Of a stretch of DNA of 38,919 nt, positions 1-38,919 are shown in pieces. The DNA is from Rhizobium sp. Q54 (GTDB taxonomy: Bacteria; Pseudomonadota; Alphaproteobacteria; UBA828): the NCBI GenBank assembly GCA_945892755.1, contig CAMDDO010000024.1, positions 1 through 38,919 of the forward strand. The letters are read 5' to 3'. The notes under the pieces are model-generated. The model had not been told where the DNA came from. It made no database searches and saw nothing but the letters and a program-made list of their open reading frames with translations. Position numbers and translations under genes: made by a program. Every line of letters begins with the position of its first letter. The stretch's first letter is position 1.

Positions 1-38
1 GCAGCCGCCAAACCAAGGCGGATCAATCGAAACATCAT
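1..38 (-). CDS. possible start of a gene running off the left edge
   Basis: On the minus strand an ATG ATG pair at 38 and 35 opens a frame that is still open at the edge, giving MMFRLIRLGLAA, a basic then hydrophobic start like a signal peptide or membrane anchor. A GAGGG stretch lies about four bases upstream, a plausible ribosome site. TTGCGA-N17-TATAGC upstream of the palindrome at 70-121 is a possible promoter. Only twelve residues are visible, so no function can be given and the call may be wrong. Confidence 0.35.
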   Translation of the reverse strand, partial: MMFRLIRLGLAA

Positions 39-69
39 GGCGCCCTCATCGACCTGTGGCCACCGGCCT

Positions 70-121
70 AGTGGTCCGATCCAGACGCTTGGGTCCCAAG
101 CGTCTGGTGAATCGCACCACT
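70..121. repeat. 52-bp near-perfect palindrome
   Basis: Arms of 13 bases (81-93 and 95-107) pair perfectly around one central base at 94. After a 3-base bulge (108-110) the flanks 70-80 and 111-121 pair again with one mismatch. No T-run follows on either strand, so a classical terminator is unlikely. It lies between two leftward genes and looks like a dispersed repeat or a protein-bound palindrome. Confidence 0.7.
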
Positions 122-161
122 TGCGGGCACCGCTATAATGCAAGTGCAACTCATTCGCAAC

Positions 162-189
162 TTAAAAACGAGCCCTGGCTTGCTGCTCG
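162..189 (-). terminator. weak intrinsic terminator candidate after the FAH-family gene
   Basis: Read leftward after the stop at 222, CGAGC (189-185) pairs with GCTCG (173-169) and is followed at once by TTTTTAAG. The stem is only five pairs with an 11-base loop, so this is a weak candidate for the end of the 4346-222 operon. Confidence 0.3.
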
Positions 190-221
190 CTCCGGGGCGC
201 CGCGCTCCTGCCGGCTCAATT

Positions 222-1199
222 TCAGGCCGCTGGAGCGGCCTTCACGACATTCCGAAGCGTGCCGATGCCGTCGATCTCGCATTCCACCGTGTCGCCCGGC
301 TTCAAATAGCCGGAAGCGGCTTTGATGTCGGTGCGGGCGGAGAAACGCCCGCCGAGTTCCGCGTCGGTGCCCCAGGCCGTACCGCCGGGCGTGCCGGTCG
401 AGATCACCCAGCCGGGCTGGAGCGTCAGGAAGGTCGAAAAGAAATGCACCAGCTCGGCGACGCTCCAGATCATCTTGGCGGTCGAATTGTTTTGCCTGAG
501 CTCGCCATTGACCCGCGTGCGAAGCGGCAGGGACTGCGGATCGGCGATCTCGTCCCGCGTCACGATCAGCGGGCCGAGCGGCGCGCAGGTATCGAAGTTC
601 TTGCCCGGCCCGAGCGAATAAGCGGCCGAGCCATCGGGCCTAAGTTTGACTTGCCGGTCACGCGCGGTCGCATCGTTCATGATGGTGAAGCCAAAAATGT
701 GCTCGAGCGCGCGCTCCTTTGGTATGTGGCGGCCGGGCCTGCCGATCACGATCGCTAGCTCGGTTTCATAATCGAGCTTCTTGGTCACCTTGGTGTCGAG
801 CAGAATGGCGTCGCCCGGGCCGATCACGCCGGTGATCGGAATCTTGATGAAGAACTCGGGCTCTTTCGCGGTGACGATCGGCTTCTCCTCGCGGTGATCC
901 CAATAGTTCTCGCCGCTGCAGAGGATGATTCCGGGCTGCACGGGCGCGCGCAGCTTGACGCGCGCGAGCGGCTTCCTGCCCTTGCCGCGCGCACGGCTCG
1001 CGTTGACCGCGCGCCTCGCGAGCGCGAGCGAGGCTCGACCGCCGGCGATGAACGCCGTCATGTCGGCCAGCCGCGCCTTTTCGGCGGCGCTCAGACCCCG
1101 ACCGCCACCAAGCGCATCGAGCAGATCGACAACGTCATCGCCGTCGAGCGCGGCAAGCCGCACTTCGCGGCCGCGGGTATAACGCGCAAGCCTCATCAC
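222..1199 (-). CDS. fumarylacetoacetate hydrolase family protein
   Basis: This is a soluble metal-dependent enzyme of the FAH superfamily, whose members cleave C-C bonds or decarboxylate and hydrate 2-oxo acids in aromatic and related catabolism. The catalytic domain is visible in the C-terminal two thirds: GENYWDHREEKP, the metal-binding E-x-E in DYETELAIVIG, the NDATARDRQ signature and the closing STGTPGG loop. The 325-residue length fits single-domain bacterial members with an N-terminal cap. The start is MM; either Met is possible. It is the last gene of a leftward operon, 14 bases after the alpha/beta hydrolase gene. The substrate cannot be read from sequence. Family assignment is firm, the specific reaction is not. 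Confidence 0.9.
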   Translation of the reverse strand: MMRLARYTRGREVRLAALDGDDVVDLLDALGGGRGLSAAEKARLADMTAFIAGGRASLALARRAVNASRARGKGRKPLARVKLRAPVQPGIILCSGENYWDHREEKPIVTAKEPEFFIKIPITGVIGPGDAILLDTKVTKKLDYETELAIVIGRPGRHIPKERALEHIFGFTIMNDATARDRQVKLRPDGSAAYSLGPGKNFDTCAPLGPLIVTRDEIADPQSLPLRTRVNGELRQNNSTAKMIWSVAELVHFFSTFLTLQPGWVISTGTPGGTAWGTDAELGGRFSARTDIKAASGYLKPGDTVECEIDGIGTLRNVVKAAPAA

Positions 1200-1213
1200 C
1201 GTCTCCTACGGGT

Positions 1214-2086
1214 TTAGCGCGGTCCCATCTGCGCGAGCAGCGCCTGGGTCAGCCGGCTGGCCGGCTCGCGCAATTGATGGACGAGCGTGAAGTGGTTATC
1301 GCCCTTGAGCGAAATAATGTTGCTCGGGTAGTTGAGCCGATGCCAGAGCGCCTCCATGGTCTCGGCCTGGCGCGCATATTCGGCCGATTCGATGTCGCCC
1401 GAGACGAACATGAGCGGTGCCCGCACCGGATAGCGCTGGTGGATCGGGCTGTTACGCTTCGCCTCCTCGGCATCGAGACGCACTTTGTCGTTCAGATAGC
1501 AAAGCCTGATCGGCTCGAGGTCGTAGATCCCCGACATCGAGCACGCGCTCTTCACCACAGCGGCCGGCAAGTCGCTCGCCAAGGCGGGCCAATCGGTCGC
1601 CAGCATCATGGTCGCGAGATGGCCGCCGGCCGATTGACCGCTGACATGCAGGCGCGCCGGATCGGCACCGAACGATTGCGCATTGCGATAGACCCAGGCG
1701 ATCGCGGCGCGGTTCTGACGCACGATCTCGTCCATGCGCACGTCGGGCGCGAGGCCATAATTGATCACCACCGTGGTCACGCCGTTCGGCCGGAAGCCTT
1801 CGGCGACGAAGCCGTTGTGGCTTTTGTCGAGCGAGTACCAATAGCCGCCATGAATGAAAACCTGGATCGGGGCGTTTGGCGTCGCGGCCGGAAAAATATC
1901 GAGCGTCTCCATGGGCGATGGGCCATAGGCGACGCCGACCTGGCACGGCAAGGTGGCGCGCGTCACCGCGCTCCACTTCGTCCAATTTTCGAAGTAGGTC
2001 AGGAATTGCGGGTAGCGACGCCGGTTGTTGTACTGGGCGTCGAGCTCTGCCCGGGTGTAGGCAAGATAGACATTTGCGTCGCTCAT
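1214..2086 (-). CDS. alpha/beta hydrolase, kynurenine-formamidase/esterase-like
   Basis: This is a serine hydrolase of the alpha/beta fold. HGGYW forms the oxyanion-hole motif typical of the formamidase and hormone-sensitive-lipase-like group, GQSAGG carries the nucleophilic serine, the Asp in VSGDIES is the likely acid, and the His in KGDNHFTLV completes the triad. There is no signal peptide, so it should be cytoplasmic. At 290 residues it matches arylformamidase-like enzymes, but no tryptophan-catabolic neighbour (kynureninase, tryptophan dioxygenase) is visible, so formamidase activity is only one option beside carboxylesterase. It sits 20 bases after the enolase-like gene and 14 bases before the FAH-family gene, so the three are probably one transcript. 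Confidence 0.88.
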   Translation of the reverse strand: MSDANVYLAYTRAELDAQYNNRRRYPQFLTYFENWTKWSAVTRATLPCQVGVAYGPSPMETLDIFPAATPNAPIQVFIHGGYWYSLDKSHNGFVAEGFRPNGVTTVVINYGLAPDVRMDEIVRQNRAAIAWVYRNAQSFGADPARLHVSGQSAGGHLATMMLATDWPALASDLPAAVVKSACSMSGIYDLEPIRLCYLNDKVRLDAEEAKRNSPIHQRYPVRAPLMFVSGDIESAEYARQAETMEALWHRLNYPSNIISLKGDNHFTLVHQLREPASRLTQALLAQMGPR

Positions 2087-2106
2087 GGCGGCTATCCTGA
2101 CCCGTC

Positions 2107-3399
2107 CTAGCCCAAGGGCGCAAGCGATGGTCGGCCGGCATAGCGCCCGCCGAGCTCGGCCTCGATGCGCAGCAATTGGTTGTATTTCGCGAGCCGCTCG
2201 GCGGCGCGCACCGAGCCGATCTTGATCTGGCCGCCGGCGATGCCGACCGCGAAATCGGCGAGAAAGCTATCGTCCGTCTCGCCCGAGCGCGCCGAGATGA
2301 CGGTGGCAAAGCCGCCCGCGCGCGCGGCTTTGACCGCCTCGATCGTGCCGCTCAGCGTGCCGTTCTGATTGAGCTTGATCAGCGCCGCGTTGGCCGCCCG
2401 TTCGCGCACCGCGCGCGCGATGCGCGCGGGCTGCGTGCACAACAGGTCATCGCCCACCAACTGCACGCGGGGCAGACGGGCCATCAACGCCGTCCAATCG
2501 GCCCATGCCTCTTCGGCGAGCGCATCCTCGATCGAGACGATCGGATAGCGGTCGACCCAGCTGGCGACGAGGGCGATCAGTTCGTCGGCACGCCGAAACA
2601 CGCCCTCGCGGTCAAAGCCATAGGTGCCGTCCGGCTGCAAGAGGCCGCTCGCGGCCATATCGAGCGCCAAGGCGACTTCCTCGCCCGGCGTGTAACCTGC
2701 CGCGTCGATGCAGTCGATCGCGAAGTCGAGCGCGGCCTCGGCTTTCTTGAAGCCGGGGCTGAGCCCGCCCTCATCGGCAAGCAGGGTCGGCAAGCCGCGC
2801 GCGCGGCTGAGCTCGGTTGCCTTGGCGCGTACCGCGAGCGACATGGCGAGCGCCTCGCTATAACTCGCGGCGCCAACCGGGACGATCAGGAAGTCTTGCA
2901 GGTCCATGCCGCCACCCGCATGCAAGCCGCCGGAGAGCAGGTTGACCATAGGCAGCGGCAGCACTGGCAGCTCAACGCCGGCGAGCGTGCCGATATGCCG
3001 GTAGAGCGCGACGCCCTTGGCCACCGCGGCGGCGCGACACGCGGCGAGCGAAACGCCGAGCACCGCGTTGGCGCCGAGCCGGCTGAGACCGGTTCCGCCG
3101 TCAAGCGCGACCATGCGTCGATCGAGCGCCGCCTGGTCATCGGCCGCCGTGCCGTGGACCGCGCGTGCGATCTCGCCATTCACATTCGCCACCGCCCGTG
3201 TCACCCCGAGCCCGCCGAACACCGCTCGGTCGCCGTCGCGCAGCTCATGCGCCTCGTTGCGCCCGGTTGAGGCGCCCGAGGGTACGCTCGCACGGCCCAT
3301 CGCGCCGCCTTCGAGGCGGACGTCGACTTCGATGGTCGGCCGCCCGCGCGAGTCGAAGATCTGACGGCCCTCGATCACCGCGATCGCCAGACGGCTCAT
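2107..3399 (-). CDS. divergent enolase paralogue (enolase family)
   Basis: The 430-residue protein has the full enolase fold: mobile loop SGASTG near residue 40, LADEGG with the general base glutamate, metal ligands in VALDMAAS, SIEDAL and VGDDLL, the base lysine in LIKLNQNGT, and the C-terminal lysine in GGQIKIG. Two active-site positions depart from ordinary enolase. The QEF motif reads QDF (Glu to Asp), and the SHRSGE motif reads SARSGE, so the loop histidine is alanine (codon GCG on the minus strand, near 2291). It overlaps the phosphotransferase gene by four bases (ATGA) and lies in a catabolic-looking operon rather than beside glycolytic or pyrG genes. It may be a weak enolase or act on a different phosphorylated hydroxy acid. 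I give no symbol because the house-keeping eno is probably elsewhere. Confidence 0.85.
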   Translation of the reverse strand: MSRLAIAVIEGRQIFDSRGRPTIEVDVRLEGGAMGRASVPSGASTGRNEAHELRDGDRAVFGGLGVTRAVANVNGEIARAVHGTAADDQAALDRRMVALDGGTGLSRLGANAVLGVSLAACRAAAVAKGVALYRHIGTLAGVELPVLPLPMVNLLSGGLHAGGGMDLQDFLIVPVGAASYSEALAMSLAVRAKATELSRARGLPTLLADEGGLSPGFKKAEAALDFAIDCIDAAGYTPGEEVALALDMAASGLLQPDGTYGFDREGVFRRADELIALVASWVDRYPIVSIEDALAEEAWADWTALMARLPRVQLVGDDLLCTQPARIARAVRERAANAALIKLNQNGTLSGTIEAVKAARAGGFATVISARSGETDDSFLADFAVGIAGGQIKIGSVRAAERLAKYNQLLRIEAELGGRYAGRPSLAPLG

Positions 3400-4346
3400 G
3401 GCATGCCCCCCTCTCCGACCAGACCCAACACGTCATTCGGATCGGCCGGTGGATCGAGAATCAGGCGCCGCGCGATCGCGCGGATCGCCGCCACATGATC
3501 GGGCGCGGCGATGTAGTCGAGCGGCGAATCGCCGTCGACGCGCGCCAGCATCAAGCAGCCGGTCTGACGTGCAAGCGCGTGGTCGAACACCTCGAGCCCC
3601 TCAGCCGCATAGGCGTCGAGAAAGGCCTTGGTCGCCCGCCGACGCGCCTCGACGAACGCCGGAAAGCAGATCGTGCCGAGTAGCAGATGCGAAAGGCAGA
3701 ACGCGACATCGAAATGCGGATCGCCCCAATGCGCGACCTCGGCGTCGAGCAGCACGACCTCTCCGCCATCGACTAGCATATTCTTCGGGCTGAAGTCGCC
3801 ATGGACCAGGCAGAGCCGGCACGCCAAGAGCTGCTCGACCGTTTCATCGACGGCTGTTTTCAACGCCGGATGGCGCGCTGCGACGCGCCGGAAAAATGGC
3901 TCGATGCGAAGCTCGATCAGGAAGGTTCGATCGTCGAACTGGCGCGCCAAGTCCTCGCGCACGCTGCTACGCCGATGCAAGAGACCGAGTAAAACGCCGG
4001 CGCGACGCGCCGTCGCCTCGCTCGTCTCGCCGGCAACCAACAGGTTCTTCCAATTGCGGAAGCGCGGCGGCACCAGCGCCATCGCGAAGCGGTGATGCAG
4101 GGGATCGCTCCACAGCACGCGCGGCACGCACTCCGTCCCCAGCACTTCGGCCATGGCGCGCAGCGCGGCGACTTCGATCATGGCGCGGCGCGGATCGGAG
4201 CGCCAATCGGCTCGCACTTTTAGCTGCGGCCGCGCCTGCTTGATCACATAGGGACCTTCCGGCCCGATCACGAGCGCGAGATCGCTCGAGACGCCGCCGC
4301 CAAAACCGCCCTCGCCGTTCCCGGCCTTGAGTGTCGCCTGCGTCAT
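3396..4346 (-). CDS. APH-family phosphotransferase, methylthioribose-kinase-like
   Basis: This is a small-molecule kinase of the aminoglycoside-phosphotransferase fold. The N-lobe lysine lies in YVIKQARP, followed by W, R and IE spaced as in methylthioribose kinase. The catalytic loop is HGDFSPKN and the metal-binding Asp is in VLLDAE, then WGDPHFD. I chose the ATG at 4346 (316 residues), because the 36 residues of the longer frame, from 4454, are low-complexity and precede the conserved start of the kinase domain; the ribosome site is unclear for both. The gene opens the leftward operon and overlaps the enolase paralogue by four bases, so the kinase product may feed that enzyme. The substrate is unknown; antibiotic resistance is unlikely in this setting. 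Confidence 0.82.
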   Translation of the reverse strand: MTQATLKAGNGEGGFGGGVSSDLALVIGPEGPYVIKQARPQLKVRADWRSDPRRAMIEVAALRAMAEVLGTECVPRVLWSDPLHHRFAMALVPPRFRNWKNLLVAGETSEATARRAGVLLGLLHRRSSVREDLARQFDDRTFLIELRIEPFFRRVAARHPALKTAVDETVEQLLACRLCLVHGDFSPKNMLVDGGEVVLLDAEVAHWGDPHFDVAFCLSHLLLGTICFPAFVEARRRATKAFLDAYAAEGLEVFDHALARQTGCLMLARVDGDSPLDYIAAPDHVAAIRAIARRLILDPPADPNDVLGLVGEGGMP

Positions 4347-4516
4347 ACTCACCGCGTTCGCGCTTGATGTTGCCTTGAAGCTAGGGCCGGCGTCACGCGT
4401 GCGCCAGCGTCCGTTTTGTCGCACGCGTGGACTTGGCGCCGTGTCATCGGGCATGATCGGGCCAACGGCTGGGCGGGAAGACCGACAAGCCGAGCAGCGC
4501 CAACAGGGAGCGTTCC

Positions 4517-6139
4517 GTGCAAGGCACGATGATGGATTTTCCGCTGACGTTGCGCCATCTCTTTGAGCGCAATCATCAGCTTTTCGGCCGGAGCGAGGTG
4601 GTCACCCGCCTGCCCGACAAATCGATCCACCGCTATCCCGCCGCCTCGTTCACGCGCCGCGCCATGCGCCTCGCCGCCGCGCTGCAAAAAGCCGGCCTCA
4701 GAAAGGGCGACCGGGTCGGCACCATGATGTGGAACAGCTACGCCCATCTCGAAGCCTATTTCGGCGTGCCGCTCGCGGGCGGGGTGTTTCATACGCTGAA
4801 TTTCCGGCTGCACCCGAACGACATCGAATACATCGTCAACCATGCCGAGGATCGCTTCATCATTGTCGATGACGTGCTGCTGCCCTTGCTCGAGCCGGTG
4901 CGCGCGAAAATAAAGGCCGAACGCATCATCGTCGCCGCGCTCTCGGACAAACCGGTGCCGGCGGGCTATGAAAGCTACGAGGATTTCATCGCCGACGCCC
5001 CGGCCGAGCCCATGCCGGTCACGCTTGAGGAAAATGACGCCGCCGGCATGTGCTACACCTCGGGCACCACGGGGCGGCCCAAGGGCGTGGTCTATTCACA
5101 CCGCTCGATCATGCTTCACACGCTCGCCGCCGGCCTCGCTGACGCACTCGCGATCTCGAACCGCGATACCATGTTGGTGGTCGTGCCGATGTTCCACGTC
5201 AATAGTTGGGGTATTCCGTTTTGCGGCGTGATGACCGGCGCGCGCCTCGTGCTGCCGGGCGCGCATCTCGATCCGGTCAGCCTGCTCGATTTGTTGGAAC
5301 GGGAAAAAGTCACCTTCGCGGCCGGCGTGCCGACGATCTGGTTCGGCCTCCTCCACGCGCTCGACAAGGAGCCGGGTCGCTGGAAATTGCAACCGGGTTT
5401 GCGCACCTTCGTCGGCGGCTCGGCCGCGCCCGAAGCGCTGATCCGCGGTCTCGACAAGCACGGGGTCAAGGTGGTCCACGCCTGGGGCATGACCGAGATG
5501 AGCCCCTTGGGCTCGATCTCTCGGATCAAGAGCACCCTCGCCGACCAACCCGAAGACGCGCTCTATGCCCTCCGCTCCAAGCAAGGCATGCCGAGCGTGT
5601 TGGTCGAAATGCGCGTGGTCAATGAGCAGGGCATCGCGCCGTGGGATGGCGCCACCATGGGCGAACTGCAGGTGCGCGGGCCGTTCATCGCCGCGCGCTA
5701 TTTCAATGATGAGAGCCAGAAGGACAAATGGACCAAGGACGGCTGGTTCATCACGGGCGATGTCGCGACGATCGACGCCGAAGGCTATATGAAACTCACC
5801 GACCGCACGAAAGACCTGATCAAATCGGGCGGCGAGTGGATTTCCTCGGTCGATCTCGAAAACGCGCTGATGGGCCACCCGGCGGTGAAAGAGGCAAGCG
5901 TCATCGCGGTCGCGCACCCGAAATGGGATGAGCGACCCTTGGCGGTCGTCGTGCTGAAGGACGGCGCGCAGGCAACACCCGAAGCGTTGAGAGCGTTCCT
6001 CGCGGCCAGATTCGCCAAATGGTGGCTGCCCGACGGCTATGCCTTCGTCTCCGAGATACCCAAGAACCCGGCTGGAAAATTTCTGAAATCGAAGCTGCGC
6101 GAGCAATTCGACGGCTGGACATGGGACGCGCCGGTGTGA
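4517..6139 (+). CDS. fatty-acid/acyl-CoA synthetase (AMP-forming)
   Basis: This ligase activates a carboxylic acid with ATP to an acyl-adenylate and transfers it to CoA. Visible motifs are the P-loop YTSGTTGRPKG (from about residue 180), HAWGMTE (A5), the GWFITGDVA aspartate near residue 414, the TDRTKDLIKSGGEWIS hinge, and the catalytic lysine K521 in NPAGKF. At 540 residues it matches medium and long-chain fatty acyl-CoA ligases of the FadD/AlkK type. The GTG start at 4517 has an AGGGAG ribosome site six bases upstream; ATGs at 4529 and 4532 are alternatives but sit too far from it. It is divergent from the kinase operon across about 170 bases. The acyl chain it uses is not determined. Confidence 0.93.
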   Translation: MQGTMMDFPLTLRHLFERNHQLFGRSEVVTRLPDKSIHRYPAASFTRRAMRLAAALQKAGLRKGDRVGTMMWNSYAHLEAYFGVPLAGGVFHTLNFRLHPNDIEYIVNHAEDRFIIVDDVLLPLLEPVRAKIKAERIIVAALSDKPVPAGYESYEDFIADAPAEPMPVTLEENDAAGMCYTSGTTGRPKGVVYSHRSIMLHTLAAGLADALAISNRDTMLVVVPMFHVNSWGIPFCGVMTGARLVLPGAHLDPVSLLDLLEREKVTFAAGVPTIWFGLLHALDKEPGRWKLQPGLRTFVGGSAAPEALIRGLDKHGVKVVHAWGMTEMSPLGSISRIKSTLADQPEDALYALRSKQGMPSVLVEMRVVNEQGIAPWDGATMGELQVRGPFIAARYFNDESQKDKWTKDGWFITGDVATIDAEGYMKLTDRTKDLIKSGGEWISSVDLENALMGHPAVKEASVIAVAHPKWDERPLAVVVLKDGAQATPEALRAFLAARFAKWWLPDGYAFVSEIPKNPAGKFLKSKLREQFDGWTWDAPV

Positions 6140-6169
6140 GGAGGCCTGATTAGGCGTCGCACCCCAATT

Positions 6170-6259
6170 CGTCGTCCCCCGCGAAGGCGGGGGATCCAGA
6201 CTGGCGAGTGACCGTTAATGCCGCATCTCCTGGATACTCCGCCTTCGCGGAGTATGACG
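6170..6259. repeat. dispersed double-hairpin repeat, intergenic copy
   Basis: The 90-bp element starts with CGTC and ends with ATGACG. It contains hairpin one (CCCCCGC, loop GAAG, GCGGGGG at 6176-6193), ATCCAG at 6194-6199, about 30 spacer bases, CTGGAT at 6230-6235, and hairpin two (ACTCCGC, loop CTTC, GCGGAGT at 6236-6253). The same architecture recurs inside dnaE2 at 10944-11034. It sits between the converging acyl-CoA synthetase and dehydrogenase genes. Confidence 0.85.
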
Positions 6260-6289
6260 GGAATGGGAACGGGGCCACAGTACCCGCCA

Positions 6290-7255
6290 TCAGCCCCCGC
6301 CCGCCGGCTTGTTGCATGGGTTCTGCGGCTTTTCGCCTTTCAGAACCCGCACCACTTCCTCGGCACCGCGGCGCCGAAGTTCAGCCAATGATTCGTCGGA
6401 CGAGAACGCGATGTGCGGCGTCGCGATCACGTCGGGCCGCGCGATCAACGCGGCGGGCGGGTTGGGCTCGCCCTCGACGACATCGAGCGCCGCGCCGCTT
6501 ATGCGGCCGGCATCGAGCGCGCGGATCAGCGCCTCATTGTCCACGACCGGACCGCGGCTGACATTGACCAGGAACGAACCTTTGCGCATGCGCTTGAGAA
6601 AATCATCATCGACGAAATGGCGCGTTTCCTCGTTCAACGGCAAATGCACGACGATCACGTCTGAATCGTGCAAGAGCCGATCGAGGCTGACCAATTCGGC
6701 ATGCGGCACGCCGCCCTTGACCGCGACGTCATAGGCCAGCACGTCGAGCCCGATGCCGCTCAACTTCCGCGCCGTGGCGCGCCCGATGCGGCCAAAGCCG
6801 AGAATGCCGGCGGTCAGCGTCGCGGTGCGCCTGAGCCGCGCGCCCGAAGGATCCCACCGGCCGCGCTTGACCTCGCGATCGAAGCTCACCAGCCCCCGCG
6901 TCCAGCCGAGGATCATGGCAAGCGCGTGGTCCGAAACCTCCTCGACGCAATAGTCGGGCACGTTGGTGACCCAGGCGCCGCGCGCGGTCGCGGCCGGCAC
7001 GTCGATATTGTCGAGCCCAACGCCATAGCGCGCGACGATCTTGAGGTTTTTCGGCAAAGCGATGGCCTTGTCCGAAATACGCGCCCAGCAAGTCAGGATC
7101 GCGCTCGGGTCATTGGCGCCGATCAGGGCTTCGATCTCGGCCGGCGGCGCGGCGGCCGATGGCCCGATCACGAGGCGATGCCCCGCCCCTTCGATGATGG
7201 CCCGCTCGATTTCATTGTCAGCCCAGGCAAAGTCCGTCTGTACCACCGTCGCCAT
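6290..7255 (-). CDS. D-2-hydroxyacid dehydrogenase (NAD-dependent)
   Basis: This is an oxidoreductase of the phosphoglycerate/formate-dehydrogenase-like family that interconverts 2-oxo acids and D-2-hydroxy acids with NAD(P)H. The Rossmann motif is GILGFGRIG, the substrate-binding arginine lies in NVSRGPVVD, a glutamate lies in VEGEPNPP, and the catalytic histidine in ATPHIAFSS. The chosen ATG at 7255 has a GGGGGG run six bases upstream; the frame opens two codons earlier at 7261, but that start is almost touching the G-run. At 321 residues it matches short D-isomer dehydrogenases without an ACT domain. It converges with the acyl-CoA synthetase gene. Glyoxylate/hydroxypyruvate reductase or phosphoglycerate dehydrogenase activity is possible; sequence alone does not decide. 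Confidence 0.9.
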   Translation of the reverse strand: MATVVQTDFAWADNEIERAIIEGAGHRLVIGPSAAAPPAEIEALIGANDPSAILTCWARISDKAIALPKNLKIVARYGVGLDNIDVPAATARGAWVTNVPDYCVEEVSDHALAMILGWTRGLVSFDREVKRGRWDPSGARLRRTATLTAGILGFGRIGRATARKLSGIGLDVLAYDVAVKGGVPHAELVSLDRLLHDSDVIVVHLPLNEETRHFVDDDFLKRMRKGSFLVNVSRGPVVDNEALIRALDAGRISGAALDVVEGEPNPPAALIARPDVIATPHIAFSSDESLAELRRRGAEEVVRVLKGEKPQNPCNKPAGGG

Positions 7256-7372
7256 GGTCATCCCCCCACTTCGGTCCGTTGCAAAAGATGATGCACCCTG
7301 GTGCGCGCTTGTCTATCGTCGCGCGCGCCGCGCCGGTCGTCGCCCGCGCGGACGCTCGTTCGGGGATGCGCC

Positions 7373-7753
7373 ATGGCCGTCAAGGATGCCGGAAAACTCT
7401 TCGTCTGCCGCACCTGTGTGCGCGATCGGCGCGTGCCCGAGGGCGAGCAAACCGAGGGCGCCAAATTGTACGATGCGCTCGAGGCGGCCCTGGCCAAGGA
7501 CGGCGGCGACGTGCCGCTACGCGGCACGGCCTGCTTGAATGGCTGCCCGAGCCCATGCAACGCCTCGGTGCGCGGCCATGGCAAGGCCTTGCTCCGGTTC
7601 AGCCGGTTGACCCCCGACGACGCCCCGGCGTTGATCCGCATGGCGCGGCTCTACCTCAAGCATAGGACCGGCGATTTGACCGAAAAGGAGCTGCCCGAAG
7701 CGCTTCGAGCCAAACTGACCGCGCGAGCACCGGCGAACAATCCAGGGCGCTGA
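7373..7753 (+). CDS. DUF1636 family cysteine-rich protein
   Basis: This small 126-residue cytoplasmic protein has Cys clusters that look like a metal or Fe-S site: VCRTC near the start and CLNGCPSPC in the middle, which resembles thioredoxin-like ferredoxin folds. These are the hallmarks of DUF1636, often found near cobalamin or metal genes; no such gene is seen here. The ATG at 7373 has CGGGG seven bases upstream. The longer frame from 7301 adds 24 arginine-rich residues without conservation and was rejected. Its biochemical function is unknown. The next gene starts 133 bases downstream with its own strong ribosome site, so they may be separate units. Confidence 0.8.
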   Translation: MAVKDAGKLFVCRTCVRDRRVPEGEQTEGAKLYDALEAALAKDGGDVPLRGTACLNGCPSPCNASVRGHGKALLRFSRLTPDDAPALIRMARLYLKHRTGDLTEKELPEALRAKLTARAPANNPGR

Positions 7754-7886
7754 GGCACGGCCCGATTGGGGTGAAAAGTAGTGCAAAGCCCCAAGGCCTG
7801 GTCTATTCTTCATCATTCGCCTCGCCGGCAAGAAAATCGACAACAAAAATGGCGCGGTGCCCTGCCAAGTCCCAAGGAGGCTTCTA

Positions 7887-9182
7887 ATGGGTCGCAAGCT
7901 CTTTAAGAACGTCATGATTTTCGACGGCACCGGCAAGAAATCCTATGCCGGCGAGGTGCTCGTCCAAGGTAATCAGATCAACAAAGTGGCGAAGGGCAAA
8001 GGCCAGATCGAGGCCGGCGATGCCGATGTCGTCGATGCCGCCGGCGCGACGCTGATGCCCGGCCTGGTCGAGCCGCACGCGCACGTCACCTACACCAATT
8101 GCACGATGCTGCCGGGCATCGGCGAAATGCCGCCCGAGGAGCACATGGTGCTGGCGCTCGAGCACGCCAAGATCATGCTCGACCAGGGCTTCACCAGCCT
8201 GTTCTCCGCCGCCGGCACCAGCAAGATCCGGATCGAGCCGGTGCTGCGCGACACGATCAACGCCGGAAAATTCCCCGGGCCACGCATACGCGCTGCCTCG
8301 CCCGAGATCAATTCGACCGGCGGGCTCGGCGATGAGCGCCTGCTGCACATGCATCGGGAATCGGTTGGCCTCTTGGCCGACGGCCCGGTCGAGGTGATGC
8401 GTGCCGCGCGGCTTTGCGCGCGTGAGGGTTGCGACACGATCAAGATCAACATCTCGGGCGATCAGTTCCAGCGCAATTGCGGCAACGAAGCGCTCGCCTA
8501 TAGCGACGAGGAAGTCGCGGCGTTCGTCTGGGTCGCAAAGGAACGCGGCCTCAACATGGCCACGCACGCGCGCGGCGACCGTGCCGTCCGCATGGCGCTC
8601 AAGCACGGCATCCCGATCATCTACCATGCCGATTTCGCGACCGAAGAAACCATCGACATGCTGGAAGCCAAGAAGAAAGACATCTTCCTGGCGCCGGCGG
8701 CCGGCATCATCTACACGACGGCTTACGAAGCCAAGGATTGGGGCTTCGATGAACCGACGGTCGAGAAATGGGGTCTCAAGCGTACGCTTGAAAACACCAT
8801 CCGGACCTACACGGAAATCCGCAAGCGCGGCATTCGCGCCATGCCGGGCGGCGATTATGGCTTCGCCTGGGCCCCGGTCGGCGTCAACGCGCGCGATCTC
8901 GAGCACTTCGTCAATCTGTTCGGCTATACGCCGCTCGAGGCGCTGCGCGCCGCCACGCAATGGGGTGGCGAGCTGATGAAGATGAATGTCGGCATGGTCA
9001 AGCCCGGCTACCTCGCCGACCTCCTGCTCGTCGACGGCGACGTGACGCAAGACGTCACGCTGCTGCAGGACAAGGAAAACCTGCTGATGATCATGAAGGA
9101 TGGCGAGTATTACAAAGCGCCGTCCGCCAAACGCCTCGGCCAGCGCCGCCAGGGCGGCAAGGTCGCCGCCGCGGCGGAGTAG
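7887..9182 (+). CDS. metal-dependent amidohydrolase
   Basis: This 431-residue enzyme of the amidohydrolase superfamily belongs to the imidazolonepropionase/prolidase-like branch. Visible metal ligands are H64 and H66 (EPHAHV), K186 in TIKIN as the probable carboxylated lysine, H227 in MATHARGD, H247 in IIYHAD, and D323 in MPGGDYGF. The N- and C-terminal beta-sandwich segments (FDGTGKKSYAGEVLV; GYLADLLLVDGD) are present. The ATG at 7887 has a perfect AAGGAGG six bases upstream, which rules out the longer frame from 7857. No secretion signal is seen. The substrate is unknown; dipeptide, hydantoin-like or carbamate substrates all occur in this branch. A strong terminator follows at 9332. Confidence 0.9.
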   Translation: MGRKLFKNVMIFDGTGKKSYAGEVLVQGNQINKVAKGKGQIEAGDADVVDAAGATLMPGLVEPHAHVTYTNCTMLPGIGEMPPEEHMVLALEHAKIMLDQGFTSLFSAAGTSKIRIEPVLRDTINAGKFPGPRIRAASPEINSTGGLGDERLLHMHRESVGLLADGPVEVMRAARLCAREGCDTIKINISGDQFQRNCGNEALAYSDEEVAAFVWVAKERGLNMATHARGDRAVRMALKHGIPIIYHADFATEETIDMLEAKKKDIFLAPAAGIIYTTAYEAKDWGFDEPTVEKWGLKRTLENTIRTYTEIRKRGIRAMPGGDYGFAWAPVGVNARDLEHFVNLFGYTPLEALRAATQWGGELMKMNVGMVKPGYLADLLLVDGDVTQDVTLLQDKENLLMIMKDGEYYKAPSAKRLGQRRQGGKVAAAAE

Positions 9183-9207
9183 GAAGAAGGCGAAGCGAAC
9201 TCAAGAA

Positions 9208-9306
9208 CCCTTCCTCCCCTCGCTTTTTGCCGTCGGCGCCGGTCCAGACCACCTTTCACGCAGAGCGGTCTGAGCGGCGCCGACGGAAGTAAACCGGGAG
9301 GAAGGG
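9208..9306. repeat. 99-bp nested imperfect palindrome
   Basis: Three nested pairs of perfect arms are present: 9208-9218 with 9296-9306 (11 bp), 9230-9241 with 9275-9286 (12 bp), and 9245-9250 with 9267-9272 (6 bp). The whole intergenic region after the amidohydrolase could fold into one long interrupted hairpin. It is followed by an ordinary terminator, so it may be a repeat element or an mRNA-stabilising 3' structure. Confidence 0.7.
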
Positions 9307-9331
9307 CCTGGGTTGGAGGGGTAAAACCAGT

Positions 9332-9356
9332 GCGGCCTTACGGCCGCCTTTTCTTT
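9332..9356 (+). terminator. intrinsic terminator after the amidohydrolase gene
   Basis: GCGGCC (9332-9337), loop TTAC, GGCCGC (9342-9347), then CTTTTCTTT. The T-rich tail is on the plus strand, so it should end amidohydrolase transcripts. The same stem lies just past the stop of the converging RidA gene and may act weakly there too. Confidence 0.75.
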
Positions 9357-9360
9357 GGTG

Positions 9361-9882
9361 TTATTTTCTGAACGCATCCCTCCGCAGCGGTGCGCGCACC
9401 TCGGTTCCCTTGAATTCGACGATGGTCACCAGCTCGACCGAGTGGTTGTTGGCGAGGCCCTGGCAGCCGATCGAGGCGCGCGCGCAGAGGCCGTTTTCGC
9501 CATAAAGCTTTTCCAAAAGCTCGGTCGCGGCGTTGGTGATCGGCGGCTGGTCGGTGAAACCCGGCGCCGAATTGATATAGGCGAGCATCTGCACGAAGCG
9601 GTTGACGCGGTCGAGATCGCCGAGCGCGTATTTCGCGTGCGCGAGCATGACCAGGCAGCACTGCGTCATCGCTTCGCGCGCCTGATCCACGGTCAAGTCT
9701 TTGCCGACTACGCCCGGCATGTATTGCTTGCCGTCCTTCGAGGGCGTCGCGCCAGCCAGATAGAGCGTGTTGCCGACGGCGGTGTGGGAATGGAATTTCG
9801 CCTTCGAGGGCGCGTTTTTGTATTCGTGCTCGAGATCGGGCAGCACGAGGCCTAGTTCGGTGATCTTTTTCTCGACTTGCAT
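9361..9882 (-). CDS. RidA (YjgF/YER057c/UK114) family protein
   Basis: This is a Rid-family protein; members usually form trimers that hydrolyse reactive enamine/imine intermediates or related amides. The C-terminal CARASIGCQGLANNHSVEL segment carries the arginine that binds the substrate carboxylate in RidA proteins, followed by the typical VTIVEFKGTE strand. The protein is 173 residues against about 130 for classical RidA, with extra N-terminal sequence around KAKFHSHTAVGNTLYLAGATP, which resembles the long Rid subfamilies often placed with catabolic operons. It lies 74 bases downstream of dnaE2 on the same strand and may receive some read-through, but a functional link to the SOS genes is doubtful. 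Confidence 0.88.
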   Translation of the reverse strand: MQVEKKITELGLVLPDLEHEYKNAPSKAKFHSHTAVGNTLYLAGATPSKDGKQYMPGVVGKDLTVDQAREAMTQCCLVMLAHAKYALGDLDRVNRFVQMLAYINSAPGFTDQPPITNAATELLEKLYGENGLCARASIGCQGLANNHSVELVTIVEFKGTEVRAPLRRDAFRK

Positions 9883-9956
9883 CGGATAATCCCTCCCCTG
9901 TTGTTGGGCATAGCCTAAGCTGGCATCGAGGTCAGGAAAAGAGGATGCGCGCGGCC

Positions 9957-12900
9957 TCAGTGAAAATCGCGCGATTTCGGCAAATAGCGGCCACCGGCTT
10001 CGCGCGGATCAGCCTGGCTCGCGCGGCGCGCCTCGTCGGCGCGCGCGAGCGGCGGCGCGGCCTTGGGCCCGAGCGCGCCCAAGCCATCGAGCTCGGCCGA
10101 TAAATCATAGAGCCGCTCGGCCACGACATGGATCACCAATCCCTCGCGCTGCACGCGCCCATGGCAGGCCAAGAGCCGCGAGGTCAGCACGATGCGGCGA
10201 TGGCGCTCGAACACCTTCGACCAGATCACCAGATTGGCGATGCCGGTTTCGTCTTCGAGCGTGGCGAAGATCACGCCCTTCGCCGTGCCCGGCCGCTGAC
10301 GCACCAGCACGAGCCCGGCGACCTTGACGCGCCGCTCCGCCGGCAATGTGCCAAGCGCCGCGCAAGGGACGACGCCACGGCGCGCGAGCGAGGGACGCAG
10401 CAACGCCAATGGGTGCGCGCGCAGGCTGAGCCGCAGGCTCGCATAATCGTCGATGATCTCTTCGCCAAGCGTCGCTGCCGGCAGCGTGATTTCAGGTTCG
10501 GCGGAAGCGGGATGTTGGCCTTCGCTTGATGCAGAAAATCGCGAGTCTTCGCGAGACCCCCCACCCTGTCCCTCCCCCTCAAGGGGGGAGGGAGCCATGG
10601 CAAACAACGGCAGCGCCTTTTCATCAGGCAGCGCGCGCACGGACCAGAAGGCGTCGCGCCGGCCAAGCGAGAGCGAGCGATAGGCATCGGCGCGCGCCAG
10701 GGCTTCGAGCGTCGCGCGCGTCACGCCCGCGCGGGTCTGCACATCATCGATGCGGCGATAGCCCGCGCCGCGCGCCGCGACCACGCGCATCGCCTCGGCC
10801 TCGGCCAGACCCTTGATCTCGCGCAGGCCGAGCCGAAGCACAACGCTGTTCGCTGTATCGGGAGAGCCATCGACCTTCCTTATTTCGTCATGGCCAGGCT
10901 TGACCCGGGCATGACGAGAGTTGGTGTCGAGCACACCACCTTTCGTCATGCCCCGCGAAGGCGGGGCATCCAGAACAGTGGCCCCATCGGTCCACGCCTC
11001 CCGCTGGATCCCCCGGTCAAGCCGAGGGATGACGATTTGGGGGGTGGCCGAAATGGTGTGTTCCGATTGGGCCGCCATCGCTTCCAGCGTGCAATCCCAC
11101 TCGCTTGCATTGACATCGACATCGCGCACCACGACGCCGTGTTCTTTCGCGTCGCGCACGATCTGCGCCGGCGCATAGAAGCCCATGGGCTGGCTGTTCA
11201 ACAGCGCCGTCGCGAACACCGCCGGGTAATGGCATTTGAGCCAGGCCGAAACATAGGCCAGCAGCGCGAAGCTCGCCGCGTGCGATTCCGGAAAACCATA
11301 TTCGCCGAAGCCCTCGATCTGGCTGAAGCAGCGCTCGGCGAAATCGCGCTGGTAATCGCGCGCCACCATGCCCTCGATCATCTTTTCGCGAAAACCATGG
11401 ATCTTGCCGGTCTTACGGAAGGTCGCCATGGCGCGGCGTAGCTGATCGGCCTCCTCGGGCGTAAAACCGGCGGCGACGATCGAGATCTTCATCGCCTGCT
11501 CCTGGAACAGCGGCACGCCGAGCGTCTTGCCGAGCACGGCCTCGAGCTCTTTTGACGGAAACTCAACCTTCTCCTCGCCATTCCGCCGGCGCAAATAGGG
11601 ATGCACCATGTCGCCCTGGATCGGGCCGGGACGCACGATCGCGACCTCGATGACGAGATCGTAAAACGTCCTGGGTTTGAGACGCGGCAGCATCGACATC
11701 TGCGCCCGGCTCTCGACCTGGAACACGCCGACCGTGTCGGCCCGGCTCAACATCTCATAGACCTTGGGGTCCTCGGCCGGCACATCGGCAAGGCCGAGAG
11801 CAAGACCGTGGTGCTGCCTCAACAGTGCGAGACCCTTCCTGATACAAGTCAACATGCCGAGGCCAAGCACATCGATTTTAAGAATACCGAGCGCATCGAG
11901 ATCGTCCTTGTCCCACTCGATATTGGTGCGCTCTTCCATCGCCGCGTTCATGATCGGCACCATCTCGGCGAGCGGCCCCTTGGTGATGACAAAACCGCCG
12001 ACATGCTGGGAGAGATGGCGCGGGAAACCGATCAGCTCGCGCGCCAGCGCCAGCGCCATCGAAAGCCGTGCCTCGGATGGATCGAGGCCGATCTCGCGCA
12101 CCTGCGCATCGCTCGCGCCCTCGCGACTGAAGCCCCAGAGCTGGCTTGAGAGCGCGCCAACCATGTCGGCTGAGAGGCCGAGCGCCTTGCCGACCTCGCG
12201 GATCGCGCTTCGTCCGCGATAGGAGATCACGGTGGCCGCGATGCCGGCGCGCTCGCGGCCATATTTCGCGTAGATATATTGGATCACCTCCTCGCGTCGC
12301 TCATGCTCGAAATCGACGTCGATATCGGGCGGCTCGTTGCGCGCGGCCGAGATGAAGCGCTCGAACAAAAGATCCATGCGCGCCGGATCGATCGCGGTGA
12401 TGCCAAGGCAATAACACACCGTCGAATTCGCGGCCGAACCACGGCCTTGGCACAAAATGTCGCGCCCGCGTGCGAAGCACACGATGTCGTACACGGTCAG
12501 AAAATAGGGCGCGTAATTGAGCCGTCCGATCAGCCCGAGCTCATGCGCGATCTGTGCCCTAACCTTTTCCGGAATACCCTCGGGATAACGCGCTCTCGCC
12601 CCTTCCAAGGTTAGGCGCTCAAGCTCCTGCTGCGGCGTGCGGCCCTCGGGCACCGGCTCGACCGGATAGTCATAACGCAATTCATCCAGGCTGAACCGAC
12701 AGGCGCCCGCGATCTTGATGCCCCGCGCGATGGCCTCGGGGTGGCGGCGGAATAGCCGCGCCATTTCATCCGGCGCCTTCAAATGCCGCTCGGCATTGGC
12801 GAACAGGCGAAAGCCCGCTTCGTCGATCGTGCAGTGCTCGCGGATGCAGGTGAGCACGTCCTGCAGCGGCCGGCGCGCGGCATCGTGCGCGTGCACGTCA

Positions 12901-13472
12901 TTGCTGGCGAGGAGCGGCGCGTTAAGCGCCTCGCCGAGCCGGGCCAGCATGGCAAGCCGCTTGGCGTCATCGCCGCGATAGAGATGGCTGCCGGCGAGAT
13001 GAACGCGCCCCAGCGCGGATTTGACCAGTGCCCCCACCCGCGCCGTGAAATCTTGCCCCGGTTCCTCCGGCGGCAATGCGATCAATTGCTGGCCTTCGGC
13101 GTGGCCTATCAGATCATCGAGGCCGAGCCAACATTCGGCCTTCGGCGCGCGCCGCTTGCCGAGCGTCAAGAGCCGCGACAAACGACCATAGGCCGCGCGG
13201 TCTTGCGGAAATACCAGCACGCCGAAAGCCGAACCCGCTTGCGGCTTGCTTGCATCGTCGAACAAATCGAGCCGCGCGCCGATAACCAGTTTCAATTTCG
13301 CCTGTTTCGCCGCGCCATGCGCGCGCACCACGCCGGCCAGCGTGTCGCGATCGGTGATCCCGAGCGCTTCATAACCAAGCGCCGCCGCCCGGTGCACCAG
13401 TTCCTCGGGATGCGAAGCGCCGCGCAGGAAACTGAAATTGCTCGTGACGGCAAGCTCGGCATAGCGGGTCAT
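9957..13472 (-). CDS. dnaE2: error-prone DNA polymerase DnaE2 (ImuC)
   Basis: This C-family polymerase works with ImuA and ImuB in SOS-induced translesion synthesis. The N-terminal PHP domain begins ELAVTSNFSFLRGASHPEE. The palm-domain catalytic aspartates are in PDIDVDF (D383, D385, D387), and LGILKIDVLGLGML and the OB-fold region (VKVAGLVLVRQRPGTAKG) follow. I place the start at 13472, where ATG shares its first base with the imuB stop (TGATG), implying translational coupling; the frame open to 13637 lies inside imuB. The product is 1171 residues, longer than typical DnaE2 (about 1050-1100). The excess is explained by two in-frame repeat insertions: residues about 813-862 (10886-11034) and a segment around 10520-10600. 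No polymerase motif is broken, so the gene is probably functional. Confidence 0.95.
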   Translation of the reverse strand: MTRYAELAVTSNFSFLRGASHPEELVHRAAALGYEALGITDRDTLAGVVRAHGAAKQAKLKLVIGARLDLFDDASKPQAGSAFGVLVFPQDRAAYGRLSRLLTLGKRRAPKAECWLGLDDLIGHAEGQQLIALPPEEPGQDFTARVGALVKSALGRVHLAGSHLYRGDDAKRLAMLARLGEALNAPLLASNDVHAHDAARRPLQDVLTCIREHCTIDEAGFRLFANAERHLKAPDEMARLFRRHPEAIARGIKIAGACRFSLDELRYDYPVEPVPEGRTPQQELERLTLEGARARYPEGIPEKVRAQIAHELGLIGRLNYAPYFLTVYDIVCFARGRDILCQGRGSAANSTVCYCLGITAIDPARMDLLFERFISAARNEPPDIDVDFEHERREEVIQYIYAKYGRERAGIAATVISYRGRSAIREVGKALGLSADMVGALSSQLWGFSREGASDAQVREIGLDPSEARLSMALALARELIGFPRHLSQHVGGFVITKGPLAEMVPIMNAAMEERTNIEWDKDDLDALGILKIDVLGLGMLTCIRKGLALLRQHHGLALGLADVPAEDPKVYEMLSRADTVGVFQVESRAQMSMLPRLKPRTFYDLVIEVAIVRPGPIQGDMVHPYLRRRNGEEKVEFPSKELEAVLGKTLGVPLFQEQAMKISIVAAGFTPEEADQLRRAMATFRKTGKIHGFREKMIEGMVARDYQRDFAERCFSQIEGFGEYGFPESHAASFALLAYVSAWLKCHYPAVFATALLNSQPMGFYAPAQIVRDAKEHGVVVRDVDVNASEWDCTLEAMAAQSEHTISATPQIVIPRLDRGIQREAWTDGATVLDAPPSRGMTKGGVLDTNSRHARVKPGHDEIRKVDGSPDTANSVVLRLGLREIKGLAEAEAMRVVAARGAGYRRIDDVQTRAGVTRATLEALARADAYRSLSLGRRDAFWSVRALPDEKALPLFAMAPSPLEGEGQGGGSREDSRFSASSEGQHPASAEPEITLPAATLGEEIIDDYASLRLSLRAHPLALLRPSLARRGVVPCAALGTLPAERRVKVAGLVLVRQRPGTAKGVIFATLEDETGIANLVIWSKVFERHRRIVLTSRLLACHGRVQREGLVIHVVAERLYDLSAELDGLGALGPKAAPPLARADEARRASQADPREAGGRYLPKSRDFH
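10570..10592. repeat. short palindromic repeat inside dnaE2
   Basis: CCCTCCCCC (10570-10578), loop TCAAG, GGGGGAGGG (10584-10592) form a perfect 9-bp-arm hairpin. Read in the dnaE2 frame it encodes SPLEGEGQGGG, a peptide typical of translated dispersed repeats, within a low-complexity stretch (about 10520-10600) that interrupts the conserved DnaE2 alignment before LPAATLGEEIIDDY. Confidence 0.75.
10886..11034. repeat. compound palindromic repeat inserted in frame in dnaE2
   Basis: Two units are adjacent. Unit one at 10886-10916 has arms CGTCATG and CATGACG. Unit two at 10944-11034 runs from CGTCATG through GCCCCGCgaagGCGGGGC-like pairing, then CATCCAG, a spacer, CTGGATC, CCCCGGTCAAGCCGAGGG and ATGACG, the same architecture as the intergenic copy at 6170-6259. 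In the dnaE2 frame it reads IVIPRLDRGIQ and RHARVKPGHDE, peptides that mark this repeat family when translated. No stop codon or frameshift is introduced. Confidence 0.88.
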
Positions 13473-15025
13473 CAGCCCGACAATCCATGCATGAACCAGG
13501 CGGGCGACGAACCGGGGCGAAAGGCGCCGAGGCGAAACAGCCAGAAGCGCCGGCCCGTCTCGTCCTCGACGCGGTAATAGTCGCGAAAGCGGCTCTCGCC
13601 TGAATCCGCCGCATCGATGCCGGCCGCGCGCCACCATTCGGGCGACAGGCGCTCCGGGCCGGTGGCCGCGCGTATTCGATGCACGGCGCGACGCCAGCGA
13701 AACATCACCGGCGGATCGTCGGGGATCGGCGCGATCACCTCGATCGGCTCAGGCCTCGGCAGTAGACGCAACGGCCGCTCACGCATCGCATGCGCCGACC
13801 AATCAGCGCTCGGTTCAAGCGCGCCGGCCGAGATCACCGCGCGCTCCGGCAAATGACTCTGGCGCGGCGCCGGTCGGTTGACGCTCTCCGGTCCCAGCCG
13901 ATTGCCGAGCCGGTCGATCAATTGTCCGAGCGCGGCTTCGTCCTCGGCCGCATCGGCACGACGCGGCCCCGCGTCATCGAAATCGAGGCCGAGTTGCACG
14001 CGCGGCAATTTGTCGGTCAACGGTGCGGCAAGCGTGATCGCATCAACGCCGAAGCCAATATCGAGGTCGGCCAATTTCTCGACCACGAGGCGCATCAAAT
14101 GGCGCGGCTCGCGTACCGCGAGACTGGTGCCAACCATGCGCTCATCGACCGCGCCATCGACCTTGAACAGCATCAATTCGAGCCGGCGCACACCGCGCCC
14201 ATCGGCCTCGAGCCTGATGGCGAGCGCTTCGAGCAGCGCGCGCGTCGTGGCATGAACTGCCTCCAGGCTCGCGACCGGTTCGGCGAACAGGCGCTCGACC
14301 CGATAGGGCGCGATGGCACGCGCGGGCGACAAGGGCTCATGCGCCACACCGAGCGCCTGATCGAGCCGGCGTCCCAGCGTCGTGCCGAAGCGCCGCGCCA
14401 AGGCGCCACGCGGCAAGCGATAGAGGTCTCCGATGCATCGCAAGCCGACGCGATCGAGCGCCTCGATTTCGGCCGTGCCAAGACGCAGCGCCGCGATCGG
14501 CAATGAGGCCAGGCGCGCGCGTGTTTCACCGACCGATACCACGCCGCCATTTCCATAACGCGCCAGCGCCCAGGCCGCGCCCGGCGTATCGGCCAGCGCC
14601 GCCTTGGCCGCGAAACCGAACAAAGCAAGCCGGCGCAAAAGATCATCGAGCAGCGCCGTCTCACCACCGCACAGCGCGGCGCAACCGGTCACATCGAGCC
14701 AAAGCCCGGCGCCGAAGCCCGCGCGGTCGAGCGCGACCCAGGGCGTATAGCGGCTGCACCAGGTCGCGAGCGCCTCAAGCGCCGCCGCCTCGGCCGCCAG
14801 CTCGCTCGGCTCAACGCCGAGCCGGGGCTCGATCGCGCGCGCGTCGCTCAGCGTCTGGCCAGGCCGCACGCCGGCCGTCTCGGCGGCGCCGTTGAGCGCC
14901 ACCACGCAAAGCCCGCGCGTATCACCGGCGACGACCGCCAGCGGTTCAGCCCGCCAAGCGGGTCTGAGCCGGCTCAGCCGATCGGTCGGGAAGCGCGGCA
15001 GCCAGAGCGAAACCACCCGTCTCAT
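13472..15025 (-). CDS. imuB: ImuB, Y-family polymerase-like SOS mutagenesis factor
   Basis: ImuB is a catalytically inactive DinB-like adaptor linking DnaE2 and ImuA to the beta clamp. The N-terminus MRRVVSLWLPRFPTDRL replaces the acidic first metal motif of active Y-family polymerases, and the usual SIDE motif reads LDVTGCAAL, both as in ImuB. QLGLDF at residues 344-349 fits the clamp-binding consensus Q-x-x-L-x-F. The C-terminal tail (ETGRRFWLFRLGAF) is typical of ImuB. I chose the ATG at 15025 (517 residues), preceded by GGAG at seven bases; the frame open to 15148 lies inside imuA. It overlaps imuA by 80 bases and shares one base with dnaE2, so the three are translated as one coupled SOS operon. 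Confidence 0.93.
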   Translation of the reverse strand: MRRVVSLWLPRFPTDRLSRLRPAWRAEPLAVVAGDTRGLCVVALNGAAETAGVRPGQTLSDARAIEPRLGVEPSELAAEAAALEALATWCSRYTPWVALDRAGFGAGLWLDVTGCAALCGGETALLDDLLRRLALFGFAAKAALADTPGAAWALARYGNGGVVSVGETRARLASLPIAALRLGTAEIEALDRVGLRCIGDLYRLPRGALARRFGTTLGRRLDQALGVAHEPLSPARAIAPYRVERLFAEPVASLEAVHATTRALLEALAIRLEADGRGVRRLELMLFKVDGAVDERMVGTSLAVREPRHLMRLVVEKLADLDIGFGVDAITLAAPLTDKLPRVQLGLDFDDAGPRRADAAEDEAALGQLIDRLGNRLGPESVNRPAPRQSHLPERAVISAGALEPSADWSAHAMRERPLRLLPRPEPIEVIAPIPDDPPVMFRWRRAVHRIRAATGPERLSPEWWRAAGIDAADSGESRFRDYYRVEDETGRRFWLFRLGAFRPGSSPAWFMHGLSG

Positions 15026-15773
15026 GCCGCCACTCCAAAAGCCATTCGCCCGGCACGCCGCCACGGCAACGCTCAAGCACAACCCGCCAACGCGGCGCGC
15101 TCGGCCCCTCCACCGCGACCGACACCGCGCTCGGCGCGGCGGCGACACGCCAGCGGGTCAATGCCGCGCTCGGCACCGTGCCGGCCGCGCGCCGCGAGAC
15201 CAAAAGCGCGGTCACCCCGCTCGCCCCGGCCGCGAGCTGCAGCCGCCGGCTCGCCGCCAGATCGGGCGCTGTCTCGGTCTCGCCGATCACGACCGCCAGG
15301 CGCGCGCAGCCGAGCCCCTCGCGCATCGCCCACAACACTTCGGCATCGCGCCGCGCGCGGGCGAACAGGAGCCGGCCGGGATCGAGCCCGAAGCCAGCCA
15401 AGCCCGGCGCATAAGGTTCGCCGAGCTCGCGTCGGGCCGCAGTGCTCAAACACCACAGCACCGGCCCCGCCATCCCGCCTGCCAATAGCCGCGCCACCAA
15501 CGCGACCGCGAAGCCCGCGCCCGCCCCGGCATCGGCACCCGCCGGGCTGGCACAGACCACCTCGTGCAAGGCGCCAAGGGCGAGCCCGCCCGCCGGTAGC
15601 ACCCGGTCGAGCGCCGCGAGCCCGAGCGGGATTGAACTCGGACCGCCGGCCGAGGCGGTCCCGGCAAAGATGGAGCCGCGCTCCAGCGTGCGGATCAGCC
15701 CGCGCAGTTCGGCGATGGCGGCGGGATCCCGCCTCCGTTCCGTGGCGAGAAGAGAAAGTCGTGGCGCTGCCAT
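14946..15773 (-). CDS. imuA: ImuA, RecA-like SOS mutagenesis factor
   Basis: This is the first gene of the imuA-imuB-dnaE2 cassette. The 275-residue protein has the weakly RecA/SulA-like core of ImuA: IPLGLAALDRVLPAGGLALGALHEV at residues about 47-71 aligns with the start of the RecA core but lacks a clear Walker A lysine. LARLAVVIGETET-like strands follow, and the C-terminal GEWLLEWRHETGGF is diagnostic. Proteins of this family bind RecA and ImuB in mutagenic lesion bypass. A LexA box lies 18 bases upstream of the ATG. The 3' end overlaps imuB by 80 bases. The call is firm from both sequence and context. Confidence 0.9.
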   Translation of the reverse strand: MAAPRLSLLATERRRDPAAIAELRGLIRTLERGSIFAGTASAGGPSSIPLGLAALDRVLPAGGLALGALHEVVCASPAGADAGAGAGFAVALVARLLAGGMAGPVLWCLSTAARRELGEPYAPGLAGFGLDPGRLLFARARRDAEVLWAMREGLGCARLAVVIGETETAPDLAASRRLQLAAGASGVTALLVSRRAAGTVPSAALTRWRVAAAPSAVSVAVEGPSAPRWRVVLERCRGGVPGEWLLEWRHETGGFALAAALPDRSAEPAQTRLAG

Positions 15774-15790
15774 GGCTGCATGGCCTTTTT

Positions 15791-15805
15791 GTTCATGATT
15801 TGTTC
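15791..15805 (-). promoter_or_regulatory. LexA (SOS) box of imuA-imuB-dnaE2
   Basis: GTTCATGATTTGTTC is an exact match to the alphaproteobacterial LexA consensus GTTC-N7-GTTC. It ends 18 bases before the imuA ATG, overlapping the expected promoter region, so the cassette should be repressed by LexA and induced by DNA damage. Confidence 0.88.
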
Positions 15806-15970
15806 TAGCATAGCCGACAGCCCTGTCAAGCGCTGGACTTCTCTTCCGCCAGCACCGCTTAGGCTGCCCGCGCGCAACCCGCTGGTCTCCAAGTAGAAAC
15901 TATTAACCCGACCAAGAAATTGAGGTACGGTGCAAGGCGACCAACAAAAACCAAACAAGCAACCCGCCTC

Positions 15971-16228
15971 ATGCTCTACCTCACGCGCAAGGCTGGCCAA
16001 ACGGTGGTCATCAACGACGCCATCGAGGTCACGGTGGTCGAGGTGCGCGGGCGCGCGGTCAAGCTCGGCTTCACCTTCCCGTCCGAGGCGACCGTGCTGC
16101 GCAAGGAAATCCACGAGAAGATACTGCGCGAGAATATCGAGGCGGCGCGCGCCGGCGCGGCCTTGGCCGATGTCGATCTCGACACCAGCGGGCTTTCCGC
16201 CCGGCTCGGCGAAAAGCCCAAGACCTGA
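15971..16228 (+). CDS. csrA: carbon storage regulator CsrA
   Basis: CsrA is a small dimeric RNA-binding protein that blocks translation at GGA motifs in leaders. The 85-residue product starts MLYLTRKAGQTVVIND and keeps the core features: the VKLGF strand, P in FPSEAT, and the RNA-contacting arginine in VLRKEIHEKI. The C-terminal tail of about 25 residues is longer than in E. coli (61 residues in total there). The ATG at 15971 gives the canonical N-terminus, although no clear ribosome site is seen; a TTG at 15920 opens the frame earlier but adds unconserved residues. A fliW gene lies at the far end of the flagellar cluster, so flagellin mRNA is a likely target through the FliW-CsrA switch known from Bacillus and Campylobacter. 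Confidence 0.92.
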   Translation: MLYLTRKAGQTVVINDAIEVTVVEVRGRAVKLGFTFPSEATVLRKEIHEKILRENIEAARAGAALADVDLDTSGLSARLGEKPKT

Positions 16229-16240
16229 GGCAACGGCGCG

Positions 16241-16263
16241 CCGGCCCATTGTCGGTGGGCCGG
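16241..16263. terminator. hairpin between converging csrA and PPOX genes
   Basis: CCGGCCCA (16241-16248) pairs perfectly with TGGGCCGG (16256-16263) around a 7-base loop, in the gap between two converging stops. There is no T-tract on either side, so termination efficiency is uncertain. Confidence 0.4.
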
Positions 16264-16280
16264 TCACGACGTTCGGACGA

Positions 16281-16679
16281 CTACTCGCCCATCAGCCCGA
16301 CGCGCTCGGGCTTGATCTTCACGATGATTCGCGCTTCGCCGGGCTTGCGATAGGGGTAGGAGTCGACGCCCATATACTTCTTGGCCATCTTGTCGATGTG
16401 CGCGTCCGCGCCCTTGGTCTCCATCGAGACCACCTTGCCGCGAATCATCGCCTGCCGATAAGGGTTCTCATGGTCAAAGACCGCGATCGCGACGCGCCCG
16501 TCGCGCCGCATCGACTTCGGCTTCACGCGCCCTTCGGCGGTATTGAAGATCACATGCTCGCCATCGGTGTCGACCCAGACCACGCTGGCCGAGGGCGAGC
16601 CGTCCTGCATCAGGGTCGCGACGGTCGCGAAGTTCTTGCCCATGAGCAGCTTCTTCGCCATTTCCGGTAATGCCGCCAT
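16281..16679 (-). CDS. PPOX-class flavin/F420-type split-barrel protein
   Basis: This 132-residue protein of the pyridoxamine-5'-phosphate-oxidase-like split barrel belongs to the TIGR03618/F420-dependent PPOX group. It shows the usual order: FATVATLMQDGSPSASVVWVD, then HVIFNTAEGRVKPKSMRRDGRVAIAVFD, and the substrate side MIRGKVVSMETKGADAHIDKMAKKYMG with the closing RIIVKIKPERV strand. The ATG at 16679 has GGAGAGGA four bases upstream, so the longer frame from 16904 is not real coding. The cofactor (FMN, F420 or heme) and substrate are not known. It is a lone gene between csrA and the flagellar export genes and probably unrelated to them. Confidence 0.85.
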   Translation of the reverse strand: MAALPEMAKKLLMGKNFATVATLMQDGSPSASVVWVDTDGEHVIFNTAEGRVKPKSMRRDGRVAIAVFDHENPYRQAMIRGKVVSMETKGADAHIDKMAKKYMGVDSYPYRKPGEARIIVKIKPERVGLMGE

Positions 16680-16840
16680 CTTGTCCTCTCCATTGGGTTT
16701 GCGAGTCGGTTGAAACGTCGTTCCTCTATATGCGCCCCGGCGCGGCGCTTTGGGAGCCGCGATTTGCCCGCCAGGGCCAAATTCTCCAAACCTTCCAGGG
16801 ACTTTTCGGTCGGCGAACCGAGCCCCCGGCGGCCCGCCGT

Positions 16841-16855
16841 TTAAGCCAATCTTAA
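16841..16855. promoter_or_regulatory. CtrA box upstream of flhX-fliO-fliP
   Basis: TTAAGCCAATCTTAA is an exact TTAA-N7-TTAA match to the CtrA consensus, in a stretch much richer in A/T than its surroundings, and 78 bases before the flhX-like ATG. CtrA activates early flagellar export and switch genes in alphaproteobacteria. It is also about 160 bases from the divergent PPOX start. Confidence 0.65.
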
Positions 16856-16933
16856 GGTTAACGAACCACCATCTTCGGCGCAGGGCAAGCCCCCGCCGTC
16901 GCACGGACCGCGACGCAACCCCCCGGCGAGCCG

Positions 16934-17245
16934 ATGTCAGAGCCCAACCCCAAGAACAAGCGGCCGGCCGACCAGCGAGTCGCCGTCGCGCTCAGCTATG
17001 ACCAGGGCAAGGACCCCGCGCCGCGCATCGCCGCGAGCGGCCGGGGCCCGGTCGCCGAGCGCATCATCGCGCTTGCGGCGGAGCACGGCATCCCGGTTCG
17101 GGAGGACGCCGACCTCGCCGCGCTCTTGGGCCAGCTCGACCTCGACAGCCTGATTCCGACCGAGGCGTTCGTCGCGGTCGCCGAAATCCTCTCCTACATC
17201 TACCGCCAGAACGGCCGGCTCAAGCAACAACAGGCCATGCCATGA
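16934..17245 (+). CDS. FlhB C-terminal-domain homologue (FlhX / EscU-YscU family)
   Basis: The 103-residue protein matches only the cytoplasmic export-switch domain of FlhB: VAVALSYDQGKDPAPRIAASG, then VAERIIALAAEHGIPVREDADLAALL, then LDSLIPTEAFVAVAEILSYIYR. It has no membrane segments and no NPTH autocleavage site, so it resembles FlhX, which in some bacteria can stand in for the cleaved FlhB tail at the export gate. It is the first gene of a rightward set, with a four-base ATGA overlap to the next gene, and probably under the CtrA box at 16841. Full-length flhB is not in this window. Confidence 0.85.
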   Translation: MSEPNPKNKRPADQRVAVALSYDQGKDPAPRIAASGRGPVAERIIALAAEHGIPVREDADLAALLGQLDLDSLIPTEAFVAVAEILSYIYRQNGRLKQQQAMP

Positions 17246-17562
17246 CCATTGCCGAAGCGCGCGACGCCATGACCGACGTGAAGCGCACCTTGGCCATCGC
17301 GCGCGACCGCCTGGACCATGGCGCCGAGGTCGATATCGCGCCCCTCATGCCCGCGCTCGACCGCTTGGTCGAGACGGTCGCGGCGCTGCCGCGCGAGACC
17401 GCGATCGCGCTCAAGAACGAGCTGATCGGCCTCTATAGCGAACTCGACAGCTTCGGCGAGGAGCTGAGCGAGGCGCATGAAGCGCTCGCCAAGCAGCTCA
17501 AGGGCCTCTCCGCCGGCTCGCGCGCGGCCAGCGCCTATGGTCGCAAGCCGGGCAAGAGCTAG
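17242..17562 (+). CDS. small helical protein of the flagellar export operon, FlgN-like
   Basis: This unrecognised 106-residue protein is predicted to be nearly all alpha-helical from its heptad-like Leu/Ala pattern (ALPRETAIALKNELIGLYSELDSFGEELSEAHEALAKQLKGL). It ends in SRAASAYGRKPGKS. Its shape and C-terminal A-S-A-Y-x-R motif resemble the FlgN-like chaperone gene at 34962, which contains NPASAYTR. It overlaps the flhX-like gene by four bases and ends eight bases before fliO, so it belongs to the same transcript. A flagellar export chaperone or FlhX partner is a reasonable guess; there is no catalytic motif. Confidence 0.75.
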   Translation: MTIAEARDAMTDVKRTLAIARDRLDHGAEVDIAPLMPALDRLVETVAALPRETAIALKNELIGLYSELDSFGEELSEAHEALAKQLKGLSAGSRAASAYGRKPGKS

Positions 17563-17570
17563 CGCGCGTC

Positions 17571-17984
17571 ATGGATATCGACGCCTATCTCAGATTCGCG
17601 CTCGCGCTCGTCCTCGTCCTCGGCCTGATCGCGCTGATCGCCTGGCTGGTGCGCCGCTTCGGTCTGGCGCAGCGCCTCGCGCCCGGCAGCGCGACGCCAC
17701 GCCGCTTCCGCCGGCTCGCGGTGGTCGAGGTCTGCGCGGTCGACGGCCGCCGCCGGCTCGTGCTGGTCAAGCGCGACGGAGTGGAACACCTATTGTTGCT
17801 CTCGGGCAATGGCGGCGGCGTCGTGGTTGAACGCGGCATCGGCGCGCGATCGACCGGGAGCTTCTCGAAGACCCTGGCCGAGACCGAACAAGACGAGGAC
17901 GACGAGGCAGCCGAGGCCGAAGCCGATGAAACCCAACCGCGCCCGCTCGCTCCCGGCACAGGGCTTCCCGGCAAGGCATCATGA
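17571..17984 (+). CDS. fliO: flagellar biosynthetic protein FliO
   Basis: FliO helps assemble the FliP ring of the flagellar export gate. The 137-residue protein has one membrane helix near the N-terminus (about residues 8-28, ALALVLVLGLIALIAWLVRR), then a basic stretch and the FliO beta domain (RRLAVVEVCAVDGRRRLVLVKRDGVEHLLLLSG), and an acidic disordered tail. FliO is poorly conserved; the assignment rests on this layout and the four-base overlap with fliP. The start ATG at 17571 lies eight bases after the preceding stop; an alternative internal start would lose the membrane helix. Confidence 0.85.
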   Translation: MDIDAYLRFALALVLVLGLIALIAWLVRRFGLAQRLAPGSATPRRFRRLAVVEVCAVDGRRRLVLVKRDGVEHLLLLSGNGGGVVVERGIGARSTGSFSKTLAETEQDEDDEAAEAEADETQPRPLAPGTGLPGKAS

Positions 17985-18742
17985 AAACCCGCTACCGCCT
18001 TGGCCTCGCCGCATCGGCGCTCGGTCTGGTCGGGTTCGGCGCGCTGATGCTGGCCGCGCCGGCCGCCGCGCAGGAGCTCAATTTCAATCTGGGCGGTGGC
18101 GAAGGCTCATCGACCGGGCAGATTCTCCGCTTGGTCGCGCTGCTCACCATCTTGAGCGTGGCGCCGGGCATTCTGGTCGTGGTCACCTCGTTCACCCGCA
18201 TCGTCGTGGTGCTCTCGCTGCTCAGGAGCGCGCTCGGCCTGCAGCAGACGCCGCCCAACACGGTGATCGTCAGCCTCGCGCTATTCCTCACCGCGTTCGT
18301 GATGGGGCCGACGCTGGAGCGCGCCTACAATGACGGCATCGCGCCGCTGATCGCCGAGCAGATCACCGAGGAGCAGGCCTTCGAGCGCACGGTCGCGCCG
18401 CTGCGCGAATTCATGTTGCTTCAGGTACGCGACGGCGATCTCCAGCTGTTCATGGACATGTCGAAGGCGGCGCCGATCGCGAGCCCCGAGGAGACGCCCT
18501 TACGCGCGCTGATCCCGGCTTTCCTGGTCAGCGAGCTCAGGCGCGCCTTCGAGATCGGCTTTCTGATCTTCGTGCCGTTCCTGATCATCGACATGGTGAT
18601 CTCGGGCATCCTGCTCTCGATGGGCATGATGATGCTGCCGCCGATCACCGTCTCGCTGCCGTTCAAGCTGATCTTCTTCGTGCTGGTCGACGGCTGGTAT
18701 CTGCTCGCCGGCGCGCTGGTGCAAAGCTTCGGACAGACCTAG
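17981..18742 (+). CDS. fliP: flagellar biosynthesis protein FliP
   Basis: FliP forms the core of the FliPQR export gate in the inner membrane. The 253-residue protein starts with a cleavable signal peptide (ending near AAPAAAQE), then shows the FliP signatures: LVALLTILSVAPGILVVVTSF, FTRIVVVLSLLRSALGLQQTPPN, the periplasmic loop, and FLVSELRRAFEIGFLIFVPFLIIDMV with MGMMMLPP. It matches the usual length of about 245-250. It overlaps fliO by four bases. fliQ, fliR and flhA do not follow; the locus is broken here by a toxin-antitoxin pair and repeats. Confidence 0.96.
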   Translation: MKTRYRLGLAASALGLVGFGALMLAAPAAAQELNFNLGGGEGSSTGQILRLVALLTILSVAPGILVVVTSFTRIVVVLSLLRSALGLQQTPPNTVIVSLALFLTAFVMGPTLERAYNDGIAPLIAEQITEEQAFERTVAPLREFMLLQVRDGDLQLFMDMSKAAPIASPEETPLRALIPAFLVSELRRAFEIGFLIFVPFLIIDMVISGILLSMGMMMLPPITVSLPFKLIFFVLVDGWYLLAGALVQSFGQT

Positions 18743-18753
18743 CGGCGGTGCTG

Positions 18754-18809
18754 ATGGATGCTACCCATCCATTAACCGAATCGTACCACCAGCCTTTCGA
18801 TCTGGTGGT
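18754..18809 (+). terminator. hairpins downstream of fliP
   Basis: Two perfect stems follow the fliP stop: ATGGATG/CATCCAT (18754-18760 with 18766-18772) and ACCACCAG/CTGGTGGT (18785-18792 with 18802-18809). Neither is followed by a T-run, so they are possible rather than clear terminators. Confidence 0.35.
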
Positions 18810-18934
18810 GCGGTGCCGGCGCGTCGGCCTGGCGAACCGATTTTAAGGCTGCGATTTCATCGCCTCCGGCAGGGGATTGGTGACGCTCTGGTTTCGGCCA
18901 AGCGCGCGCGACAGGCCGAGGCTTGCGCCGGAAT

Positions 18935-18953
18935 GTATATTACCGTAATATAC
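18935..18953. promoter_or_regulatory. palindromic operator of brnTA
   Basis: GTATATTAC-C-GTAATATAC is a perfect 19-base palindrome, A/T-rich in a GC-rich region, ending five bases before the brnT ATG. BrnA-type ribbon-helix-helix antitoxins bind palindromes in their own promoters, so this is the likely autoregulatory site. Confidence 0.75.
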
Positions 18954-18958
18954 AGACC

Positions 18959-19261
18959 ATGCTTGTTCTCGACCGTGTCGTGGGGTTCGAGTGGGACATT
19001 GGGAATGCCCGCAAGAATACGTCCAAGCACGGTGTGAGCCAAACCGAAGCGGAGCAGATGTTCTTCAATGAACCACTGCTGGTGAACCGCGATCTGAAGC
19101 ACAGCGATCTCGAGTCCCGCTTCCACGCGCTGGGAAGGAGCGACGCCGGTCGGCTGCTACACGCCACCTTCACGCTCCGGCGGGACGGCACGCTGATCCG
19201 AGTGATTTCGGCGCGGGACATGAGCCGTAAGGAGAAGCATCGCTATGACCAGGAAATCTAA
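18959..19261 (+). CDS. brnT: BrnT family toxin
   Basis: BrnT is a RelE-like ribonuclease toxin. The 100-residue product has the family layout: FEWDIGNARKNTSKHGVSQTEAEQMF at the N-terminus, a beta core including LLHATFTLRRDGTLIRVISARDMS, and RKEKHRYDQEI at the end, where the conserved R-V-I-S-A-R segment and following basic residues form the active region. I chose the ATG at 18959, just after the operator palindrome; an earlier start at 18923 would place coding sequence across the operator. It overlaps brnA by 17 bases. The pair sits in a variable gap between fliP and the motor operon and is likely a later arrival. Confidence 0.9.
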   Translation: MLVLDRVVGFEWDIGNARKNTSKHGVSQTEAEQMFFNEPLLVNRDLKHSDLESRFHALGRSDAGRLLHATFTLRRDGTLIRVISARDMSRKEKHRYDQEI

Positions 19262-19505
19262 ACAGCCTCCCAAATTCGTGAGCGAGGCGGCGGAGCGTCG
19301 CTATTGGGAAAGCCATGACTCGAGCGATCAGGTCGATTGGAGCAAAGCCGAGCGGGTCCGCCTGCCCAATCTGAAACCCTCAACCACCGCGATCTCCTTG
19401 CGCCTTCCGGTCAGCCTGCTCGAGCGCATCAAGATCGCGGCAAACAAACGCGACGTGCCGTACCAGTCCCTGATCAAAACATGGCTTGCCGAGAAGCTCA
19501 ACTAA
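19245..19505 (+). CDS. brnA: BrnA family antitoxin (ribbon-helix-helix)
   Basis: This 86-residue antitoxin pairs with BrnT. The N-terminal part (KFVSEAAERRYWESHDSSDQVDWSKAERV) is the toxin-binding region seen in this antitoxin group, and the C-terminal ISLRLPVSLLERIKIAANKRDVPYQSLIKTWLAEKL is a CopG-like ribbon-helix-helix DNA-binding domain. Toxin before antitoxin with overlapping frames is the usual BrnTA order. The dimer should bind the palindrome at 18935 and repress the operon. Confidence 0.9.
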   Translation: MTRKSKQPPKFVSEAAERRYWESHDSSDQVDWSKAERVRLPNLKPSTTAISLRLPVSLLERIKIAANKRDVPYQSLIKTWLAEKLN

Positions 19506-19537
19506 ACCAATCGGCCGGCGCTGTCTCAGTTTGGTGG

Positions 19538-19573
19538 CCTCATCCTTCGTCCCTCGACAAGCTCGGGATGAGG
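19538..19573. repeat. short dispersed palindrome
   Basis: CCTCATCC (19538-19545) pairs with GGATGAGG (19566-19573) around CCTCGACAAGCTCGGG-like sequence, a form of repeat common in alphaproteobacterial intergenic DNA. It lies 32 bases after the brnA stop and opens the 314-bp gene-free stretch 19506-19819. Confidence 0.65.
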
Positions 19574-19587
19574 GCGAAATTACGGAA

Positions 19588-19664
19588 ATTACGGTGACAG
19601 TACACTAAATTGCATCACCCACCCTCGCGCCACGCCGGGGAAATTAGTGCAGTGTCACTGTAAT
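19588..19664. repeat. REP-like imperfect inverted repeat pair
   Basis: Arms 19588-19611 (starting ATTACGGTGACAG) and 19641-19664 (ending CAGTGTCACTGTAAT) are complementary at about 20 of 24 positions and face each other across 29 bases. GGTGACAGT-CACT-AATT cores of this kind resemble REP sequences associated with IS200-like REP transposases; no transposase is present here. Confidence 0.6.
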
Positions 19665-19818
19665 CCACGCCGCCATTGATCCGCTGGTTGCGCACGATCG
19701 CGGTCGAGCCGCCGTCGTGATGGACGGTCTAGGTCGAGCGCGTGTTGCGGTTGGTCGCCGCGGTCCACCGCGCATAGGGCTGGTACTTGCCGGCCGCCGC
19801 GCCGGCGGTCACGCCGCC
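19660..19818 (-). pseudogene. remnant of a golvesin/xanthan-lyase-type C-terminal domain
   Basis: On the minus strand directly after the stop of the large TPR gene, one frame reads KYQPYARWTAATNRNTRST, then a TAG stop (19731-19729), then TVHHDGGSTAIVRNQRINGG. This is the recognisable pattern of golvesin-like domains (W-T-x-x-x-N-R then V-x-H-x-x-G-S-T then N-Q-x-x-N-G-G). It has no start, one internal stop and is cut by the REP-like repeat, so it is a decayed fragment. Confidence 0.5.
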
Positions 19819-19819
19819 G

Positions 19820-22800
19820 CTATTTCGTTGCGGTCTTGGCCTTGCCGGTTAGGGCGTCGATGCCATCGAGATTGGCGAGGATCTTCGGCAGCTCTTTCAT
19901 GTCGACGCCATCTTCGGCCATCGAACTGGTCAGGAATTCGAACGCGCCGGCGTGCTCGGTTTTCTTCAGCGCGTCGGCGAAGCGCGCGCGCATCGCGCCG
20001 AGCCCTTCGGTGTCGTGGGCGAGCGCACGGGCGACCGCGGCCCGCATGATGCGCGCATGGTCCTCTGGCTTGAGCGCGCCGGCATCGGTCGCGCCGGCCG
20101 GGTACATTTGATCGACGCTCGCGGCTACCGCCTGCCAATTCTGATCGTCCCACTGAAGCTCGATGCGTATCAGCGCGGCCTCCTTGCCGGTATCGCTCGC
20201 GATCAGCGCGAGGCCCTGCTTGGGTCGGCCGAGCGCGGCTTCGGCGCGCGCCGCGACGCGCTGGCGTTCCTGAACCAGGGGCGTCGCCAATTTCGCACTC
20301 TCGGTCGCTTTCAGCGTCGCGATCGCATCTTCCGCCTTGCCATCGAGCAGTTTCACCTCGGCGAGCCGGCCGCCGAGGCGCGCCTTGTCCTCGCCCTCGA
20401 GCTTGCCAATCTGCTTTTCGAGCAGCGCGGCGGCACGATCGAGCAAGTCGATCGCGATCAGCTTGTTGGCGAGACCTTCGACGATGCGGCCTCCCTCGGC
20501 GCCACTCGGCGCGCTGTCTTCAAACTCGTAATAGAGCCCGAGCGCCTCGAGCGGGGTCATGGCCTCGGCATCGCCCGAAACGAACAGGCTGTGCATCAGC
20601 GTGAACATCTGATCGCGCAATTGCGGCGTGCCGGGCGCGTCGGGAAACAGTTCGACCGCGTCCCTGAGCGCGGTGAGCGCGTTCATGTAGTCCTTCTTGC
20701 CGGCATAGAGCGCGGCGAGGCGGCGCAGCAATTGCCGCTCATAGGCGTCGCCGCGCCAGGCCGTGCGCAGCCGCTCCAGCTCATGGATCGCCTGCTCGGG
20801 CTCGATCGCGCCGCGCTCGAGCTTGAGCTCGATGGCAGCGAAGGCGGCACGCACGCCAACCGGGCCCTCGCGTTTCTCGCCGAGCTTTTCATAGTCTTCG
20901 ATGGCGGCCTTCTGATGCCCGCTGTGCTCCGCAACCTGGGCTTCGAGATAGCCGATCTCGGCGACCTCCGACGGTTTGATCGGCCCGTCGCTGTTCTTCA
21001 GATCGTTGAGGAATTTGGCGGCGCGCTGAAAATTCTTGAGCGCCAAGGCGGACTGCGTGGCGAGCAGGCCGAAGCGGCGTTTGAAATCGGGCGTCAGGCT
21101 TTCATAGGCGATCGCGGCGGCGCTGAACGCAGCGTCGGCGGCCGCGAAATCGCCGCTGCTCGCGGCCAGCGCGCCGCGCCAGAGCGTGGCGTCGGCGTCG
21201 CCATCGAGCGCCTGGTTGTCGAGGTCGCGCGCCGCTTCTTCGAAGTGACCGGCAAGCAACCGGGTCGCGCCGCGCAGCGCCAGAAAGGCGGGCTCGCGCG
21301 TGGCCGCTTCATCCTCGGCGGCGACGCGCTCCAACACGCCGAGCGCATCCGCCGCATGACCGTGCACGAACAATAGCCGCGCCAGTTCGAGCCGATGCCC
21401 GGTGCGCGCCCCGCCGGTTGCATCCGCGGCCGCGACCTGCAGGGCCTGACGCGCCTTGTTGAAGCTGCCCAAATCCTCGCGCCGCCAGGTCTTGTAGTCG
21501 AACAGCTTCGAGGCATCCTCCATCGGCAGGTCGTCGGAGGCCGCGACGTCGGTGCGGTCCGCTTCGGCCGCGACCGGCTCGGGCGAAAGCACCAGCGCCT
21601 CGCCGTCGGTGATCTCGATGCCGCTGGCGACGGCGCCGACCTTGAGCGCGTCGCCAAGCGGCGCGATCGCGATGCCCTGAGCGCTTGGCAGCAGCTTGAA
21701 CTGGACGAAGCTGCGCGCTTCGGCCACGCCGGAGCCCGGCGTCGTGCTGGTTATCGCGATCAACCTGTCGCCGACTTCGGGGTCGGTCAGCGTGATCGTC
21801 GATCCCGCGCCGGTGACCAGCAGGGTGACGCGTCCGCCATTGCCGCTCGAGCCGGGCTCGGCCCGCACCGTGATGGCGTACAGCGGCCGCGGCGGCTCCG
21901 CCATCAGCTCGACGAACCAGGTATTGCCGGCGCGCACGGCTTGCGCGCCGATCTCGGGCGCGAGCGCGAGCCTGAGCACGCTCGCCGTCTCGCTCTCGAG
22001 CGTCTCGGCGCCGACGAAGGCACGCCCAAGCGGCCCCGCCGCATCGAGCCCTGAAAGGTCGAGCGCGTGCTTGGTATCGAACACGATCCAGAGAAAGCCA
22101 AGGCGCTCGAACACCGCGGCGCCGGTTTCGCGGTCGAACGGAAAGCCGAGCCGCACGCCGGCACCGATCGCGTCGGCGCTGACCCGGAGCGAAGCGGGAC
22201 CCGCCGGCATAAAGGTGGCGCCGCTGGTCGCGCCGTGCGGCGCCGAGGCGCCCCCAAGGCCGATCATGAGCGCGCCATTCGGTTCGGAAGGCGCAACCGC
22301 TGGCGGGCCGGGCGAGGTCTCCGGTGCCGGGACTGTCGCCTCCGCCGCGACCGGCGCTTTCGCTTCAAGCTTGGCGGCTTCGAGGTTCGGCATTGCGATC
22401 TCGGCCGTCTGAGCGGGCGGTGCCGAGGCATGAGGCTGCGCGACCGGTAGCGGCAGGACCTCGGCGGACTGAGGCGTGGCGGGAATTTCAAGCGAGGGTA
22501 TCGGCTTGGCGCCCTCGGTGACCACCGGCCGCGCTGGCACCGGCACCGGCACGGTCGCCATCTTGGCGCCGGCCGGGGCACTCGGTCTCGCTGGCTTCGG
22601 CTCCGGCGCAGCGGGTGCGACCCTTGTCACGGCGACCGCGTCTTGTTTGGCCCAGTCCGGGCGCGTGACGCGATCTCCGGCCGTCTCATCCATGAGGTCG
22701 AGCACGATCCGATTGCCGCGCTGGAAGTGGCGCAGCTTGGTGCCGGCCGCCACGGCGGCGATGCGCACCACCGTGACGTCGCCCTCGACCTTGACATCGA

Positions 22801-23635
22801 CGGCGCGGTAATGGCTCGGCTTCGTGGTCGGTTTGGCCATCGGCTCGATCAGCGCGGGCGAATTGAACCGCACGACAAGGTCATTGCCCGCGCGCTCGAC
22901 CTTGTAATCGACCAGGCGATCCCAATCGAACACCACGCGGCTGAAGCCGCCGAGCTCGCGCGGCACGATCGAGAGAAACGGTTGACTGCTTCGGTCGGCG
23001 GATTGCGACGGGAGCGGCGTCGCAGCGTCCGCTTGCGCCGGGCTTGCCGCCGGAAGCGACGCCGGTGTCGGTGCCGTTGCGCGCAGCGCCGACGGCTCCA
23101 GCGCGGCCGGCGCGGCGGCGCCCGCCGCCGGCGCGATCGCCGCGAGCGCCCGGGCGTCGCTGTTCGCCACGACCACCGGTGAACCGGACGCGACGCGCGG
23201 ACTCGCCGTGCGCGCGCTTGGCGCGGGCGGCGCCGGGGGGATGATCGTCGGGTACGCCTCTGGCGGCGAATCAAACAGATCGACGACGAGCAGCCTGCCA
23301 AAACGAAGCAGGCGAAGCTCTACCGGCTTGGTCAGGCTGAGCGCGATGGTCCGCGAGTCCGTCATCAATGTCGCGCCGTTCACCAAGCCGGGCAGGCGTT
23401 TCGGAATCACCGCAAGCGCGCCGGTGAACGGCCGGTCGAAGGTGATCTTGACTTCGTTCCCACCCGCCGTCGCGTTGAACGCGACCGGACTTGACCATTC
23501 GAACGCGATGCGCGCGAAATCGTCATGGTAGCCGGCGCGTACCTCGATCGGGGTTTCATCGGCGCAAGGTGCGGGCGCGGCAAGCAAGACGGTGACGGAG
23601 AACAGAACAGCGGCGCCAAAAACCCTACGCCGCAT
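19820..23635 (-). CDS. large secreted beta-module/TPR protein of the flagellar motor operon
   Basis: The function of this 1271-residue protein is not known. A signal peptide (about residues 1-25, ending AAPAPCA) sends it to the periplasm. Three related beta modules follow at about 30-125, 220-330 and 478-700; the first two share F-x-R-x-x-F-x-W and G-N-x-x-x-V-x-F-x-x-P and resemble AMIN-type modules, which in other proteins bind peptidoglycan. They are separated by long Pro/Ala-rich linkers (about 130-215 and 335-470). From about residue 710 the rest is helical tetratricopeptide-like repeats (for example ARLLFVHGHAADALGVLERV, AAKFLNDLKNSDG). The gene overlaps the OmpA-like gene by 11 bases and ends the fliL-to-cheZ transcript, so a role in anchoring or assembling the motor in the cell wall is plausible. 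A general envelope scaffold is the alternative. Confidence 0.85.
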   Translation of the reverse strand: MRRRVFGAAVLFSVTVLLAAPAPCADETPIEVRAGYHDDFARIAFEWSSPVAFNATAGGNEVKITFDRPFTGALAVIPKRLPGLVNGATLMTDSRTIALSLTKPVELRLLRFGRLLVVDLFDSPPEAYPTIIPPAPPAPSARTASPRVASGSPVVVANSDARALAAIAPAAGAAAPAALEPSALRATAPTPASLPAASPAQADAATPLPSQSADRSSQPFLSIVPRELGGFSRVVFDWDRLVDYKVERAGNDLVVRFNSPALIEPMAKPTTKPSHYRAVDVKVEGDVTVVRIAAVAAGTKLRHFQRGNRIVLDLMDETAGDRVTRPDWAKQDAVAVTRVAPAAPEPKPARPSAPAGAKMATVPVPVPARPVVTEGAKPIPSLEIPATPQSAEVLPLPVAQPHASAPPAQTAEIAMPNLEAAKLEAKAPVAAEATVPAPETSPGPPAVAPSEPNGALMIGLGGASAPHGATSGATFMPAGPASLRVSADAIGAGVRLGFPFDRETGAAVFERLGFLWIVFDTKHALDLSGLDAAGPLGRAFVGAETLESETASVLRLALAPEIGAQAVRAGNTWFVELMAEPPRPLYAITVRAEPGSSGNGGRVTLLVTGAGSTITLTDPEVGDRLIAITSTTPGSGVAEARSFVQFKLLPSAQGIAIAPLGDALKVGAVASGIEITDGEALVLSPEPVAAEADRTDVAASDDLPMEDASKLFDYKTWRREDLGSFNKARQALQVAAADATGGARTGHRLELARLLFVHGHAADALGVLERVAAEDEAATREPAFLALRGATRLLAGHFEEAARDLDNQALDGDADATLWRGALAASSGDFAAADAAFSAAAIAYESLTPDFKRRFGLLATQSALALKNFQRAAKFLNDLKNSDGPIKPSEVAEIGYLEAQVAEHSGHQKAAIEDYEKLGEKREGPVGVRAAFAAIELKLERGAIEPEQAIHELERLRTAWRGDAYERQLLRRLAALYAGKKDYMNALTALRDAVELFPDAPGTPQLRDQMFTLMHSLFVSGDAEAMTPLEALGLYYEFEDSAPSGAEGGRIVEGLANKLIAIDLLDRAAALLEKQIGKLEGEDKARLGGRLAEVKLLDGKAEDAIATLKATESAKLATPLVQERQRVAARAEAALGRPKQGLALIASDTGKEAALIRIELQWDDQNWQAVAASVDQMYPAGATDAGALKPEDHARIMRAAVARALAHDTEGLGAMRARFADALKKTEHAGAFEFLTSSMAEDGVDMKELPKILANLDGIDALTGKAKTATK

Positions 23636-24326
23636 CGTCGACCTCTTGGCTGGTTCGGCGGATCACGATTTCGATCCCCGGCGGCTCGATTCGCTCGGGC
23701 AAAACAGGCGCCGTGTTCGATGCGTCGCGCGGCAAGGGCGCGCCGAGTGAATTGATCGGCTGCTTGTAGCCCGCGCCGCGCAGCGTCTCCAACACGGCGC
23801 GCGCGCGGCGAGCAGACAAGCGAAGCGATGCCGGCCCGGCCCGTTCGTCGACGTCCGCCGCCGATCGCGGACCATCGTCATAGCCGATCACATCGATGCG
23901 CCAGGCGCCGGTTTCGAGCGCAATCGCCAGCCGCTCGAGCAAGCGGCGCGCGCCGACGCTCGGCGTCGACGTGTCGTTCGAGAACGCGCGCGCGCGCGAC
24001 AATGAGATGACCCATTGATCCGCCCGCCGGCGCAACAGGGGTCGAAGCGTGCCGTCGGCGGTGCTGATGATTCGGCTGAGCGCCCCGTTCAAGGCCTCGC
24101 CGCCACGCGCGAGCGACCGCGCCGCGCCGCGCCATCGCACGACGCGTCGCCGTGCGTGGTCGAGCAATGAAAGCCCGGCACCGGCGGTCAACGCCACCAG
24201 GACATAGAAAGGAGTCGCCACGAGCGTGGTGCCCCAAAGCACGAAGCCGCCGAGCCGGCTCAAGCGGCCAAGGCGACCGCGATGGAGCCCGGGAGTCGCC
24301 GAGAAATGACGTGACGCAGCAGTCAT
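23625..24326 (-). CDS. inner-membrane protein with OmpA-like C-terminal domain
   Basis: The 233-residue protein has an N-terminal basic segment, a long hydrophobic stretch at about 26-55 (GGFVLWGTTLVATPFYVLVALTAGAGLSLL cut by one Pro), a linker, and a C-terminal domain like OmpA/MotB: ALETGAWRIDVIGYDDG, then SLRLSARRARAVLETLRGAGY and a GAPLP end. The Asp of the DDG turn and the LSxxRA arginines are kept, but the usual Asn before LS is replaced, so peptidoglycan binding is likely but not certain. The ATG at 24326 was chosen; the longer frame to 24524 is arginine-rich noise reaching into cheZ. It follows cheZ by 52 bases and overlaps the TPR gene by 11. It is not motB: it lacks the MotB plug and Asp-containing TM helix. 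Confidence 0.75.
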   Translation of the reverse strand: MTAASRHFSATPGLHRGRLGRLSRLGGFVLWGTTLVATPFYVLVALTAGAGLSLLDHARRRVVRWRGAARSLARGGEALNGALSRIISTADGTLRPLLRRRADQWVISLSRARAFSNDTSTPSVGARRLLERLAIALETGAWRIDVIGYDDGPRSAADVDERAGPASLRLSARRARAVLETLRGAGYKQPINSLGAPLPRDASNTAPVLPERIEPPGIEIVIRRTSQEVDDAA

Positions 24327-24378
24327 TTGCGATCGCCTCTTGCCCGTTCGGGCTGGTTGTGGGATCGCGCTTGGGGCC

Positions 24379-25026
24379 TTACATGCTGGCGAGAAGCGCG
24401 TCGATCTCGGCCTGGCTCGCGCCTTGGCCGGCGACTTGAGGTCCGTTGAGCAAGGCCGCGTCGGGACGCGCATCGTTGAGCTTATGCATCTTGGCCGTGC
24501 TGACCGATTTGCGCAGCTTGTCACCGAACACGGAGACGATCTTGTCGAGCTCGACCTCGATATGCTTGAGCGCGTTCACCACTTTGGTGACGCGCTGTCC
24601 GGTCAAATCCTGAAAGCCGCTGGCCTCATAGATTCGCGTCACCACGTCGGTGATGGCCTTGCCATGTTCGGGCGTGGCATTGGCGGTCAGGCCCTCGAGC
24701 GTTTCGGCGCAATCGAGAATGGTGCTGGTCGCGGCTTCCGTGCCTTTGACGATCGCATCCAGTTCGTCGGTGGCGCGATCGATGAAGTCGCTTCGGATCT
24801 GCTCGGGATGAATCTCCGCGATCTCGGTCTTGGCCGAGCGGATGTACTTGGCCAGATCGTCGAGTTCGCGATAGAGGCTGATTTCGCCCGACGTCACGTC
24901 GCCGTGAAGCGTGTCGAGTAGGCTAGAGACAACGTCGCCGATCTCATTGACTGAAATTTGGTCACCGCGTGCGATCTTGATTTCATCAAGTCTGGCCTGA
25001 AAGGCCGACGTATGGCTCGCATTCAT
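24379..25026 (-). CDS. cheZ: protein phosphatase CheZ
   Basis: CheZ dephosphorylates CheY-P to reset the flagellar switch. The 215-residue helical protein carries the catalytic motif FQDLTGQRVTKVV, where the glutamine of LTGQ is the catalytic residue, and ends in a linker and QAEIDALLASM, the CheY-docking peptide. The ATG at 25026 has GGGAG nine bases upstream; a TTG at 25044 opens the frame earlier but is less likely. It lies 46 bases after cheY on the same strand. The C-terminal E-I-D-x-L-L also occurs in FliM in this operon. Confidence 0.92.
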   Translation of the reverse strand: MNASHTSAFQARLDEIKIARGDQISVNEIGDVVSSLLDTLHGDVTSGEISLYRELDDLAKYIRSAKTEIAEIHPEQIRSDFIDRATDELDAIVKGTEAATSTILDCAETLEGLTANATPEHGKAITDVVTRIYEASGFQDLTGQRVTKVVNALKHIEVELDKIVSVFGDKLRKSVSTAKMHKLNDARPDAALLNGPQVAGQGASQAEIDALLASM

Positions 25027-25072
25027 TTCGACGGTCTCCCGCAAAGGTGAGCGCTGTTCGGGACCGGGCGGC

Positions 25073-25459
25073 TCAGAACGGTCCGAGCACGGCCTGTAGT
25101 TTGCCCTTGAGCGTTTCGGCGTTGAACGGCTTCACAATGTAGTTGTTGACGCCGGCCGCCTTGGCCGCGACGACGTTTTCGGTCTTGCTTTCCGCGGTCA
25201 CCAAAATGAATGGCACGGCCTTGAGCTTGTCGTCGGCGCGAACCTGCTTCAGAAGTTCGAGCCCCGAAACCGGCTCCATGTTCCAGTCAGAAATCACCAA
25301 GCCGAAACTTCCGGCGCGCAGCTTGCCCAACGCCTCGCCGCCATCCGCGGCGTCGTCGACATTCTTGAAGCCGAGCTGCTTCAACAGGTTGCCGATTATT
25401 CTGACCATCGTCTTGTAGTCGTCGACGACGAGAACGTTCATGTTTAAATCGACAGCCAT
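25073..25459 (-). CDS. cheY: chemotaxis response regulator CheY
   Basis: This is a 128-residue single receiver domain. The acidic pair is in VLVVDDYKTM, the phosphoacceptor Asp in LVISDWNM, the switch Thr in ILVTAES, the switch aromatic in NNYIVKPF and the conserved Lys in KPF. No output domain is present, so it acts by binding FliM. The ATG at 25459 with GGGAG about ten bases upstream is preferred; an ATG at 25441 is also possible. It is followed by cheZ and preceded by a possible CtrA site at 25536. This receiver is closely tied to the switch operon rather than to a cheA-cheW cluster, which is not in the window. Confidence 0.95.
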   Translation of the reverse strand: MAVDLNMNVLVVDDYKTMVRIIGNLLKQLGFKNVDDAADGGEALGKLRAGSFGLVISDWNMEPVSGLELLKQVRADDKLKAVPFILVTAESKTENVVAAKAAGVNNYIVKPFNAETLKGKLQAVLGPF

Positions 25460-25535
25460 GTCCGGAGTGCTCCCATGCTTGCAACGCAAATCCAGTGGCT
25501 CGGCGAGCCCCGGAGCGAACCATAGAAAAACCTGC

Positions 25536-25550
25536 CTAAGGGTCTGTTAA
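25536..25550. promoter_or_regulatory. near-consensus CtrA site upstream of cheY
   Basis: CTAAGGGTCTGTTAA differs from TTAA-N7-TTAA at one base. It lies in the 103-base gap between the motE-like stop and the cheY start, about 77 bases before the cheY ATG, and could give cheY-cheZ and the downstream envelope genes a promoter of their own. Confidence 0.45.
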
Positions 25551-25562
25551 TGCCGGCCGTCC

Positions 25563-26489
25563 TCAGGAATTTTCGTCGGGTTTGTTTTCGTCGGGTTTGT
25601 GTGGTCGGCGGCGCGCCATGAGCTCCTCGGTTATGGTCTTGGCGCGCGAAGGGTCGAGCAGCGCCAAGATCGACGCGCTTTTCGATTCTTTCATTCGTTC
25701 GATCACGTCGAGCAGGATGTCCGATTCAAGATCGCCGAGAATGGCCGCAGCTTCCCGAGGCTTCATACTCTCGTAGATCTTGACCAGACTGCCGACGCGC
25801 TCGTCCTCCTGCTTGCTCTGTTGCGCAAGCAAGCCCTCGACGGTCACCTTCAGCGTCTCGAGCGCCTTGATCTTGGCATCCAATTTTTGCTCGGCGGCCG
25901 CGAGCGTCTGTTCCTTCAGCGCGAATTCGCGCTCGCGGGCTTCGAGCGCCGCGCGCCGCTTGGAGAGCCCTTGGAGCAGTTCGATCTCGGCGCGGCTCAG
26001 CATCATCGGGTCGAAATTCTCATCGTCCAGTCCGAGCCTCGCGCCCGTGTCGTCAGCTTCCTCGGCGCCAGTGCCGGCCTCATCGGGCTGATCGTTTTCT
26101 GTCGTCTTGTGCTCGCCCTTGGCGTCGGCCTTGTCGTCGGCGCCATGTTTCGCGGGCGTCTTCTTGCCTGGCGCGGCATCGGCCTTCGCGGCGACCTTGG
26201 CTGATTCATCGTCCTCGGACTCGGTGTCAGCTGCTTTTTTCGACGTCGCCTTTGGTTTTTCCTTTTCCGGTGTGTCGGTTTTTTCCGCTGTGTCCGCTTC
26301 TGGCGCACCTTCTTCAGGCTTTCCGGCCGCCGGAACAATCGCCCCCAGATCGGCATGCTGCCGTGCCTCAGTCGATGCCTCGGCGGGTGTACCAAAGTCG
26401 ACCAAAAGCGCCCCCAACTTGCCGGCGAGGAGCAGGCCGGCTCCGATAAGGATGGCCGGTAATATTTTGAATTTAAAAGGTAAATTCAT
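25563..26489 (-). CDS. MotE-like flagellar protein (MgtE N-domain-like)
   Basis: The 308-residue membrane-anchored protein has an N-terminal TM helix (about residues 10-30, LPAILIGAGLLLAGKLGALLV), then a very Lys/Glu/Asp/Ala-rich disordered segment (about 50-150), then a coiled coil (SRAEIELLQGLSKRRAALEAREREFALKEQ...), and a C-terminal MgtE-N/FliG-like helical domain (SLVKIYESMKPREAAAILGDLESDILLDVIERM). In MotE of rhizobia the corresponding protein stabilises the periplasmic MotC-MotB stator assembly; here the order and neighbours support a motor role. It lies 14 bases after the DUF6468 gene. The exact orthology to motE is unproven, so no symbol is given. Confidence 0.8.
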   Translation of the reverse strand: MNLPFKFKILPAILIGAGLLLAGKLGALLVDFGTPAEASTEARQHADLGAIVPAAGKPEEGAPEADTAEKTDTPEKEKPKATSKKAADTESEDDESAKVAAKADAAPGKKTPAKHGADDKADAKGEHKTTENDQPDEAGTGAEEADDTGARLGLDDENFDPMMLSRAEIELLQGLSKRRAALEAREREFALKEQTLAAAEQKLDAKIKALETLKVTVEGLLAQQSKQEDERVGSLVKIYESMKPREAAAILGDLESDILLDVIERMKESKSASILALLDPSRAKTITEELMARRRPHKPDENKPDENS

Positions 26490-26503
26490 GCCGTTAAAGC
26501 GCC

Positions 26504-26896
26504 TCAGCGAACCGCGCGCAGGGCGCTGAGGATTTCGCGCTCGAGCCGTTTGCGGCCATCACCACGAGGCGAGTCATCGATCACGTCGCTGCCGCCCTGG
26601 CCGCGCTCGACACCCTTGCCGGCACGCTCCATCCGGTAGGAGAGTTCTTCATTGAGCCGCCGTGCTTTTTCGATCGACGCTTGCAGGCCCGCGCCGACTT
26701 GCTCGGCGCCGGCCTTCAGGCCGGCAATGCCGGCTTCCGCATGGCCCGTGGCCTCGTTCAATGTAGCGATCAGGCCGCGAAGCTCGCTTTGATGCGCGCG
26801 CAATGAGGCGAGACGACGACTGAGCACGGCGCCATAGCCGATCGTGGCGCCGAGCAAAATGATGATCAGTACGTCTAGAATCAGACCGAATGCCAT
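26504..26896 (-). CDS. DUF6468 flagellar-locus protein
   Basis: This 130-residue protein has one N-terminal membrane helix (ILDVLIIILLGATIGYGAVL) followed by a long helical region (RRLASLRAHQSELRGLIATLNEATGHAEAGIAGLKAGAEQ...) and a basic C-terminal end (RKRLEREILSALRAVR). This matches DUF6468, which occurs between fliM and motE-like genes in many alphaproteobacteria; its role is unknown. It is four bases from fliM and 14 bases from the motE-like gene, clearly in the same transcript. Confidence 0.8.
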   Translation of the reverse strand: MAFGLILDVLIIILLGATIGYGAVLSRRLASLRAHQSELRGLIATLNEATGHAEAGIAGLKAGAEQVGAGLQASIEKARRLNEELSYRMERAGKGVERGQGGSDVIDDSPRGDGRKRLEREILSALRAVR

Positions 26897-26899
26897 CTG

Positions 26900-28015
26900 T
26901 CACTCCGAATCGTTCATCACCGGCTCCTTGACCCGAATGGCGACATTCGGGCCGACACGGCCCATCGAGCCAACCAAGAGCGGCACATCGCCACAACGCA
27001 ACTCGACATTCGATGACGGCTGGACGCCAAGCATCATGGTATCCCCAACGCGAAACGCGGCGAATTCGCCGAGCTCCATTGTCTGGACATCGAGCACGGC
27101 ATCGATTTGGACGTCGGTGCGCCACAGTTCCTGCGCCAGATGGGTTTCCCAGATCGCATCGCGACCGAATTTTTCGCCCATGAACATCTGGAGCAGCAGA
27201 TCGCGAACCGGCTCGAGAGTGGCATAGGGCAGGACGATTTCGATCTTGCCGCCGCGATCTTCCATATCGATGCGCAGGCGCACCAGGATCGCCGCGTTGG
27301 CCGGACGCGCAATGGTGGCGAAGCGCGGGTTGATCTCGAGCCGGTCGAACACGAAATGCACCGGGCTGAGCGGCTCGAACGCGGCGGAAATGTCGGCGAG
27401 AATGACGCCCAGCATGCGCTCGATCAGATTGCGCTCGATCGTCGTGTAGGGGCGGCCCTCGATGCGCATCGGCGCCGTGCCGCGGCGACCGCCCAACAAG
27501 ACATCGACGATCGAATAGATCAGCGCGCTGTCGATCGTCATCAGGCTGTAATTGTCCCACTCCTGAGCCTTGAAGACGCCCAGCATAGCCGGCAGAGGGA
27601 TCGAATTGAGATAGTCGCCGAACCGAATCGAGGTAATGTTATCGAGCGTAACTTCCACATTATCGGACGTGAAGTTGCGCAGGCTCGTGGTCATCAGGCG
27701 GACCAGCCGGTCGAAAATGACTTCGAGCATCGGCAGGCGCTCATAGGAGACCAGCGCGCTATTCAGGATCGCCTGAATCCCGGTCTTTTCCTGATCGCCG
27801 GCCGCGGCGTCGAAACCGAGCAGATTGTCGATTTCGTTCTGATTCAGGACGCGCGTCGCGGTCTCGGCGGTGGCGCCTTCGGCGCCGCCACCCGGATTGG
27901 CGGCGTCAGCCGGCGAGCCTTCGGCCTTGCCCTCTCCGCCCACCATGGCGGCCCATTCGGCCGCCATCTCATCGTCGGTTGCGGGCGTCTCTTGGTCTTT
28001 GCCTGGTTCAGCCAT
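26900..28015 (-). CDS. fliM: flagellar motor switch protein FliM
   Basis: FliM is the C-ring protein that receives CheY-P. The 371-residue sequence has an N-terminal extension with a conserved-looking DDEMAAEWAAMVGG helix at about 14-27, a flexible stretch, then the CheY-docking motif NQNEIDNLLGF at about 58-68. The middle domain follows (LEVIFDRLVRLMTTSLRNFTSDNVEV; VVDVLLGGRRGTAPMRIEGRPYTTIERNLIERML) and then the C-terminal FliN-like domain (VQTMELGEFAAFRVGDTMML). It starts three bases after the fliL stop, so the two are coupled. fliN and fliG are not in the window. Confidence 0.96.
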   Translation of the reverse strand: MAEPGKDQETPATDDEMAAEWAAMVGGEGKAEGSPADAANPGGGAEGATAETATRVLNQNEIDNLLGFDAAAGDQEKTGIQAILNSALVSYERLPMLEVIFDRLVRLMTTSLRNFTSDNVEVTLDNITSIRFGDYLNSIPLPAMLGVFKAQEWDNYSLMTIDSALIYSIVDVLLGGRRGTAPMRIEGRPYTTIERNLIERMLGVILADISAAFEPLSPVHFVFDRLEINPRFATIARPANAAILVRLRIDMEDRGGKIEIVLPYATLEPVRDLLLQMFMGEKFGRDAIWETHLAQELWRTDVQIDAVLDVQTMELGEFAAFRVGDTMMLGVQPSSNVELRCGDVPLLVGSMGRVGPNVAIRVKEPVMNDSE

Positions 28016-28018
28016 GGT

Positions 28019-28582
28019 CTATTGGATCAACATCTCGCGAAACAACACGTCTTTGACTTCATGCGGCTCGATCGCCCCGTTGATGCGGGCTAGCAGTTCT
28101 TCCTTCAGGCGGTAAACGCCGGCCGAGCCGCTGATGTCCTCCGAGCGGAGCTCGCGCAAATAGACCTGGAAGCGGTCGACGATGCGCGGCTTGACCTTTT
28201 CGATCTCCGGCAGGACCAGCGGGTCGTCAAACTCCAGGCTCACCGAGAGTTTTAGGTAGCTCGGCTGCTTGCCGGACGAACGCAGATTGACCAGCATGTC
28301 GGGCAGCTCGAAATAGACGGCCTCCTTCGGCACCTCTTCCTCGACGTGCTCGGCGGCTTCCTCACCGCCGCCCAGCACCATGTCGAGCACGCCGAACTGG
28401 TAGGCGCCGCCGAGCAGAAGAACCGGCAGCCCGATGAAGATAGCAAGCTTCTTCGGGGTAAATTTTCGGCGCTTTTTCGGTGCGCCGCCTTCACCCGACG
28501 CGGCATCGGCGGGGGCGGCCTCTTCGGCCTCCGCCTCCGCCTCGACCTCGGTCGCCTTTTTTTTTGCCGCCGCCTTAGCCAT
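28019..28582 (-). CDS. fliL: flagellar basal body-associated protein FliL
   Basis: FliL is an inner-membrane protein that surrounds the stator and raises torque. The 187-residue sequence has a cytoplasmic Lys/Glu/Ala-rich tail, a TM helix (KLAIFIGLPVLLLGGAYQFGVLDMVLG), an acidic periplasmic linker and the stomatin-like FliL domain (VYFELPDMLVNLRSSGKQPSYLKLSVSLEF...; the end ...EVKDVLFREMLIQ). The ATG at 28582 has GGAGG eight bases upstream; the TTG at 28588 was rejected. A run of nine A residues near the start encodes lysines and is a possible slippage site. It opens the leftward motor operon. Confidence 0.94.
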   Translation of the reverse strand: MAKAAAKKKATEVEAEAEAEEAAPADAASGEGGAPKKRRKFTPKKLAIFIGLPVLLLGGAYQFGVLDMVLGGGEEAAEHVEEEVPKEAVYFELPDMLVNLRSSGKQPSYLKLSVSLEFDDPLVLPEIEKVKPRIVDRFQVYLRELRSEDISGSAGVYRLKEELLARINGAIEPHEVKDVLFREMLIQ

Positions 28583-28771
28583 GAACAAAACCTCCGGCAG
28601 CTCTGGGTGCGCAACCCGGCGCCTGCGTCAAACGCACTATAGGAACGCGAAGGTTAACAAGCGGTTGCGACCGTCCGGATGGACACGGCTTGGCTCGGCA
28701 AAGCTTGCCGGCCTGTGCCGCCCAAGCAAGCCGGCCCGCCGTGCAAACCGCTAAAGCCTAGGTAATCCTTG

Positions 28772-28787
28772 TGGCACGCAACCTGCA
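28772..28787 (+). promoter_or_regulatory. sigma-54 promoter of flgF-flgG-flgA-flgH
   Basis: TGGCACGCAACCTGCA has the GG-N10-GC spacing and matches TGGCACG-N4-TTGCA except for one base. A start site near 28798 would give a leader of about 50 bases to flgF. Rod and ring genes are sigma-54 dependent in Caulobacter-type hierarchies. Confidence 0.75.
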
Positions 28788-28846
28788 TGTGAGTTGGCGA
28801 AGCGGTGCATCAGTGCGCCTGCCATTGACCACGGTGCAAATACGGC

Positions 28847-29578
28847 ATGAGCAACACGGTTTACGTCACCTTGGCCCGCCAAAGCCTTCTGCGCGAAGAG
28901 ATGAGCGTCATCGCGCAGAACATCGCCAATACCAGCACGACCGCCTACAAGGGCGAGCGGCGCATGTTCAAGGAGTACCTGTTCCAGTCCGCCGATGGCA
29001 ACACGGTCTCCTATGTCGAAGACGCCGGCGTCAAGCGCGACCTGATTCAGGGTCGGATCGAGCGCACCGGCAATGACCTTGACGTCGCGATCAACGGCGA
29101 TGGTTATTTCGCGGTCAACCATCCCGACGGCATTCTATACACTCGCCAAGGGCACTTTCAGCTCGACGCCAAGGGCACGCTGGTGAGCTCGAGCGGGCTT
29201 CCGGTGCTCGATGCCGGCGGCCGTCCCATCGTCATTCCCGCGCGAACCTCGCACGTCACGATCGGTCGTGACGGCACGATCGCCACGGACTCCGGAGCGC
29301 TGGGCCGCCTTCAACTCGTTCGCTTTGAAAACGAAGACCAGCTCGTGCGCTACGGCGAAGGCCTGTTCGCCGCACCAGGAACCGAGCAGCCCGAGACGCT
29401 TCGGGCGAAAGATGTCGATGTCCAACAGGGCGCGATCGAGGCATCGAACGTCAGCCCGATCATCGAGATGACCCACATGATCGAGCTCGTGCGCAACTAC
29501 CAGTCGGCCCAGCGCATGATGGACACCGACAGGGACATGCAGAGCAAAGCCATCCAAGACATGACCGCGGTCAAATAA
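28847..29578 (+). CDS. flgF: flagellar basal-body rod protein FlgF
   Basis: FlgF is a proximal rod component. The 243-residue protein starts MSNTVYVTLARQSLLREEMSVIAQNIANTSTTAYK, the rod/hook N-terminal signature, has NDLDVAINGDGYFAV as in FlgF/FlgG/FlgE, and ends with the helical VSPIIEMTHMIELVRNYQSAQRMMDTDRDMQ signature. The length fits FlgF (about 245). No strong ribosome site is seen at the ATG. It is divergent from fliL across a 264-base region and followed 17 bases later by flgG. Confidence 0.94.
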   Translation: MSNTVYVTLARQSLLREEMSVIAQNIANTSTTAYKGERRMFKEYLFQSADGNTVSYVEDAGVKRDLIQGRIERTGNDLDVAINGDGYFAVNHPDGILYTRQGHFQLDAKGTLVSSSGLPVLDAGGRPIVIPARTSHVTIGRDGTIATDSGALGRLQLVRFENEDQLVRYGEGLFAAPGTEQPETLRAKDVDVQQGAIEASNVSPIIEMTHMIELVRNYQSAQRMMDTDRDMQSKAIQDMTAVK

Positions 29579-29595
29579 GGTTAGGGAACAAAGCC

Positions 29596-30381
29596 ATGCG
29601 TTCACTCAGCATTTCAGCCACCGGCATGTTGGCCCAGCAGCTGAACGTCGAAGTCATTTCGAACAATATCGCCAATATGGCGACCACGGCGTTCAAGCGG
29701 CAACGGCCCGAATTCCAGGACATGCTCTATCAGCAGCAACGCCAGGTCGGCGCGCAATCGTCGGATGCCGGCACCTTGGTGCCCAACGGCGTGCAGCTCG
29801 GCACCGGCGTCAAGACCGCGTCGGTCTACCGCATCACCGAGCAAGGCAATCTAGTCTCGACCGGCAACCAGCTCGACGTCGCGATCCAGGGCCGCGGCTA
29901 TTTCCGCATCGACCTGCCAAGCGGCGACGTGGCCTTTACGCGCGCCGGCACGTTCGCGCGCAGCCCCGACGGACAGTTGGTCACGGTCGACGGCTACGTC
30001 GTCAACCCGGGCATCACCATTCCGATCGACGCCGTTACCACCTCGATCAACGCGACCGGCGAAGTCCAAGTCAAACTCGCCGGGCAGACGCAGCCTCAGA
30101 CCGTCGGCCAACTCGAACTCCACGGTTTCCCGAACGACGCCGGCCTCGAGTCGCTTGGTGACAATCTGTTCGTCGAGACCCCTTCGTCCGGTCAGGCGAT
30201 TACCGGCCTGCCTGGCGCCAACGGCTTCGGCACACTGCTTCAGGGTTTCCTCGAAACCTCGAACGTCAACGCGGTCTCGGAGATCACCAATCTGATCACG
30301 GCGCAGCGTGCCTTCGAATTGAACTCGAAAGTCATCACCGCATCGGACGAGATGCTCTCGACCATCAATCAGTTGCGTTAG
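29596..30381 (+). CDS. flgG: flagellar distal rod protein FlgG
   Basis: FlgG forms the distal rod. The 261-residue protein begins MRSLSISATGMLAQQLNVEVISNNIANMATTAFKRQRPEFQDMLYQ with the ANxxT-TxFK rod signature, has LDVAIQGRGYFRIDLPSGDVAFTRAG and the end SNVNAVSEITNLITAQRAFELNSKVI, all typical of FlgG. TTAGGGA lies about 10 bases before the ATG. It is the second gene of the flgFGAH operon. Confidence 0.96.
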   Translation: MRSLSISATGMLAQQLNVEVISNNIANMATTAFKRQRPEFQDMLYQQQRQVGAQSSDAGTLVPNGVQLGTGVKTASVYRITEQGNLVSTGNQLDVAIQGRGYFRIDLPSGDVAFTRAGTFARSPDGQLVTVDGYVVNPGITIPIDAVTTSINATGEVQVKLAGQTQPQTVGQLELHGFPNDAGLESLGDNLFVETPSSGQAITGLPGANGFGTLLQGFLETSNVNAVSEITNLITAQRAFELNSKVITASDEMLSTINQLR

Positions 30382-30393
30382 GACAGGCGTCTC

Positions 30394-31389
30394 ATGACGA
30401 ATTTTAGGACGTTCGCCCTCGCGGCCGCCGCCTTCGTCTTGTTCACGGCCGGCATTGTCGCGCAGGTTTTCGCTGCGACGGTCACGCTGCGGCCGGTGAT
30501 CAATGTTGAAGGCGAAACGGTACGACTTGGCGACCTGTTCGAGGGCATCGCGGGTGGTGCCGATATCGTGATCGCGGCGGCGCCACGGCCGGGTCAAAGC
30601 AACGTACTCGACGCCGCCACGCTGAAGCAATTGGCCCAACGCCACGGCCTTGAATGGCGCCCCTATGACGACGCGCAGAGCGCGACGATCACGCGGCTGT
30701 CGCGCGAAATCGACGGCAGCGAAATCGAGGCCTTGATGATCGAAGCGTTGTCCGAGCGCCTGCTTTCAAGCGATTTCGAGATCGAGCTGAGCAGCGCCTG
30801 GCCGTCCCTCGTGACCGCGATCGACGCCAATGAAGGACCCGAGCTCGTCGACCTCAAGCTCGACAACCGTTCGGGCCGCTTCACGGCACAGCTCGGCCTC
30901 GCGCGCGGCGCGCCGGCGGATCAGCTGATCAAAATCGCCGGACGTGTGGTCCGCACCGAGACCATCCCGGTTCCCAGCCGCTCGATCGCGGCCGGCGAAG
31001 TGATCGCCGAGGGCGATATCGATTGGCAGCGTTTCCGAGCCGACCGGCTTGGCCAAAATCCCGTGCTCAATGCCGAGGCGATTGTCGGCAAAGCGCCGCG
31101 CCGCGCCTTGCGTCCCGGTGTGCCGGTGCGGGCCAGCGAGCTCATGGTGCCTCTGGTGGTGCAGAAGGGCACGCCCGTGACGATGGTTTATATCGCGCCC
31201 GGCATCCACTTGAGCATGGTCGGCCGCGCGCTCGAGGGCGGCTTCGAGGGACAAATGATCAAGGTGCTCAACCCACAGAGCAAGCTTGTCAGCTACGGCG
31301 CCGTCGCGGCCGACGGCACGGTGCAAGTCACGAACGGCGCACCCGCCGGCCAAGCCGCGCTCGATTCAGTCGAGGGAGAAAGCTGGTGA
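30394..31389 (+). CDS. flgA: P-ring assembly chaperone FlgA
   Basis: FlgA is a periplasmic chaperone for FlgI P-ring assembly. The 331-residue protein has a signal peptide (about residues 1-28, AAAAFVLFTAGIVAQVFA), a divergent N-terminal half and the C-terminal SAF/FlgA domain (IPVPSRSIAAGEVIAEGDIDW; ALRPGVPVRASELMVP; TPVTMVYIAPGIHLSMVGRALE). At 331 residues it is longer than the E. coli form (about 220), as in many alphaproteobacteria. It lies 12 bases after flgG and overlaps flgH by four bases. Confidence 0.92.
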   Translation: MTNFRTFALAAAAFVLFTAGIVAQVFAATVTLRPVINVEGETVRLGDLFEGIAGGADIVIAAAPRPGQSNVLDAATLKQLAQRHGLEWRPYDDAQSATITRLSREIDGSEIEALMIEALSERLLSSDFEIELSSAWPSLVTAIDANEGPELVDLKLDNRSGRFTAQLGLARGAPADQLIKIAGRVVRTETIPVPSRSIAAGEVIAEGDIDWQRFRADRLGQNPVLNAEAIVGKAPRRALRPGVPVRASELMVPLVVQKGTPVTMVYIAPGIHLSMVGRALEGGFEGQMIKVLNPQSKLVSYGAVAADGTVQVTNGAPAGQAALDSVEGESW

Positions 31390-32147
31390 TCGGTACTGTT
31401 CGTCGCACATTTCCCGGGATGACCGCGCTCGCGTTGCTCGGCGTTGCGCTTTCCGGCTGCACCGCGTTGGATCGCCTGTCGCGCGTTGGTGAAGAACCCG
31501 ATCTCACGCCAATCGAAAACCCGATCCAACAAGCCGGCTATCAACCCGTCACCATGCCGATGCCGCGACCGGAACCGGCGCTCTATCAGCCGAATTCCCT
31601 GTGGCGCACCGGGGCCAAGGCCTTCTTCAAGGATCAGCGTGCCGCGAATGTCGGCGACGTGATGACGGTCAATATCGCGATCGAGGATCAGGCCTCGCTC
31701 GAGAACACCACCGAACGCAGCCGCACCACGACCGAAACCGATAGCGTTTCGTCGATCCTTGGCTACGAGCAATCGCTTGGCAAGATCCTGCCGGAAGCGA
31801 TCGACCCGACCAACCTGATCGACATCGACGGCTCGACCGAAAATAGCGGCGCGGGCACGATCGACCGCAGTGAGACGATCGAGCTCAAGATCGCCGCCGT
31901 GGTGACACAGGTTCTGCCCAACGGCAATCTGGTGATCCAAGGCCGGCAGGAAATTCGCGTGAATTTCGAGGTGCGCGAGCTTTACATCGCCGGCGTGGTC
32001 AGGCCGCAAGACATCAGCTCGTCCAACACCATCAACTACGACAAGATCGCCGAAGCGCGCGTCGCCTATGGCGGGCGCGGCATCATCAGCGACGTGCAGC
32101 AGCCGCGCCTCGGCACGCAAATCCTCGATATCGTCTACCCGTTCTAG
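31386..32147 (+). CDS. flgH: flagellar L-ring protein FlgH (lipoprotein)
   Basis: FlgH forms the L ring in the outer membrane. The GTG at 31386 overlaps the flgA stop (GTGA). The resulting 253-residue lipoprotein has a signal ending in the lipobox LSGC and the FlgH core (SLWRTGAKAFFKDQRAANVGDVMTV; TTETDSVSSILG; NLVIQGRQEIRVNFEVRELYIAGVVRP; ARVAYGGRGIISDVQQPRLG). The longer frame open to 31023 lies inside flgA and is not used. A bidirectional terminator follows at 32165. Confidence 0.95.
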   Translation: MIGTVRRTFPGMTALALLGVALSGCTALDRLSRVGEEPDLTPIENPIQQAGYQPVTMPMPRPEPALYQPNSLWRTGAKAFFKDQRAANVGDVMTVNIAIEDQASLENTTERSRTTTETDSVSSILGYEQSLGKILPEAIDPTNLIDIDGSTENSGAGTIDRSETIELKIAAVVTQVLPNGNLVIQGRQEIRVNFEVRELYIAGVVRPQDISSSNTINYDKIAEARVAYGGRGIISDVQQPRLGTQILDIVYPF

Positions 32148-32164
32148 GCGACTGGCTCTTGCAG

Positions 32165-32199
32165 GAAAAAGCGCCGGTTCAAGCCGCCGCTTTTTCTTT
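32165..32199. terminator. bidirectional intrinsic terminator between flgH and dksA
   Basis: GAAAAAGCG (32165-32173) pairs perfectly with CGCTTTTTC (32188-32196), with CGG/CCG pairing inside the loop. A T-run ends the stem on the plus strand and the complementary A-run gives a T-run on the minus strand, so it can stop both converging transcripts. Confidence 0.8.
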
Positions 32200-32218
32200 G
32201 AGCCGCTCGAGGCCGCAA

Positions 32219-32662
32219 TTACTCGTCCCGGTGCGTGCGCTCGTGACGCTCGTGTCGCTCCTGCGCCTCGATCGACAAGGTCGCGATCGGGCGAGCATCG
32301 AGGCGCTTAATCCCGATCGGTTCGCCGGTCTCCTCGCAATAGCCGTAGGAACCGTCTTCGATTCGCTCCAACGCGGCGTCGATCTTGGAGATCAGTTTGC
32401 GCGCCCGATCCCGCGTCCTCAGCTCGACGGCCCGCTCGGTCTCGGTCGCGGCCCGATCCGCGATGTCCGGCTCGGCCACGGTTTCATTCTTGAGTTTTTG
32501 CAGAGTGTCGCCGGTGTCCATAAGCAATTCGCCCCGCCAATCCAGCAAATTCTGGCGGAAGTATTCCCGCATACGCGGGTTCATGAACGGCTCTTTCTCG
32601 GTCGGCCGATAGCCGCGAGCAAGCCGAGGCGATTTGGTGGACTTTGTCGTTCGCCGCGCCAC
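32219..32662 (-). CDS. dksA: RNA-polymerase-binding transcription factor DksA
   Basis: DksA enters the RNA polymerase secondary channel and works with ppGpp. The 147-residue protein has the coiled coil with the DxxDxA tip (DIADRA) and the C-terminal globular domain. Its zinc-finger region reads YGYCEETGEPIGIKRL and later LSIEAQ, so only one of the four cysteines of the E. coli type remains, as known for alphaproteobacterial DksA. The GTG at 32662 has AAGGAG ten bases upstream, better than any ATG; the frame open to 32725 is not used. It follows fliX and converges on flgH, a setting conserved in alphaproteobacteria. Confidence 0.93.
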   Translation of the reverse strand: MARRTTKSTKSPRLARGYRPTEKEPFMNPRMREYFRQNLLDWRGELLMDTGDTLQKLKNETVAEPDIADRAATETERAVELRTRDRARKLISKIDAALERIEDGSYGYCEETGEPIGIKRLDARPIATLSIEAQERHERHERTHRDE

Positions 32663-32794
32663 GGCGCAGGGACTCCTTGTTGGAGAGCGGCCGCGGAGTA
32701 TAGGGAAGCCGCCTGCCCGTCGCAACAGCCACGCGCAACCGCGGCAGGTTCTCGGGCGAGGCCGTAATTCTACATTATTTCAATTAGATAGATA

Positions 32795-33223
32795 TTATCT
32801 TTGAGGGCCGGTGTCGTCGTCGAATTTGGCCAGCTCAACCAGGGCGCGAAGTTCGATCTCGGCGATCACGTCGTCGAGCTTGGGATCAGTGCCTTCGCCC
32901 CGAGTGCGCCGCAGCTCGGCTGCGAGCGCGCGCAAGGTGTGGCGCGGAATTCCTTCGGTCAGCAGTCCGAGCCGAATCTCGTCGAGACGATCGAGCAGCG
33001 AGCGGCCCCGATTGAGACCGCGTGATCGGCCTTGGGTGGCGTCCTCCGCACCCTGCAAAGCGAGGAGCGCCGAGACCGAGGCGAGCGGGGCCGTTCCGCT
33101 CAGCGCCGCGCCCGTCGTGCTCGCACCGGTATCGATCGAAAAACGGCCAGCCGGCGCAGCCGCGCCGCGCCGCGCCGCTTGTCCTGTAGTGGACCGGATA
33201 GGTCCATTCGATTCGATTTTCAT
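32795..33223 (-). CDS. fliX: flagellar assembly regulator FliX
   Basis: FliX is the class II assembly checkpoint protein that tells FlbD whether the basal body is complete. The 142-residue sequence has the short N-terminus (MKIESNGPIRSTTG), a variable Ala/Ser/Gly-rich stretch and the conserved C-terminal helical region (GRSLLDRLDEIRLGLLTEGIPRHTLRALAAELR, then DPKLDDVIAEIELRALVELAKFD). It is divergent from flgI, the order seen in Caulobacter, and 132 bases upstream of dksA. Its presence implies a FlbD/sigma-54 flagellar hierarchy. Confidence 0.92.
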   Translation of the reverse strand: MKIESNGPIRSTTGQAARRGAAAPAGRFSIDTGASTTGAALSGTAPLASVSALLALQGAEDATQGRSRGLNRGRSLLDRLDEIRLGLLTEGIPRHTLRALAAELRRTRGEGTDPKLDDVIAEIELRALVELAKFDDDTGPQR

Positions 33224-33433
33224 GATCTTGGCGGCCCGCCTTCATGGTCGGTACGTCTCGCCCGAAGCATGGCGCCGGCGGCTTAATAATGCGTGAAACA
33301 GCGGCCGGACCGGCGCGCCGCCACGGCAGGTCTTGCCAGGTCGCGGCAAACATTGCCGCTGCGCTCTGCCGCCGCCTCGCCCGCCGAACTTTGGCCCTCT
33401 TGTTGGATCAAGACCTTAGCGGCGCGCCGTGAC

Positions 33434-33449
33434 TGGCACGCCGCTCGCA
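33434..33449 (+). promoter_or_regulatory. sigma-54 promoter of flgI-flgJ-flgN-flgK-flgL-fliW
   Basis: TGGCACGCCGCTCGCA has the exact GG-N10-GC spacing and shares TGGCACGC with the flgF promoter at 28772. A start near 33461 gives a leader of about 27 bases to flgI. It supports a single sigma-54-driven transcript for the rightward set. Confidence 0.78.
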
Positions 33450-33487
33450 CAGTGTATCTCGGTTAGGTCCGCCTTCAGAGGTCGAGG

Positions 33488-34663
33488 ATGCTCCGAATGT
33501 CGTTCAGGCTTACCAGGAGATTTGTCGCACGACTTGGGTCGATGGGCTTCGGCGCGTTGATTGCCGCCGGGATGATTTTCGCGCTCGCCGGACAGGCAAC
33601 CCCCGCCGCCGCCGCCTCGCGCATCAAGGACATCGCCGATTTCGAAGGCGTCCGGGAAAACCTATTGATCGGTTACGGCCTCGTGGTCGGGCTGAACGGC
33701 ACGGGCGACCGGCTCGCCAATGCGCCCTTCACGCAACAAAGCCTGGTCAGCATGCTGGAGCGGCTCGGCGTCAATACGCGCGACGCCAATCTCAACACGC
33801 GCAACGTGGCCGCCGTCATGGTTACCGCGACGCTGCCGCCCTTCGCGCGCCATGGTGGGCGGATCGACGTGACCACCAGCGCGCTCGGCGACGCCACCAA
33901 TTTGTTGGGCGGAATGTTGCTGGTCACGCCCCTGCTCGGTGCCGACGGCGAGGTCTACGCGGTCGCCCAGGGCCAGCTTGTGGTCGGTGGCTTCAGCGCC
34001 GGAGGTCAATCCGGCTCATCGGTCACCAAGGGCGTCCCGACCGGCGCACGCATTCCGAGCGGGGCGATCATCGAACGCGAGATCGGCTTCGAGCTCGGCC
34101 AGCTCCAAACCGCGCATATCTCGCTGCGCAATCCCGATTTCACGACCGCGCGCCGGGTCGCCGATGCGATCAATGCGCATCTCGGCGGGCAGAGCGCCCA
34201 TCCGACCGATTCCGGCACCGTGCTACTGGCGATTCCCGAGAAGTACCAGGACTCGACGGCTGCCTTGTTCACCGAGGTCGAACAGCTTCTGATCGAACCC
34301 GATACCAGCGCCCGCATCGTGATCGACGAAACCTCGGGCGTCATCGTCATGGGGCAGCACGTCCGCATCAGCACGGTCGCGATCGCCCATGGCAATTTGA
34401 CCATCCGGATTTCGGAAGCGCCGCAGGTCTCACAGCCGGGCGCGCTCGCGCCGACCAGCGCCGCGACCACGACGGTCGATCGCTCCAATGTTGAGGTCGA
34501 CGAGGACGGCGAAAAGCGCACCGCCGTCATGCCGGCCGGCATCAGCATCCAGGAACTTGTCGGAGGTCTGAACGCGCTCGGCATCGGGCCGCGCGACTTG
34601 ATCAACATCCTTCAGACCATCAAGGCGGCGGGCGCCCTGCAAGCCGACATTCTGGTGATGTGA
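33488..34663 (+). CDS. flgI: flagellar P-ring protein FlgI
   Basis: FlgI forms the periplasmic P ring around the rod. The 391-residue protein has a signal peptide ending near AAAAS, then RIKDIADFEGVRENLLIGYGLVVGLNGTGD, VAAVMVTATLPPFAR, TPLLGADGEVYAVAQGQLVVGGF and NALGIGPRDLINILQTIKAAGAL, all typical of FlgI. ATGs at 33488 and 33497 are both possible; the second has GAGG nine bases upstream. It shares one base with the start of flgJ. Confidence 0.96.
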   Translation: MLRMSFRLTRRFVARLGSMGFGALIAAGMIFALAGQATPAAAASRIKDIADFEGVRENLLIGYGLVVGLNGTGDRLANAPFTQQSLVSMLERLGVNTRDANLNTRNVAAVMVTATLPPFARHGGRIDVTTSALGDATNLLGGMLLVTPLLGADGEVYAVAQGQLVVGGFSAGGQSGSSVTKGVPTGARIPSGAIIEREIGFELGQLQTAHISLRNPDFTTARRVADAINAHLGGQSAHPTDSGTVLLAIPEKYQDSTAALFTEVEQLLIEPDTSARIVIDETSGVIVMGQHVRISTVAIAHGNLTIRISEAPQVSQPGALAPTSAATTTVDRSNVEVDEDGEKRTAVMPAGISIQELVGGLNALGIGPRDLINILQTIKAAGALQADILVM

Positions 34664-34965
34664 TGGGCAGCGCCGTCGATAGCCTGACCGCCGCGCGGGC
34701 CTACGCCCCGGCAAAGCCCGAGCCCCTCAGCAGCGCCAAAGCGCGCGAGGTCGCCGAGGAATTCGAGGCGTTTTTCATCTCGACGATGCTCGAAACCATG
34801 TCGAGCGGCATCGAGGTCGATCCGGCGTTCGGCGGCGGGCATGGCGAGCAGGTCTTCCGCTCGATGTTGAATGACGAATACGCGCGCACCTTCGCGCGGG
34901 CCGGCGGGATCGGTGTCGCCGACGCCGTGCACCGCGAAATGATGCGTCTTCAGGAGGTCAAATGA
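34663..34965 (+). CDS. flgJ: rod-binding protein FlgJ (N-terminal domain only)
   Basis: FlgJ caps the growing rod. The 100-residue protein matches only the rod-binding half: AREVAEEFEAFFISTMLETMSSGI, then GGGHGEQVFRSMLNDEYARTFARAGGIGVADAV. The muramidase half of the enterobacterial protein is absent; this single-domain form is normal in alphaproteobacteria, so the gene is not truncated. The ATG at 34663 shares its A with the flgI stop (TGATG). It overlaps the flgN-like gene by four bases. Confidence 0.92.
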   Translation: MGSAVDSLTAARAYAPAKPEPLSSAKAREVAEEFEAFFISTMLETMSSGIEVDPAFGGGHGEQVFRSMLNDEYARTFARAGGIGVADAVHREMMRLQEVK

Positions 34966-35420
34966 CCACAGCCACCGAAACGATCGACCCGGGCGAAGTC
35001 CGGGCACTCATCGGGGTAAGCCGCCGGTTGATCGATCTCGCCACGGCCGAGCTGGTCGCGCTGCGCGCTATGCGGCCGAAGGACCTCGCGCCAATCATCA
35101 TCGAAAAAACCGAGCTTACAGGCCAGTACGAGACCAGGCTTCGCTCGCTCAAGCAACGCAAGGCCGCGCTCAAGAGACTCGAGCCGAAGCTGCTGGCCGA
35201 CCTTAAGAATACAACCACGACCCTGAACACGATCCTGGCCGATAGCAGCCAAGCGCTCAACGCGGCACGCGCGGTCAACGCGAAGCTGATCAAGTTGATC
35301 GCCGATGAAGTGTCGCGCCAGCGCAATCCGGCCAGCGCCTACACGCGCGAGGCTCGCGTCGAGCGTGTCGGCCGCGGCGCCCGCGTGGCCGGCCCGATTC
35401 AATTCGACGAACGCGCATAG
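34962..35420 (+). CDS. FlgN-like flagellar export chaperone
   Basis: The 152-residue, all-helical protein sits exactly where the hook-junction chaperone FlgN is expected, between flgJ and flgK (four-base overlap with flgJ, 17 bases to flgK). It has a helical pattern with a heptad-rich centre (APIIIEKTELTGQYETRLRSLKQRKAALKRLEPKLL) and a C-terminal NPASAYTREARVERVGRG. FlgN proteins are poorly conserved, so the call rests on length, helicity and position. It should hold FlgK and FlgL in the cytoplasm before export. Confidence 0.78.
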   Translation: MTTATETIDPGEVRALIGVSRRLIDLATAELVALRAMRPKDLAPIIIEKTELTGQYETRLRSLKQRKAALKRLEPKLLADLKNTTTTLNTILADSSQALNAARAVNAKLIKLIADEVSRQRNPASAYTREARVERVGRGARVAGPIQFDERA

Positions 35421-35437
35421 CCGAGCGAGCGCCCCCC

Positions 35438-37228
35438 ATGTCACTCGCCATCGCAATGAACAACGCGCTTTCCGGTCTTGCCGCGAGCCAGCAAGGGCTG
35501 GCCGTCATTTCGCAGAACGTCGCCAACGCAAATACCGAAGGCTATTCGCGGAAGCTTGCCAACCAGTCCACCGTGATCATCGGCGGCGTCGGCAGCGGCG
35601 TCCGCATCGACGACATCACGCGCCTGGTTGATGGCTTCCTAGCCGCTGAGTCGCGCGTGGCGGCGAGCGAGAACGGCCGGGCCAAGGCACTGGCCCAGGT
35701 CCATGCCTTGGCGCAGAACATGTTTGGCGCGCCGGGCAATAATCTTTCGGTGGCCGATGACCTGGCACGCTTCAACAACTCGCTCGAGGCGCTTGCCAAC
35801 AATCCTGAGAACGCCGGCATCCGCCTCAACGCGATCAACGCGGCGAAGCGCCTTGCCGAGAATGTCCGCGATCTTGCCGATAGCGCCCAGTCGATCCGAC
35901 GCGAGGCCGATCAGCAGATTGATGCCGCGGTTGATCGCATGAACCAACGGATCCTGAGTATCGATGAGTTCAATGATCAAATCTCGCGCGGCATCGCCAA
36001 TAACCTGCCAATTGTCGATCTCCAAGATCAGCGCGATCTCGCCTTGCGCCAGCTCGCGGACGAGATCGACGTTCAAACCTTCACGCGAGCGGATGGTCGC
36101 ATGGCGGTCCTGACCGGCTATGGCGTGGAGTTGGTCGGTGACCAGGCGACCTTGGTCACCTACAGCCCGGCCTCGTCGGTCGAGCCCGCGACGGTTTTCG
36201 GCGAAATCACGGTTTGGCCGCTCAACGAAGAGGGCGACATCATCGGGAGCGGCGCGGACATCGTGACCGCGGGCGCCAGCCCGGCGATTACCACCACGCT
36301 TACCGGCGGGCGCGTCGCGGGCCTGCTTCAGGCGCGCGACGAAGACATGGCTGATTTCGCGCTTCAGGTCGAAGCCTTCGCCACGATGCTGCGCGACGAA
36401 GTAAACGCGCTGCACAACCAAGGCACCGCCGCACCAACCCCACGCACCCTGACCGGCACACAAGTGGTCGCCGGAACCGACGTTTTTCAGGCTACGGGCA
36501 CGGTGCGGGTCGCGGTCACCGATCGGGCCGGAGCGTTGATTGACTCCGTCGACGTCGACCTGACCGCACTCGGCGCGGTCACCGTCAACGCTGTCATCAC
36601 GGCGATCAATACTGGCCTCGCCGGAAACGCGACCGCGAGTATCTCCACGGATGGGGAACTCACCATCACGGCAACATCGGCCGCGCATGGCGTCGCCATC
36701 AACGATATCGGCACCGAGGAAGCCGTCACGGAGCGCGGCTTTTCGCATTATTTCGGCTTGAACGATCTGTTCACCGGCAGTAGTGCCGCGGATTTCGAGG
36801 TCAATGCCGACTTTGCCGCCAACCCTGCCCGGTTCGCCGCCGCGCGACTCAGCACGACGGCGCTGGTTGGTGAAGGCGCGGTGGCCGTGGGCGATAACCG
36901 CAACGCACAAGCGCTCGCCGAGCTCTCGGCGACGACATTCGATTTCGATGCCACGGGTGGGCTCGGTGCGCAGCGATCGAGCCTCGGAAACTATGCGGCG
37001 GTCATCATCGCGCTGAGCGCCACACGCGCGACGGCCGCGAACGACAATGCCGAACAGAAAGGGCTCATCTTCGAAAACGTTCAGAACCGCCTGGACGCGC
37101 AAACCGGCGTCAACGTCGACGAAGAGCTCGCCATCATGGTGGTGTACCAGAACGCCTTCGTGATGGCGGCGCGCGTCCTCAGGGCCGCGTCTGAATTGCT
37201 CGACACGCTGAACGACATGATTCGCTAG
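35438..37228 (+). CDS. flgK: flagellar hook-associated protein 1 FlgK
   Basis: FlgK is the first hook-filament junction protein. The 596-residue protein starts MSLAIAMNNALSGLAASQQGLAVISQNVANANTEGYSRK, the typical FlgK export and coiled-coil start, has LEALANNPENAGIRLNAINAAKRLAENVRDL and the central ISRGIANNLPIVDLQDQRDLALRQLADEIDV, and ends with the helical NVDEELAIMVVYQNAFVMAARVLRAASELLDTL. The Ala/Thr-rich middle is the exposed variable domain. It is followed by flgL after 11 bases. Confidence 0.96.
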   Translation: MSLAIAMNNALSGLAASQQGLAVISQNVANANTEGYSRKLANQSTVIIGGVGSGVRIDDITRLVDGFLAAESRVAASENGRAKALAQVHALAQNMFGAPGNNLSVADDLARFNNSLEALANNPENAGIRLNAINAAKRLAENVRDLADSAQSIRREADQQIDAAVDRMNQRILSIDEFNDQISRGIANNLPIVDLQDQRDLALRQLADEIDVQTFTRADGRMAVLTGYGVELVGDQATLVTYSPASSVEPATVFGEITVWPLNEEGDIIGSGADIVTAGASPAITTTLTGGRVAGLLQARDEDMADFALQVEAFATMLRDEVNALHNQGTAAPTPRTLTGTQVVAGTDVFQATGTVRVAVTDRAGALIDSVDVDLTALGAVTVNAVITAINTGLAGNATASISTDGELTITATSAAHGVAINDIGTEEAVTERGFSHYFGLNDLFTGSSAADFEVNADFAANPARFAAARLSTTALVGEGAVAVGDNRNAQALAELSATTFDFDATGGLGAQRSSLGNYAAVIIALSATRATAANDNAEQKGLIFENVQNRLDAQTGVNVDEELAIMVVYQNAFVMAARVLRAASELLDTLNDMIR

Positions 37229-37239
37229 GAGAGGTCTCG

Positions 37240-38142
37240 ATGACACGTGTCTCAACCTTCGCTCAGCACGAGCTCATTCGGCAGACCGTCGTCCGCACCC
37301 AGGAGAGGATTTATACTCGCCAGGCGCAGATCGCGAGCGGCAAGGAAGCGTCGGCCTTTGCTGCCGTGTCGAAAGACGCCAGCCAGCTCCTCAGCCTCAA
37401 ATCCGCTTCTGTTCGCGCCGATTCTTTCGTTAACCAGAACAACCAGATCGAAGCGCGCCTGCAGATCGCCGACGGGGCGCTCGCCGGCATGACCGATCTC
37501 GCAAGCACGGTGAAGGCGAAGATCATCCAGCGCCTGAACGACGCCTCGGGCACGGCCGGCGTGCTCGATCAGGACGCCGCGAACATGCTGAACTCGCTGG
37601 TCGGCCTGCTCGGCACGCAGGTCGCCGGCCGCTTCCTGTTTGGCGGCGCGCAAACCGACGTCGCGCCGATCGCCGATCCCGTGCCGGATCCAACCACGTT
37701 CGGCATCGCCGATGACACCTATTATCTTGGCGATAGCACCGAGCTGACGGCACGCGTTTCCGAGACTCAGGAAGTCACCATCGGCATCGCGGGCAATCGC
37801 CTGGGCTTCCAGCAGTTGATCGGCGCCCTCAAGGCAGCGATCGAGGGCCACAACACCGACAGCAACGCCATGCTTGAATCCGCGCTCGAGCTCGCGACCG
37901 GCGCGATCGGTGAAATCAACGCCTATCGCGCGGAGATCGGCTTTGCCGCCAACGCGGTATCCCGTGCGACCGCATCGCACGAAGATTTTCGACTTTATGC
38001 CGACCAGATCGTCAGCCAAATCGAGAATGTCGACGTGCCATCCGCTGTCGCAGCGCTCGCCGCCGATGAAACCGCTCTTCAAGCGTCTTTCATGATCATC
38101 GGCCGTCTGAGCTCGCTCTCGCTCGCCGATTACCTCCCCTAA
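37240..38142 (+). CDS. flgL: flagellar hook-associated protein 3 FlgL
   Basis: FlgL is the second junction protein and shares the flagellin fold. The 300-residue protein has the N-terminal helix (MTRVSTFAQHELIRQTVVRTQERIYTRQAQIASGKEASAFAAVSKDA) with Q-x-Q-I-A-S-G-K, a central variable domain, and the C-terminal helix (ETALQASFMIIGRLSSLSLADYLP). AGGAGAGG lies six bases before the ATG. It could in principle be a flagellin, but the length, position after flgK and LADYL end fit FlgL. Confidence 0.92.
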   Translation: MTRVSTFAQHELIRQTVVRTQERIYTRQAQIASGKEASAFAAVSKDASQLLSLKSASVRADSFVNQNNQIEARLQIADGALAGMTDLASTVKAKIIQRLNDASGTAGVLDQDAANMLNSLVGLLGTQVAGRFLFGGAQTDVAPIADPVPDPTTFGIADDTYYLGDSTELTARVSETQEVTIGIAGNRLGFQQLIGALKAAIEGHNTDSNAMLESALELATGAIGEINAYRAEIGFAANAVSRATASHEDFRLYADQIVSQIENVDVPSAVAALAADETALQASFMIIGRLSSLSLADYLP

Positions 38143-38170
38143 CCCCAGCCCCCGACAAGGACTGATCATC

Positions 38171-38677
38171 ATGTTGAGTAGCAGTGCCGTGGCCACCTGC
38201 GTCAACCCAGGCGTCGCTCCGCCCAGCCCGGAGATCGAAGCGGCGCAAGAGATCGTTGTGCTCGATACGCGCTTCGGGGCCATGGAGCTCACGCGCTCCC
38301 ATGTCGTGCGCTTTCCGTCGGGGCTGCTCGGCTTCACCTCGGCCCAGGAATTCGCGCTGGTCGAACTTGATAACCCGAAATACCGGATGTTTCGGATTCT
38401 CCAGTGCGTCACCGACGCGACCTTGTCCTTTATCGTGTTTCCACCGAACCCGGATTCGGGGCTGATCGACGCCGAGGACATCGATGCCGCCTGCGCGGCC
38501 TTGCGCTTTTCGCCGAAGGATCTCGTCGTGCTCTTGTTGGTCACGGTGCGGAAAGCCGATACCGGCCATCAACTCAGCGTGAATCTGCGCGCGCCCGTGA
38601 TGATCGATTCGAGCCGCTTCGTCGGCGCGCAGTATGTCCTCTCGAACGAGCGCTATCCCGTGCGTTTTCCGCTCTGA
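38171..38677 (+). CDS. fliW: flagellar assembly factor FliW
   Basis: FliW binds flagellin and CsrA in turn, freeing CsrA-repressed flagellin mRNA when flagellin has been exported. The 168-residue protein has the FliW signature: LDTRFGAMELTRSHVVRFPSGLLGFTSAQEFALVEL, then the beta core FRILQCVTDATLSFIVFPPN, LLLVTVRKADTGHQLSVNLRAPVMID and VLSNERYPVRFPL. An N-terminal extension of about 27 residues precedes the core. With csrA at 15971 it gives both halves of the switch in one flagellar cluster. Confidence 0.93.
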   Translation: MLSSSAVATCVNPGVAPPSPEIEAAQEIVVLDTRFGAMELTRSHVVRFPSGLLGFTSAQEFALVELDNPKYRMFRILQCVTDATLSFIVFPPNPDSGLIDAEDIDAACAALRFSPKDLVVLLLVTVRKADTGHQLSVNLRAPVMIDSSRFVGAQYVLSNERYPVRFPL

Positions 38678-38718
38678 GACGGCAAGCCGCGCGACGGCGC
38701 CCAGAGGCACGCCACGCC

Positions 38719-38919
38719 ATGCAGGCCCAGACTGCGCCAAGCCGTTTTAGTGATGTCGCCGAGGTCGAACGCCTGCGCGGTGCGTTGCGAGCCGCACCCG
38801 GCGATGCGCGGCTGACGACCGAACTCGGTGTCGCGCTCGCCAGTCTTGGACACCGGGACCCAGCGCGCCGCGCGTTCGAGCACGCGCTGTCGCTGGACCC
38901 CTCCTTGGTTGCCACCCAC
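38719..38919 (+). CDS. TPR protein, 5' part, running off the right edge
   Basis: The frame opens at ATG 38719 and stays open to the edge for 67 codons. The visible part contains one tetratricopeptide unit: AELRGAL-like helix, then ARLTTELGVALASLGHRDPARRAFEHALSLDPSL with the G, A and P positions of the TPR consensus. It starts 41 bases after fliW on the same strand. TPR proteins with glycosyltransferase domains often follow flagellin-region genes, but nothing beyond the TPR is visible here. Confidence 0.75.
   Translation, partial: MQAQTAPSRFSDVAEVERLRGALRAAPGDARLTTELGVALASLGHRDPARRAFEHALSLDPSLVATH

Follow-up and report, generated by a model that had tools for sequence, protein, structure and literature searches.

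A putative motor-spoke protein of the MotK/FssB/PflA group and its apparently MotB-derived neighbour in a flagellar gene cluster of Rhizobium sp. Q54

Two overlapping genes, here called X and Y, stand at the end of a flagellar switch and chemotaxis gene cluster in Rhizobium sp. Q54, and we consider it very probable that Y is an alphaproteobacterial motor spoke of the MotK/FssB/PflA group and that X is a non-conducting descendant of a MotB-like protein, most likely acting as a wall anchor. The cluster lies in the 38,919-nucleotide stretch of contig CAMDDO010000024.1 that was analysed here (the window), and its genes run on the minus strand in the order fliL-fliM-DUF6468-motE-cheY-cheZ-X-Y. The evidence comes from sequence profiles, gene order across the class, structure models and published work on relatives, and is laid out below together with the alternatives.

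An open reading frame check placed X (233 aa) at 23625-24326 and Y (1271 aa) at 19820-23635, agreeing in coordinates, lengths and strand with an earlier note made from the letters of this DNA, and the 11-base overlap shared by the X stop and the Y start is present (ATGCGGCGTAG). Pfam likewise bore out the upstream gene order read in that note, with matches on the minus strand to FliL (28019-28588; 8.7e-21), FliM (26900-28015; 1.7e-65), a DUF6468 protein (26504-26896; 1.4e-19) that occupies the position of PflI (PMC10954123), MgtE_N/MotE (25563-26489; 1.2e-6), CheY (25073-25459) and CheZ (24379-25026; 6e-14). The fourth of these genes encodes a MotE/FlgY-type E-ring protein, the expected partner of Y, and gave a match of 1e-8 to the FlbB E-ring model. 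Like MotE, FlgY and FlbB it matches both MgtE_N and the FlbB collar model, but at 308 aa it is longer, its N-terminus is of membrane type and its linker is charged and of low complexity. A scan upstream of fliL for CtrA-type sites gave no match, and a scan for sigma-70 promoters found none.

Several features of the surrounding DNA were recorded in passing. Genes for a BrnT toxin (Pfam 2.2e-22) and a CopG-type antitoxin (1.3e-31) form a plus-strand insertion (18923-19505) that separates fliP from the end of Y; in related genomes fliP faces Y directly, without this insertion. Upstream of fliO-fliP, a 103-aa protein (16934-17245, plus strand) consists of the FlhB C-terminal domain only (Pfam 1.6e-19); its gene adjoins one for a 106-aa protein of unknown kind that relatives conserve. 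The error-prone polymerase gene dnaE2 (9957-13637) contains about 60 additional residues in frame (10859-11057, minus strand; VIPRLDRGIQ...SRHARVKPGHDEIRK). Partial copies of the inserted DNA recur at about 15 further sites of the genome, which suggests an interspersed repeat that has inserted into a coding sequence.

Y has the anatomy of an exported AMIN and TPR protein, and the main parts named in the earlier note (a signal peptide, three AMIN-like modules and TPR-like helices) could all be recognised. Its N-terminus carries a signal peptide of about residues 1-25 (23561-23635; MRRRVFGAAVLFSVTVLLAAPAPCA), the sole hydrophobic segment of the protein, with hydropathy windows starting at residues 4-8 and no further transmembrane segment, and a periplasmic location is therefore inferred from this signal-peptide-like stretch. 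AMIN module 1 (residues about 30-121; 23273-23548) and module 2 (about 220-316; 22688-22978) were identified by AlphaFold, by Foldseek matches to PilQ and AmiC and by Pfam matches in homologues, and AMIN-like module 3 (about 483-578; 21902-22189) by an order of strands and helices in the AlphaFold models that equals that of module 1. To these we add a fourth beta domain, absent from the earlier description and highly conserved (about 587-677; 21605-21877; AlphaFold and DPExGD...AQGIAI conservation). The remainder forms a TPR-like superhelix (about 714-1270; 19826-21496), seen as helices in the AlphaFold model and backed by Foldseek and by TPR matches in homologues. All of these features, like Y itself, are encoded on the minus strand.

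Y on its own returned no useful domain from Pfam or NCBIfam, and its match to the Pfam AMIN-like family was weak (0.0093); the domains emerged from homologues and structure models. Among 44 Y homologues, 34 matched AMIN-like and 22 matched AMIN. An AlphaFold model of residues 24-340, made with 44 sequences, shows two beta-sandwiches, both modules lying mostly above a pLDDT of 90, and its best PDB matches in Foldseek were to PilQ of the type IVa pilus (3jc8, E 6.5e-5); the match to AmiC (4bin) reached E 2.3e-3 with an rmsd of 3.7 over 113 columns. AmiC is the founding AMIN structure. A second model, covering residues 480-1271 (pLDDT 81.8), contains module 3, the fourth beta domain and about 15 helical hairpins, and pLDDT is about 90 in the helical repeats. 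When it was compared by Foldseek with 350,542 chains, rank 1 went to chain K of 9HMF (E 2.6e-10; next entry 6.9e-8), the periplasmic scaffold of Campylobacter jejuni, in which chain K has 773 residues, a length that fits mature PflA. The global TM-score to this chain was only 0.24, low but not surprising for flexible superhelices. For the same part of Y, VIA-align ranked generic TPR proteins highest and had no PflA among the top 50, so the likeness of fold supports kinship with PflA but is no proof of it by itself.

The earlier note had called the pair undescribed, and for Y this does not hold. Judged by its profile match to a Paroceanicella protein and by MotK-type gene order, Y belongs to an already recognised kind, the group of periplasmic spoke proteins formed by MotK, FssB (CC_2058) and PflA (PMC10954123, PMC7885107, PMC11870540, PMC13023049). 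In Paroceanicella (Paracoccaceae) the genes run fliL-pflI-motE-motA-Y', exactly as around MotK, and hhalign matches the 883-aa product of the gene in the MotK slot to the Y profile at 97.6%; hmmsearch gives 7.5e-17 in a very small search space. It is through this protein and the published gene order that Y is linked to MotK. Among further homologues, the Azospirillum protein reached 99.9% against the Y profile (E 5e-37), and Azospirillum and Sphingomonadales plasmid proteins together ranged from 99.9 to 100%. In Azospirillum ramasamyi the homologue of Y is encoded on a plasmid, not beside motE but directly before motA-motB, and this connects the family with the stator operon.

MotK of Cereibacter sphaeroides, a periplasmic protein of AMIN-TPR type whose gene follows fliL-pflI-motE-motA, binds both MotE and MotB2; rotation depends on it, and mutants make paralysed flagella (PMC10954123). 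It shares with Y Sec export, an N-terminal AMIN domain, a TPR-like C-terminus and a gene in the motE cluster, but has 652 aa, a single AMIN domain and motA as a neighbour; in Y there are three AMIN-like modules and a further, fourth beta domain, and the linkers are longer. The authors of the MotK study group Caulobacter CC_2058 with it. By published gene order Y is the counterpart of this protein, FssB, whose mutant in Caulobacter crescentus has filaments that do not rotate (PMC7885107); compared by description, FssB has the signal peptide, AMIN-like N-terminus and TPRs of Y and is likewise encoded after motE (CC_2059), but the papers describing it mention no adjoining X, cheY or cheZ. PflA of Campylobacter jejuni and Helicobacter pylori (788 aa) combines an AMIN-like beta-sandwich, a flexible linker and about 16 TPRs, and binds the FlgY E-ring. 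It gave the best PDB match for the C-terminal part of Y, yet a sequence match between the two was not found; PflA acts together with PflB, of which the analysis of the window gave no sign. MotE is itself a homologue of FlgY, which in Campylobacter forms the E-ring and binds the PflA spokes.

To follow the Y family through the class, we searched a profile built from the C-terminal parts of eight Y proteins against 289 alphaproteobacterial genomes, and FliM against the same set. Strong Y matches (stronger than about 1e-20) were found in 147 of the 167 FliM-positive genomes as against 6 among the roughly 122 that lack a FliM match (Fisher p 3e-51), and the remaining 20 FliM-positive genomes mean that Y is not universal. 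Where Y and fliM share a contig, 107 of 112 pairs lie within 10 kb of each other (median 5.5 kb). Gene order was examined in 68 loci, comprising 60 selected because Y and fliM share a contig and eight others, and in this mostly selected sample fliL, fliM and motE precede Y on the same strand in 61. Co-occurrence with fliM-motE had been proposed earlier as a check, and mainly non-flagellated hosts as grounds for giving up the motor hypothesis; Y instead tracks FliM and is nearly restricted to FliM-positive genomes. Conservation across a whole class further argues that Y is no chance reading frame. Flagella are patchy in the family of the window genome, FliM being matched in only 2 of its 21 genomes, and in one member (88% complete) X and Y are present and fliM went undetected. 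On Roseobacter plasmids with MotE (Marinovum, Salipiger, Sulfitobacter and Roseivivax), no Y-like annotation was found in the 6-7 kb around motE.

X is a small membrane protein with an OmpA-like C-terminal domain. Its one hydrophobic segment (residues about 27-55; 24162-24248, minus strand, as is the whole of X), identified by hydropathy, lacks the Asp of the MotB channel, and the MotB plug is lost as well; basic residues on both flanks of the segment make the topology ambiguous. The OmpA-like domain (23646-24026) had been claimed in the earlier note: profile comparison upholds it, and Pfam alone leaves it below threshold (E 0.036, 14.9 bits against a cut-off of 27.2). Within it, GYDD and LSARRA correspond in position to the OmpA-domain motifs GHxD and LSxxRA, whose Asp and Arg are expected to bind peptidoglycan. 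X would thus retain the two residues expected to contact the wall.

As to origin, X appears to be a divergent relative or descendant of a family that we call MotB-like-1. An hhalign query built only from X and its one close relative, with MotB-like sequences excluded, matched MotB-like-1 at 98.8% (E 5e-17) and MotB-like-2 at 91%, and the other OmpA proteins of the genome, its true MotB included, at under 1%. That true MotB is separate, on contig C51, and gives the only MotB_plug match in the genome. X also lies directly upstream of Y in the MotB-like-1 slot, the second of two tandem MotB-like slots, and a class-wide search with X alone gave five weak matches outside the window genome, four of them at the gene adjoining Y. 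X has the layout of MotB and the MotB-like proteins, a single membrane segment and then an OmpA-like domain containing the expected Asp and Arg, and occupies the MotB-like-1 gene slot; it differs from MotB in having neither plug nor channel Asp. In two genera its reading frame is unbroken, and the two proteins, 34% identical, have membrane-segment and OmpA motifs in common. In its family X was found in 2 of 21 genomes, the window genome and one relative, and a closely related flagellated genome has the cluster without X, cheY and cheZ, so X is dispensable there. The conserved X-Y pair envisaged in the earlier note therefore does not stand: X in this form turned up in just these two genomes, whereas most genomes have two MotB-like genes before Y.

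Among the 68 loci, MotB-like-1 lies upstream of Y in 41 (immediately upstream in 40) and MotB-like-2 in 43; at the window locus MotB-like-2 is gone from beside X. In loci L022 and L065-L124, where the two genes were seen in tandem upstream of Y, they have no adjacent motA. MotB-like-1 of L022 matches MotB_plug (6e-15) and passes the OmpA cut-off. Wherever the membrane segment of MotB-like-1 could be seen in our listing it contains a channel-type Asp, which did not show in the copies of MotB-like-2 examined. We found no description of tandem MotB-like genes beside Y in the open-licence literature, a weak negative because coverage was restricted to that literature. Although speculative, it is possible that alphaproteobacterial motors often possess a dedicated MotB-like pair, encoded just ahead of the spoke protein and having no MotA of its own, that provides wall anchors or stator gates for the spoke assembly, and that in this lineage the pair collapsed to the non-conducting X. 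If so, X separates wall anchoring from proton flow.

For Rhizobium sp. Q54 we infer the mechanism, including how Y is oriented and what X does, from what is known in relatives. Y would be exported by Sec, and its C-terminal TPR superhelix would be directed towards the rotor axis and bind the MotE ring around the MS-ring, with the AMIN modules reaching out on flexible Pro/Ala linkers to peptidoglycan and to the stator/FliL zone or MotB. Through Y, MotAB stators might in this way be brought in, kept at the correct radius and opened there. X, in turn, may tether the spoke or stator assembly to the wall without conducting ions; because it keeps a membrane tether and an OmpA-like domain and has lost the channel Asp and plug, a wall anchor at spoke or stator is its most likely role. 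For fssA, a related stator-support gene of Caulobacter, suppressors map to MotA and to the MotB plug, which fits the holding open of stators. A 2020 tomogram reports, for the Caulobacter motor, an E-ring, a periplasmic ring of 13-fold symmetry and 11 stators, without a known scaffold, for part of which the Y family is a candidate. The earlier functional guess, of a scaffold around the motor or stator that is linked to the wall, was largely right, and agrees with all findings on Y: an exported AMIN-TPR protein, the motE neighbourhood and co-occurrence with FliM.

Other readings of Y have to be weighed against a motor spoke. AMIN and TPR modules are common in envelope proteins, and Y gave weak NCBIfam matches to PorW/SprE and BamD, so that one might see in it a general envelope scaffold or chaperone, related to Tol-Pal or secretion, that came to lie in a flagellar operon by chance; the near-exclusive co-occurrence with FliM, the fixed place beside motE across the class and the paralysis of MotK and CC_2058 mutants make this very improbable. 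We also think it unlikely that Y is a motility factor in the manner of Sinorhizobium MotC, with MotE as its chaperone, that opens MotB and is not a structural spoke. MotE was indeed first described as the MotC chaperone, and the binding of MotK to MotB2 and the fssA suppressors in MotA and the MotB plug would suit such a factor, but MotE co-localises with the flagellum even in the absence of MotK, PflA and FlgY are visible as structural elements in tomograms, and the opening of MotB is in any case compatible with a spoke.

For X, the loss of plug and channel Asp, the occurrence in two genomes only and the disappearance of its MotB-like-2 neighbour could point to a decaying remnant that has no function of its own and is kept for translational coupling of Y through the overlap. 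We find this doubtful, as the unbroken frame in two genera, with shared motifs in proteins that are 34% identical, suggests selection. That X and Y together form a cell-wall complex with no stator link, for example one that opens the wall for rod assembly, would agree with the wall-binding type of domain in both, but Pfam and NCBIfam revealed no catalytic domain in either protein and the relatives affect rotation with filament assembly unaffected, leaving this hardly credible.

With Y taken as a spoke of the MotK/FssB/PflA group and X as a probable wall anchor, a gene pair that had counted as unknown is now tied to the recently recognised system of E-ring and spokes. PflA-type proteins have been hard to identify by sequence in published surveys, and Y, nearly class-wide in alphaproteobacterial motors, can be detected with a sequence profile. 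The conserved tandem MotB-like genes beside Y are the most novel part of these findings, and X, as far as its sequence tells, would be a natural variant in which the channel residue was lost and a wall-binding type of domain retained. The roles of the Y family, the MotB-like proteins and X are directly testable in strains with good genetics.
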